Of a DNA stretch of 64,000 nucleotides, positions 1-64,000 are shown piece after piece. The DNA lies in the NCBI RefSeq assembly GCF_032854445.1, contig NC_088307.1:28488484-28552483 (forward strand), written 5' to 3'. Within the stretch, counting starts at the first letter, position 1; each line of letters opens with the position of its first letter. The notes beneath the pieces were generated by a model, which saw only the letters and a list, made by a program, of their open reading frames with translations, searched no databases and was not told the DNA's origin. The stretch is from Liolophura sinensis. Lineage: Eukaryota > Mollusca > Polyplacophora > Chitonida > Chitonidae. The position numbers and the translations under genes are program-made.

Positions 1-490
1 ACCGTTGAAGCCTTCATGGCTACAAGAAATCTATTCTAAATCGTGTAGGAATGCATGGTGGCGGTGCGTTGGGTGGGGAAAGAAGGTCTTTAAGTTGGTG
101 TGTTTTAATTTAACGAGATTTGTTCGATAACAAAGAGAATCTGTCAAAATTAACGTTGAGACACCAACGACGCTAGGCCAGTATCACACAAGGTGTTGAA
201 GTCTTTCGTGGCTAATGTAAAGACTATGTCAGACTTCAACAGTATATATTTAGATCCAAAATTGTTTGTTCCAGGTAAACGCTGACTTGTCTCAATTGGT
301 ACGATACTTTTATACATTTTACTTTATATTATTATTTAAGCAGAATAACTTACTGATGTACATAACCTATTAAACTTCCCACTAGATGGACAATGCGATG
401 TACGCGATAAAAAAAATGAAGTGCGTATCTGTTCTGAACTATGATCTCCGATTGTCCCCAGTCCACTTTCGGAACCTACATAGACCAATC
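1..490 (+). repeat. Direct duplicate of 5613-6141 (right arm of the fold-back plus flank)
   Basis: This block aligns along its whole length, with scattered substitutions and small indels, to 5613-6141. Shared landmarks are 'gaagccttcatggct', 'gttcgataacaaagagaatc', 'acgacgctaggccagtat', 'tttagatccaaaattg' and 'gatctccgattg'. The first ~260 bp correspond to the right arm of the inverted repeat at 5268-5860, so a matching left arm may lie just before the window. No coding potential is seen. Confidence 0.8.
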
Positions 491-690
491 AACAATCTGC
501 GGAAGCGACAGATCTATCGTCAGTTTGACAGTCCACAGGGAACACCGAAAACGAAAATTAATTTAACGACTGCAGCACCGGTCGATGTTGAGGACCGAAG
601 AAAGGAGGGTTGTAAACACGTGGGGAGCAGCGTTTTGACGGATTCCTCATGAAATATGCAGCTGTTATGAAGAATACACCTTTCCCACAA
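491..690 (-). pseudogene. Deleted copy of the RING 5' coding end and the RING/TSEN15 promoter
   Basis: About 491-600 match 4392-4500 (N-terminal codons of the RING gene, for example 'aatctgcggaagcgacagat'). The similarity then jumps to ~4776-4864, the TSEN15 5' leader ('tgtaaacacgtggg', then 'aaatatgcagctgttatgaag' against 'aagtatggagttgtgaaaaag'). About 275 bp, including the RING start codon at 4556 and the CCAAT box, are missing. The E-box CACGTG is kept at 617-622. The copy stops before the TSEN15 ATG and has no complete reading frame from either gene. It joins the duplicated block 1-490 at a short 'caacaa' stretch. Confidence 0.75.
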
Positions 691-1082
691 GATCACATTT
701 TTGGGAAAGTAGACTCCATTTACAAGATGGCGGCAATGACAAGAGGAGTGATAAAAAGTTAACAGATATTCATAGCTTTCGTGAATGATTAATGCTTTCA
801 CGTGTGTATACCGAAGTGGTTTCTATAAAAGTTGGAAGCTCGCAATACATTTAAACGATTATAATTGATATTAACTTTTGAGCCTGCGACGTTTCGCCAT
901 TGCAATTATTGAAAACAATGTGAGTTCCTGTATCGCGAGAAACGTCACGTGCAATCTCAAAAGTTGTTATTCATGAGAATTGCCCTAATGTGTATTTATT
1001 ATTCTTCGAATACCTTTTTGCTGTTATTTGTTATTTGAAGTGAAATTGACTTTTTTGTGTAATCTAATGAGGTTATAGTGTA
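691..1082. other. Unassigned intergenic DNA
   Basis: AT-rich DNA with no long reading frame, exon-like segment or repeat that I recognise. Confidence 0.5.
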
Positions 1083-1314
1083 TATTTATTTATTTATTTG
1101 ATTGGTGCTTTACGCTGTACTCAAGAATATTTCACTTATACGACGACGGCCAGTATTGTGGTGGGAGGAAACCGGGCAGAGTCCGGGGAAACCCACGACC
1201 ATCCGCAGGTTTCTGACAGACCTTCCCACGTACGGCCGGAGAGGAAACCAGCATGAGCTGGACTTGGTAAGAATGACCGAATTGGTGAGAGGCCCCTGGG
1301 TCATTACGCTGTGA
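1083..1314 (-). mobile_element. SINE family A, near complete, minus orientation
   Basis: Read on the minus strand it runs from a tRNA-like head remnant ('cacagcgtaatgacccag'), through the conserved body ('ccgtacgtgggaaggtctg', 'gcggatggtcgtgggtttcc'), to 'aagtgaaatattcttgagta' and an ATAAATA tail. The same body occurs at more than fifteen places in the window. The extreme 5' tRNA part is truncated. Confidence 0.85.
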
Positions 1315-1466
1315 TATGATGTTATAGTATACATGTGCTGCGTCACAGTGAGTATAGCACGAAGACACCACAACCTGTCACCTTCAGTAGTCCTGTTCCA
1401 AGATCTGCAATTGAAATGTTAATGCACAGTACCGGTGTTTAATTAATACATAATAATGAAAACATT

Positions 1467-1600
1467 TGTTTACTTATTTACTGGTGTTTTACACAGCACT
1501 CAAGAATATTTCACTTATTCATTCATTGGAGGATTGTGGTAGGAGGAAACCGGGGAGAGCCAGGAGGAAACCCATCATGATCATTCACTGGTTTGTAAAG
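1467..1600 (-). mobile_element. SINE family A, 3' fragment
   Basis: The plus strand shows 'actggtgttttacacagcac', 'tcaagaatatttcactta' and 'ggaggaaaccggggagagcc', the 3' half of family A in minus orientation, diverged and truncated. Confidence 0.75.
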
Positions 1601-1845
1601 TATTTTGCACATTATTGGATGTGATAATGCAGCATTGTGGGTAACTCCAGACCAGATGCTTTTCATAAATTGCCAGTTACAATACCGCATTCCCTTGTGT
1701 TTAACTAATTCTGCTTAGGCATGGTGCTGGGGTGGGGGTGGGGGAAGGGGGGGTGCAAATTGTTACCATTTAAACATTTACATGACTAGTTAGAATAAAA
1801 CTCATAGATAACTTCACAGAACGCTGCAGCGTTCCATTGGTCACG

Positions 1846-1990
1846 TGGTCAGCAATATGGTGGGGGGAAATCGGCAGGGCCTAGGGGAAACCCACTACCA
1901 TCCTCAGGTTGCTAGCAGATCTTCCCGTGCACGTAGGGCCGGAGAGGAAGCCATCATAATCTTGACCTTAACTCACTTGGTGCTATCGCT
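1846..1990 (-). mobile_element. SINE family A, body fragment
   Basis: Contains the central body ('atggtggggggaaatcgg', 'ggttgctagcagatcttccc', 'ggccggagaggaagcc') in minus orientation without the 3' tail. It is an old truncated copy. Confidence 0.75.
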
Positions 1991-3172
1991 TGCCCACTCA
2001 TTTTATATAGAGAAGCCTTCGTTGATGGAGCGTGGTGGACACATCGCAAATTGAGCTCAAGACAATCTAGAGGCGTGAAGCTCATGCAGCTGTCAGCCGA
2101 TGCAAGAGATTCAGTTAAAACATTCCTGGGCTCGAATCCCGATCAGGATCTCCACCAAAAATAAAAGGGTTGGTAATTGTAGTCCAAGATTATAATCTGT
2201 GTACACAGTTTCTTTCTACTCCCTGCATATGTCTTTGCGTAATACTTTGAAATTGTTTGACAGACAGACAGGAAAATTAACAGACAGAGAGACATTGAGA
2301 GAAAGATACAAGGGGAGGCGGGCGGCCACATAGTGCATCTAAAACCGCATTCATTTAGTACAACGGCAAGAAGACGCCAGAGAGCGCTAATCTTCGACAC
2401 AAGCATACAGCTGTGTGTGTGGAAATCACCTCACTACAAACTGAAACTAAGGCACGATAGTCTGCATTTCTATTCTATTTGATAATGTAGAAGATTCGTT
2501 TTAAACACTGCTGAGTTCTGATCTCGACCAGCAACACAGCTATAGTTTAATGGATTTAGCCCTTCACCCTTACAAGGCCAAACTACGCAAAATTTCATCC
2601 AAATCCATGCAAAACTTTTCACGTGTTACCTGGAAAGATGCTGAGTGACTGAAGGATTGACTAACTGACAGTGAGAAATACAGACAGGTGGACAAACAGA
2701 CGAACGCCAGCGAAGGTAACAATATCAGCCAGAACACGGGTATAATCTGAAGGAACATATTTAATGAACCTTACACAAAAATAGTAACTAATTATTTAAC
2801 AAACAGCACTAAATCTCAGCACCCAGAAACAAACAGTCCTGCATGCTCTCTCTCTCTAAAAAGTTAAAACAGAAAAATTTGTTCTAAACATGTGAAACAT
2901 GTGGCTGTCTAAAATATACATAATCCTTGAACACCGATCTACACACGCTCATGCATCTAACTGAAAACAAAATGTTCCAGCTATATAGTTATACAGGCTT
3001 GATTGGGTTTACTTAAAATAAAGTGGCCAACGTTTCGTTCAGTTGTAATTAAAACTCATAAATCCTCAACGAGGTGACATTGAAGAAAATCATATAGAGA
3101 GAAGAGTGCTGGCATTACATTTCAAACAGACCAAGAATTGCATAAGTTCAAAGGCTATAGAACGGCAATAAT

Positions 3173-3208
<36 letters not shown>

Positions 3209-3233
3209 TTCACCTAAATGAGATTAACGATAA
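1991..3233. other. 3' flank of the RING gene; unassigned repeats
   Basis: No coding exon is visible. Around 2100-2160 there is a B-box-like 'gctcgaatcccgatcagg' suggesting another decayed SINE. Both 2220-2310 and 2640-2710 contain runs of 'gacagacagac'-type simple sequence. The RING 3' UTR must begin at 3233, but I cannot place its polyadenylation site. Confidence 0.4.
3174..3209. repeat. (AAT)n microsatellite
   Basis: About eleven tandem AAT triplets lie directly downstream of the RING stop codon, inside the presumed 3' UTR. Confidence 0.95.
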
Positions 3234-4556
3234 TCACGTGACAGGTAATCCGTCCAGAGGACAATTCAAAGAGGAGTTTTCTAACCAAATGTCTATACAG
3301 TTGGCGTGGAACACGTGTTGGCACGGGAGGAACTTCCGCACCTGGCCCTGAACATAATTCTCCATGCATACCGCACACCGCTGACAACAGTCCGCCTCGC
3401 AAGCATTGTCCGTTTTGAAGCTGCTTAGAAGGTTTTTAGACACAGTTTTAGGGGCGACTTGTTCGTCAAGCCTCAACAGCAGGTCATAATCCTCGGGGCT
3501 TAAATCTCGGTGCTGCAGAGAGATTAACAAGTTGACCAGAGCTTGATCTTCGGCGAAGGTCGATGGGGCATTTTGACTGTGAAGGGCGTGGCGAGTTTCA
3601 GAGGCCACAGGCGGGGCAGGTTTTGCATCTTCAAACGCCCCCTCCCCCTTAATGTTTGGATTCCTTTTCCCTTTCTCTTTCTGGATTATCATTCTCTTTT
3701 CCTCGAGGTCTGATCTTCCACCTACCTTTTGTTTGGGTAAAAAGTGGATTGTCTGTGGTTTCAGCTCCATCCGTTTGTACACTCTATGATTCACGAACAG
3801 CTTTTTCCCATTGTTATTTAGCACGTTGTTGCAGTATTTGTCCTTCACTTGTTTATGCGCCCTTTTAATTTTTCGATGCCGATCGGCTCTAATGTCTTTA
3901 ACACCGATGGCAAGAAAACATTCCAGATCCTTCGCATTGGAAATTATATTCTCCACATGCATAAATTCCTCATTTACTTCATAACTGATCGCTTCAGAAT
4001 TAACCTTCCGGTCTTTTTCACTGGGTTTAAACTGAAACCGCGGGAACAAGCTGGGATTCATGCCGATTTCTTCCACAGGAACCTGCCTCCATTTTCTTTT
4101 GCCACTTGCATTGACTTTACGTAGCTTTCGCTTTTCCAGTTTCTGTTTTCTCTTTGAAACAATGTAATTCCCTACTGAAAACGTTTTCTTTGGTAACGCC
4201 TGGAAGTATTCGAACGGATCCGCATCTCTTTCCACGTTGGGCTCCACAAGGTTATCTCCCCTTGGCTGCACTGTTGACATTGCCAATTCAGAAATCCCAC
4301 TTTTTTTTCCGCCGATGCTAGTCTCCATAGTTTTCATCGCCTCTGTCGATTCGTCTTTCATATCACTGCTGTCACAATCGACAATAACATAACAATCTGA
4401 GGAAGCGACAGATATATCTTCAGTTTGACAGTTCACAGGAAATTCCGAAAACGAAAATGGCAGCACTAATTCCGCGACTGCCCACGAACGGTCCATGTTC
4501 ATTTTCCGCAATTTCTCGGCGCTTTCTTCGCTGTCATCGCAGCAAACGGTTGCCAT
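3234..4556 (-). CDS. RING-H2 zinc-finger protein, likely E3 ubiquitin ligase (intronless)
   Basis: An uninterrupted frame of 440 codons if it starts at the ATG at 4556 (MATVCCDDSEE...). An in-frame ATG at 4721 would add 55 residues, but they look like translated leader and would lie on the CCAAT box, so I prefer 4556. The C-terminal ~47 residues form a RING-H2 finger: C394, C397, C412, H414, H417, C420, C432 and D435, spaced C-x2-C-x14-C-x-H-x2-H-x2-C-x11-C-x2-D. The last ligand is Asp, in a CPLD context as in Rbx1/Roc1. Just before it (about 335-370) is a helical segment with LSPEDYDLLLRLDE, a kind of sequence I associate with several RING proteins. The middle is basic and probably disordered. 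No signal peptide or membrane segment is seen. E2 binding and ubiquitin transfer are expected from the family; the substrate is unknown. The gene is head-to-head with TSEN15. Confidence 0.85.
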   Translation of the reverse strand: MATVCCDDSEESAEKLRKMNMDRSWAVAELVLPFSFSEFPVNCQTEDISVASSDCYVIVDCDSSDMKDESTEAMKTMETSIGGKKSGISELAMSTVQPRGDNLVEPNVERDADPFEYFQALPKKTFSVGNYIVSKRKQKLEKRKLRKVNASGKRKWRQVPVEEIGMNPSLFPRFQFKPSEKDRKVNSEAISYEVNEEFMHVENIISNAKDLECFLAIGVKDIRADRHRKIKRAHKQVKDKYCNNVLNNNGKKLFVNHRVYKRMELKPQTIHFLPKQKVGGRSDLEEKRMIIQKEKGKRNPNIKGEGAFEDAKPAPPVASETRHALHSQNAPSTFAEDQALVNLLISLQHRDLSPEDYDLLLRLDEQVAPKTVSKNLLSSFKTDNACEADCCQRCAVCMENYVQGQVRKFLPCQHVFHANCIDIWLENSSLNCPLDGLPVT

Positions 4557-4877
4557 TATAATCGGAGAACTCTGCAGTATGTTCCCTGTCTGTATTACAC
4601 CAGCAGTTCTGGTAACAAATGTTACTCTACAGGGATATTTCAAAGCGGTCGCACTTGCACAACCAAGCGGTAACCCGGAGCTAAAAATAGAACCAAAACA
4701 AGACGTGATGTCATGCTGCATTCTGATTGGCCGCTAAAACCCGGTGTTTTACGCTCTCCGCGCAGTGGATGCGACAAAACCGGAGAAGGGAGAGCTGTAA
4801 ACACGTGGGAAACAGCGTTTCTGGCAGATTTCTCAAGAAGTATGGAGTTGTGAAAAAGAACACTGTGTGGTTGTGGA
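4557..4877. promoter_or_regulatory. Bidirectional promoter between the RING gene and TSEN15
   Basis: The two start codons (4556 minus, 4878 plus) are 321 bp apart and diverge. The interval holds an inverted CCAAT box in good NF-Y context ('ctgattggcc', core 4726-4730), a CRE-like 'tgatgtca' (4707-4714) and an E-box CACGTG (4802-4807). The E-box region is conserved in the decayed copy at 617-622. No TATA box is obvious. A 60-codon frame opens at ATG 4727 and overlaps the TSEN15 start in another frame. It would act as an upstream ORF if transcription starts before 4727. Confidence 0.65.
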
Positions 4878-4904
4878 ATGGATACTATCTTCAGTCATCC
4901 AAAG
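4878..4904 (+). CDS. TSEN15: TSEN15 coding exon 1
   Basis: Nine codons, MDTIFSHPK, ending in phase 0 at the donor AAAG|GTTAGA. The HPK joins to the Y of exon 2 to rebuild the conserved HPKY motif. Confidence 0.88.
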
Positions 4905-7900
4905 GTTAGAAAAATTCTGGACCTACAAATAAGCGCGTCCCAATTTATTTTTTAGTCGTGAATTATAAGTGAGGTGACGTTTTCGGAAGTTGTATAACAA
5001 CATAACCAGTTAAAACAACAGGTTGATCGTGTGATTTATTGCTCTCACTTTACAATGCGTGACGTTTTTATGGATTTAAATAAGTTTCAGAAAGACTGCA
5101 GAATGCCTACAGCATGTCTTCTGAGGATTACTTAAGTGTTTACTTGTTTGTTTTTATTTGTTTCTTTTTGCTCTTTTTATTTGTTTCTTTTTATTTGTTA
5201 ACGTGTTACAAATTGTCTGGACCGTTTTTACTATACCTTTATAGGCCTGCGGTATATAAAGATATCTCCGAAAGACTCCAACTCCTTTTCTTATACTGGC
5301 TTAGCGTTGTTGGAGTCTCGACGCTCGTAATGTTAACGTCGTACTCAGCAAAGGTCCAGGCCGATTCTTTTTGTTACCGGTATCGAACAAGTATAGCGCA
5401 CAGAAAAGACACCAACATAAAGACCTACTTTCCGCACCCACTGCACCACCACCACCACCACACGTCCCTACTCGATTTAGAATAGATTTGTTATAGTCAT
5501 GAAGGCATACTTGGTATACGCTCCTCACGTGCTGGTGCAGTGGTGAGCAGTTTCGCGCGTCCTGGTTCGTAGTCAAGCAGTGGAAAATGGTGACATTTGC
5601 CAAGGAGCGTATACCGTGGAAGCCTTCATGGCTATAAGAAATCTGTTCTAAGTCGAGCAGGGACGTATATGGTGGTGGTGTGTTGAGTGGGGAAAGCAGG
5701 TGTATAGGCTAGTGTATTTTATTTTTGCGACATTTGTTCGATAACAAAGAGAATCAACCTGGACCTTGCGTTGAGTATGAAATTAACATTGTAAGCGACA
5801 AGACTCCACGACGCTAGGCCAGTATAAGAAAAGGAGTTGGGAGTCTTTCGAGGCTAATATAAAGGCTGTGTCAGGGTTCGACAATGGATTTTTAGATCCA
5901 AAATTGCTTGCTCCAGGTAACCACTTACTTGTCCCAACTGATCCTATCTATTTTATCCATTTTACTTTATATTTTTATTTAATCAGAGTCGCATACTGAT
6001 GCACATAACCAATTCAATTTCCCACTACATGTACAATTCGATATATGCGAGAAAAAAATGAAATGCATATTTGTTCTGAACTTTGATCTCCGATTGGCCA
6101 AAATGCACTTTCGGAACTTACATAGACCAATTAACAAATGTCTAACATTATAGCACAGATAAACAAACAGTGGCAGTAAACTTTACTTTGTACATTTATA
6201 TCACTACAAGAATTTCACTTTCAGTATGATTCAAGACTGGCCTCTTGTGGACAGTCGGACTGTCATCAGTGTCGAACCCTACGTGTGACATTGGATTATG
6301 GGTACTAATTAGCATTTCTGAATTTTGTTATGGATGAGTTACCTGATCTTCATTCCAGTACACAGAGATGTTGGCCTCAGGTGTGACAGATGAGGCGCAT
6401 ATTAAGAAGACATTTCAAGTGTACCTGGACTTGTGTGAAGGTAATATTGAAGCGACATAACTAGGACCTTCTGCCAAAAGAAATTCACGATTTTTGAGTC
6501 GGTTCAGCTGAAAACAAAAATGAGTTGCAGAGGACGTCTAACTTAACCTCCTGGGCTGATATTTTCTGAACAATTTCAAGCCAGAGATTCCTATGTGTAA
6601 CGACTTTAGTGAGTTGATGGTCGAAAGGGAGCCTTTGATAAAACTGAACATTTGATTGGTCATTCAAAGTGAGATACAGGTCAGTAGACATCAGGAAATC
6701 TCACCTTTGTGACAGTGACGTCTAAAATAACAGCACAACTTTTTCGCAGTCAGCAATATGTCTCTTTAAGCCCGAAGTGTGCCGTAAACGACAATCCGAA
6801 TAGCCAGTAGGGGCCTATAGCCGTGTACATTATAAATACATGTAAGATGTGGATGTCAGTGTTAGTGTACAGAGATTTACCATCTATCATAGAGGCCTAT
6901 AGTCGTGCGCTATATAAATACACACGAGATGTGGACATCATTGTTAGTGTACAGAAATTAACTATCTATCAAAGGGTCTCTAGTAGTGTACAATATAAAT
7001 ACACACGCGATGTGGACATCATTGTCAGTGTACAGAGATTTACTATCTATTACAGGGGCCTCTAGTCGTGTACAATATAAATACACACGCAATGTGGACG
7101 TCAGTGTTAGTGTACAGAGATTTACTATCTATCACAGGGGCCTATAGTCGTGTACAATATAAATACATACGCAATGTGAACATCAGTGTCAGTGTACAGT
7201 GATTTACTATCTATCATAGGGGCGTCTAGTCATGTACAATATAAATACACACAAGATGTGGACATCATTGTCAGTGTACAGTGATTTGCTATCTATCATT
7301 GGGACCTATAGTCGTGTACAATATAAATACACGCAAGATGTGGACATCAGTGTCAATGTACAGTGATTTACTATCTATTATAGGGGCCTCTAGTCGTGTA
7401 CAATATAAATGTGGACATCAGCGTCAGTGTATAGAGATTTACTATCTGTCATAGGGGCCTCTAAATACACATGATGTGGACGTCAGTGTTAGTGTACAGA
7501 GATTTACTATGTATCAAAGGGGCCTATAGTCGTGTACGATATAAATACACGCAAGATGTGGACATCATTGTTAGTGTACAGAGATTTACTATCTATCATA
7601 GGGGTCTATAGCCGTGTACAATATAAATACACGCACGATGTGGACATCAGTGTCAGTGTACAGTGATTTACTATCTATCATAGGGGCCTCTAGTCGTGTA
7701 CAATATAAATACACACGCGATGTGGAAATCAGCGTTATAGTGTTCCCTAGATTTACTATCTATCATAGGGGTCTATAGTCGTGTACAATATAAATACACG
7801 TGCAATGTAGACATCAGCGTCAGTTTATAGAGATTTACTATCTGTCATAGGGGCCTCTAAATACACACGATGTGGACGTCAGTGTTAGTGTACAGAGATT

Positions 7901-10900
7901 TACTATCTATCACAGGGGCCTCTAGTTGTGTACAATATAAATACACACGCGATGTGGACGTCAGTGTTAGTGTACAGAGATTTACTATCTATCATAGGGT
8001 TGATTTACTATCTATCAAAGGGGCCTATAGTCATGTAGGCCTACAATATAAATACATGCGCGATGCGGACGTCAGTGTTAGTATACAGAGATTTACTATC
8101 AATCATAGGGGCCTCTAGTCGTGTACAATATAAATACACACGTGATGTGGACATCAGTGTTGGTGTATAGAGATTTACTATCTATCACAGGGGGGCCTCC
8201 GTGGCTCAGTCAGTTAAAGCGCTAGCGCAGCGTAATGACCCAGGAGTCTCTCACCAATGCGGTCGCTGTGAGTACAAGTCCAGCCCATGCTGGCTTCCTC
8301 TCCGGCCGTACATGGGAAGGTCTGTCAGCAACCTGCGGATGGTCGTGGGTTTCCCCCGGGCTCTGCCCGGTTTCCACCCACCATAATGCTGGCCACCATC
8401 GTATAAGTGAAATATTCTTGAGTACGGCGTAAAACACCTATCAAAAAAAAAAAAAAAAAAAAAAATCTATCACAGGGGCCTCTAGTCATGTACAATATAA
8501 ATACACACGTGATGTGAATGTCAGTGTTAGTGTAAAAAGATTTACTATCTATCACAGGGGCCTCTAGTCGTGTACAATATAAATACACATGCGATGTGGA
8601 CGTCAGTGTACAGAGATTTATTATCTATCATAGGGGCCTTTGGTCATGTACAGTATAAATACACACGCGATGTGGACGTCAGTGTTAGTGTATGGAGATT
8701 TACTATCTATCACAGGGGCCTCTAGTCGTGTGCAATATAAATACACACACGATGTGGACGTCAGTGTTAGCGTACAGAGATTTACTATCTATCACAGGGG
8801 CCTCTAGTTGTGTACAATATAAATACACACGCGATGTGGACGTCAGTGTTAGTGTACAGAGATTTACTATCTATCATAGGGGCCTCTAGTCGGTTGCAAT
8901 ATAAATACACACGCGATGTGGACGTCAGTGTACAAAGATTTACTATCTATCATAGGGGCCTTTGGTCATGTACAATATAAATACACACGCGATGTGGACA
9001 TCAGTGTTAGTGTATGGAGATTTACTATCTATCACAGGGGCCTCTAGTCGTGTACAATATAAATACACACGCGATGTGGACGTCATTGTTAGTGTACAGA
9101 GATTTACTATCTATCATAGGGGCCTCTAGTCGTGTACAATATAAATACACGCAAGATGTGGACGTCAGTGTTAGTGTACAGAGATTTACTATCTATCATA
9201 GGGGCCTCTAGTCATGTACAATATAAATACACACGCGATGTGGACGTCATTGTTAGTGTACAGAGATTTACTATCTATCATAGGGGCCTATAGTCGTGTA
9301 CAATATAAATACACGCAAGATGTGGACGTCAGTGTTAGTGTACAGAGATTTACTATCTATCATAGGGGCCTTTGGTCATGTACATTAGAAATACACAGGT
9401 GATGTGGACATCAGTGTTAGTGTACAAAGATTTACTATCTATCATAGGGGCCTCTAGTTGTGTACGATATAAATACACACGCGATGTGGACGTCAGTGTT
9501 AGTGTACTGAGATTTACTATCTATCATAGGGGCCTCTAGTCGTGTACAATATAAATACACATGCGATGTGGACATCAGTGTCAGTGTACAGTGATTTACT
9601 ATCTATCATAGGGGCCTATAGTCGTGTACAATATAAATACACGCAAGATGTGGACGTCAGTGTTAGTGTACAGAGATTTACTATCTATCATAGGGGCCTC
9701 TAGTCATGTACAATATAAATACACACGCGATGTGGACGTCATTGTTAGTGTACAGAGATTTACTATCTATCATAGGGGCCTCTAGTCGTGTACAATATAA
9801 ATACACACACGATGTGGACATCAGTGTCAGTGTACAGAGATTTACTATCTATCATAGGGGCCTCTAGTCGTGTACAATATAAATACACACGCGATGTGGA
9901 CGTTAGTGTTAGTGTATTGAGATTTACTATCTATCATAGGGGCCTCTAGTCATGTACAATATAAATACACACTCGATGTGGACGTTAGTGTTAGTGTACT
10001 GAGATTTACTATCTATCACAGGGGCCTCTAGTCATGTACAGTATAAATACACACGCGATGTGGACATCAGTGTCAGTGTACAGGGATTTACTATTTATCA
10101 TAGGGGCCTCTAGTCGTGTACAATATAAATACACATGCGATGTGGACATCAGTGTCAGTGTACAGTGATTTACTATCTATTACAGCTGCCTCTAGTCGTG
10201 TACAATATAAATACACACGCGATGTGGACATCAGTGTCAGTGTACAGTGATTTACTATCTATTATAGGGGCCTCTAGTCGTGTACAATTTACTATATATC
10301 ATAGGGGCCTATATTTACTATATATCATAGGGGCCTATAGTCGTGTACAATATAAATACACACACGATGTGGACATCAGTGTCAGTGTACAGTGATTTAC
10401 TATCTATTACAGGGGCCTCTAGTCGTGTACAATATAAATACACACGCGATATGGACATCAGTGTCAGTGTACAGGGATTTACTATCTATCATAGGGGCCT
10501 CTAGTCGTGTACAATATAAATACACACGCGATGTGGACATCAGTGGCAGTGTACAGTGATTTACTATCTATTACAGGGGCCTCTAGTCGTGTACAATATA
10601 AATACACACGCGATGTGGACATCAGTGTCAGTGTACAGTGATTTACTATCCATTACAGGGGCCTCTAGTCGTGTACAATATAAATACACACGCGATGTGG
10701 ACATCAGTGTCAGTGTACAGTGATTTACTATATATCATAGGGGCCTATAGTCGTGTACAATATAAATACACACGCGATGTGGACATCAGTGTCAGTGTAC
10801 AGAGATTTACTATCTTTCAAAGGGGTCTATAGTTGTGTACAATATAAATACATGTATGAATTGAGTTTAGGGAAACAGATTGCGAGATTTACACCAGATT

Positions 10901-13900
10901 TTCTTGGACCTCTTTATTATTTTTCATTTTGAGGCTTATCTACTTACACATATATACGTATCACAGCACAGAAACCCAACTCACCCACGATATGGCACTC
11001 CTCACCCACGATATGGCACTCCCCACCCACGATATGACATTCCTCACCCATGATATGGCACTCCTCACCCACGATATGGCACTCCTCACCCACGATATGA
11101 CATTCCTCAACCACGATATGACACACCTCACCCACAGTATGGCACTCCTCACCCACGATATGGCACTCTTCACCCATGATATGGCTCTCCTCACCCATGA
11201 TATGGCACTCCTCACCCATGATATGGCACTCCTCACCCACGATATGGCACTCCCCACCCACGATATGGCTCTCCTCACCCACGATATGGCACTCCTCACC
11301 CACGATATGCCTCTCCTCAACCATGATATGACATTCCTCACCCACGATATGACACACCTCACCCGCAATATGGCACTCCTCACCCACGATATGGCACTCT
11401 TCACCCATGATATGGCTTTCCTCACCCACGATATGGCACTCTTCACCCACGATATGGCACTCCTCACCCATGATATGGCACTCCTCACCCACGATATGGC
11501 TCACCTCACCCACGATATGGCACTCCTCCCCCACGATATGGCCCTCCTCACCCACGATATGGCTCTCCTCTCCCACGATATGGCTCTCCTCACCCACGAT
11601 GTGGCACTCCTCACCCTCAATATGGCCCTCTTCACCCACGATATGGCACTCCTCCCCCACGATATGGCTCTCCTCACTCACAATATGGCACTCCTCACCC
11701 ATGATGTGGCACTCCTCACCCACGATATGGCACTCCTCACCCATGATATGGCACTCCTCCCCCACGATATGGCTCTCCTCACCCACGATATGGCACTCCT
11801 CACCCACGATATGGCACTCCTCACCCACGATATGGCTTTCCTCACCCACGATATGGCACACCTTACCCACGATATGGCCCTCCTCACCCACGATATGGCC
11901 CTCCTCACCTACCACATGGCTCTATGCACTTGATTTCACTAGACACCTACCTCTCCTATGCTCAGTCCATATTATGCTCATATTCTGCATGAATATTATT
12001 TTTTGAAGGAAATTTCCAACAGCCATCATCTTCACCTCAGTTACTGTTTGACTGGTGTATAAAGGGAGATAACTTTGAGTGCATGTGTTGTCATCCTTGC
12101 TGTATAGGATCGCCTTTGTACCAGTCATCAGCATCATGGTCTAATATGTTGAGTCCTGCCATGCTGTACTGACTTTGTGTCTTGGTTAAAGTATTCCTCT
12201 GTTATGTGATGGTGCTGGTTCAAATCTAAGCTAGGTCATATTCCAGATAATGACTGAAAAAGTTAACTGGGACTTTTTCTTTTCAAGCTGAGCATAAAAA
12301 ATTTGTCATGGAGAAATAACTAAGCTCTGAAAATTGTATAAAGCCCACTGTCATACTTCAGGACATGTATTCATTTGTTGTAATTATGCTGTATATTTGT
12401 CCGGACTTTCAAATCAGGGCATGTCATTTACGTATTTCTACTCATAATTTTATCTGAGTGTTTCTGATTGTCACCGAGTCACACTTTGGTTGAACTTCAT
12501 GCATTTTATGGCGTCATATTAAATGATTAAGGGCTGTTTGCAGTGTTCGTCTGTAGATCTGCCTGTTTGTTTATCTGTAGAAAAATACTAAGTATAAGGG
12601 ATGTACAAATGGTTATTTTGTTTGTGTGTTCCATTTAAAAATAGTTCACCAGTGGTGGAATGTCAGGCTTCACCCCTGCCAGCAGTTCAATGTCATCTTT
12701 ATCTCTGGTCGGCCTCAAAGGGGATTGGATAGAGAGTTTGTTCTGACCTTAGGTGCTGACCAATCACTGAGTCCACTGGACACACATAATTATATCAACC
12801 GTTTGAAGGAGTTCAGCAAGACAGAGGTGGATGGGTAAGTGATGGACTACTATTGTTTTATTACGATGGTATGTTCAATATCTATTCAGTGTGTATATTC
12901 ATTGGTTTAATTATTTCTTACAAATAGAACAATTATAAACATACTAAAAAACAATACACATGATGCAATACTTTTCCTTGTTATTTAAATTTATCAGTAA
13001 TGTACTATGTTAGGTTGTCCACAAGTCCAAGTCCACTTGTCTTAAACAGAACCTCCAGGCCTTGTACAGAACCCCCGGGCCTAGTACATAACCCCCAGGC
13101 CTTGTACAGAACCCCCAGGCCTTGTACAGAACCCCCAGGTCTAGTAGAGAACCCCCAGGTGTTGTACAGAACCTCCAGGCCTTGTACAGAACCCCCAGGC
13201 CTAGTACATAACCCCCAGGCTTTGTACAGAACCCCCAGGCCTTGTACAGACCTCCCAGGCCTTGTATAAAACTCCCAGGCCTTGTATAAAACTCCCAGGC
13301 CTAGTACAGAACTCCTATGCCTTGTACAGAACGCCCAGGCCTTGTACAGAACCCCACGGCCTTGTACAGAACTCCCAGGCGTAGTACAGAACTCCTATGT
13401 CTTGTACAGAACCCCCAGGCCTTGTACAGAACCCCTAGGCCTAGTACAGTACCCCCAAGTCTAGTACAGAGCCCCCAGGCCTTGTACAGAACCCCTACAG
13501 AACCCCAGTATAAAACCCAAAGGCCTAGTACAGTACTGCCGTATCCTAACGACATATTCTACGTGTATCATCCGCCTATCCTACACACATCTGGGTCAGA
13601 TGTGGGGCGGATCTACGCGGATCATACAGCCATGATGGGTGGCCCATGTGAGGATCCAATCTTACGCGGATCTTGATCAGCTGGTACATGTAGTCTCATT
13701 TAGACTGTTTTGTGACACTTTACACTTTGCTAACATCACCCAATGTATCTTTAGTTTGTTTGCCTGGGAAGGCAGGCGTGGTGACGAGAAAAATATTATT
13801 GAATTACCTATCCTTAGCTTAACTCCTACTCATTCAAGCTGCTAAAATAGTGAGCAAGCCCAACGTGTGACTTATGAGTTTTTCTTTCCCGTTTTTCAGC

Positions 13901-14839
13901 AAAGTGTATTAGTATCAGTGAAAATGTAAAATTGTATCCGCATATCCGGACAAGCAGGGATTATGTAACTTCACGCCAAAATCTGTACAAATATTATAAA
14001 TTAGCCATGGTACCTAAATTGTCATTTCTAAGCTCTACTTTAACTATACACTATATCTAACACTAAAGTTGAATTCCTCAGAAAATTTTGCACGGAAAAA
14101 AATTGTGTACTGTGTATGTCGGGTATGGTTTTGCATTTACCGAATAGTTATGGAAACAGTCAAACCTCGGGACCACCTTAATTCCTCAACATTTTTGCAT
14201 ATAAGAGAGCAATTTTCAGTGCCGTTTATGCCTTTTTTTTTCATTTCATTTTGGAGACACAACTACATTGGTTGAATTGGCTGATTTCAAAGCTTCACAA
14301 AAAGTCTAATTTTATCAGTCTACACACAATAATATCCACAGAATATGCTTAAATATACTCTTTGCAAACATGTGAAAAGGTTAAAGAATTACATCAACTA
14401 CCGTAAAATCACACCTTTTTCCTGTGTTAGTCCAAGACAGGCCCCAGCCTGTTACACCTAAGCCTGCATGAACTACTGAAATGCTGATTCATTGTCATGG
14501 TGAAGGCAGATTGGCGTCTAATGCGGTGTTCAAGAAGGATGGTATTTTATGTCATCTTGGACCAAAGTATTTTGCTAAGTGTGGAGAACCTTGATCCTTC
14601 TGTTTTGTTCTTTTTGTTCTCTCAGATTAAACGTAGCTGTCACGGACACAGACTCTACCACAGCCTTTTATAAGCTGACTGCAGGCCTGGTGCCAGTACC
14701 ACCCCTGGTAGCAGAAAACAAATTCAAATTCAAGGGACATAACCCTGGCAGAGCAAAGAGATTTTTCACCTATCCCACACTGCCCAAAGAGTGTGATGTT
14801 GAACAGGATAAGGGAGCAGGTGAAGCTGAAGATAATTGA
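4878..14839 (+). CDS. TSEN15: tRNA-splicing endonuclease subunit Sen15 (four coding exons)
   Basis: Exons 4878-4904, 6359-6440, 12645-12834 and 14626-14839 join in phases 0, 1 and 2 into 170 codons plus stop; human TSEN15 has 171 residues. Hallmarks from memory of the family are an N-terminal HPKY-TEM (human HPKY-LEM), FQVYLDLCE (human FLVYLDLME) followed by a Trp-rich HQWW, and DSTTAFYKLTAG (human DSTIVYYKLTDG). Sen15 is a non-catalytic structural subunit that pairs with the catalytic Sen2/Sen34 subunits in the nuclear endonuclease that cuts introns from pre-tRNA. The lysine/acid-rich C-terminal ~45 residues go beyond the family core. The start ATG has a purine at -3 and G at +4, and an in-frame stop lies 9 codons upstream. 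Introns 2 and 3 are filled with satellite arrays. Confidence 0.93.
5268..5860. mobile_element. Fold-back-type inverted repeat element
   Basis: The left arm (about 5268-5524) is the reverse complement of the right arm (about 5604-5860), with moderate divergence. 'ggtatacgctcc' at 5513-5524 mirrors 'ggagcgtatacc' at 5604-5615, and 'actccttttcttatactggc' mirrors the sequence near 5815-5840. The spacer is ~79 bp. A second right-arm copy sits at 1-260. No transposase is present. It is probably a non-autonomous fold-back or MITE-like element inside TSEN15 intron 1. Outer ends and target duplications could not be fixed. Confidence 0.7.
5613..6141 (+). repeat. Second copy of the duplicated block seen at 1-490
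   Basis: Aligns to 1-490 (see there). The similarity ends at 'gaccaattaacaa', where the other copy continues into the RING promoter fragment. Exon 2 of TSEN15 begins ~220 bp further on. Confidence 0.8.
6359..6440 (+). CDS. TSEN15: TSEN15 exon 2
   Basis: Acceptor 'cttcattccag|TACACAG', donor 'GTGAAG|GTAATA'; phase 0 to 1. It encodes YTEMLASGVTDEAHIKK and FQVYLDLCE, the first helix region of the Sen15 fold. Confidence 0.92.
6810..10860. repeat. 82-bp satellite array in TSEN15 intron 2
   Basis: About 46 tandem units. Spacing measured at 9135, 9217 and 9299 is 82 bp. Each unit carries 'tacaatataaatacac', 'gatgtggacgtcagtgt' and 'tttactatctatcatagggg'. Several units are truncated or rearranged (around 7410, 7860, 10290). 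A SINE interrupts the array at 8192-8464. The many short frames read across it in + orientation are by-products of repetition. Confidence 0.95.
8192..8464 (+). mobile_element. SINE family A, complete, inserted in the satellite
   Basis: Full element: tRNA-like head 'ggcctccgtggctcagtcag' (A box) and 'gtgagtacaagtccagcc' (B box-like), the conserved body, 'agtgaaatattcttgagtac' and a poly-A tail. A ~14-bp target duplication 'atctatcacagggg' lies at 8180-8193 and 8465-8478 and is itself satellite sequence. The insertion therefore came after the array formed. Confidence 0.93.
10978..11920. repeat. 21-bp minisatellite, ~45 copies
   Basis: The unit is 'ctcacccacgatatggcactc' with frequent single-base variants (ggctctc, acattc, acacac). 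Because 21 is divisible by three, several frames stay open on both strands for 150-330 codons. I do not regard these as genes. It lies in TSEN15 intron 2. Confidence 0.95.
12645..12834 (+). CDS. TSEN15: TSEN15 exon 3
   Basis: Acceptor 'taaaaatag|TTCACC' with a weak pyrimidine tract, donor 'GATGG|GTAAGT'; phase 1 to 2. It encodes the central beta region with HQWWNVRLHP, QFNVIFISGRPQRGLDREF and the helix NYINRLKEFSKTE. Confidence 0.92.
13045..13545. repeat. 20-bp minisatellite, ~24 copies
   Basis: The unit is 'cccccaggccttgtacagaa' with variants (ctagtac, tataaaa, ctatgcc). It lies in TSEN15 intron 3. Confidence 0.93.
14225..14410. repeat. Interspersed repeat D, copy 1
   Basis: Matches 40540-40690 over ~150 bp: 'ttttggagacac', 'gcttcacaaaaagtctaatt', 'tctttgcaaacatgtgaaaagg'. 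It lies in the last TSEN15 intron. Class unknown. Confidence 0.65.
14626..14839 (+). CDS. TSEN15: TSEN15 exon 4 (terminal)
   Basis: Acceptor 'tttttgttctctcag|ATTAAAC'; phase 2, running to TGA at 14837-14839. It encodes the diagnostic DSTTAFYKLTAG strand and a charged C-terminal tail (FKFKGHNPGRAKRFF, then an acidic end). Confidence 0.93.
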
Positions 14840-14999
14840 TGTATTATGGGGGTTAATTGGTTGTATTGTGTGTGCATGATGGCTTAGCAGGAGAAAAGTG
14901 GCCATGAGTACTTAGCAAGATCTAAAGCCCTAATTCTCATTCTATCCATGTGTGGTGAGAAGACTTGAATTGGGCAAGTGACACTGATAGTCAAAAGTT

Positions 15000-16560
15000 C
15001 TGACAGGCCTTGTTCCTTTAGGCAGGTGTTCCTGTAGGCAGGTGTTCCCATAGGCCTTGTTCCATGGACGGTTGTTCCGTGACGCCTGTTTTCTATAGAC
15101 TGGTGTTCCTGTAGGCAGGTGTTCATATAGACCTTGTTCCAATAGACGGGTGTTCCTATAGGCCTTGTTCCAATGGATGGGTCTTCCTATATACCTTGTT
15201 CCTATGGATGGGTGTTCAGTGACACCTTGTTTCTATAGATGGGTTTTCCTGTAGGCAGGTGTTCCTATAGACCTTGTTCCCTTAGGTTAATGCTCTGACA
15301 GGCCTTGTATCTATAGGCGGATATTCCTATAACCAGCTGTTACCAGTTGCATGTGTTCCTATAAGCCTTGTTTCTATAGGCACATGTTCTGATAGGCCTT
15401 GTATCTTTAGTCAGGTGCTCCCATAGGCCTTATTCCTAGAGGCAAATGTTCTGATAGGCCTTGTATCTATAGATGGGTGTAGATGGGTGTTCCCATACAT
15501 GGGTGTTCCTATAGGCGGGTGTTCGCATATGCGGGTATTCGTATGGGTTCTAGTTTGTATACACAGGTGTTCTTATAGGTGGGTGTTCCTATAGGCCTTG
15601 TTCCTTTCAGGTGGATGTTTGTATAGGCCGTTTTTTTCTCTAGGCCTTGCTCCTATAGATGGTTGTTTGTATAGGCGGGTGTTCCTATAGGCCTTAGTCC
15701 TATAGACGGGTGTTTGTGTAGGCCGTTTTTTTCTCTAGGCCTTGCTCCTATAGATGGTTGTTTGTATAGGCGGGTGTTCCTATAGACCTTAGTCCTATAG
15801 ACGGGTGTTTGTGTAGGCCGGTTTTTTCTCTAGGCCTTGCACCTATAGATGGGTGTTTGTATAGGCGGGTGTTCCTATAGACCTTAGTCCTATAGACGGG
15901 TGTTTGTGTAGGCCGGTTTTTTCTCTAGGCCTTGCACCTATAGATGGGTGTTTGTATAGGCGGGTGTTCCTATAGGCCTTGGTCCTATAGATGGGTGTTT
16001 GTATGGGCGGGTGTTCCTATAGGTCTTGGTCCTATAGACGGGTGTTTGTATAGGCCGGTTTTTTTCTCTAGGCCTTGGTCCCATAGATGGGTGTTTGTAT
16101 AGGTGGGTGTTCCTATAGGCCTTGGTCCTATAGATGGGTGTTTGTACGGGCGGGTGTTGCTATAGGTCTTGGTCCTATAGACGGATGTTTGTATAGGCCG
16201 GTTTTTTTCTCTAGGCCTTGGTCCTATAGATGGGTGTTTGTGTAGGCTGGTTTTTTCTCTAGGCCTTGGTCCTATAGATGGGTGTTTGTATAGGCGGGTG
16301 TTGCTATAGGCCTTGGTCCTATAGATGGGTGTTTGTATGGGCGGGTGTTCCTATAGGTCTTGGTCCTATAGACGGATGTTTGTATAGGCCGGTTTTTTTC
16401 TCTAGGCCTTGGTCCTATAGATGGGTGTTTGTATAGGTGGATGTTCCTATAGGCCTTAGTCCTATAGACGGGTGTTTGTGTAGGCCGTTTTTTTCTCTAG
16501 GCCTTGCTCCTATAGATGGGTGTTTGTATAGGTGGATGTTCCTATAGGCATTGATTCTAT
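15000..16560. repeat. Complex minisatellite of 'cctatag' units
   Basis: Tandem units of roughly 20-25 bp ('ataggcgggtgttcctatag', 'gccttggtcctatagatggg') are grouped into longer blocks that include 'gtataggccggttttttt' and 'ctctaggccttg'. The first ~600 bp are more diverged than the rest. It begins ~160 bp after the TSEN15 stop codon, so the transcript may end before or within it. Confidence 0.88.
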
Positions 16561-16699
16561 AAGCCTTGATTTTGTAGTCGGTTATTCTGAGAGGCAGGTA
16601 ATTCCCTCTAAAATTGTTCCAATACGAAACTGTTTGGATAGACAGGTGTTGCAAGTGGTAAGTGTTGTCAAAGGCAAATGCTCTGAACAGCCTGCTGTT

Positions 16700-18275
16700 C
16701 CAATAGTTGTGTGTTCTGATTGGCAGCTGTTCTCATTGGAGGCTGTTCAGATACACCAGTACTCTGATAGGCAGACAGACAGGTGCTGTTCCGATAATTG
16801 TGTGTTCTGATTGGCAGCTGTTCTCATTGGATTGTTCAGATACTTGAGTACTCTGATAGGCAGGCAGACAGGTGCTGTTCCGATAGTTGTGTGTTCTGAT
16901 TGGCAGCTGTTCTCATTGGAGGCTGTTCAGATACTTGAGTACTCTGATAGGCAGACAGACAGGTGCTGTTCCAATAGTTGTGTGTTCTGATTGGCAGCTG
17001 TTCTCATTGGAGGCTGTTCAGATACACAAGTACTCTGATAGGCAGACAGACAGGTGCTGTTCCGATAGTTGTGTGTTCTGATTGGCAGCTGTTCTCATTG
17101 GAGGCTGTTCAGATACTTGAGTACTCTGATAGGCAGGCAGACAGGTGCTGTTCCGATAATTGTGTGTTCTGATTGGCAGCTGTTCTCATTGGATTGTTCA
17201 GATACTTGAGTACTCTGATAGGCAGGCAGACAGGTGCTGTTCCGATAGTTGTGTGTTCTGATTGGCAGCTGTTCTCATTGGAGGCTGTTCAGATACACAA
17301 GTACTCTGATAGGCAGGCAGACAGGTGCTGTTCCGATAGTTGTGTGTTCTGATTGGCAGCTGTTCTCATTGGATTGTTCAGATACTTGAGTACTCTGATA
17401 GGCAGGCAGACAGGTGCTGTTCCCATAGTTGTGTGTTCTGATTGGCAGCTGTTCTCATTGGAGGCTGTTCAGATACTTGAGTACTCTGATAGGCAGGCAG
17501 ACAGGTGCTGTTCCAATAGTTGTGTGTTCTGATTGGCAGCTGTTATCATTGGAGGCTGTTCAGATACTTGAGTACTCTGATAGGCAGGCAGACAGGTGCT
17601 GTTCCGATAGTTGTGTGTTCTGATTGGCAGCTGTTCTCATTGGAGGCTGTTCAGATACACGAGTACTCTGATAGGCAGGCAGACAGGTGCTGTTCCAATA
17701 GTTGTGTGTTCTGATTGGCAGCTGTTCTCATTGGAGGCTGTTCAGATACACAAGTACTCTGATAGGCAGACAGACAGGTGCTGTTCCGATTGTTGTGTGT
17801 TCTGATTGGCAGCTGTTTTCATTGGAGGCTGTTCAGATACTTGAGTACTCTGATAGGCAGGCAGACAGGTGCTGTTCCGATAATTGTGTGTTCTGATTGG
17901 CAGCTGTTCTCATTGGATTGTTCAGATACTTGAGTACTCTGATAGGCAGGCAGACAGGGGCTGTTCCGATAATTGTGTGTTCTGATTGGCAGCTGTTCCC
18001 ATTGGATTGTTCAGATACTTGAGTACTCTGATAGGCAGGCAGACAGGTGCTGTTCCAATAGTTGTGTGTTCTGATTGGCAGCTGTTCTCAGTGGAGGCTG
18101 TTCAGATACTTGAGTACTCTGATAGGCAGGTAGACAGGTGCTGTTCCCATAGTTGTGTGTTCTGATTGGCAGCTGTTCCTATTGGAGGCTGTTCACATAC
18201 ACGAGTACTCTGATAGGCAGGCAGACAGGCGCTGTTCACATAGTTGTGTGTTCTGATTGGCAGCTGTTCACATTG
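16700..18275. repeat. 91-bp satellite array, ~17 copies
   Basis: The unit contains 'tgttccgatagttgtgtgtt', 'ctgattggcagctgttctca' and 'tactctgataggcaggcaga'. Unit starts are 91 bp apart (for example 17429, 17520, 17611, 17702). Two length variants alternate ('ggaggctgttcag' and 'ggattgttcag'), as do sub-types 'acttgag' and 'acacaag'. Short repeated open frames in it are by-products. Confidence 0.95.
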
Positions 18276-19429
18276 GGAGGGTATTGGGTCGGTGAGACTT
18301 AGATTTTCTATCTGGTGGTGCCTGCTGCATAATTTTGCAATTTTTCCTCGCTATACACGTAAAGCCTGAAAACAGCAATGCTGGCATAAATCGCTGAGTT
18401 CATCGCGTCCTCCATCTTAAACGCCCTGTAATTTATGCTGGGGGTGTGTTGCCTTTCATCCAATGAGAGTCGTTAAATATGCTGGCTTGTTCGTGTAAGC
18501 TCGGAGCTCACGTCCAACATTCCAGTCTCCTAATCATCAAGCGGAAAATGAACTGTAAAGTTCGTTGCCTTCTGGGAAGAAGAGTTCTACTGGAAATGTA
18601 CGATCTGCACTTTGACAGTTTCTGACGGCAATTCTCCGAAGAAAACAGAAGACTTCAGGACTAGTTCTTAGGCAAAATGGAATCGTCCACAGCTGATTTT
18701 GGCACTGACTTTATTTATAATTTATCAATTTGAGGTACATATTAGAATTTTTTATGACACGCACCTGCGAGGAAATGCATACTTTTTCCCATGGTATTTG
18801 TTTGATATTTAAATTTTCTTCTCCTTTGATAAATGTTTAGAATGGCAGATATTCCTTGAGGCGGGTGTTTCGAAAGGCAAGTTATCTGATGGCTCAGATT
18901 GTGTGATGTAGCCCATCTTGTTAAGGGGAATTTCCGGATTCATGCCCAAAGGCCTTGGTGAATAATGATAAACAGGAAGTACAATGTAATTGCACTCTGA
19001 TTGTTCTTAGCTTCTCAACATGGACTGCAAAAGCAAAAGTCATTATACACATTGGTGAAGTTTGGCAGGATGACAGGTTGGTGTGAACAGCTCAAATTAA
19101 AGTTTGGAAGCCAGTTTAGAGGAGCCTAGCCCACAATTTTGTGTCATTTCATGAACTTGTCCGCGGTCACTTATTGACAGATTATTTAAGCTTCATATTT
19201 TATTTAAAACTTCAAACAGTTTTACAGTAGTGAGCTGTCATGCTTGGAACAGTTTAGGATGTCTAATCAAGACAGTACAATCACTTTCTGCATTTGAGTC
19301 ACGTTATTTGAAAAATTATTTCAACCTTTAAATTTATATAAGCTGATATATGTAGTGATGTATTATTGACTGTTTATGTTTTTAAAAAATGGAAGTGTCT
19401 ATGCTGTTTGTACTCATTTAATGTTCATG
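18276..19429. other. Intergenic, low-repeat stretch
   Basis: The 18300-18720 segment is less AT-rich and has a CCAAT motif near 18459. It also has a short ATG frame at ~18677 of fewer than 20 codons. I could not join it to any exon or recognise a protein. It could be a promoter or a non-coding exon, but nothing in the sequence proves it. Confidence 0.35.
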
Positions 19430-19530
19430 TATTGTTATAGAGGGCCTCTGGGAAGGGCAGATTGTTAAATTTGACAGAGCTACACTCTTTAAATAAAGGT
19501 TTCATTCATTCAATCATGCATTCATTCATT
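19430..19530 (+). mobile_element. Possible LINE 3' end
   Basis: 'tatagagggcctctgggaag', then 'gacagagctacactctttaa' and 'ataaaggtttcattcattc' resemble the 3' termini of invertebrate non-LTR retrotransposons. No reverse-transcriptase coding sequence is attached. Confidence 0.4.
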
Positions 19531-19756
19531 GTTTCACAAATGAGAAGAGTATTGTGTGACTAAAGTTAAAATAAAGTGCATAATGGAATTTATCCCATGA
19601 ATGTGACCCAGGACATGGGATAAAGAGGGTGTGATAAATGTTATATCCCATCTTTATCATTGATAAGAAATCAGCCAATCAATACTTGTTTTCTACTATG
19701 TGCATTGATTGCAAACATCTAAAACACACTTATATGTGTTCACTCTACACACATAG

Positions 19757-19998
19757 GATCAGTCGGTTAGCGCGCTAACGCAGCGTAGTGACCCAGAAGC
19801 CTCTCACCAATGCGGTCGGTGTGAGTTCAAGACCAGCTTATGCTGGTTTCCTCTCCGGCCGTACTTGGGAAGGTCTACCAGCAACCTGCGGATGGTCGTG
19901 GGTTTCCCCGGGTTCTGCCCGGTTTCCACCCACCATCATGCTGATCGCCGTCGTATAAGTGAAATATTCTTGGGTACGACGTAAAACAACAATCAAAA
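19757..19998 (+). mobile_element. SINE family A, nearly complete
   Basis: Starts within the tRNA-like head ('atcagtcggttagcgcgcta') and runs to 'gaaatattcttgggtacg' and an A-rich tail. The repeat 'acacatagg' on both sides (about 19748 and 20020) is a plausible target duplication. Confidence 0.88.
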
Positions 19999-21172
19999 AA
20001 ATCAAAAAAAAAATCAATACACATAGGTACTTTGGAATTCCCTTTATGAGTTTCATGTTTAATTGTTACGTAAGAATGATGTTGGCGTCAAAGTTTTTGA
20101 ATCTTCTTGTCTGGTGTGCCTGGGCGCATTTCAGCTGGCTTTTTCTCACGCATAGTCATGCACTCTACACACTTGTATTGTTGTCATTAATTTTCCTCAT
20201 GACTCCTCTAGGCCGTCCTTTCTTCGTAAACTGAAATCAAGTATGTGCCACTCAGTTTTAATGGTGTAGATGATAATGTAGGAAATTCAGTCAAATTTTG
20301 GTCAGTAAGGGCAGTTTGAAACTCTTTTGTGTGACACGTATATTCCACCTGGACAAAAATCTTACACTTTGGACTGAGAATAATGACTTACATGGACATC
20401 TCATCCTTAAATTATTCTGCATTTACGCATGGTTCTGTACTTTTTTGTCAATTTTCCATTTGTGAGATCAATTGAATTTACAACTCGTGACCCTGTAGAA
20501 TGAAATTTATTCAACTGAAGTCAAAAAATTCAAAAGCCAGAGGCTCTAAACAATCAAAATTTTTTAAGGAGAAGAAAATATAAAAATGGTGTAAGCCTCA
20601 GATGAAAGAGCGTGAAAAGTTCTAATATTTGCAAATATGGTCTTCCATTTTTTTTCAAATTTTTTCAGGAGTTGAGGGTATTTGAAAGTATTTTTGTATC
20701 TTGGGTATTTGGGACAACTTGGTTTATATCATCATTGCATTACAATGTTGTAAATAAGGATGTGATACATTTTCAATCAATTTATTTCAATGTAACTTTG
20801 TCCATAGACATGTATCTAGTCTTAATTATGATGACATTTATGAATATATTAAAAATATAAATAGGATTAAAACTCAGATTGAGCACATCGGTTAGCTGAA
20901 AAGGCCAGACTGTAGCACAAGTACATTTGTGACATGCATTACATTCTCAAGAACATTTATATGCAGAGACAATATATAACAAGACGGAGGTGGTCTCAAA
21001 TACCCACCATACAAAAATTACTTTCGAACACCATTTCCCCCCCGAAAGAAAAAATGTCTTTCTCTCATTAAAAAATAAATACGCTGTATATACTATACAT
21101 GTGTATATATTGTCCAAAATGCCCGAAACATGACCTGTAAAGAGTCCTGGTGAAACGTACCAAATTACAGTT
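19999..21172. other. Intergenic AT-rich DNA
   Basis: No exon, array or familiar repeat is seen. Short open frames here are AT-rich and hydrophobic by composition only. Confidence 0.45.
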
Positions 21173-21428
21173 AGGGGCCTCCGTTGCCGAGGTAATTAGT
21201 GTGCCAGTGTGGCTCGAAGACACAGGAGCTGCTCACCAATGCGGTCTCTGTGAGTTCAAGTCCAGCTCATGCTGGCTTCCTCTCCTGCTGTAAGTGAGAA
21301 GGTCTTCCGGCAACCTTGCGGATGATCGTGGGTTTCCCTGCGGGCTCTGTCCGGTTTCCTCCCACCATAATGCTGGCCGCCATTGTATGTGAAAAATTTC
21401 TGAGTATGGCATAAAACACCAATGAAAT
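21173..21428 (+). mobile_element. SINE family A, complete but diverged
   Basis: Head 'ggggcctccgttgccgaggt', B box-like 'gtgagttcaagtccagctca', full body and 3' end 'gagtatggcataaaacacca'. The A-box region is degraded. Confidence 0.88.
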
Positions 21429-21723
21429 ATAAAAATCATATAGAATATGGTAATGTCCTAAAAAGCACAAAATTGGCAGATTTATCAAAAAATCGACGAA
21501 TTGGCCTCCACACGTTATCTGTAAGAAGTGAAGCGGGTAGAATGTTACAATTCAGCATAATGAAAGAAAATCTGGAAACTGTTTTCCAGACAGACTCCGG
21601 TGAGGGGACCGTATAAAAACAGGGATTCTCATCCAGTACCAGTACGGGACAACTATTAAAAAGATGGAGGTATATTTTATGGAAGCAACTGATTAAAGAG
21701 GATGATCATAACTTCTTTTCTGA

Positions 21724-22025
21724 CTGCTTTTGGTGGCCAAGTGGTTAGAGTGTCTGGCTCGAGGTCAAGAGACCCACTAGGGGTCATACCAAAGACTTTG
21801 AAAATGACACTTCTTGCTTTCTTGCTTGAAATGGCGCTTAGAGGTTAGAACTAGGAAACAAGATTTGGTGGAGTGTCCTGTCTAGTGTCTTGGGATAATT
21901 CAGTGTCAGTAGCACCTTGGGAACCCTGCCACAAAAAGCCTCAGTCTATGTACATATCTAATGGACTCCTCGTCTTATGACTGAAAAACTGTTAAGTACG
22001 ACATACAACCCAAAGCCTACACACA
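21724..22025 (+). mobile_element. SINE family B, complete
   Basis: Begins with a tRNA-like head 'tggtggccaagtggttagag' and 'tctggctcgaggtcaagaga', then a unique body ('gtgtcctgtctagtgtcttg', 'accttgggaaccctgccac'). It ends with 'tatgactgaaaaactgttaa', 'gtacgacatacaaccc'. The same 3' end, in opposite orientation, occurs at 26027 and 55291. Confidence 0.75.
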
Positions 22026-22544
22026 TACATATATAACTTATTGTCTTTATTAATTGTCACCGACATGTACACATTTGTCTTTCTGGTTAATAAACGAGTG
22101 TATAATTACAGGAATACATTTTCTGTATATAATATGCATTACATGAACACTGACCTCACTCAGGTCAAATGTCTTACACAATAAAAACATTAAAATAACT
22201 GGTAATAAATGGATTGTACACAAATATCACAGGGAAAAGGTCATAGGACTACAAGGACACGGTTTCTTAACTAACTCCTCCTATCCGGAGTTTCTTGGCA
22301 TCTAGTGGTGAGTCTGTAACCAAGCTGTTGGGAGTTAAAAACACAACAACAACAGTTCAAACAAGGCATTTATTTTTTCTAATGGTAGGTGTATTGGTTT
22401 TAAAGTAGGAACTTGGGTACATACATTAATGATATGTTGTATACTAGCCAGTCTGAATCAAAACAAGTTAAACTGTCCAAGAAAACAAATTGTTTCTTTT
22501 CTGATATGATCGTAACACATTTAAACATGCATGTTGGGAAGGAT

Positions 22545-22695
22545 TTATTTATTTATTTGATTGGTGTTTTACACTGTTCTCAAGAATATTTCACTCATAC
22601 GACGGCTGCCAGCATTATGGTGGGGGGAAACCAGGCAGAACCCGAGGGAAATGCACAACGTAGGTTGCTGGCAGACCTTCCCACATGAGGCCGGA
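22545..22695 (-). mobile_element. SINE family A, 3' two thirds
   Basis: The plus strand reads 'tttatttgattggtgtttta', 'tcaagaatatttcactcata' and 'ggtggggggaaaccaggcag', ending in 'cttcccacatgaggccgg'. The tRNA head is missing. Confidence 0.83.
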
Positions 22696-23059
22696 ATGAT
22701 GGGAATAACAACAACTTGATAAATAATGCATTTACAGTATTTGCCCTAGCATGTATAAGGTGTCGCACAACACTGCTTTTGATTATGAAAATCACATTTT
22801 TTTCATGTGAATATTATTATTGTCGAACAGACCTCAAGACAGAGTATGAAAACTTCCCGGGCCTGTTTTTATTTCATACTGCATTAATCAACATACATGC
22901 ACGCCACACTTGAAACTTAACTTGTACAGGTATATTAAAACAGAGACGGCTTTAAGAGCTGGACTCTAAGCTAGGACTGTCAGATGTAATACTTAGACTG
23001 AATGACCTTCATGTGAGATGACATGAAATTATAAACAGTAAATCGTAAGTATAAATCGT

Positions 23060-23240
23060 ACACAGCAAATCACCTAAAATTTCTTCCTGGACTAAGCTGC
23101 TCCATTTTTGCCCGATTCTGAGAGTTAGATAGCTAGATCTTGGGTAGGTGTTTTGCGGTTGGCTTGGAATGTATGACGCTATCCTGTTGTAAAAAAGTTT
23201 CACCACAATATATTGTATGTTAGCATATTTGATATTTACC
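23060..23240 (+). repeat. Interspersed repeat C, copy 1
   Basis: Shares 'ctgagagtta', 'gtgttttgcggttggcttgg' and 'tatcctgttgtaaaaaagtttc' with 24850-25040, 37085-37230 and 54600-54790. Class unknown. Confidence 0.5.
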
Positions 23241-23289
23241 AGGTATGTCTAAAAGTACAGTTTTGGAAAAATGTTACGTCATTTACCAT

Positions 23290-23640
23290 AAACCTGAGCA
23301 GGGACAAAACGCCTGAAAGAGCGAGGCTGACACCACACGACTCGTAGAACGCCTTGACACAGCGAGGCTGACAGAGCATGGCTGACACAACACGACTCAC
23401 AGAACGCACTTGACAGAACACGTCTGACAGAGCATGGCTGACACAACACGACTCGTAGAACGCACTTGACAGAACACGTCTGACAGAGCATGGCTGACAC
23501 AACATGCCTGACAGCATGGCTAACAAAACACGACTCATAGAACGCACTTGAAGAACACGCCTGACAGAGCGCAGCAGACAGAACGCCGTTGACAGTGTGC
23601 TTGACAGAACACAGCCTGTTCACAGAACACAGCTGACATT
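23290..23640. repeat. Minisatellite with 'ctgacacaacacgactc' units
   Basis: Imperfect tandem units of ~50-60 bp are built from shorter pieces ('agcatggctgacacaacacg', 'actcatagaacgcacttgac', 'agaacacgcctgacag'). Open minus-strand frames are by-products. Confidence 0.85.
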
Positions 23641-24849
23641 TCCTCATGGTCTACTTCCTAAGCAAACAGCAGAATTTTCTGGAATGTTTCAACCAAACAT
23701 CCACATAAACTTATGTCATATTTTTCATAAAATGGGACTGATGACAAATTAAACCTCATAAATTACATGTAGAATTACGCTGAGCAGTCAACATCATGAG
23801 CACTGTTGCACTAGCTGCAAATACAAACATAAGTATCACTAAAAGCTAAAAAAAAAACAAACAAAAAAAACCACAAATATACTGAAAATTGTTCACTGTC
23901 TCAATATACATATATGTAATCAGTGGCATACAGTTAATTATCATTAAGATATCTGGGTTACTGGTCACCATGAATACAACACAAAATATCCTACTCAGCA
24001 AATTATGTGAACAAGCTTTGAATGTGTTCATGTAAACTGAGCCAAAAGTAATCAACTGTTAGTGTGTAAATACATTGGCAGAAATTTAACAAAAACATGT
24101 AAATAAAAAGTAGTATATATCGGATGCAAGAAAAATTGTTCAGTTTATCTTTTATAGACTTTTCAACAGAGTAAATGGTGGTCGGTACATCCATATTTTT
24201 ATGGACTTCTTTATCTGTAGAAAGACAGAGGAATTATCCAGTGAGAAAAATCATGCAGTAAACTGACAAAACACATTTTTTGCATCAGTAAAACTTAGTT
24301 GAATATTGACATCGTGACCTGCAGCATGAACCATCTTGTTCAAGAATCTGTGCCCAAGAACCTGCCTCCAAGAATCTGTGCCCAAGAATCTGCGCCCAAG
24401 AACCTGCCTCCAAATGAACGCTACATAGTGAGATTACACTGAATTTTTTTTTTTGTTTTGGCATGTTACCATGGTTACAGAGAATTGCCCGTTTGGTTTG
24501 TAGATATGAATGGTTCAAAGGTTTACCATGTTTACGGCAGATTATAACTAACGCACAAAAAAGTGTTGTCTCCGATAGGGCGGATTATTCCACAGAAAAT
24601 ATTGAGGAAAAAAGTCCGTAGCAACTGTGGACACTTTTCATCGCCATGCAAAACCAATGACCACCACGTAAACAGTGACCAGCATGTAAACAATGATCTA
24701 TCACACAGTTCAAACCTGAAGATGCACTATAATTTAAATTACATTTAAAAATTAACAGCACATTCAAAATACAAAAAATTCAAACTGAATACAGCAATGG
24801 CCCAGGCATCCTTTTACAGGTTTAATGAAATGTGCCCTAAATGACCCAA
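23641..24849. other. Intergenic AT-rich DNA
   Basis: Contains a short local duplication 'caagaatctgtgcccaagaa' near 24340-24410. Otherwise nothing is recognised. Confidence 0.45.
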
Positions 24850-25040
24850 AATCTCAGCCAGAACTAACTTGTCCATTTATCCTGATTTTGAGAGTTCTGT
24901 TGATTTTAGAAAAGTGTTTTTTTAAGGTTTGCTTGGAACATGGGATGATATTCTCCTGGAAAACTAAGTTTCAGCACCAAAAGTAGTATTTTATGACATT
25001 TATTTGCCTCTTAAAACGCACCTTTGTACACGAAATTCTA
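24850..25040 (+). repeat. Interspersed repeat C, copy 2
   Basis: Similar to 23060-23240 and 54600-54790 ('attttgagagttctg', 'aaggtttgcttggaacatgg', 'catttatttgcctcttaaaa'). Confidence 0.5.
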
Positions 25041-25057
25041 GGTGATTTAGGGATGCC

Positions 25058-25270
25058 ATTTTGTCATGGATACCGACATACCATTTTGTCATGGATACCG
25101 GCATGCCATTTTGCTATGGATACCGGTATGCCATTTTGCCATGGATACCAGTATGCCATTTTGCCATGGATACCGGTATGCCATTTTGCCATGGATACCA
25201 GTACGCCATTTTGCCATGGATACCAGTATGCCATTTTGCCATGGATACCAGTATGCCATTTTGCCAGGTA
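25058..25270. repeat. 25-bp minisatellite, 8 copies
   Basis: The unit 'ccattttgccatggatacc' plus 'ggtatg' is nearly identical throughout. As 25 is not divisible by three, every frame reads the same peptide in shifted order. Confidence 0.95.
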
Positions 25271-25374
25271 CTGTATGGCCAAACAGTAGGTGAAATGATC
25301 GTGCCACAGACCTACAGTACATGCTCTATATGTATAGGAAACAGAACTACCTGCATATATAAAGTAGTGACTTT

Positions 25375-25785
25375 TGCCAGCCACATACACATGTAAGTTG
25401 CCCGTTGCCAGCCACATACACATGTACATGTAAGTTGCCAGTTGCCAACCACATACACATGTAAGTTGCCAGTTGCCAGCCACGTACACATGTAAGTTGC
25501 CCATTGCCAGCCACATACACATGTAAGTTGCCAGTTGCCTGCCACGTACATATGTACATGTAAGTTGCCAGCCACATACACGTGTACATGTAAGTTGCCA
25601 GCCACACACACACACATGTACATGTAAGTTGCCAGCCACACACACGTGTACATGCAAGTTGCCAGCCACACACACGTGTACATGTAAGTTGCCAGCCACA
25701 CACACGTGTACATGTAAGTTGCCAGCCACACACACGTGCACATGTAAGTTGCCAGCCACACACATATGTACATGTAAGTTGTACA
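25375..25785. repeat. ~24/30-bp minisatellite
   Basis: Units are 'gttgccagccacatacacat' plus 'gtaa' and a longer form with 'gtacatgtaa'. The first half alternates 'gttgcccgttgccagcc' with 'gttgccagttgcc', and the second half is homogeneous with 'cacacacgtgtacatg'. Confidence 0.93.
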
Positions 25786-25979
25786 TAAATATGGCACAAG
25801 GAATTTGGCTACATATTATGTGCACCTAATTTTTTTTTTCGACAGCTGTAAATTACAAGAGCATAATTGTCACCCTTCTTGTCATGTGCAACTTGACAAA
25901 GAAAATTGGGAATCTTCAAATTACTACTGTAAATCTTTAAATTACTACTGTAAATCTTCAAATTACTACTGTAAACCTG

Positions 25980-26160
25980 CAACCTTTTCAACCACTAAAG
26001 TATTTTTTTTCAGTAGAATTTATGAGTGAGTGAGTGAATGCTTAGGGTTTAACATCGTACTCAACAATTTTTCAGTCATATGACGACAAATGGAATTTAC
26101 GCATAATGTAATTATGAAAATGACACCAAAAATTGGTTGCAGAGTTGCTTGAAAAGGTTC
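25980..26160. repeat. Interspersed repeat F with an inserted SINE-B tail
   Basis: 'aaccttttcaaccactaaag' and 'aattatgaaaatgacaccaa' match 28630-28740 and 32515-32720. Between them, 26027-26095 is a family B 3' tail in minus orientation ('gagtgagtgagtgaatgc', 'gtactcaacaatttttcagt'). Confidence 0.55.
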
Positions 26161-26489
26161 CAGAATTAGGGAACTTGGTTTGGCCAGGTATTCAAATTTG
26201 CCGGCCATGTCTCAAACAGGTACATGTATTAAGAATACTGATGTTTGTGCATCAGATTTTGTCTGAAAAGCCACAGAAACAAACAGTACTCCTCTACCAA
26301 GCAGCATGAAATCATAATGCCTAAATATACAAATTTGGCCTTTTATGTACACCATGGTGTGAACAACCTTATTTTCATCAATGGCACCATATCAATAATT
26401 ACAACCGTTTCAACTATATATTTGCTTCAGAACTTCAAGTGTTTGCATCGCAGTAACCAAAAGATTGTTCTTCAGCCCAGGCAATGATT

Positions 26490-26830
26490 TCCTCTTTGCT
26501 TCTTGTATGGCTCTGCTTCATTGCTTAAAGAGTGTTTCATTCAGCTCTTATATTTATCACAGTGGTACATGGATCTATTCATGACAAACTAAATGTATAT
26601 CTTACAGCTTCCTTCGTTATCACTCTATAACTATCACTAGGCACATATAACTATAGCTTATTTTCATTCTGAACTGTCTCAGCTTCATTGCTCCAAGAAT
26701 GTTTTGTTCAGCTCTTAAATTTATCACAGTGGAGTCCATTCATAACAAACTATCTCTTAGAGCTTCCTTCGTTATCACTAGCGACAGCACATAAAGTATT
26801 TTCATTTTGAATGGTGTTGGCTTCATCATT
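26490..26830. repeat. ~180-bp duplicated units, decayed relatives of the receptor 3' end
   Basis: Two copies share 'ctcagcttcattgctccaag' type sequence, 'ttcagctctta', 'atttatcacagtgg' and 'agcttccttcgttatcact'. Words such as 'ggcttcattg' and 'cttcgttatcac' resemble the plus-strand sequence of the terminal receptor exon (27480-27515). They may therefore be older derivatives of it. Confidence 0.55.
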
Positions 26831-26939
26831 TATAACTCCTTGATCAGCATCAGTGCCTTCCTTTCATCATACACGTAATCAATCCCAATTTCTAAACATA
26901 CCACAGTACAATCCCTTTATCATCACACAGGCTTCAAAG

Positions 26940-27480
26940 CTTCATCGATTTAATACTGCACGATCCACACGCATCACAATGCCATAACTTTCATCGTGAA
27001 CAATGTCAGCTGCATCGTTCAAGTCTCTATTACCAGCAAACATCACAATGCTGTCCTTTCATCGTGAACAATGTCAGCTCTAATGTTCAATCCACTATGA
27101 TCAGCAAACATCAAAATGCCGTCCTTTATTCGTGAACAATGTCAGCTCTAATGTTCAATCCACTATGATCAGCAAACATCACAATGCCGTCCTGTCATCG
27201 TGAATAATGTCAGCTCTAATGTTCAATCCACTATGATCAGCAAACATCACAATGCCATCCTTTCATCGTGAACAATGTCAGCTCTAATGTTCAATTCTCT
27301 ATTACCAGCAAACATCACAATGCCGTCCTTTCATCGTGAACAATGTCAGCTCTAATGTTCAATCCACTATGATCAGCAAACATCAAAATGCCGTCCTTTC
27401 ATCGTGAACAATATCAGCTCTAATGTTCAATCCACTATGATCAGCAAACATCACAATGCCGTCCTTTCATCGTAAACGAT
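26940..27480. repeat. 68-bp array derived from the receptor's final codons (3' UTR)
   Basis: Eight units. The positions equivalent to the stop codon are 26974, 27043, 27111, 27179, 27247, 27315, 27383 and the true stop 27451, spaced 68 bp (one 69). On the minus strand most copies still read ...VHDERTAL-stop, as in the real C-terminus ...VYDERTAL-stop; at least two read DERTAF. The array lies entirely downstream of the true stop in the presumed 3' UTR. Confidence 0.92.
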
Positions 27481-27609
27481 CTCGGCTTCATTGTTTATCA
27501 GCGAGTCCTTATCACCTGTAAGCACCTGAATACCACGGTTACGCTCCACAGCGATGGCTGCTGCACTTTCTGTTCTCATCCGATACTGCTTCTTCCGCGA
27601 CCGATCAAT
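27451..27609 (-). CDS. Receptor: terminal coding exon with PDZ-ligand-like end
   Basis: Acceptor 'tttatattttctgcag|ATTGATC', phase 0, TGA at 27451-27453. Begins basic ([18 protein letters not shown]) and ends [12 protein letters not shown]. The last three residues T-A-L fit the class I PDZ ligand S/T-x-hydrophobic. This 3' end is the founder of the 68-bp array. Confidence 0.9.
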   Translation of the reverse strand: MDRSRKKQYRMRTESAAAIAVERNRGIQVLTGDKDSLINNEAEIVYDERTAL

Positions 27610-30600
27610 CTGCAGAAAATATAAACAAGAGCCCTGATTGGTTGATTTCTTGTTCATCATTCACCTACAGCTTGTTTAATATATTTTATTGTTAATGCTT
27701 TATTCTAGAATTATTCTCTAAAACCATCGACCTACGGGCAATTCGCTGACAAACTTTTCCTCACATGTGACTTACAGACAGAAAATTGGTCTTGAACAAA
27801 CGTTGGATATCGCAAATGCTCCACATCTATTTTTGTCCACAAATTTCCCGTCCACTTTTTCTCTTATTATTATGGGAGGAGGAGGAATTAGTACCGCAGT
27901 TAGTGCTATTGTTCAGAGTTTCATCCAGAGAGCAGTCTTACCTGAGAATAGACTTGATCTGCTGACAACCGAACACTTCCCTCTCTGGTACCCAGGGTGC
28001 TGTCCACAAATCCTGCGTTGTCTATACCTGAGGAAAGAGGGAATGGGGGAGGGGTATTACAAAGGTAACTTGCAACTTGTGGTAAGACAATCCTGGACAA
28101 TCTTGGATTTCTTCTTTCGAACACTTCAGAAGAATGACAAAGCACAAAAATGTGGAAATACTGGTATGTGATATTTGTCTGTGATATATTTGTCTGTGGT
28201 ATATGTCTGTGATATATTTGTCTGTGATATATTTGTATGTGGTATTATATTTGTATGTGGTATTATATTTGTATGTGGTATTATATTCGTATGTGGTATT
28301 ATATTTGCATGTGGTATTATATTCGTATGTGATATAATATCACAGGCAAATATAATATATACGAATTGTCTGATATATTCGTATGTGGTATTATATTTGT
28401 ATGTGGTATTATATTCATATGTGGTATCATATTCGTATGTGATATAATATCACAGGCAAATATAATATCATATACGAATTGTCTGTGATTTGTCTGCGAA
28501 TTTGTATGTGGTATTATATTTGTCTGATATTATATTTGTATGTGGTATTATATTTGTATGTGATATCATATTTGTATGTATCTATCAAGAGTTCCAGGGG
28601 TAAAGGGAAAATACTGGCAAAGTGAATAAAAATACTAAATTCAACCTTTTCACCCTCTGAAGCACTTGTTGCAGTGGAATTTATGCATACAATCATTATG
28701 AAAATGACACCAAAAATGAGTTGTTTGTGTCACAAAAGATGCAAGCTTCATAAGACTGTGCAAATTATTTCTCTACGCCCCTTACAGCGTAGTTATCTCA
28801 GAATGTTTCAGAATACTGGTCGTTGTGGTGGTTGAAATGGTTGATGAAGTAGCGTAACTCCACAATGAAAACTTTCCCTTGATTGCAATTTCACAATTTT
28901 CTACATGCATCATATACAGACCGTTCAGTCTGACCTTCAAACCTTATACATGTATGCAAAGTTCTGTGTCTGACACCTCAACAATACCGTTCAGTCTGAC
29001 CTTCAAACCTTATACATGTATGCAAAGTTCTGTGTCTGACACCTCACCAATACCGTTCAGTCTGACCTTCAAACCTTATACATGTATGCAAAGCTCTGTG
29101 TCTGACACCTCAACAATACCGTTCAGTCTGACCTTCAAACCTTATACATGTATGCAAAGTTCTGTGTCTGACACCTCAACAATACCGTTCAGTCTGACCT
29201 TCAAACCTTATACATGTATGCAAAGTTCTGTGTCTGACACCTCAACAATACCGTTCAGTCTGACCTTCAAACCTTATACATGTATGCAAAGTTCTGTGTC
29301 TGACACCTCAACAATACCGTTCAGTCTGACCTTCAAACCTTATACATGTATGCAAAGTTCTGTGTCTGACACCTCACCAATACCATTCAGTCTGACCTTC
29401 AAACCTTATACATGTATGCAAAGTTCTGTGTCTGACACCTCAACAATACCGTTCAGTCTGACCTTCAAACCTTATACATGTATGCAAAGTTCTGTGTCTG
29501 ACACCTCAACAATACCGTTCAGTCTGACCTTCAAACCTTATACATGTATGCAAAGTTCTGTGTCTGACACCTCAACAATACCGTTCAGTCTGACCTTCAA
29601 ACCTTATACATGTATGCAAAGCTCTGTGTCTGACACCTCAACAATACCGTTCAGTCTGACCTTCAAACCTTATACATGTATGCAAAGCTCTGTGTCTGAC
29701 ACCTCAACAATACCGTTCAGTCTGACCTTCAAACGTTATACATGTATGCAAAGCTCTGTGTCTGACACCTCAACAATACCGTTCAGTCTGACCTTCAAAC
29801 CTTATACATGTATGCAAAGCTCTGTGTCTGACACCTCAACAATACCGTTCAGTCTGACCTTCAAACCTTATACATGTCTGCAAAGTTCTGTGTCTGACAC
29901 CTCAACAATACCGTTCAGTCTGACCTTCAAACCTTATACATGTGTGCAAAGTTCTGTGTCTGACACCTCAACAATACCGTTCAGTCTGGCCTGCAAAGTG
30001 TTCCCAAAGCCAAAGGATTTTAAAAGGGTGATAAAGGATCAGCGTTAACTCTTGACTGTTTTCCTACATTCCAACAAATCTGCATGGTGTTAAACATTTT
30101 CTTCAGTAACTCTCAAAGGGTCATATGTATGTACAGAAACTGCTGTAGATTTTGTGCTGGAGGACTCATTTAGTTATACGTGGTGAACAGTATTATTCAA
30201 TGACATGCATCTGAATGATGGTTTTCTCTCTGTTCCCAAAAGTTTCCTGGTTTGCCCTGGAACTGGATGACTGTCTCAAGGCCGAAGAATAGAACCACCC
30301 GACCAGCTCACCTGATAGTTTCTTTGCTCTGGAAGATTGAGGCATTGTCTACAAGACAGAAAAAAAAAATTCAACAAAAAGAAAATTCAATAAATAGAAA
30401 ATGGTATTTTTTTTCTGGTGAATTTTTCACAAAGGATATTGACAAATATGTCTCCAAGGTGGACAAATGTAGCTTGCAATGCATATATTTTAATCAACAC
30501 CCACAGTTTTTTTTAGTAATATGTGAATAAAAACAAAATTCACAACATAACAACGGAAAACTTAAACATAATTATAGGTGACTATCATGGTGCATAACTT

Positions 30601-33600
30601 ACCGGTGATTGGTTGTTGTTGTTGATAACAGCTTGAACCTGAATCTGGCTGCCACTAGGGGGTGCGTCTACAGGACAGGGGTGCGGGCGGCTGGGTGGGG
30701 GTGAGGGAGAAGGGGCGCAGGGCGTGGGGTCTCTAGTACTACTGAAACAAGGAAACCAGTGAAAACAGGTGTCATTCTCGTGAGTGAAACAAAACAGGTT
30801 ACACAAGATTTGCAAATGAATAAGAAACAAATTTGTGTGGTTCGGAAAAATAAACAGCACTTGTGATTCTGCTATATTGCCTTATGAGTAGAGATATGGT
30901 ACATGACCAAAGGTTAGAGCTCCACTGTTCCTAGAAAGGTGTTTTAACTTGTGCTTGTGAGCAGGAAGATAGAATAATTTCCTGCTGATAAACTAAAAAT
31001 TTTGAGGGGGGGGAGGTGAAATTTTGGGTGGTTTACGGTAACTGAGGGTAGCATTTTGTCAGGCAGATGTAACCTCCTGACCTAATGCCCCAGTGACACC
31101 AGTGAGACCAAAAATACTTGTGAAAGCCTGAAAAATATATATACTAAACAAAAAGTGAACTTAGCCTACAGTTAACATGTAGGAGAAGCATTGGTAATTT
31201 ACGGTAATAAATATTCACACAGAGCATCAGCGATGAAACATCCCCCTTGTGTCAATGTGCTTTGTATGCATGTAAAACTTCAGGTCAATCCATATAGTAC
31301 TTTATATTTAACTTTGATTTTAATACATACTACACTAAGTCACGAATCTGGTAATCCACAGTATTTAAATTAGAAAAAAAAAAAACAAAAGCAGGAGAAA
31401 TTGAAGGTCAGATGCATCAAACAGAGTACAACAATTCTACTAAATATCCTGAAGGCCAAAATCAATGAATGCATGAGCTTTGCATTAGAAAAAACAAAGA
31501 TGACTTTGAATCAGACTTGAAAAATAACTGTAGTCGGGAATTGTAATGCTTTATCTGTCAAAATTATTAAATTGGAGCATGTGATAGTCCGCTAGAGCCT
31601 ACATGTATGTTTAGCAAAGCTTCCATAGCACATCAATGTACACATCGCTCCCCAGAAGAGGCTTACTCTCTGATCAGCTCCAGGCTTTCAGCTTTGAGCA
31701 AGCAGTTTCATTAGTCAGTTGTTCCGTCGAATCTTTCAGCGTGTCAGTCAAAACTGGATTAAATGGGCAAGATTTTGCCAGAGCTGACCATCTGCCACTG
31801 CTTAACTGTGTTGGTGGTCTCCGATAACATGTATGTGCTAAATTGGTTCTGTTTATGAGTGAATCTCAAGTTCAGGTGGAGAAATAAAAAAAACACAGGT
31901 AAATGTACAACAGAGTTTAGTGCTCAACATGTCAGGGAGTGGGCTTTTTAGTCTGGTCAATTCATTTATTTGTTTGATTGGTGTTTAACGCTGTACTCAA
32001 GAATATTTCACTTATACCACAGTCGCCAGCATTATGGTGGGAGGAAACCGGGCTCTGAATCCCCTGACCATCTGTAGGTTGCTGAAAGACCTTCCCACAT
32101 ATGGCTGGAGCACGATCTGTGAGGCTTAAAGTTCCTGGGTCATTGTGGTGTGTGCTCAATTATCGATGCTTGTCTTTCAATAAGACTTAGACACACGAAA
32201 TGGAAGTTTAATCTCTGCCTTGGACAGGCAATTTCTACATCTTCCCTCCACAAAGAGCGGTCTGTGACGCTCTAGGAGCCCCGGAAACTGATGGCCATAG
32301 TACGTGTGAAATTCTTGAGTGTGAGGGTTAGGTAACTATCAGATAAATAAATCAAAATGTCACCTTTTTATCTGAAGATCACCGATGCTGTCCAGGTCTT
32401 CTTCTACTTTAGACATATCTGAAAATGACAAATACATCGAACATTAAAGATTTATGTGTGACATTACGTAAAGTAATTGTAATTTGTAGCTAGTCCATGA
32501 AAAAAGACATGGAGTGTAAATCTTCAACCTTTTCTATCTCAAACGCAGTTTTTACCATTTTTATTTCGGTGGAATTCATGCATACCATTATTATGAAAAA
32601 GACCAAGGTGATTTGTGTGCGTCACAAAGACAGTGCAAATCATTTATACACCTCACAGTTCTCTCAGAATGTTTGAAATTGTCGGTTGCACAAGCGGTTA
32701 AAAAAGCCGCAAAAACTAGGGCAGTTGAAACATTACACAATAATGAATGTTCCATTTATATGATGGAATTCCCAGCATGTTACTGCGATGTCTAGATGGC
32801 ATGTGTGTAAACAGGAAATACACATATGATCTGGCTGTTTGAGACTCAGTGCCCTATAGTTCTGAACACACTGATTTCCTTCCAATGGCAGCGAGCAGTC
32901 TGAACTTGTAAGGAGAATTCCCTTTAAACTTATAAATCTGAAATAATCTTGCATAAACAAAAATCAAGCACACAAAAACATTTATGTCAGGTAAATGTAT
33001 GTATAGCAAACACAAACAGGGCCTGCACAAAAAAGTATATCAGAGGCATGTTTGTTTTAATTTTCTTGTTGGAAATTCCTCTACTTAAATGTATACCAAT
33101 TCCATAGTAAATATATATTCACCCAGACCAAAATAAAACTTAAACCAACTGAAGAAAAAGGAAAAAAAGGAGTAAAACAAAATACACATAATGTCTCGCA
33201 CAACATTTTGAAACATTGCAAATCCATTTTATAGTACATATATCAACATGCAAGATATCAATTATGACCTAAAATAGGGTGGGATGATTGGGGGTTTCTC
33301 TGCCTGGTTTCCTCCTGTCATAATGCTGGCCACCATCATATAAGTGAAATATTCTTGAGTATGGTGCAAAACACCAAATAAATAAATAAATAAATAAATA
33401 AATCAAATAGGGTGTTACTATTACCTTACACAGTTGATACATTAAATTACAGTGTACTGTTATAAATACGCACCCAAAAATAACAAACACTAAAACAGCG
33501 CAGTGGTTTTAAACCATGCTCCATATTTTAGGTTCAACAAATTAAAAAACCATCTCATAATATCTTCATTATCAAAGCAAAAAAATCATCACTCAATAAT

Positions 33601-36600
33601 AAATTTGTAATTAAACAGGTAAAATCTCAGGGGGAAATGTGAAAATATATACGTAATATAAAATGCTTACAAAGCATCATCCAACATTACATCAGATTAC
33701 GTTGTTGCTGCAGAACTCAGCCTTGCTGTGAACAGATCAGGACTGTGTGGTAATGAAACCTCTACAGTAATACCCTCTAACCATAACAACCATGACCTCT
33801 GACCTTGTGGTAAGATAATCCTTGAGATGGCCAGGTCACAGCAACATGAACAATGCGTACCGTAATAGTCCTAACAGTGGCACTCATGAGGTCATCCAAA
33901 CCCCACCCCACACATGGCCACAAAAAAATGCTTTATACTAGCCTGTCAATTTACTGAGAATTTTCATTTTTTAAAATAATTCTTTAAATTGTTAACCAAC
34001 TGATTAATAAATAAAGGAAAACAAATAAAATATAAAAAAAAACAGCTTTATAATATACAGCTAAGACTCATAGTTGTATAATATAATAGCCTGTAGATTT
34101 ACAATATAACATAGTGTTTATATCAACCTGTAGATTAACTGATTGATGTGCATAAAGACACTGAAAGTTGCTCTTTCATCTGTGGAAAGATTGAGGAATT
34201 GAAAAAAATGAAATGGGATAGAGAGAGAGAGAGGGAAAAAGAGAAAGAGAGATAGAGAGAGAAAAAAAGAGAGAGAGAGAAAACAGGTCCAATTTATATA
34301 TGTATGATTTTGTGATCAAAGACATCAGATTACATGTATCTCTAACACTACACGTGTGTTAGTGCTAGATGGCGATACATACTTGTACATGCATGTGGGG
34401 CTTCTGCGACAAGGAGGGTTAGCGAAGATTCAGGAGCCTCCCACCAATGCGGTTGGTGTGAGTTCAAGTCCAGCTCATGCTGACTTCCTCCTCATCTGTA
34501 AGTAGGGGGGTCTGCTAGTAGCCTGCGGATGTTCATGGGGTCCCCCCAGGCTCTGCCCCCACTTCCTCCCACCCTAACGATGCTCCTCATCTGTAAGTGG
34601 GAGGGTCTGCTAGTAGCCTGCGGATGTTCATGGGGTCCCCCCAGGCTCTGCCTCCATTTCCTCCCACCCTAATGATGCTCCTCATCTGTAAGTAGGAGGG
34701 TCTGCTAGTAACCTGCGGATGTTCATGGGGTCCCCCCAGGCTCTGCCTCCATTTCCTCCCACCCTAATGATGGCAGCCGCTGCATAAGTGAAATATTCTT
34801 GGGTACTGCGTAAAACACCACTCAAACAAAAAAAAAAGAGTCATACAGGTTCTACCCTGCTTGGAGACCATCTGTTTCCAAGACCCCCATATTATAAAAA
34901 AAATACATGCATACATGTATGCCTTTATGGATGAAAGTTGCAGTCTTAGTTGATCACGATTTTAACTCATTTCTTCAAAAGATCAACATTATGCTATGTC
35001 AAAAAGTGCTTTTCTGTCGGTAATAATGTGCCATTTTAGGTAGAATATTCAGAGTAAAGGTAACACTCATCCACAGGTAATCAGATTACAATCAGAGGTG
35101 TACAGAGATACCCTTAACACGTCTAAACCTGCGCCTGATCAAACAGCACCCATTAATCCCACCTGTCAATCATAACTCAAAACTAATCCACCATCAGACC
35201 GTGACGCACATTATAAAACATTTACAAAGTGAGGGGCTGAATTCCAGCCCAATGGCACGGATTACAGCATGTGTGATCAAGCATTTTCTTGTATTCAGTC
35301 GCAGAATTGACAAAAACCATTTATGACTGAATAAGCTTAATACCAGTTGTATAATTGCCTAAGACGTGGCAGTGTATGTGATTGGCACTATTCTTCTGTT
35401 ATAATCGTGGTATGGAGACATTTGTAATACACAACACATACCTGCATGAATCCTATTATCTGAGATTAACTTAAATATGACTGTACATATACCATGACCT
35501 ATAATAAAGCTTATATTTTTAAGCCTTCATGTACATGTCTAAACAAGGAACTTTGGTGCCCTCAACCATTCTGGAGTCATTTTGATGCAAGCTTATATAG
35601 GGATATCATCTAGGGGATCAGGTTAAACCATAGGTCATAGGTTGTATGAAAGAAACCCAAAGATGTGCCCAAAACACAGCATGCCCAAAATAACCAAACA
35701 AAAAGGCCTAACAATTTTTCCACCCAACTGAACATACAGAACAAAAATATTCAGTTCTCCAATTCCTGAAAATGGTGAATTTATGACAAGATCGCCATTT
35801 TAATAATACCCAAAAAAGCAAAAAAAAACCTTCAAATTTAGCAAGCTCTCGAATTAGCCAAGTCTGCATTCCAGGAATCATGAGTTCACGTAGGTGTGGA
35901 CAAGACAGGATGGAGCCTCACAAACCAAGGCCACTAAAAGGCTTGATTTTATGGTACAGGTATTTGCTAGACTGACAAGACATCTCGCATCCAGTTGGTT
36001 ATGCTAACTCACTGGCACCGTTAGCAACTACCATAAATTCGCGTCTTATTAGCCGACTTTGTTCACTCACAGGGATTCCAGAAATGCCTACTGTACTTGG
36101 CTTATGAAGAACAAGAACAAGAAAACGGGAGTGCCCACACTAATGTGCATAAAATCTAAATTACAGCACAGTAAATTAATCATAATATCACGGAATGTTT
36201 CATCAACTAATCACCTTGTGGTACTAAACTGGTAAGAAGTATGGCGTGTGAAATTGTATTTTATTAATTATTAACAGAAATTGACCCAGATTTTGATGAT
36301 TTTTACAGAACTGATTGCATTTCTGTACAAAAAAGAACTGATCGCATTTCTGTACAAAAGAGCCTATATCAGGGTGATTAACTGGAGAAACCTTGTCTGA
36401 AATTGTTTTACTGTTTTCCCTTTTTATACAACTATACCATTTTTGCTCCATAAGGCGACTTTATTCGGGTCTCATGCTTAAGGTTATCTCACTTACAAAG
36501 AGACCCCGTTTACATGTACCTGTAAGGTGAAAAATCTCTCAAGTTCCATGTATGTATAACCATATCAAATGTATAAGGCACTGTTACTATAGCAACCAAC

Positions 36601-39600
36601 CACCAGGGGAAGTAGCTCTTACCATAATTCTGATAGCAGCAACACAACGTGATCCATTACAGAATAAGTTGACATATTATGTTTATGATCAACAGTATTT
36701 GTGAACTGATGTGATTTACGAAACGAAGTGAAAGTGAAAAGTGATTTACGAAAAGGTTAATACCTAAAACATGGCACAGTTCCATAATGAATTGAAATAG
36801 TTTTTCTTTCTAGCTTTTCCTGTCAATTTTATCCCACTGTTTTAATTATGCCCAAAATTATTATTGCAATGAATTCATCCAAATCAAGCTACTGACCCTC
36901 AATTTCAAATTGCAGAAATTCCAGCTTGTCAAAAATCTATAATAATAATAATAATAATAATAATCCTCAACTAATGAGTTTTACAATACTTTAATAATTT
37001 AATCTGAAAATACTCAAAAAATACATTAATAAAAAAATAAACTCCGTTTGATATACAATTTTGAATGTGGCTGTAATTTCGCCTTTAAAGGGAGTTCTAT
37101 TCCTCACAGAGGGGTGTTTTGCGGTTTGTTTGGAAAGTCGAAAAATACCTGTTTCATGACCAAAAATAATAATTTCTGATTTTTTAGTTGCTTGCAAAAA
37201 AAAAAATTTTGAGGGGTGACTTTCTTGCTTAAATATATGAAATAAAAAATTGTAGTGATCAACTTACAGTATCTCTCATCATTTTTGTGGCGGCGTTTCT
37301 TCAGACACTTGTAGATGATGATCCCAATGATAGCAAGGAGAGCTAAGCCACCTGTCAGGCACCCAGCCACGATAGCTGGGAGGTTCTTGCTGCTGTCCTC
37401 TTTGCGTGTGGGGGAGGGGCTACCCAAGGCAGGGGAGGCAGGTTCTGTGACATCTGGGGAGGCTGCTACCTGAAGAGCTGGTGAGTGAGGGACAGAGAAG
37501 GACGGTTTCAGCATTTATTTGACTTTTTGGAGTTTGCTTTGCATCACACTTACCATTTAAACTGGGATTAGTTTTGCTGAACTTCCTAAACACATCATTC
37601 CAAGAAATTTTCTCATAGTAAAAGAAGGTCGTCTTAATATGATGTCAAACTGACCAACAGGTGAGATTTAAACAGGTAACCAAACAAACTGAGCAACAGG
37701 TGAGATTTGAACACGTAATCAAACAAACTGACCAACAGGTGAGATTTGAACACGTAATCAAACAAACTGACCAACAGGTGAGATTTGAACAGGTAACCAA
37801 AAAAACTGGACCAACAGGTGAGATTTGAACAGGTAATCAAACAAACTGACCAACAGGTGAGATTTGAACAGGTAACCAAACAAACTGGACCAACAAGTGA
37901 GATTTGAACAGGTAACCAAATAATCTGACCAACAGGGGACATTTGAACATGTCACCAAACAAACTGGACCAACAGGTGAGATTTGAACACGTAATCAAAC
38001 AAACTGACCAACAGGTGAGATTTGAACACGTAATCAAACAAACTGACCAACAGGTGAGATTTGAACAGGTAACCAAAAAAACTGGACCAACAGGTGAGAT
38101 TTGAACAGGTAATCAAACAAACTGACCAACAGGTGAGATTTGAACAGGTAACCAAACAAACTGGACCAACAAGTGAGATTTGAACAGGTAACCAAATAAT
38201 CTGACCAACAGGGGACATTTGAACATGTCACCAAACAAACTGGACCAACAGGTGAGATCTGAACACGTAACCAAACAAACTGACCAACAGGTGAGATTTG
38301 AACATGTAATCAAACAAACTTACCAACAGGTGAGATTTGAACAGGTAACCAAACAAACTGACCAACAGGTGAGATTTAAACAGGTAACCAAACAAACTGG
38401 ACCAACAGGTGAGATTTAAACAGGTAACCAAACAAACTGACCAACAGGTGAGATCTGAACAGGTAACCAAACAAACTGGACCAACAGGTGAGATTTAAAC
38501 AGGTAACCAAACAAACTGGACCAACAGGTGATATTTAAACAGGTAACCAAACAAACTGACCAACAGGTGAGATCTGAACAGGTAACCAAACAAACTGGAC
38601 CAACAGGTGAGATTTAAACAGGTAACCAAACAAACTGACCAACAGGTGAGATTTGAACAGGTAACCAAACAAACTGGACCAACAGGTGAGATTTAAACAG
38701 GTAACCAAACAAACTGGACCAACAGGTGAGATTTAAACAGGTAACCAAACAAACTGACCAACAGGTGAGATTTGAACACATAACCAAACAAACTTGACCA
38801 ACAGGTGAGATTTGAACAGGTAACCAAACAAACTGACCAACAGGTGAGATTTGAACAGGTAACCAAACAAACTGACCAACAGGTGAGATTTGAACACATA
38901 ACCAAACAAACTTGACCAACAGGTGAGATTTGAACAGGTAACCAAACAAACTGACCAACAGGTGAGATTTGAACAGGTAACCAAATAAACTGACCAACAG
39001 AGGACATTTGAACATGTAACCAAACAAACTGACCAACAGGTGAGATTTGAACAGGTAACCAAACAAACTGACCAACAGGTGAGATTTGAACACGTAATCA
39101 AACAAACTGACCAACAGGTGAGATTTGAACAGGAAGCCAAACAAACTGATCAACAGGGGAGACTTGAACACGTAACCAAACAAACTGGACCAACAGGTGA
39201 GATTTGAACACGTAACCAAATAAACTGACCAACAGGTGAGATTTGAGCACGTTACCAAACAAACTGACCAACAGGTGAGATTTGAACACGTAACCAAACA
39301 AACTGGACCAACAGGTGAGATTTGAACAGGTAACCAAACAAACTGGACCAAAAGGTGAGATCTGAACACGTAACCAAACAAACTGACCAACAGGTGAGAT
39401 CTGAACAGGAAGCCAAACAAACTGACCAACAGGTGAGATTTGAACATGTCACCAAACAAACTGGACCAACAGGTGAGATTTAAACAGGTAACCAAACAAA
39501 CTGGACCAACAGGTGAGATCTGAACAGGAAGCCAAACAAACTGACCAACAGGGGACATCTGAACATATAACCAAACAAACTGGACCAGCAGGTGAGATTT

Positions 39601-42600
39601 GAACACGTAACCAAACAAACTGACCAACAGGTGAGATTTGAACACGTAACCAAACAAACTGACCAACAGTTGAGATTGGAACACATAACCAAATAAACTG
39701 GACCAACAGGTAAGATTTGAACATGTAACCAAACAAACCAACAGGTGAGATTTGAACAGGAACCAAACAAACAAACTGGACCAACAGGTGAGATTTGAAC
39801 ACGTAACCAAACAAACTGACCAACAGGTGAGATCTGAACACGTAACCAAACAAACTGACCAACAGGGGACATTTGAACATGTAACCAAACTAACTGGACC
39901 AACAGGTGAGATTTGAACACGTAACCAAACAAACTGATCAACTGATGAGATTTAAACACGTAACCAAACAAACTGGACCAACAGGTGAGATTTGAACAAG
40001 TAACCTAACAAAATAGACCGACTGGTGAGATTTAAACACGTAACCAAACAAAATGGACCAACAGGTGAGATTTGAACAGGTAACCTAACAAAATGAACCG
40101 ACTGGGGAGATTTGAACACGTAACCAAACAAAATGACCCAGCAAAAAATACCCATGGGAATTATATTAGCAAAATTACAGTATCCCAAATCCTCAACCTT
40201 TCAGCATATGAAAGACCAACATACAGTGTGGTTTGTGGACCTTTTCAAACTGATTTTGGAGACCAACATACAGTGTGATTTGTGGACCTTTTCAAACTGA
40301 TTTTGGAGACCAACATACAGTGTGATTTGTGGACCTTTTTAAACTGATTTTGGAGACCAACATACAGTGTGATTTGTGGAACTTTTCAAACTGATTTTGG
40401 AGACAAACATTCAGTGTGATTTGTGGACCTTTTCAAACTGATTTTGGGGACCAACATACAGTGTGATTTGTGGACCTTTTCAAACTGATTTTGGAGACAA
40501 ACATACAGTGTGATTTGTGGACCTTTTCAAACTGATTTTGGAGACAAAGCTGCAGTGGTTGGGCTGGCCAATTTCAGGGCTTCACCAAAAGTATAACCTG
40601 ATCACTCCACATAGAATTATGCTTTAAGAATGTGCCAGAATAAATTCTTGCAAACATGCAAAAAGGTTGAAGAATTATACAGCATCCTTGTTCTAAAACC
40701 CATTGGTGGATTAAAGAGAAAACTCTGAATTAAATGTAACTGTTGGTATTAATTTACTTTTACAAAGTTTAAAATAAACTGCCAAGAAAGACAACAACAA
40801 CAAAGTGGAATTCTTCAAAGATATATTAAGATATGAGTGAATGGTACCATTTACTTAAATAATATTATCACATATGGCAAATTGGCCATACTAGTCATGT
40901 CAAAAGGATAACATGCTGTTGTGTATAGTGTACCTGTTTTGATTACAAGGGAGGTTGTCTCCCCTTCCCCAGCTCCATTCTCCGCCGTCACATTCACCTG
41001 ATAATCTGTGTCACTCTGAAGATTTGCTATCGTCACAGAAATTGTGCTTGGTATTGCACTCACAACTTTAGGATCTGACAAGAAAATCTCAAAAACTAAA
41101 CATTTGAACCAACACAAAATAATAATTACACAGATTAATCCAAAGAATTTTAAAAAAGGGGCAAAAACTGTAATGTCTGTGGGAGCAAAATGGTAATGCC
41201 TAATAGGGCATAAGTGCCCTAAATTGTAACACCTGTGCGGGCAAATGTGGCCAAAATTGTAATGTCTGTGAGGCCAAGATTGTAATGTCTGTAAAGTCAC
41301 ACTTTGTCAAAATTGGAATGCCTGTGAAGGCAAATGTGGCCGAAATTGTAAAACCTGTGAGGCAAATATGGCCAAAATTGTGACGCATGTGAGGCCAAAA
41401 TTGTGACACGTGAGGGCAAACGTCACTGAAATTGTAAAACCTGTTACACCAAGATTTGAATGTATGTGGAGATTTGTCAAAATTACAATGCCCGAGAGAG
41501 CAAATGTGGCCAAAATTGTAACGCCTGTGAGGACAAAATTGTAATGCTTGTTAGGGCAAATGTGGCTGAAATTGTAATGCTTGTGAGGAAGAATGTGGCT
41601 AAAATTGTAACACCTGTGAGACCAAGATTGTAACATCTGTGGAGTCAAATGTGGTGAAAACTGTCACACCTGTGAGGGCAAATGTGGCCAAAATTTTAAT
41701 GCTTGAGAGGCCAACATTGTATCGCCTATGGAGTCAAATATGGCCGGAATTGTAACACCTGTGAGGGCAAATGTGGCCAAAATTGTAACACCAGTGACTG
41801 CAAATGTGGCCAACAATGTAACACCTGTGAGGACAACATTGTAACACCAGTGAGGACAACATTGTAACACCAGTGAGGACAACATTGTAACACCTGTGAG
41901 GACAACACTGTAACACCAGTGAGGGCAAATGTGGCCAACATTGTAACACCTGTGAGGACAACATTGTAACACCTGTGAGAACAACATTGTAACACCAGTG
42001 AGGGCAAATGTGGCCAACATTGTAACACCAGTGAGGGCAAATGTGGCCAACATTGTAACGCCAGTGAGGGCAAATGTGGCCAACATTGTAACACCTGTGA
42101 GGGCACATGTTTAACCTGTGGTTTCATCACTTGTTAAAACCTGCCACTGTATCATTTCATTGTTCCCCAAGGTTACAAGACCAGTCGGCCACTGTCCACA
42201 TGTACTTTTATTTCTGAAAGTTACACTGGGAAGAGTGAAACAGATCCAAGATCTAGAATGAGAGTAGCTGTTAATCTCTCACCTGTGCTTTGGTTGTTCC
42301 CCAGAGGCTGGTATCTAATGACATACTTAACCAACACGCCATTTGTCACACCTGGGGGTAGCCAGGTTAACGAGATGGTGTCAGGTGTGACAGTGTAGGT
42401 CAGGTTTCTTATCGACCCCGCAGCTACAACAGAAGGTTATTCAAAATCCAGGTGAGAAAAAACACTACAGTAAAAAATATAAGCTATTTTTTCATGTAAA
42501 TAAAATATAACATAAATATATTATATGGTGTTTCATATAAATTCAATGTCTATCATTAAATACAGTGTAGAACAGAGTTAACCCAGTCTGCAGGCATACA

Positions 42601-45600
42601 ATTTAATTCTATTTACATTAATAAACATTTTTCTGGTTTCAGTGAATATTTTTGTCAATCTTAATGTTGACTTTAAGGAATTAAGAAGTCAGAGCATGTA
42701 TAAATACCCTGTTCTCTTGTCCTGACTGTCTGTGCCGGACTATACGGACTCTGACCTGGTGTTACCTCAGTGGTGTAAGCTGCTACTCTGATCTCATACG
42801 TAGTGTAGGGCAGTAAGTCTCTGCAATACAAGTATTTATTTATTTATTTGATTGGTGTTTTACGCCATACTCAAGAATATTTCACTTATACGACGGTGGC
42901 CAGCATTACGGTGGGAGGAAACCGGGCACAGCCTGGGGGGAACCTGAAATAGAAGTAGTTATTATCCATTTTTTTGTTTGACTGGACTTTATGCCATAAA
43001 AATATTTCACTTATACGATTACAGCCAGCATTAGGGTGGGAGGAATACGAGCAGAGCCCAGGGAAAACCTGTGACCATCCACTGCCAGACTCTCCCATGG
43101 AAACAATAGGGCATTCAGAGAATCCCACCCGCTTGCCTGCTATAGCAGTTAACTTGACTATGGAATCAGAGAATCCCACCAGCCTGCCTGCTATAGCAGT
43201 TAACTTGACAATGGAATCAGAGAATCCCACCAGCTTGCCTGCTATAGCAGCTAACTTGACAATGGAATCAGAGTATCCCACCAGCCTGCCTGCTATAGCA
43301 GTTAACTTGACAATGGAATCAGAGTATCCCACCAGCTTGCCTGCTATAGCAGTTAACTTGACAATGGAATCAGAGAATCCCACCAGCCTGCCTGCTATAG
43401 CAGTTAACTTGACAATGGAATCAGAGTATCCCACCAGCTTGCCTGCTATAGCAGTTAACTTGACAATGGAATCAGAGTATCCCACCAGCTTGCCTGCTAT
43501 AGCAGTTAACTTGACAATGGAATCAGAGAATCCCACCAGCCTGCCTGCTATAGCAGTTAACTTGACAATGGAATCAGAGTATCCCACCAGCTTGCCTGCT
43601 ATAGCAGTTAACTTGACAATGGAATCAGAGTATCCCACCAGCTTGCCTGCTATAGCAGTTAACTTGACAATGGAATCAGAGTATCCCACCAGCTTGCCTG
43701 CTATAGCAGTTAACTTGACAATGGAATCAGAGAATCCCACCAGCCTGCCTGCTATAGCAGTTAACTTGACAATGGAATCAGAGTATCCCACCAGCTTGCC
43801 TGCTATAGCAGTTAACTTGACAATGGAATCAGAGAATCCCACCAGCCTGCCTGCTATAGCAGTTAACTTGACAATGGAATCAGAGTATCCCACCAGCCTG
43901 CCTGCTATAGCAGTTAACTTGACAATGGAATCAGAGAATCCCACCAGCTTGCCTGCTATAGCAGTTAACTTGACAATGGAATCAGAATAAATAAGATCTG
44001 TGAAGTGTTATGGTTGTAAAGACGTCATTGTTGTGAGTTCGTGCACAAAATTGAGGCAGTGGTCTTTAATACTCAAATTGTGTACTGCATGTGACAATCT
44101 GTGAACAAATCTGTGAACAATTCTGTGAACAAATCTGTGAACAATTCTGTGAACAAATCTGTGAACAATTCTGTGAACAATTCTGTGAATGGCTGAGCAA
44201 ATGTTGAGCTATAATTATACAAAAACTTCATGGTGGGGATGTTCGAGTATCAACTGGTGGGGAGTTGTCTTTGACATGCATATCGCTTCCCATGACTGGT
44301 TATCCGTGTACTATGGATGGCCGCTGTAGCCCTCTGATTGGCTATCCGTGTACCATGGATGGCCAATGTAGCCCTCTGATTGGCTATCCGTGTACTATGG
44401 ATGGCCAATGTAGCCCTCTGATTGGCTATCCGTGTACCATGGATGGCCACTGTAGCCCTCTGATTGGCTATCCGTGTACCATGGATGGCCACTGTAGCCC
44501 TCTGATTGGCTATTCGTGTACTATGGATGGCCACTGTAGCCCTCTGATTGGTTATCCGTGTACTATGGATGGCCACTGTAGCCCTCTGATTGGCTATCCG
44601 TGTACTATGGATGGCCACTGTAGCCCTCTGATTGGCTATCCATGTACCATGGATGGCCACTGTAGCCCTCTGATTGGCTATCCGTGTACCATGGATGGCC
44701 AATGTAGCCCTCTGATTGGCTATCCGTGTACCATGGATGGCCACTGTAGCCCTCTGATTGGCTATCCGTGTACCATGGATGGCCACTGTAGCCCTCTGAT
44801 TGGCTATTCGTGTACTATGGATGGCCACTGTAGCCCTCTGATTGGTTATCCGTGTACTATGGATGGCCACTGTAGCCCTCTGATTGGGTGAGCAAAATAC
44901 TCAGCTGACAACAGTCACTGTCTGCGTGGATGATTTAAACATTCCGTCACAGCATAGGAAGGCTCATGCATGGCTTCCAAAGAGCTCACATGTAGAGACA
45001 CATGAATGCAAAACTTCAACCAGCTCAATACATAATGAAATGAAATTGTGAATTTGGTAATTCACGGTAACTACTATGCACAAATAGCGTCAGCGATGGA
45101 ACATCTCCCTTGGGCTTTATAAGCATGTAAACCTTCAGGTTAAAGCATGCTGTATTTTTTTTAAATACCACCCCTCACACTATGTTTAACACTGATTCCA
45201 ATACACAGCACACTCAGGAATTTGGTAATTTATGGTATTTAATATGCACACACCACATCAACGATGGAATATCCCTCTGTGCTCAACAAATGAGGTACTT
45301 TTATAGATGCACCTTTTGCATTTTGTTTAACACTGATGTTATTACACAATTTGTTTAACACTGATGTTATTACACAATTTGTTTAACACTGATTTTATTA
45401 CACAATTTGTTTAACATTGATTTTATTACAAAATAACTAAGTCAGGAATTCAGTAATTTACAGTATTAAATACATGTACAACCGCATCAATGATGGAACA
45501 CCCCCCTCGTCTTGTGCCCTACATGTCTGCAATCTCTCAGCTCAATATGTGCAGCATTTTTTTATAAGATACAGTGTACCTCCCCCTCCCCAACCCTCTT

Positions 45601-48058
45601 AAAATTTTGTTTCACACTGCTGTCCTGGTTATTTGACACCAACGCTCATGGTACTACATAAGCCTCGCCATGTTATCAGCTTTAACCAATCAGGTCAAAC
45701 TTATTTCTATGACCTGAGGTAACCCCAGTTGTTTCTGCATGTTACTCGAAACCCCGATTGCCTTTTAACTGCATGTGCGTACTGCAGTAAGGTCTTTTCG
45801 GTTGCTCTTGGCCTCATGAAAATTCCTGATGAAAAGTTGATTTTACAGAATTACAGAAAAAAAAAATGGCTGTGGCTTATAGATCTGTTTCAATTCATCT
45901 TAATCCCAATTAAATTTTTTATTGTCTTTTCTATGAAGAGATTTTGGTATAGCACTTTTATACAAACATGTATAAGCCTCCAGACCCAGACAGCGCTGGT
46001 TCAAATCCCAAGATGGTAACTCTCATCACATGTACTTGGAACTATCACAGTATATAATTAAAGACACTGAGATGGCATCTATGTAATGCACAATATGTCC
46101 TGACTAACTGTAACATGTTAGTTACCTGATGGTTGTCTCTAACACTGCCCCGTCTGTGATGTTGACGATGGAGCGAAGACTCTCCCCAGACACTCCATAT
46201 TCCACCAGGTAGCCACTGATTGGGCTGTTACTTTCCTCCGAAGGTACTGGCTGCACAAGTGAGGAATGTACAATCGCTGCATAACAATCCTTAAGGGGTG
46301 AAATTCTTTCTTGTAAATCATGAATGAGAAGCCTATTTTTACAGTGTTAAGATTTCAATAGTTGCACACAGTAAGAGACTAAACTGCATGAAATCCCAAA
46401 ACTAAACTTTCTAAGTTTCAAATCTTATTTATATATCTCCACTGATACCCACAACATAAATCTATACCTCATATAAAAATAAATAAATACATGTTCAGAA
46501 ATACAACACATATATAAATACATGTTCAGAAATAAAACACATATATAAAATACATGTATGAACATTCACATAAAAAATCCACCAAATTTCACTGAAACAC
46601 ATCTTTACCCTCCATGCCACAAGAATTGTCTCCCCTGAGTCTGACCTCGCTGTAATACCTTGTGGAAAGGTAGATGGTGCTGAAAACAGAGAAAATGTCT
46701 TACTTCACAAATGGAGTACTGTATTTAAACTGAAGTTGCAAATGTGACATTTTGCAGAGAAAATAATATTTCTACACTCACACAATTCAACTTAGCAGAC
46801 AAAACCAGTTCTCACAAAATATCAAAATGTTCAGTATGACAATGCTTAGAATAACTCGGAAAAACACAATTTTTGAATTTAAAAAATGACAACAATAAAA
46901 AATTAATTGTTTTATATAAATTTGATAAAAAATTATGAGAATTTCTTGAAAAACCCTATGATATCCAAATGAAACTCACATATGCCCATTTTAGTGAAAA
47001 AAGAAACAAACATACCCTCTGCTGATGTTAAAAATGTGACAGGTTTGCTGACTGGGCCTTCTCCTGCTTCATTCACGGCAGAGATAGTCACGGTGTACAG
47101 TCGCCATGGAAACACACTCTCTGTTATCACCACATCATTGCTCATGACCGAGACTGTAGCTGATTGGTTGATCAAGGAAGGGGAGTCGGACGTATATCTT
47201 ACAATGTAACTCGTGATTGGTCCATTCACCTTTTCTTCCGGGACAGGTTGCCAGGCAACAATCATTTTTCTGGGATTAGTTGAAATTACAGTGAGATTCT
47301 GGGGACTCCCAGTTGGGGCTGAAAACAGAAAACAATTCTATAACAGGTATGAATTTTTGTCCTTTGTACCCAAACGAACTTACGGTTGAATGGTTCAGTG
47401 CTGTTAAATACATGTACTTCATTAAAAATATGTATGTTTTCAAAACCTGACCAACCTTGCACAAAATTTGGGGTTTTGGATGGAATTTTCATATTTATCT
47501 CTCAATGTTAATATCCTAAAAAAGCCCCAGTTATTCATTAGCCAGTTTCATAAAATATAAAATAATAAAAATCAACCCGCCTAAAATATTCCAATAACCT
47601 TGGGTTACTCCCAGAAAAGAATTGTTTCAGGAAGGCCTTTCAGTTCATTAAAATAATCTGTAATGGCAAGTGGTGATTAAGAAAATGGTACAAACCTGCA
47701 TACAGAGTCGTGACCTCGAGAAAGTCGGTGTGGTTCCCCCACACTACGGCCTCCCTCTCCAGGTCTGTGGCTGCTCGCACCTGTATCATGTAAGTGGTGT
47801 GAGGACGGAGGCTCCCGAGGGTGAATTCCTGGAGTGGGACCGATGGGCTTGTGATCACAATTGTCTGAAAATCTTGAGGATGATATGAAGGAATAGCTAA
47901 AAATATCTTTTGAATAAATAAATTAGACTTGTCAGGACTGTTTAGAAACCATCCTCATAAATCGCTTGCATTGCTTTAGTTTTGTTTCTCTGAAAAAATG
48001 AACTCGATCTACCTATTCGGTTTAATGGATTTAAGGAAGTCAAATGAGTCCCCATATC

Positions 48059-48126
<68 letters not shown>

Positions 48127-48129
48127 AAC

Positions 48130-48166
<37 letters not shown>

Positions 48167-51100
48167 TATATGGATTATGCAATTTTTCGCAATTCTAAAT
48201 TTACCGCGGACATTATTAGGATAGGCATTCATGCTGTATCGGAAATTGAGGGATACCTTCCGCAACCTCACATAAACTACCAGGCAAAAGAAAGGTTTCA
48301 ACCACTTCTTGAGCCCATAAAACAAAAACAAAGGCAGATATAAGAATTAAGAAGATTGGTTTATAAACAGGAATCATTGTGAAATATTCTCTCAAAAAGA
48401 CTTTAAAATATTGGCATTCAATTGGCCACAAAACACAATGAAAGAGACAAGGGGTCAGAAGAAAAAATTACACAAATATAAAGTTAACTGGCAAGTGCAT
48501 GTAAAGTCACAGTATCCACAGAAATGAAGGACTAGTCATCAGTAGCGAGTGTGGCCACCCTGGGCATCAATGCAAGCAAGCACACGCCTCCGCATTGACG
48601 TCAGTCGCCGGATGACGTCAACAGGGATAACGTTCCATAGGTTTAACAGAGCTTGCTCAAGTTCCTGTTGGTTAGTCAAACGGCGGTCAAGGTGATCCCA
48701 GAGATGCTCAATGGGGTTCATGTCTGGTGAGTTGGCTGGCCAGGTCAACATGATGACGTTTGCGGTCTCGAGGTAGTCGGTAACAATGCGGGCAATGTGA
48801 GGTCTTGCGTTGTCGTGTTGCAAGATCGATCCTCTTGGCTGTTGTTGGAGGAAAGGAATGACGACAGGTCTCAGTACCTCATCAACGTATCGCTGGCCAG
48901 TCAGATTACCTCGCACAATAACCAGCTGCGTCTTCATTTGGTCACAAATCCCTCCCCAAACCATGACGCCTCCGCCTCCAAACGGATAAACCTCTCTTAT
49001 GCAGTTTGGCGCGAGACGCTCGCCTCTTCGTCAGTAAACTCGAACTCTGCCGATGCAGCCATACACTAAGTCCTGCTTAGAATCAAACCCGGAACCGCGC
49101 TTTTACTTTTTTTATGACAAAAAATACGGTGAAACCTTTCTTTTGCCTGGTAGTTTATTATAGGTTGCAGGTACCACATGAAGTGTACATGCTTTGTGTG
49201 GGATGGATGACAGGTATGCTCACATTTTCCCCCGACATAGTGAACGGTGGGCTTTGAAGTCATTGTGACAAAAGTGTACACTGTACATGAATACAAATAC
49301 TTCTGTAAATAAATCAGAAACTATTCTTCTTGATTTTTATTTGTTTTGTCAAGTAGTTCGTAAAGTTAAATAATATTCGGCAAACTGATGTCCTCTCCGT
49401 GAGCCTTCTTGCCCTCCCTATTTTTAAGAATGGGCAGATTGACGTCTATCTCCTGCCGAGGTAGACACGTGGCCAGTGACAGGGAGCTTCTTTCGTGATC
49501 GGGCACATTTGCTTTACCCTCGCAAGCATTTTTCAAAAGCTTTATTCACATGAAAGGCAGCATTGTTCATTGATGAAATGGTATTTCTTCAAATTCCAAT
49601 CACACACAGGACCTCATACAAAAGATGTTATGGAGACGAGCGATCAGTAAAATTCGAGACACGCAGTGTGGAGAGTTTGCTGTACATCATGCTACATAAC
49701 AATCAACTCAGTGAAAACATAACAGTTTGTTCAACCAAGTAACTAAAAGGTGAGAAAGCTAAATTTAAAAAAAGAAAACGAAAACTGATTTTTATCCTGA
49801 TTTGGTATTTGATTACTGCTCTGTGAACGTATCCTGTAGAGAAGATTAACATGGTTAATACAGCAGGGAGGTATCCTGCAAGTTCTGATCAGTGAAGCGT
49901 GCGGTTGTTGTAGTGGACATACCCTGCTGTGCTAGCCACACCCATCGTTTAAGTGTTCATTCCTTTTAACCGAACCCAAAGCAAAAGATTTATGGGGACA
50001 GTCTCCTACAAATCTGGAGGAGACAACAGGGAATAATCTGAAATGTCCTCTTAAGGAGGAACAGTTAAGTTTGTTAGGACTGTTTGCAAATCTGGAGACC
50101 GAGATATGAAGGAATAATTAGAAATGCCCCTTAAAAGGAATGACTGGCTTTATTACAAAGAAAATAATATGTGCTTCTGGTATTGTGAAGGTTAGTGGTC
50201 TTAGGGTACAGCCACACAAAGTCTCTTCACCATGTGCTTGAAATTAATTGATTAACAGTTCCAAAACCCCAAGACCAATGAAAACAAGAATGTGGGAAAT
50301 TTCCTCTCTCACAAATGGTTTAAATGCAAGTATTGTGGAACCTCAACATCGAATGACATGCACTTGTTCAAATTAAATATAAAAGGAGCTAACTTTGTTT
50401 TTTTACTTTTCATAACTTAGAAATCCAGGCAAATTTTTCTCACCTTGGTCAGTCTTCTGTCTGAAGGTCACTTGGTACTGTCTGATCTGACCTCTTGTTT
50501 CCTTAGGAATTTCCCACCTAAGTCTGACCTGGTAGGTACCCACAGATATAACCTCAAAGTATCGCGGGACAGAGGGAGCTATGAACGATATCAACATTTA
50601 GCGAATAAGAGACACACAAGATGGTTTATTGATCTAAGTCACCTCTAAAATTTCTGTTCTTTGGAAACAAATCCATTCCAATGCATCTGATAAGCATAAA
50701 AAGTCTAAACATCAATTCAATTAATTTATTTGTTTGTTTATTTATTTGCTTTGAGTTATATGCCTTACTCAAGAATATTTCACTTATATGACGACAGCCA
50801 GCAAGATGGTGGGAGAAAACCGGGCAGAGACCAAGGGAAGGGAATACACAACTATCAGCAGGTGGCTGACAGACCTTGAGAGGTGCGACCGGAGAGGAAG
50901 CCAGCAAGAACATAGTGTAAAGAGTTTCTTACCTGATTCAAACGTTGTTGCAGACAGAGCTGAACTCACAGTTCCCTCCCCTGCCAAGTTCTTTGCTGCC
51001 ATGACAACCACGTAAGAGCTGGCCGGCTTTAGGCCATCCAGTTCTACATAGGTGGAGTTTGAGGGAATATCATCTCTGTACACCACAAAGTCTGTGGAAA

Positions 51101-54100
51101 CACTGGGGAACAGCATGGAACACTTGTAAATTTGCTATCAGCTTAACAGCTTTCATTCAAAGTACACTCAAATGGCACTATGCTCATCAAGTCTTCCTAA
51201 ATTCGGGGTTACAAGATAAATGTTCCAGTCATATTTCAAATTTTGATTCATAATTTTTCCCATGATCTGACAGAAGAAAATCAGCAACTTGTTGCAGTGT
51301 ACAAAAAACAAAAAAAAAACAAAAAAACTGGGAGAAATACCTTGATTCCAGTTCTTAAACCATTCACTCATGGAATATGAAGTTTTGACAGACTATTAAT
51401 TTATCTGACTGTTGTTTAACACCTTACTCAAGAATTTTTCACTTGTGGCCAGTTTTATGGGTGCATGGAGCAGCCTTAAGTCTTTGGAGTAGATCACCAA
51501 CTTTTGGCAAATTACCCGTGAACTTCCTCATGTGTGATATATATCATATTGATGAAAAGCAAGTTATCTCCAGCGACCTTCATGTAAGCCTGCACAAAAC
51601 AGTATCATCTCCCACATCTGACCAACATTCAACTCTCAAAGTCAATGGAAGTAATTCATGGAATCCTTGAAAGTTCTCCATCAAAGAACAGGACTGACAC
51701 CGCACATTGGATAATTCAGGGTCTTGACAGCATAATTTCATCCAAAGATGAAATTAAAAAACTTAGTGACAATAACCAGAGTCTTACCTTTCTCTGTAGC
51801 GTAGCACGTAGCTGGTTACATCAGCGTAAGGAGACTGCGGCACTTCAGACCAGCTAACATTGAGGGAACTCATTGACACGGGGATCACAGATTCCAATCT
51901 AGGGGGGATAGGGGGACCTAGAAGAAATTAAAAAGCGCATACATTACTGTGTGAGCCCACATGCAGCAAATGAAACTAAATACAGCTAAAATGACTAAAA
52001 TGAGGCAAAAGCGTTAACTTTACGCAACTTTGTTACGGTGACTCTTAAACTCTGTATGGTGACTCAAACTCTGGAACAGTGACTCTTAAACTCTGTAATG
52101 GTGACTCTTAAACTCTGCAATGGTGATTCTTAACTCTGAAACGGTTACTCTTTAACTCTGTAACACTGATTCTTAAACTCTGGAATGGTGACTCTTAAAC
52201 TCTTTAACTGTGACTCTTAAACTCTGTAACAGTGATTCTTAAACTCTGAAATGGTGACCCTTAAACTCTGGGACAGTGACTCTTAAACTCTGTAATGGTA
52301 ACTACAGAAAAATAAAGCTTTTAATTCAGAGAAAAGTACAACAGAGTTTTATGATTTCTGAAAGTTTCTTCACATGACTCCAGTCCAATCAGACAGGAGC
52401 ATCTTTAGTGTCACAGATTTTCACTATAATCAGACAGCAGTGTGTTTAGTGGACACAGATTTTCACTATAATCAGACAGCAGCGCGTTTAGTGAACACAG
52501 ATTTTCACTATAATCAGACAGGAGCGTCTTTAGTGTCACAGATTTTCACTATAATCAGACAGCAGTGTGTTTAGTGGATGCAGATTTTCACTATAATCAG
52601 ACAGTAGCGTGTTTAGTGGACACAGATTTTCACTCCAACATATATATAATGCTTTCCCTTGATGCATCAGCTACAAAATAGTCATTTTATGGCCTACTGC
52701 GCCAATCTTGGTTGTCTACATCCATATGCCTGACTGCTGTCATACCATGTAGAAGCAAAAATTCTTCATCAACCTATCTGAGTTCTAAATTCCACTTCCA
52801 AGCACTGTGCAAAGCTTTCCGAAAACAAGGTGGAAGAGACTTGAAGAGTTGAAGAGTCCAGAAGACTCTGCTAAATCAAGAATCCGTATTTCGAGCCAGC
52901 CTTCAGTCAACATGCCTTCAGATATCTGCTAGGACGACTAGTAATATACTGAGGTAGGCACAAACATCAGCTATATTACACCCATCTTCATTTTATCAAT
53001 TCAGACATTTCGCGTAAGTTTAGAACTTTTCAAGTGACACATTCTGCTTGAATCTGATTGGTTCATCAACCTTACCACGAAAGAGTTTTACATGTATGTG
53101 AAGTATGATTAAATTATTATCAGAAAAACATAAATCTTGTCATCAAGAGTGTCATTTTAAGGCCTTAAATTTTATAGCGCATTATTCCAAGTCAGACTTA
53201 AGATGAAACTCAGTACCTGTAGCTGGCCTTGACCTTACCATAGAAAACAACTTCCTCTGACATCACATCCTGTCCTGCTTCATTCTTAGCCACACAAGAA
53301 TATGTTCCTGTCAGGAAAAGCAGAATTCTGGATGTTTGAGCAAAAACACTTTGATTTTGTAGCAAGGCACACGACCACAAAACTTCAGTTCAATACATAT
53401 AATACTTATTTATTTATTTATTTGATTGGTGTTTTACGCCGTACTCAAGAATATTTCACTTATACGACGACGGCCAGCATTATGGTGGGAGGAAACCGGG
53501 CAGAGCCCAGGGGAAACCCACGACCATCCGCAGGTTGCTGGCAGACCTTCCCACGTACGGCCGGAGAGGAAGCCAGCATGAGCTGGACTTGAACTCACAG
53601 CGACCGCATTGGTGAGAGGCTCCTGGGTCATTACGCTGCGCTAGCGCGCTAACCGGCTGAGCCACGGAGGCCCCTACATATAATACTAAAGTGATGAATT
53701 TTGTAACTGACTGTAATTAATACCCGTAACACAGAGCACCCCGGATGGATCATACCCCTTGTGTTATTGTGTCTTACTTGTTTACAAAACCTCAGCTCAA
53801 TATATGCAGTAGTTTATGTGAAACTTTAATTGTAATACACTAGATGTAAGTCATGAAGTTTGCACTTTACACTATTTAATATGCACACAATACATCCACA
53901 TAAACAATGACACGTTCCCCTCATGTGATCATGCTCTACGGAACTTACGCAGAGCCAGAGACCAATACACGGAGCGCTTCTTACAACACGTGTACCACCG
54001 CTAAATTTCTTTTAACAATTAATGCTTTTTCTCTTACTGGACACAGACATTCATGTTCGGGGCATGACATTAGCTACGTGTGAACTTTGTACTTTGAACA

Positions 54101-57100
54101 CGTGACATGAAAACTCCAGACAAAAAACACTCAAAGAACACACTAAAGAATTATTTATTCTTTTGATTGCTGTTTGACGCCGTAATCAAGAATATTTCAC
54201 TTATACAATGGCGACCAGCATTATGGCGGGAGGAAACCGGGCAAAACCCCGGGGAAACCCACGACCATCCGCACGTTGCTGCCAGAGAAAAACGGTAGCT
54301 GTAGTGGGATTTGGTCTCATGACCTTAGCAGTTAACTGCTACAAGAGAAGTCATCACAACAATCTTACAGCATCATTAACAACTTCCACACTAAACAAAG
54401 ACTGCTTTCTACAAACACTTTCTATGTTCATTTATTTACCTGAATATTCATGTATGTTCTGGGTGGTTTAACCCATGCATAGGCTCCAGGTAAACACTGC
54501 GCCTGACCAGGTACCTGACGACTGGCTTCTTTTAGTGAAGCCCCATAATTGGTCAAATCAACCAATGTATTTTTGTCTCCAAAATCAAATTAAAAATGTG
54601 GCATAAATTGCTCTGTAGCAAGTTGCTCTTGCGAAAAAGTTGCAGATTTACAGTAAGTGTTATTGTCTACGATGTTTTGAGGGGTTTTTTTGGTAGGTTG
54701 GATAATATCCTACTAAAAGAATGTACCACTTTGCTTTGAAAGTATTATTTTATTACATTTACTTGCCTCTGAAAACGCACATTTTAGGGTAAAACATCAT
54801 TTACCATATAAGCTTAAAGAAAATAAAATCAAATTTTTATTAAAACTTCAATAAAATGTACATAATAATTCATTACCTGAATCATTTTCCTGTGCGAATC
54901 TCACCAGAAGACTATTGACTGCTGGGAAGGATACTCTGCCGTCCAGAGAGGGCACCACCTCTTGACTGCTGAACAGCCAGGTCACTGAGGGAGGAGGGAT
55001 ACCCGCAGTCTCACAGGTGAGATACAGGTCGCTAAGGACAGGTAAGATATTCTCACCCCTCACGCGAACAACAGATGGCAGGGCTAAGTACAAGAAATAA
55101 CACAATATGAAATATACATGCAAATACTAAAAAGCAAAGACAAACCTTAGGCCATCATTAAAAACATGTTTGTTGGGAGTAACACAATAGAACCCAACAG
55201 AGTGACCCAGAGTAACCCAGAGTGACCCAGAGTAACCCAACTGAGTGACCCAGAGTAACCCAACAGAGTGACCCAGAATAACCTAACAGTGTGAGTGAGT
55301 GCATGGGGCTTAACGTTGTAATTAACAATTTTTCAGTCATATGACAACAAAATCCTTAGAATTCATGTAATGTGCCTCCTTGTTGAAGGACAGATTTCCA
55401 CTCCTCTTTTGTCTAGTGCTGCTTCGCTGAGACGCCTTACTGAAGGCAAGTAATCCACCCTGCTCGAGTCATTATGCTGATACGTGTCAGCCAGTCGTTG
55501 CACTATCCCCTTCATGCTGAACGCCAAGCGAGGAAGCTGTAACTTCCTCCTTTAAAGTCTTAGGTGTGACTCGCCCCAGGATTGACCTTGGATCTACCGC
55601 TCCCGAAGCGGATGCTCTACCAACTGTGCTATCGGGGCGGGGCTTTTACTGAAATTTTGACACAATTTTTGTTTTATATTTTTCTTCCAATGCTAACTTC
55701 TTTACAACCCTACCTTTACCATTAACTAGGCTAAAAAAAAAAACAAAAAAAAAAACAAAAGTAATTACCAAAAAGACAAACTAATTACCATTTTCATTAG
55801 CCAAAATATAAAAAAAACAAACTCCCTACACTTTTCATTAGCCAGATAAAAAAATTCCCTATCAACCTACCCTATTTCTCTAAAATAGTGGGTTATGCCA
55901 AACAAACAATTTTCCCAGGTCGGCCATATTTACTTACTGTAAAATACTTATTATTCACTGGAATTTATCTTCATGGATTTCCTCCAAAAATATGTTTGCG
56001 GGATTTAATTTTCGTGTATTTAAGAGAACATTGAAAAACAAATCTTAAAATTTTCCAAGATATAATATGGCTGAAATAGTTCAAGCACATCGATTAGGTA
56101 TCATCATGGGTGGTTTTAATCCTCCTGTGTTTCCTTCACTGTCGCTAATCCTCGTGATCTAGATCACATACTAAAACAATGGGGGATGGATTATCATTGC
56201 GTAAGAGGATTATTTTCGCTCCTACCCTGAGCAGTACTCAAACTGGTTACACTTCTTTTCGAATCATGAGTACTTTTAAACCCCTGATAAGTGACCTGTC
56301 ACCTTTTCAGCAGTTCACGGCAAACCATACAAACTCACCATTATTGGCGAAGGTCACTCATTCTTTATCAAGGAAAATGGTAAGTTTTGCATTGTTTTTG
56401 TTTTTAATCATCCTCTGTAGCAGGTCAGAAACCGCAAATATCGCTGTAACTGTCAAACAGCTGTGTTGCTGTACACACTTCACAGTTTCCTAGAAGCTCA
56501 CTCATTGGACCACAGCCAATGGGATAGTGTGTATCAGAGCGATATTTATTAGAAGCCAGCACCTGATGGTATCTACTTTTCTTTCACTTTACGGGCATGC
56601 GAAGATTGATCAAACTAAAGACGAATAAACTCCCACTTTGTTTTATACCCACCAAGCCTTAGCACCAGAGTTTGTATATACTTAAAACCATAACTTTCCT
56701 TCCAATCTGTTAAAAAAGTTAGCTGACCCGTCAGGCTTTCTTAGCACAACTCCCATAACCCTCACAAAAAATATTTCACTTCATTTTATTAGTACCTGTA
56801 GTATATGATTCAAAACTGGATATTTACTTCGCTGGAATTAAATTCGCGAAAATCAGTTCCATGCGAAACTTCACTGTATTTGATTTGGTAATTAAGTGAG
56901 AAATTCTTGAGCATGGCATCATGGCACACCAGCCAATTAACACAGGGTGTAAGTACACATATAAACAGGTAAGCACAAAAATACGCACTTTGGATGGTCA
57001 GGTAGGCAGAGCTTGATGCCTCACCCGCGCTGTTGTTGGCGTGGCAGGTGTATTTCCCCAAGTCTGTCCAAGTGACTGTTTCTATGGTGATGACAGACAG

Positions 57101-60100
57101 GTCATTGGGAACAAGGTGTCTCGTAGGTATAGGGTTTGTGTCCTGAGAAAAGAAGAAGAGATTTTCACTTCAATAAGGTGATACTAATCTTTTCTGTGTC
57201 TTACAGGTGAGCCAACACTAAAAAATCCAAAAATGAAATAAAAACAAAACTGAAAACCTGCCCTAATGTTTCTTATGGTTTGTATGACTTTCAAGGCTTT
57301 ACAATATGTCTTTAAAGGGATACAGACTGGCTGGTGTGGAAGGTAAGCATGTCCAGGCTATGTCTTGGTGATTCTGATTGGCTGATGGGAGAAGTAGGCA
57401 TGTCCAGGCTATGTTTTGTTGATTCTGATTGGCTGGTGGGAGAGGTAGGCATGTCCTGGCTATGTCTTGTTGATTCTGATTGGCTGCTGGGAGAGGTAGG
57501 CATGTCCACGCTATACTAGCCTAAGCTGAATTTTAGATATGGCAGATTTATTCAAGCATGATTTGGCTTGATTTGATGATCAAAAAACACAGGGGGCCTC
57601 CGTGGCTCAGTTGGTTAACGCACTAGCACACCGTAATGACCCAAAAGCCTCCCACCAAGGCCGTCACTGTGAGTATTCAACACCTCTTGTATTAACATCA
57701 TCTCACATGTAGGCTACAACATTTCCAGCACAAATTTAAAAGCAATATTTATCTGACTTCAATTGTTAATGATATCTGAGGCACACACAGATGTGGTAGT
57801 AAAGTGAGTTTTTCAAAACTTACATTGTATGTCCAGTAGATTGTGGGTTGAGGGACACCAGTCACTTCACAGCGAAGGGTCAGTCCTTGACCAAGAGTGA
57901 CCATACGACTGGACGGAGGAACCACAAACGATGGAGGTACTACACAGAGAGAAAACCACAATGGGCTGACAAACATGTATATGTAAATTTTATGAATTTT
58001 AAATATACCCAATATTTAAAACTTTTACAAGCATCAATAATTTAAGATCATGTAGGGTGAGAAAAGCACTGAAAGAGGAAAACTGGTACTAAATGAAGAC
58101 CACTAGTACAGAAAGGGGAAGGCTGGCACTAAATGAAGACCACCAGTACAGAATGGGGAAAACTGTCACTAAATGAAGACCACCAGTACGGAATGGGGGA
58201 AAACTGGCACTAAATAAAGACCAGCAGCATGGAATGGGGGTAACTGGCACTAAATGAAAACCACCAGTACATAATGGGGAAGGCTGGCACTAAATGAAGA
58301 CCACCAGCATGGAATGGGGAAAACTGGCACTAAATGAAGATCACCAGTACAGAATGGGGAAGGCTGGCACTAAATGAAGACCACCACTACGAAATGGGGG
58401 AAACTGACACTAAATGAAGACCACCAGCATGGAATGGGGGAAACTGGCACTAAATGACGACCACCAGTACGGAATGGGGAAAACTGGGACTAAACAGAGA
58501 AAAACTATGGTAGGAGGAGTGCAGACAGAATCTGGATAAATGGAACCATCTCAAAATGCAAGCTTTTAAACTTTACAAAGCATAGATGGACAATGAAGGT
58601 GATGTACACACAAGAGCATGTGATTTGGTTAGATGTGTTAAAATGAGAAAAGTTTTCCTAAGACACACGTTAAACAGCCTACCTATAACCTCCACTTTCC
58701 CTTGTCCGTCCTAAGACACACATTATCCAGCGTACCTATAACCTCCATCTCTCCCGTCTGTCCTAAGACACACGTTAACCAACGTGCATATAACCTCCAC
58801 CTTTACCGTGTCTGTCCTAAGACACACGTTAACCAGCGTACCTATAACCTCCACTTTTCCCGTGTCTGTCCTAAGACACACGTTAACCAGCGTACCTATA
58901 ACCTCCACTTTTCCCGTGTCTGTCCTAAGACACACGTTAACCAGCGTACCTATAACCTCCACCTTTCCCGTGTCTGTCCTAAGACACACGTTAACCAGCG
59001 TACCTATAACCTCCACCTTTCCCGTGTCTGTCCTAAGACACACATTAACCAGCGTACCTATAACCTCCACCTTTCCCCTGTCTGTCCTAAGACACACATT
59101 AACCAAAGTACCTATAACCTCCACCTTTCCCGTGTCTGTCCTAAGACACACATTAACCAGTGTACCTATAACCTCCACATTTCCCGTCTGTCCTAAGACA
59201 CACATTAACCAAAGTACCTATAACCTCCACCTTTCCCCTGTCTGTCCTAAGACACACATTAACCAAAGTACCTATAACCTCCACCTTCCACCTTTCCCGT
59301 GCCTGTCCTAAGACACATGTTAACCAGTGTACCTATAACCTCCACCTTCCACCTTTCCCGTGCCTGTCCTAAGACACACATTAACCAATGTGCCTATAAC
59401 CTCCACCTTTACCTTGTCTGTCCTAAGCCACACATTAACCAGCGTACCTATAACCTCCACATTTCCCCTGTCTGTCCTAAGACACACATTAACCAGCGTA
59501 CCTATAACCTCCACCTTTACCGTGTCTGTCCTAAGACACACATTAACCAGCGTACCTATAACCTCCACATTTACCGTGTCTGTCCTAAGACACACATTAA
59601 CTAGTGTACCTATAACCTCCCCATTTCCCCTGTCTGTCCTAAGACACACATTAAACAGCGTACCTATAACCTCCACCTTTCCTTTGTCTGTCCTAAGACA
59701 CACATTAACCAGCGTACCTATAACCTCCACATTTCCTGTGTCTGTCCTAAGACACACATTAAACAGCGTACCTATAACCTCCACCTTTCCTTTGTCTGTC
59801 CTAAGACACACATTAACCAGCATACCTATAACCTCCACATTTCCTGTGTCTGTCCTAAGACACACATTAACCAGCGTACCTATAACCTCCACCTTTCCTT
59901 TGTCTGTCCTAAGACACACATTAACCAGCGTACCTATAACCTCCACCTTTCCCCTGTCTGTCCTAAGACACACATTAACCAGCGTACCTATAACCTCCAC
60001 ATTTCCCGTGTCTGTCCTAAGACACACATTAACCAGCGTACCTATAACCTCCACATTTCCCCTGTCTGTCCTAAGACACACATTAAACAGCGTACCTATA

Positions 60101-63100
60101 ACCTCCACCTTTCCTGTGTCTGTCCTAAGACACACATTAACCAGCGTACCTATAACCGCCACCTTTCCCCTGTCTGTCCTAAGACACACATTAACCAGCG
60201 TACCTATAACCTCCACATTTCCCGTCTGTCCTAAGACACACATTAACCAAAGTACCTATAACCGCCACCTTTCCCCTGTCTGTCCGAAGACACACATTAA
60301 CCAAAGTACCTATAACCTCCACATTTTCCCTTTCTGTCCTAAGACACACATTAACCAGCGTACCTATAACCTCCATCTCTCCCGTGTCCATCTTCAATCC
60401 GGCAGTGTTCTTAGCCTTGCATGTGTAGTTCCCAGAATCCATCACTGTGACCTCCAGAAGGTGAAGGTTGTTGTTTACAACTCTCAACTGGTCAGATTCT
60501 TGAATCTCCACCCCGTCTGCTCATAATAAGACATGGGTAGCAGCTTTAGTACGTAAGTGTACAGTTCTAAACAGGCCTTTATGCACATCCATGCTTATTA
60601 CCTCTTCAATAGGTATTATACATTTTCTTGAAAAACTAAATATTCACCAATTATAGATAAATGAAATGAGTGATTTTTATTTACTTTCAGCAATGATAGG
60701 CTTCATTATTCAATAAATGTAGTTTAGTCCAACTGATAAGGAGCTTAAAAAAAGGTCCATATCAAAGCCTTCTTGTGAATCCTACAATACGTGAAAGTGA
60801 ATGAATTTGTAAAAAAACATAATAAAAAGTAACAAAAATTCAATGAAAAAATTTATGTAGGGCAGTAAGGATTTGGATTTTTTTGGAATCTCTGACAGTG
60901 TGTATAAGTGAAACACAGTTTTGAGTTATGCATCAGATCGCCATGAACGCTGTAATTGTGCAGTCTTTTTTCATTGCAGGTACAAGCATCATTAAGTCTC
61001 ACCATGGAGCCAGGTAACCTCTGGCACTGGGTCACCACTGACCAAACAAGGAAGTGTGACCTCTGACATGACCCCTAGGTTAGCAATCACATGACCAATC
61101 TTTGACAAAATGGCAGGAGGCACTGTGGAAAATAACATACACTTATTTTATAGGCTGGTTGATATAGCATGGAAATGGCACAGGCTTGTTTCATTTTGTA
61201 ATAATGTTGGTAACTGTTTTTCATGAGAAAGTGGTCGATACTGTAAAATATGACATGTGAACTGAGCCTTCATTATGAGCATTACAGGCATGTTTGGTTT
61301 ACATTATGAGCATTACAGGCATGTTTGGTTTACATTATGAGCATTACAGGCATGTTTGGTTTACATTATGAGCATTACAGGCATGTTTGGTTTACATCTG
61401 ATATATACTGCTCATACTTTTTCTACATGAAAAATTTATTTATCATGTGATGAACAACTGGATAATGGATTGTCCTATTATAAACTATGAGCTATACAGC
61501 GTACATCTTACTGGCTCAATAAAAGATCAAACAATTACACATGTAGTGCGTGTGTAAAAAATGGTATGGAAGAGGATTTTGGTACCAACCATTAGATGCT
61601 GATTCTAGACTCAGGTTGAATATATCCAAAATCCACAAAAACATGGGAAATGTCTTAAGCCTGTATTAAGTCTGAGAAAGTGTCTAAGTTGAAATTTTAC
61701 ATGTCAGATGCAGTATTACAATTCAGTATCAAATTATTATCAGCCAGTGTCGCTGTTTTACAACAGTCAGTGTCACATTGTTACAGTAGTCAGTGTCACT
61801 GTTTTACAGCAGTCAGTGTCACATTGTTACAGTAGTCAGTGTCACTGTTTTACAGCAGTCAGTGTCGCTGTTTTACAGCAGTCAGTGTCACCGTGTTACA
61901 GCAGTTAGTGTCAATGTTACAGCAGTCAGTGTCGCAGTTTTACAACAGTCAGTGTTGCAGTTTTACAGCAGTCAGTGTCGCTATTTTACAGAAGTCAGTG
62001 TTGCAGTTTTACAGCAGTCAGTGTCACAGTGTTACAGCAGTTAGTGTCAATGTTACAGCAGTCAGTGTCGCAGTTTTACAACAGTCAGTGTCACAGTTTT
62101 ACAGCAGTCAGTGTCGCAGTTTTACACCGTCATGTCACTGTTTTATAACAGTCAGTGTTGCAGTTTTACAGCAGTTAGTGTCGCTGTTTTACAGCAGTCA
62201 GTGTGGCTGTTTTACAGCAGTCAGTGTTGCAGTTTTACAGCAGTCAGTGTCGCTGTTTTACAGCAGTCAGTGTCGCTGTTTGACAGCAGTCAGCTTTGCA
62301 GTTTTACAGCAGTTAGTGTCACAGTGTTAAAGCAGTTAGTGTCACAGTGTTACAGCAGTCAGTGTCGCAGTTTTACAGCAGTCACTGTTGCTGTTTTACA
62401 GCAGCCAGTGTTGCAGTTTTACAGCAGCCAGTGTCGCTGTTTTACAGCAGTTAGCGTCGCAGTTTTACAGCAGTCAGTGTTGCTGTTTTACAACAGTCAG
62501 TGTCACAGTTTTACAGTAGTCAGTGTTGCAGTTTTACAGCAGTCAGTGTCTCTGTTTTACAGCAGTTCGTGTCATAGTTTTACACTGTCAAACTATGACA
62601 AGAGTCTGTATCAAAAATTCAAAAATCAGTGCAAAATTTGACAAGTTTGTTTCAAAGTGTTTCAGGGAGACATAGGTCAAAGTTTTAGTGTCAAAGTTTT
62701 ACAAGTCTATGTCAAATCATTACTTGCTCTACTGTCAATGTTTTACAAGTCCGTGTCAAATCACTACTTGCACTACTGTCAATGTTTTACAAGTTCATGT
62801 CAAATCATTACTTGCTCTACTGTCAATGTTTTACAAGTCCATGTTAAATCATTACTTGCTTTACTGTCAATGTTTTACAAGTTCATGTCAAATCATTACT
62901 TGCTCTACTGTCAATGTTTTACAAGTCTGTGTCAAATCATTACTTGCTCTACTGTCAATGTTTTACAAGTCTGTGTCAAATCATTACTTGCTCTACTGTC
63001 AATGTTTTACAACTGTCAGTATCAAGGTTTCACAACCATTTGCATCAAAGTATTACAGCAGTCAGTGTTGAAGTCTTACAACCGTTTGCGTCAAAGTATT

Positions 63101-64000
63101 ACAGTGTCGCTGTTTTACAACAGTCAGTGTCAGTGTGTTGAAGTTTTACAACCATCTGTGTCAAAGTATTACAGCAGTCAGTGTGGAAGTTTTACAACCA
63201 TTTGTCAAAGTATTACAGCAGTCAGTGTCAAAGTATTACAGCAGTCAGTGTTGAAGTTTAACAACCGTTTGTGTCAAAGTATTACGGGAGTCAGTGTCAA
63301 AGTATTACAGCAGTCAGTGTTGAAGTCTTACAACCGTTTGTATCAAAGTATTACAGCAGTCAGTGTTGAAGTCTTACAACCGTTTGTGTCAAAGTATTAC
63401 AGCAGTCAGTGTTGAAGTCTTACAACCGTTTGTGTCAAAGGATTACAGCAGTCAGTGTTGAAGTTTAACAACCGTTTGTGTCAAAGTATTAAGGGAGTCA
63501 GTGTCAAAGTATTACAGCAGTCAGTGTCAAAGTATTACAGCAGTCAGTGTCAAAGTATTACAGCAGTCAGTGTTGAAGTCTTACAACCGTTTGTGTCAAA
63601 GTATTACAGCAGTCAGTGTTGAAGTCTTACAACCGTTTGTATCAAAGTATTACAGCAGTCAGTGTTGAAGTCTTACAACCGTTTGTGTCAAAGTATTACA
63701 GCAGTCAGTGTTGAAGTCTTACAACCGTTTGTGTCAAAGGATTACAGCAGTCAGTGTCAAAGTATTACAGCAGTCAGTGTTGAAGTCTTACAACCGTTTG
63801 TGTCAAAGGATTACAGCAGTCAGTGTTGAAGTCTTACAACCGTTTGTGTCAAAGTTTTCCAACAGTCTGTGTTAAAGTATCCGCACAGGTGTGACTTACC
63901 CAGAACTGTTACGTAGGCAGATGCTGACACATTGTTGAAGTCTGTGATCACATTACACAGGTATGTCCCCTCATCAGTCTTGATCACGCCACTGATATAC
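27451..64000 (-). CDS. Ig/FN3 single-pass cell-surface receptor (5' end outside window)
   Basis: Twenty-three exons, all with GT-AG borders and matching phases, encode ~1,030 residues in this order: end of one Ig domain, three complete I-set Ig domains, five FN3 domains, a Ser/Pro-rich stalk, one transmembrane helix ([20 protein letters not shown], then KKRR) and a ~165-residue tail ending in TAL. All module borders are phase 1. Many N-glycosylation sequons (NDS, NNS, NST, NVS, NHT, NLT, NIT) mark the outer part. Four Ig plus five FN3 is the layout of protogenin/IGDCC4, and DCC and neogenin are close (4+6). The assignment rests on layout only, because the N-terminus is not seen and no DCC-type P3 motif was recognised. 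Expected role: adhesion or guidance receptor at the plasma membrane. The gene is convergent with TSEN15. Confidence 0.9.
27942..28027 (-). CDS. Receptor: cytoplasmic tail exon 4
   Basis: Acceptor 'ctctttcctcag|GTATAGA', donor 'TTCTCAG|GTAAGA', 86 bp, phase 1 to 0. Encodes [18 protein letters not shown] and SADQVYSQ. Confidence 0.87.
28170..28575. repeat. AT-rich minisatellite in receptor intron
   Basis: ~18-bp units 'gtatgtggtattatatttgt' are interrupted twice by the palindrome-rich 'gatataatatcacaggcaaatataatat'. Confidence 0.9.
28630..28740. repeat. Interspersed repeat F, copy 2
   Basis: 'ttcaaccttttcaccctctg', 'gcagtggaatttatgcatac' and 'attatgaaaatgacaccaaa' match 25980-26160 and 32515-32720. 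Confidence 0.55.
28917..29985. repeat. 66-bp minisatellite, ~16 near-identical copies
   Basis: The unit 'accgttcagtctgaccttca', 'aaccttatacatgtatgcaa', 'agttctgtgtctgacacctc', 'aacaat' differs by only one or two bases per copy. 66 bp is 22 codons, so the plus strand stays open for ~389 codons. It lies in the receptor intron antisense to the gene and I regard it as non-coding. Confidence 0.96.
30312..30348 (-). CDS. Receptor: cytoplasmic tail exon 3 (37-bp microexon)
   Basis: Acceptor 'gaatttttttttctgtcttgtag|ACAATGC' with its pyrimidine tract, donor 'CTATCAG|GTGAGC', phase 0 to 1. Encodes [12 protein letters not shown]. It was found because the phases of the exons on either side do not match without it. 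Confidence 0.75.
30603..30741 (-). CDS. Receptor: cytoplasmic tail exon 2 (proline-rich)
   Basis: Acceptor 'gtttccttgtttcag|TAGTACT', donor 'TCACCG|GTAAGT', 139 bp, phase 2 to 0. Proline-rich [16 protein letters not shown] could bind SH3 or WW domains. It ends in an Asn run. Confidence 0.88.
31190..31375. repeat. Interspersed repeat E, copy 1
   Basis: 'ggtaatttacggtaataaat', 'catcagcgatgaaacatccc' and 'catgtaaaacttcaggtcaa' match 45055-45540 and 53705-53905. Confidence 0.6.
31962..32155 (-). mobile_element. SINE family A, truncated
   Basis: The plus strand reads 'tttgtttgattggtgtttaa', 'tcaagaatatttcacttata' and 'cattatggtgggaggaaacc', with an internal deletion before 'cttaaagttcctgggtcatt'. 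Confidence 0.8.
32364..32418 (-). CDS. Receptor: cytoplasmic tail exon 1
   Basis: Acceptor 'tttgtcattttcag|ATATGTC', donor 'AAAAAG|GTGACA', 55 bp, phase 1 to 2. Encodes acidic [17 protein letters not shown]. Confidence 0.87.
32515..32720. repeat. Interspersed repeat F, copy 3
   Basis: 'cttcaaccttttctatctca', 'ggtggaattcatgcatacca' and 'ttatgaaaaagacc' match the other F copies. The segment after it ('cacagttctctcagaatgtt') also matches ~28785-28815. Confidence 0.55.
32721..33274. other. Receptor intron, unassigned
   Basis: AT-rich intron between the transmembrane exon and the first tail exon. Nothing is recognised. Confidence 0.4.
33275..33403 (+). mobile_element. SINE family A, 3' fragment with (AAAT)n tail
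   Basis: 'ggtttcctcctgtcataatg', 'aagtgaaatattcttgagta', then a run of seven AAAT-type units. Confidence 0.85.
33404..34412. other. Receptor intron, AT-rich, with a GA microsatellite
   Basis: No exon is visible. 34218-34285 is an imperfect (GA)n tract ('gagagagagagggaaaaaga'). Confidence 0.6.
34413..34826 (+). mobile_element. SINE family A with internal triplication
   Basis: tRNA-like head remnant ('gagggttagcgaagattcag', 'gtgagttcaagtccagctca'). The body segment from 'cctcatctgtaagt' to 'tcctcccaccctaat' then occurs three times at ~95-bp spacing (34490, 34586, 34680), followed by one 3' end ('gaaatattcttgggtactgc') and an A-rich tail. Confidence 0.88.
34827..37084. other. Receptor intron, unassigned
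   Basis: Long AT-rich intron stretch. A small duplication 'ctgatcgcatttctgtacaaaa' occurs near 36320-36360 and an (AAT)n tract at 36941-36964. No exon was recognised. Confidence 0.45.
37085..37230. repeat. Interspersed repeat C, copy 3
   Basis: 'gtgttttgcggtttgtttgg' and 'tttcatgaccaaaaataat' resemble 23060-23240. The copy ends ~35 bp from the transmembrane exon. Confidence 0.45.
37268..37465 (-). CDS. Receptor: stalk and transmembrane exon
   Basis: Phase selects the acceptor 'cttcaggtag|CAGCCTC' over the AG 4 bp before it. Donor 'AGATACT|GTAAGT', phase 1 to 1. Encodes a Ser/Pro stalk ([15 protein letters not shown]), the hydrophobic helix [20 protein letters not shown] and the stop-transfer KCLKKRRHK. 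Confidence 0.93.
37655..40130. repeat. ~39/40-bp minisatellite, ~62 copies, with a 276-bp higher-order repeat
   Basis: The unit is 'aaactgaccaacaggtgaga', 'tttgaacaggtaaccaaac', with 'tggaccaac' and 'acacgtaatc' variants. The block from ~37680 to ~37955 recurs almost exactly 276 bp later, a seven-unit higher-order repeat. The last ~250 bp are more diverged. It lies in the intron before the transmembrane exon. Long minus-strand frames through it are repetition by-products. Confidence 0.95.
40200..40555. repeat. 47-bp minisatellite grown from the edge of repeat D
   Basis: About 7.5 units of 'gaccaacatacagtgtgatt', 'tgtggaccttttcaaactga', 'ttttgga'. The last unit runs directly into repeat D copy 2, whose first bases are 'ttttggagacaaagctgcag'. 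Confidence 0.92.
40540..40690. repeat. Interspersed repeat D, copy 2
   Basis: Matches 14225-14410: 'ttttggagac', 'gggcttcaccaaaagtataa', 'attcttgcaaacatgcaaaa', 'aggttgaagaatta'. Confidence 0.65.
40934..41074 (-). CDS. Receptor: FN3 domain 5, second half
   Basis: Acceptor 'gattttcttgtcag|ATCCTAA', donor 'AAAACAG|GTACAC', phase 1 to 1. Contains [20 protein letters not shown] and ENGAGEGE. Confidence 0.9.
41170..42115. repeat. ~30-33-bp minisatellite
   Basis: Units are 'gtgagggcaaatgtggccaa', 'cattgtaacacc' and a shorter 'gtgaggacaacattgtaaca' form. The half near 41170-41700 is older and more diverged than the half near 41750-42110. It lies in the intron splitting FN3 domain 5. Confidence 0.92.
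42283..42423 (-). CDS. Receptor: FN3 domain 5, first half
   Basis: Acceptor 'accttctgttgtag|CTGCGGG', donor 'AGCACAG|GTGAGA', phase 1 to 1. Contains [16 protein letters not shown] and [11 protein letters not shown]. Confidence 0.9.
42708..42820 (-). CDS. Receptor: FN3 domain 4, part 3
   Basis: Acceptor 'acttgtattgcag|AGACTTA', donor 'GAACAGG|GTATTT' (weak), phase 2 to 1. Contains [20 protein letters not shown] 3.3-kb intron with three arrays separates it from part 2. Confidence 0.87.
42836..42947 (-). mobile_element. SINE family A, 3' fragment
   Basis: The plus strand reads 'tttatttgattggtgtttta', 'tcaagaatatttcacttata' and 'ggtgggaggaaaccgggcac'. It begins ~16 bp upstream of the FN3-4 part 3 acceptor, so the acceptor's branch-point region lies within it. 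Confidence 0.85.
42960..43098 (-). mobile_element. SINE family A, second fragment
   Basis: Diverged 3' half ('tttgactggactttatgcca', 'aaatatttcacttatacgat', 'ggtgggaggaatacgagcag'), directly abutting the 51-bp array. Confidence 0.78.
43100..43990. repeat. 51-bp minisatellite, ~17 copies, open on both strands
   Basis: The unit 'cccaccagcttgcctgctat', 'agcagttaacttgacaatgg', 'aatcagagtat' is nearly invariant. 51 bp is 17 codons, and both strands stay open for ~340-350 codons. It lies in a receptor intron and has no start or splice context of its own. Confidence 0.96.
44090..44195. repeat. 14-bp minisatellite
   Basis: About eight units of 'tctgtgaacaaatc' or 'tctgtgaacaattc'. Confidence 0.9.
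44285..44890. repeat. 42-bp minisatellite, ~14 copies, open on both strands
   Basis: The unit 'ggctatccgtgtaccatgga', 'tggccactgtagccctctga', 'tt' is nearly invariant. 42 bp is 14 codons, giving ~206 open codons on each strand. Each unit has 'ctgattggct', an inverted CCAAT box. Confidence 0.96.
45055..45540. repeat. Interspersed repeat E, copies in tandem, with a ~30-bp array
   Basis: 'catcagcgatggaacatc' type sequence occurs three times here (about 45090, 45258, 45485). Between them 45335-45430 holds about four units of 'acactgatgttattacacaa', 'tttgttta'. Confidence 0.65.
45541..46125. other. Receptor intron, unassigned
   Basis: No exon is seen. 'gacagcgctggttcaaatcc' near 45990 looks like a decayed tRNA-derived head. 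Confidence 0.4.
46126..46250 (-). CDS. Receptor: FN3 domain 4, part 2
   Basis: Acceptor 'cctcacttgtgcag|CCAGTAC', donor 'ACCATCAG|GTAACT', phase 0 to 2. Contains [19 protein letters not shown] and the sequon NIT. Confidence 0.88.
46609..46679 (-). CDS. Receptor: FN3 domain 4, part 1
   Basis: Acceptor 'ttctctgttttcag|CACCATC', donor 'ATGGAGG|GTAAAG', phase 1 to 0. Contains [11 protein letters not shown] and ETILVAWR (FN3 tryptophan). Confidence 0.87.
47016..47318 (-). CDS. Receptor: FN3 domain 3 (single exon)
   Basis: Acceptor 'gttttctgttttcag|CCCCAAC', donor 'GCAGAGG|GTATGT', phase 1 to 1, 101 residues. A whole FN3 domain: [46 protein letters not shown]. Confidence 0.93.
47696..47872 (-). 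CDS. Receptor: FN3 domain 2, second half
   Basis: Phase requires the acceptor 'catatcatcctcaag|ATTTTCAG'. The nearer-looking 'gattttcag' 8 bp inside would shift the frame. Donor 'TATGCAG|GTTTGT', phase 1. Contains [19 protein letters not shown]. Confidence 0.88.
48057..48172. repeat. (TA)n microsatellite
   Basis: A ~110-bp TA-rich tract with two short interruptions ending in 'acacacacacatata'. Confidence 0.97.
48275..49155 (-). mobile_element. Tc1-like DNA transposon, internally deleted
   Basis: Terminal inverted repeats 'aactaccaggcaaaagaaag' plus 'gtttca' at 48275-48300 and their complement at 49130-49155, with TA on both sides. Similarity partly continues outward ('gcaacct'), so the true ends may be slightly further out. 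At 881 bp it is shorter than the usual ~1.3-1.6 kb. It lies in the intron splitting FN3 domain 2. Confidence 0.85.
48539..48964 (-). pseudogene. Tc1-like transposase, C-terminal part
   Basis: 141 codons with the DDE catalytic end: [17 protein letters not shown] (second Asp), [12 protein letters not shown] (Glu), with 34 residues between the last Asp and Glu (DD34E, typical of Tc1). Upstream, at 48965-49060, further transposase-like sequence continues in other frames. The DNA-binding N-terminal domain is missing, so the copy cannot be autonomous. Confidence 0.88.
49156..50440. other. Receptor intron, unassigned
   Basis: Contains related short segments: 'aggactgtttgcaaatctgg' and 'gatatgaaggaataattaga' near 50075-50125 resemble 'aggactgtttagaaacc' and 'gatatgaaggaatagcta' near 47880-47950. 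They are a local duplication spanning the Tc1 element. No exon was recognised. Confidence 0.45.
50444..50578 (-). CDS. Receptor: FN3 domain 2, first half
   Basis: Acceptor 'tatcgttcatag|CTCCCTC', donor 'GACCAAG|GTGAGA', phase 1 to 1. Contains [24 protein letters not shown] and [11 protein letters not shown]. Confidence 0.9.
50725..50905 (-). mobile_element. SINE family A, truncated
   Basis: The plus strand reads 'tcaagaatatttcacttata', 'ggtgggagaaaaccgggcag' and 'ccggagaggaagccagcaag'. It ends ~28 bp before the FN3-1 second-half exon, downstream of its donor. Confidence 0.82.
50933..51102 (-). CDS. Receptor: FN3 domain 1, second half
   Basis: Phase fixes the acceptor at 'gctgttccccag|TGTTTCC'. 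A second AG 11 bp inside would break the frame. Donor 'GAATCAG|GTAAGA', phase 1. Contains [19 protein letters not shown] and [11 protein letters not shown]. Confidence 0.9.
51396..51465 (-). mobile_element. SINE family A, short 3' fragment
   Basis: 'ctgactgttgtttaacacct', 'tactcaagaatttttcactt', 'gtggccagttttatgg'. Confidence 0.6.
51788..51917 (-). CDS. Receptor: FN3 domain 1, first half
   Basis: Acceptor 'aatttcttctag|GTCCCCC', donor 'GAAAG|GTAAGA', phase 1 to 2. Contains [18 protein letters not shown] and YVLRYRE, the A-C strands with the FN3 tryptophan. Confidence 0.9.
52030..52310. repeat. ~21-bp minisatellite
   Basis: Imperfect units 'ctctgtaatggtgactctta', 'aa', ~13 copies. Confidence 0.9.
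52390..52640. repeat. ~42-bp minisatellite
   Basis: About six units of 'cacagattttcactataatc', 'agacagcagtgtgtttagtg', 'ga'. Confidence 0.92.
53239..53307 (-). CDS. Receptor: Ig domain d, end
   Basis: Acceptor 'cttttcctgacag|GAACATA', donor 'TTCTATG|GTAAGG', phase 1 to 1. Encodes [19 protein letters not shown] second donor 23 bp downstream ('CTACAG|GTACTG') is possible. Confidence 0.9.
53405..53677 (-). mobile_element. SINE family A, complete, with target duplication
   Basis: The best-preserved copy. Read on the minus strand: 'ggggcctccgtggctcagcc', 'ggttagcgcgctagcgcagc', 'gtgagttcaagtccagctca', the full body, 'aagtgaaatattcttgagta', 'cggcgtaaaacaccaatc', (AAAT)n tail. The 13-bp duplication 'tacatataatact' flanks it (around 53394 and 53675). 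Confidence 0.95.
53705..53905. repeat. Interspersed repeat E, diverged copy
   Basis: 'ccttgtgttattgtgtct', 'aaacctcagctcaatatatg' and 'ctatttaatatgcacacaa' resemble 45055-45540. Confidence 0.5.
54150..54290 (-). mobile_element. SINE family A, 3' half
   Basis: The plus strand reads 'cttttgattgctgtttgacg', 'tcaagaatatttcacttata' and 'ggcgggaggaaaccgggcaa', ending in 'catccgcacgttgctgcc'. Confidence 0.83.
54600..54790 (+). repeat. Interspersed repeat C, copy 4
   Basis: 'ttttggtaggttggataata', 'tcctactaaaagaatgta' and 'catttacttgcctctgaaaa' resemble 24850-25040. Confidence 0.5.
54877..55083 (-). CDS. Receptor: Ig domain d, first part
   Basis: Acceptor 'tttcttgtacttag|CCCTGCC', donor 'GATTCAG|GTAATG', phase 1 to 1. 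Encodes [17 protein letters not shown] and ends ...AQENDSG, which joins exactly to TYSC of the next exon. Confidence 0.93.
55195..55290. repeat. ~18-bp minisatellite
   Basis: Units 'gtgacccagagtaaccca', five to six copies, abutting SINE-B. Confidence 0.88.
55291..55642 (-). mobile_element. SINE family B-like, complete, different head
   Basis: On the minus strand it begins with a tRNA-like head 'ccgccccgatagcacagttg', 'gtagagcatccgcttcggga' and a B box 'aaggtcaatcc'. A body 'ctgacacgtatcagcataat' and 'ggcgtctcagcgaagcagca' follows. It ends 'atatgactgaaaaattgtta', the same 3' domain as 21724-22025. Confidence 0.82.
55643..56988. other. Receptor intron, unassigned
   Basis: AT-rich, with an imperfect poly-A and AAAC tract near 55730-55760. 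A ~100-codon plus-strand frame at 56179-56493 has no recognisable protein features or splice context. Confidence 0.4.
56989..57142 (-). CDS. Receptor: Ig domain c, second half
   Basis: Acceptor 'cttcttttctcag|GACACAA', donor 'CCAAA|GTGCGT', phase 0 to 1. Contains the [15 protein letters not shown] signature. Confidence 0.92.
57330..57510. repeat. ~51-bp minisatellite with inverted CCAAT boxes
   Basis: 3.5 units of 'ggcatgtccaggctatgtct', 'tgttgattctgattggctgg', 'tgggagaggta'. Confidence 0.92.
57592..57680 (+). mobile_element. SINE family A, 5' tRNA-like head only
   Basis: 'ggggcctccgtggctcagtt', 'ggttaacgcactagcacacc', ending at 'cgtcactgtgagtattcaa'. The body and 3' end are missing, an unusual truncation because SINEs normally lose the 5' side. 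Confidence 0.8.
57824..57939 (-). CDS. Receptor: Ig domain c, first half
   Basis: Acceptor 'ttctctctgtgtag|TACCTCC', donor 'TACAAT|GTAAGT', phase 1 to 0. Contains [17 protein letters not shown] with the first Cys and the Trp. Confidence 0.92.
58090..58500. repeat. 40-bp minisatellite, ~10 copies
   Basis: The unit 'gaagaccaccagtacagaat', 'ggggaaaactggcactaaat'. It lies in the intron between Ig domains b and c, next to the 54-bp array. Confidence 0.94.
58665..60395. repeat. 54-bp array amplified from an Ig exon end and its 5' splice site
   Basis: About 32 units. On the minus strand each reads 'gacacgggaaaggtggaggt', 'tatag', then 'gtacgctggttaatgtgtgt', 'cttaggaca'. The first part is the last coding bases of exon 60364-60519 (...DTGEMEVI), and the junction 'atag|gtac' is its donor. 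The first three donor-equivalent positions after the real one (60364) are 60310, 60256 and 60204 (54, 54 and 52 bp). Two copies (near 58785 and 59393) have lost the GT. The remaining copies are alike, so the array is fairly young. Confidence 0.95.
60364..60519 (-). CDS. Receptor: Ig domain b, second half
   Basis: Acceptor 'cttattatgag|CAGACG', donor 'GTTATAG|GTACGC', phase 1 to 1. Encodes [15 protein letters not shown], then the [14 protein letters not shown] signature. The last ~24 coding bases plus the donor are the founder of the 54-bp array that follows. The donor is weak (GTACGC) and the acceptor tract is poor. Confidence 0.9.
61003..61122 (-). CDS. Receptor: Ig domain b, first half
   Basis: Acceptor 'atgttattttccacag|TGCCTCC', donor 'CATG|GTGAGA', phase 1 to 1. 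Carries the first cysteine ([11 protein letters not shown]) and the core tryptophan (EVTWLH) of an I-set domain. Confidence 0.9.
61255..61400. repeat. 31-bp minisatellite, ~4.5 copies
   Basis: The unit 'ttacattatgagcattacag', 'gcatgtttggt'; almost identical copies. Confidence 0.95.
61735..62600. repeat. 23-bp minisatellite
   Basis: The unit 'cagtcagtgtcgctgtttta', 'cag' with substitutions, ~37 copies. It lies in the receptor intron between Ig domains a and b. Confidence 0.95.
62640..63010. repeat. 44-bp minisatellite, ~8 copies
   Basis: The unit 'tgtcaatgttttacaagtct', 'gtgtcaaatcattacttgct', 'ctac'. It shares 'gttttaca' and 'gtgtcaa' words with the arrays on either side. Confidence 0.94.
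63010..63880. repeat. 46-bp (2 x 23) minisatellite
   Basis: The unit 'cagtcagtgttgaagtctta', 'caaccgtttgtgtcaaagta', 'ttacag' is mixed with 23-bp half units 'cagtcagtgtcaaagtatta', 'cag'. It stops ~20 bp from the donor of exon 63900. Confidence 0.94.
63900..64000 (-). CDS. Receptor: end of Ig domain a (exon runs off the window)
   Basis: Encodes the F and G strands of an Ig domain: ...[17 protein letters not shown] and SASAYVTVL. Donor 'CTGG|GTAAGTCAC', phase 1. The second Ig cysteine (YLC) is present; the first is upstream of the window. Confidence 0.88.

Follow-up and report, generated by a model that had tools for sequence, protein, structure and literature searches.

A 54-bp minisatellite built from an exon end and its 5′ splice site in an Ig/FN3 gene of Liolophura sinensis, probably a tolerated "mirage"

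The window analysed here is a stretch of 64,000 bp from contig NC_088307.1 of Liolophura sinensis (GCF_032854445.1, positions 28,488,484 to 28,552,483), and it carries an animal-type Ig/FN3 cell-surface gene whose start lies outside it. With exon edges placed by hand and exons joined by hand, E1-E17 (61122 to 37268) are open through three Ig and about five fibronectin type III domains. Pfam finds I-set in three stretches and fn3 in five, and chains of titin, contactin, Robo, DSCAM, LAR-type phosphatase, sidekick and DCC are among the PDB matches (60 of 346 listed). A hydrophobic stretch that follows these domains is, as read by eye, a predicted transmembrane helix. As drawn, E18 and E19 join in frame neither to E17 nor to each other, which means that the model lacks exons or borders in that part; the phases of E19 and E20 agree. 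A second gene, at 3237-4733 on the minus strand, appears as a 499-aa open reading frame with a C-terminal RING finger. Inside an intron, an open reading frame at 48539-49030 (minus strand) matches a DDE_3 endonuclease domain, and we take it to be probably a fragment of a Tc1/mariner-like transposase. Rfam and tRNA scans of the 64-kb window gave no matches. The features around E2 are listed below, with a slash marking an exon/intron junction or a copy of one.

61003..61122, minus strand: exon E1, the first half of the Ig domain that E2 completes (gene model)
60364..60516, minus strand: exon E2 (153 bp), coding for the second half of an I-set Ig domain; array unit 0 is its terminal 25 bp (60364-60388)
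60362..60363, minus strand: GT of the real 5′ splice site, TAG/GTACGC (junction count, ungapped protein alignment)
58656..60388, minus strand: 54-bp minisatellite across the E2 donor, with 32 junctions, one real and 31 copies (TRF, junction count, BLAST)
60310..60363, minus strand: unit 1, followed by an in-frame decoy donor, TAG/GTACTT, which would add 18 aa
60256..60309, minus strand: unit 2, followed by an in-frame decoy donor, TAG/GTACTT, which would add 36 aa in total
60204..60255, minus strand: unit 3, 52 bp, followed by the first out-of-frame decoy donor
58736..58787, minus strand: unit 30, distal, 52 bp, the most exon-like copy (22/22 exonic bp)
57824..57939, minus strand: exon E3, which encodes the following Ig domain's first half and is the downstream splice partner of E2 (gene model, protein alignment)

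Exon E2 follows the acceptor gagcag/ACGGGG, an alternative acceptor being possible 3 bp upstream (60519), and it ends in TTATAG/GTACGC at 60364. The array, for which TRF gives 32.0 copies, 91% matches and a score of 2696, starts on the minus strand 25 bp inside this Ig-domain exon and crosses its 5′ splice site, so that a unit consists of about 25 bp of exon and about 29 bp of intron. The junction motif GGTTATA[G/T] occurs 32 times on the minus strand, once as the exon end at 60364 and 31 times as an intronic copy. GT is retained in 29 of the 31 copies and replaced by GC in units 18 and 29. The real donor 9-mer, TAG/GTACGC, is common to 19 copies, and the remaining GT donors read GTACTT (five copies), GTACAC (three), GTATGC (one) and GTAGGC (one). 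Most units hold both an acceptor-like CTTAG/G and a donor-like TATAG/GT site. At its far end the array closes with a partial intronic piece (...CTTAGGA), beyond which the sequence is unique. An earlier, sequence-only reading had placed the array at 58665..60395 and described a ladder of near-identical donor sites; the array is real, although each end was off by less than 10 bp, and the description suits the 19 copies with the real 9-mer but not the two in-frame donors, both TAG/GTACTT. Its account of the first three extra donors proved exact: those at 60310 and 60256 lie 54 and 108 bp on with the frame open, and that at 60204 shifts phase, because unit 3 is 52 bp long (offset +160, frame +1).

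How might an exon end have come to be repeated within its own intron? When a 60-bp query covering the E2 donor region was compared with the window by BLAST (E up to 0.05), 31 other matches were obtained, all of which extend 6 bp or more beyond the boundary in both directions; the best has 98% identity over 50 bp (E 7.9e-22). The homology between exon and array is therefore far beyond chance, and the proposed origin of the array from the exon end plus its 5′ splice site is borne out. Aligned to exon bases 60364-60388, the units match at up to 22 of 22 exonic positions. That maximum, over the final 22 bases of the exon, belongs to unit 30; each of the remaining 30 units has between 15 and 20 matching positions, unit 1 having 17. 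Unit 30 shares an exact stretch of 31 bp with the real junction, 22 bp of it exonic, and nine other units share an exact 41 bp, the limit set by the intron-side stretch compared, with 12 bp exonic. The idea that exon-proximal units are the oldest thus finds no support, since the best exon match is distal. From these alignments we take unit 30 to be closest to the founding copy, although its likeness to the exon may instead reflect a later conversion from the exon. Adjacent units are barely more alike than the average pair (identity 0.923 vs 0.906), which indicates mixing of the array by turnover. Escape of edge units from homogenisation is a trait of amphioxus mirages, discussed below; here the edge units (1-3 and 30-31) depart from the consensus at 4-7 positions and most inner units at 0-4, but inner units 19 and 20 (11 differences each, with a 7-bp insertion) and 22 (five) are divergent too.

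The direction of copying can also be judged from the protein. The product of E2 and E3, with 60364 joined to 57939, aligns with ROBO1 (5o5g_A) over 104 residues with zero gaps across the junction (query residues 24-127, chain residues 220-323). Two titin alignments have 3 extra residues near the E2-E3 junction, and no insert near 18 residues occurs in the significant matches among the five shown as alignments (of 253 matches). The ungapped ROBO1 alignment indicates that the end of E2 is an ordinary Ig-domain end, older than the array rather than derived from it. By this comparison, 60364 is likely to be the ancestral donor, giving the canonical linker.

What would follow if a copy were used as a splice site? 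We joined each of the 32 donors to E3 and read to the end of E17. Only 60364, 60310 and 60256 leave the frame open to that point. For the remaining 29 of the 31 decoys the reading ends at a premature stop, which lies inside the extension in 28 cases and downstream in that of the frame-shifted 60204. With donor weights of a metazoan consensus, not trained on L. sinensis, the real donor scores 2.5 and the two in-frame decoys, whose GTACTT has no counterpart to the +5 G of GTACGC, score 0.54; units 10 and 31 reach 2.83 and 3.09. The real E2 donor is, moreover, weak next to several other donors of the same gene. Its predicted RNA accessibility (0.018) ranks 12 of 32, against a decoy mean of 0.018 and median of 0.012, and RNA structure is therefore rejected as a reason why it would win. 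The fold of 60190-60430 showed no extra stability over shuffled sequences (z −0.71; 47 of 200 shuffles as stable). TTAGGA occurs 30 times in the array and TAGG is absent from E2; given the binding preferences of hnRNP A1, these copies might conceivably act as a silencer. Because neither donor sequence nor accessibility singles out 60364, we infer that its position beside the real exon decides.

We consider that the array is a "mirage", a tolerated intronic minisatellite grown from a duplicated exon/intron boundary, and we would put the probability of this reading, including the use of 60364 and the neutrality it implies, at roughly 0.85. In the founding step, some 52-54 bp, comprising the last 22-25 bp of the exon and the first 29 bp or so of the intron, would have been duplicated in tandem, and enlargement to 31 extra copies would have followed by repeat turnover, presumably through unequal exchange or slippage. 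The spliceosome would take the exon-proximal donor, defined jointly with E2's real upstream acceptor, and would excise the array whole as part of the intron; on the rare occasions when a decoy was used, the usual outcome would be a premature stop followed by message decay. The array would thus probably leave the protein unchanged. The donor itself is no explanation, however, in that 19 of the 31 decoys share its 9-mer and two, those of units 10 and 31, have slightly higher scores. With 31 decoy junctions, 19 of them carrying the real 9-mer, directly after the real site, the array is a known oddity on a large scale and provides a natural test of exon-proximal donor choice by the spliceosome.

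The known cases come from amphioxus, where globin genes contain minisatellite-like tandem copies of exon/intron boundaries (PMC3087553). As cited in that paper, the "mirages" of Adh3 have units of 10-72 bp and show length and somatic instability, and the globin units measure 150-160 bp; the Adh3 data and globin RT-PCR are said to suggest that regular splicing is undisturbed, although cryptic sites might serve. A second paper adds PGBD5, whose splicing it predicted rather than tested, and cites troponin C; one PGBD5 annotation, which lacks EST or mRNA support and was omitted by the authors, assigns the greater part of two array units to a predicted exon (57 residues) (PMC3902484). Like these cases as they are described there (Adh3, the globins BflGb6 and BflGb9, PGBD5 and troponin C), the present array consists of tandem boundary copies, many with splice signals. 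It also has the anatomical marks of a mirage, a unit that spans an exon/intron boundary and is of minisatellite size (54 bp), within the range cited for Adh3 (PMC3087553). The extra junctions number 31 here, compared with 6 and 3 repeat units in BflGb6 haplotypes and 2-7 in PGBD5. Long intronic arrays of minisatellite units are likewise found in intron 1 of earthworm metallothionein; a unit containing an exon end, as is present here, does not figure in the portion of that account we draw on (PMC12783039).

Could the copies instead serve the gene? The sequence-only reading had offered a length-variable linker generator beside a splicing risk that the gene tolerates, and the second suits the frame consequences better, decoys leading mostly to a stop. 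In the first, donors 60364, 60310 and 60256 would add 0, 18 or 36 residues between the Ig domains, tuned by copy number. The first two decoys are indeed in frame and open, but both lack the +5 G and score below the real donor, 29 of the 31 decoys stop, the extensions would introduce one or two additional Cys, and copies beyond the third would, under the current phase, add only stop-leading sites. The linker through 60364 has no extra residues against ROBO1 and at most 3 against titin (in the five of 253 matches shown as alignments). Regulated alternative tandem donors yield open isoforms from donors of comparable strength; here 2 of 31 decoys are open, and both are below the real donor. We therefore regard a linker generator as unsupported and very unlikely, and give equally little credence to its fuller form, in which some transcripts would be spliced through 60310 or 60256 (+18 or +36 residues), the other donors would act as a frame-shifting sink, and array length would tune the receptor between individuals or somatic cells. 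It is just as improbable that the ladder tunes gene output as a quality or dosage switch through decay of decoy-spliced, premature-stop transcripts, since the stops from 29 of 31 decoys, which would suit such a switch, are what frame-shifting decoys mostly give by default.

A further proposal, slightly less improbable and still unlikely, is that the AG (CTTAG, TATAG) and GT of the units make the array a nursery whose pieces become exons or move the intron border. Such sites are present in most units, and mirages were proposed as a route to intron gain by tandem duplication in the amphioxus globins (PMC3087553). The tandem duplication with AG/GT also resembles intron gain by tandem genomic duplication, as in the Rogers model cited in that paper and in potato RdRp (PMC4974935); unlike in the model as presented there, the duplication lies at an existing intron border and a new intron is not evident. 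The piece from acceptor to donor in a 54-bp unit is, however, 29 bp long, which is not divisible by 3, and such a nursery would be a long-term potential rather than a present function. Least probable of all is an assembly artefact that inflated a short repeat. Tandem arrays mis-assemble readily, and the PGBD5 copies differ between two lancelet sequence versions, 2 vs 7 and 3 vs 6 (PMC3902484), but substitutions and indels set the units here apart from one another (mean pairwise identity 0.906), so that the array is not one read copied; the doubt is confined to the exact copy count.

The mirage reading gains a wider setting from a second array that crosses a boundary of another kind.

27451..27609, minus strand: predicted terminal coding exon E20, ending ...DERTAL and a stop, its link to the Ig/FN3 gene being probable
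26972..27477, minus strand: second boundary array, 68 bp x 7.4, starting inside this predicted last coding exon (TRF, BLAST)

The 68-bp units, translated by eye, encode variants of the C-terminal codons of E20 together with the stop, the commonest form being LNIRADIVHDERTAL followed by the stop, and six of seven BLAST matches cross the predicted stop of E20. This array and E20 probably belong to the same gene as the E2 array. In having an array across a predicted stop codon, the window differs from the amphioxus cases considered above. In both boundary arrays the original copy stays upstream in its working place, so that the copies can be ignored. A BLAST search of 40 predicted exon edges (E up to 0.05) gave boundary-spanning copies at just two of them, the donor of E2 and the stop region of E20, and mirage formation at every exon is thereby rejected.

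Tandem arrays are abundant at this locus. After merging 117 TRF rows by hand, with 11 short rows omitted (3167, 5139, 24655, 30360, 33376, 36307, 36939, 46479, 51303, 55733 and 55749), we obtained 34 arrays that fill 22,376 of the 64,000 bp; they make up 31.8% of 26,900-61,400. When an edge was counted as covered if an array extends at least 8 bp on either side of it, arrays covered 2 of 40 edges, compared with 12.0 expected (P 0.0008, 5000 random placements), and for E1-E17 alone 1 of 34 compared with 11.3 (0 of 5000 placements as low). Targeting of arrays to exon edges is rejected, because fewer edges are covered than expected, and a simple reading of the avoidance is purifying selection against arrays in exons. 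The stop-codon array, and the fact that arrays otherwise avoid predicted exon edges, suggest that growth across a boundary is not confined to splice sites and represents the survivors of general minisatellite growth. The mirage structure is known from lancelets; the E2 array is a sizeable further case, and the array at a stop codon is the less expected addition.

Three other repeats of the window may be recorded. A 51-bp x 17 array at 43115-43986 (minus strand) lies inside a 373-aa open frame within an intron of the gene model; 82-bp arrays extend over about 4 kb at 6808-10852, with higher-order periods of 164 and 246 bp; and a dispersed repeat, whose translation has a recurring ISEIFL, is present on both strands, for example at 53434-53640, 42889-43113, 31965-32159 and 8226-8429.
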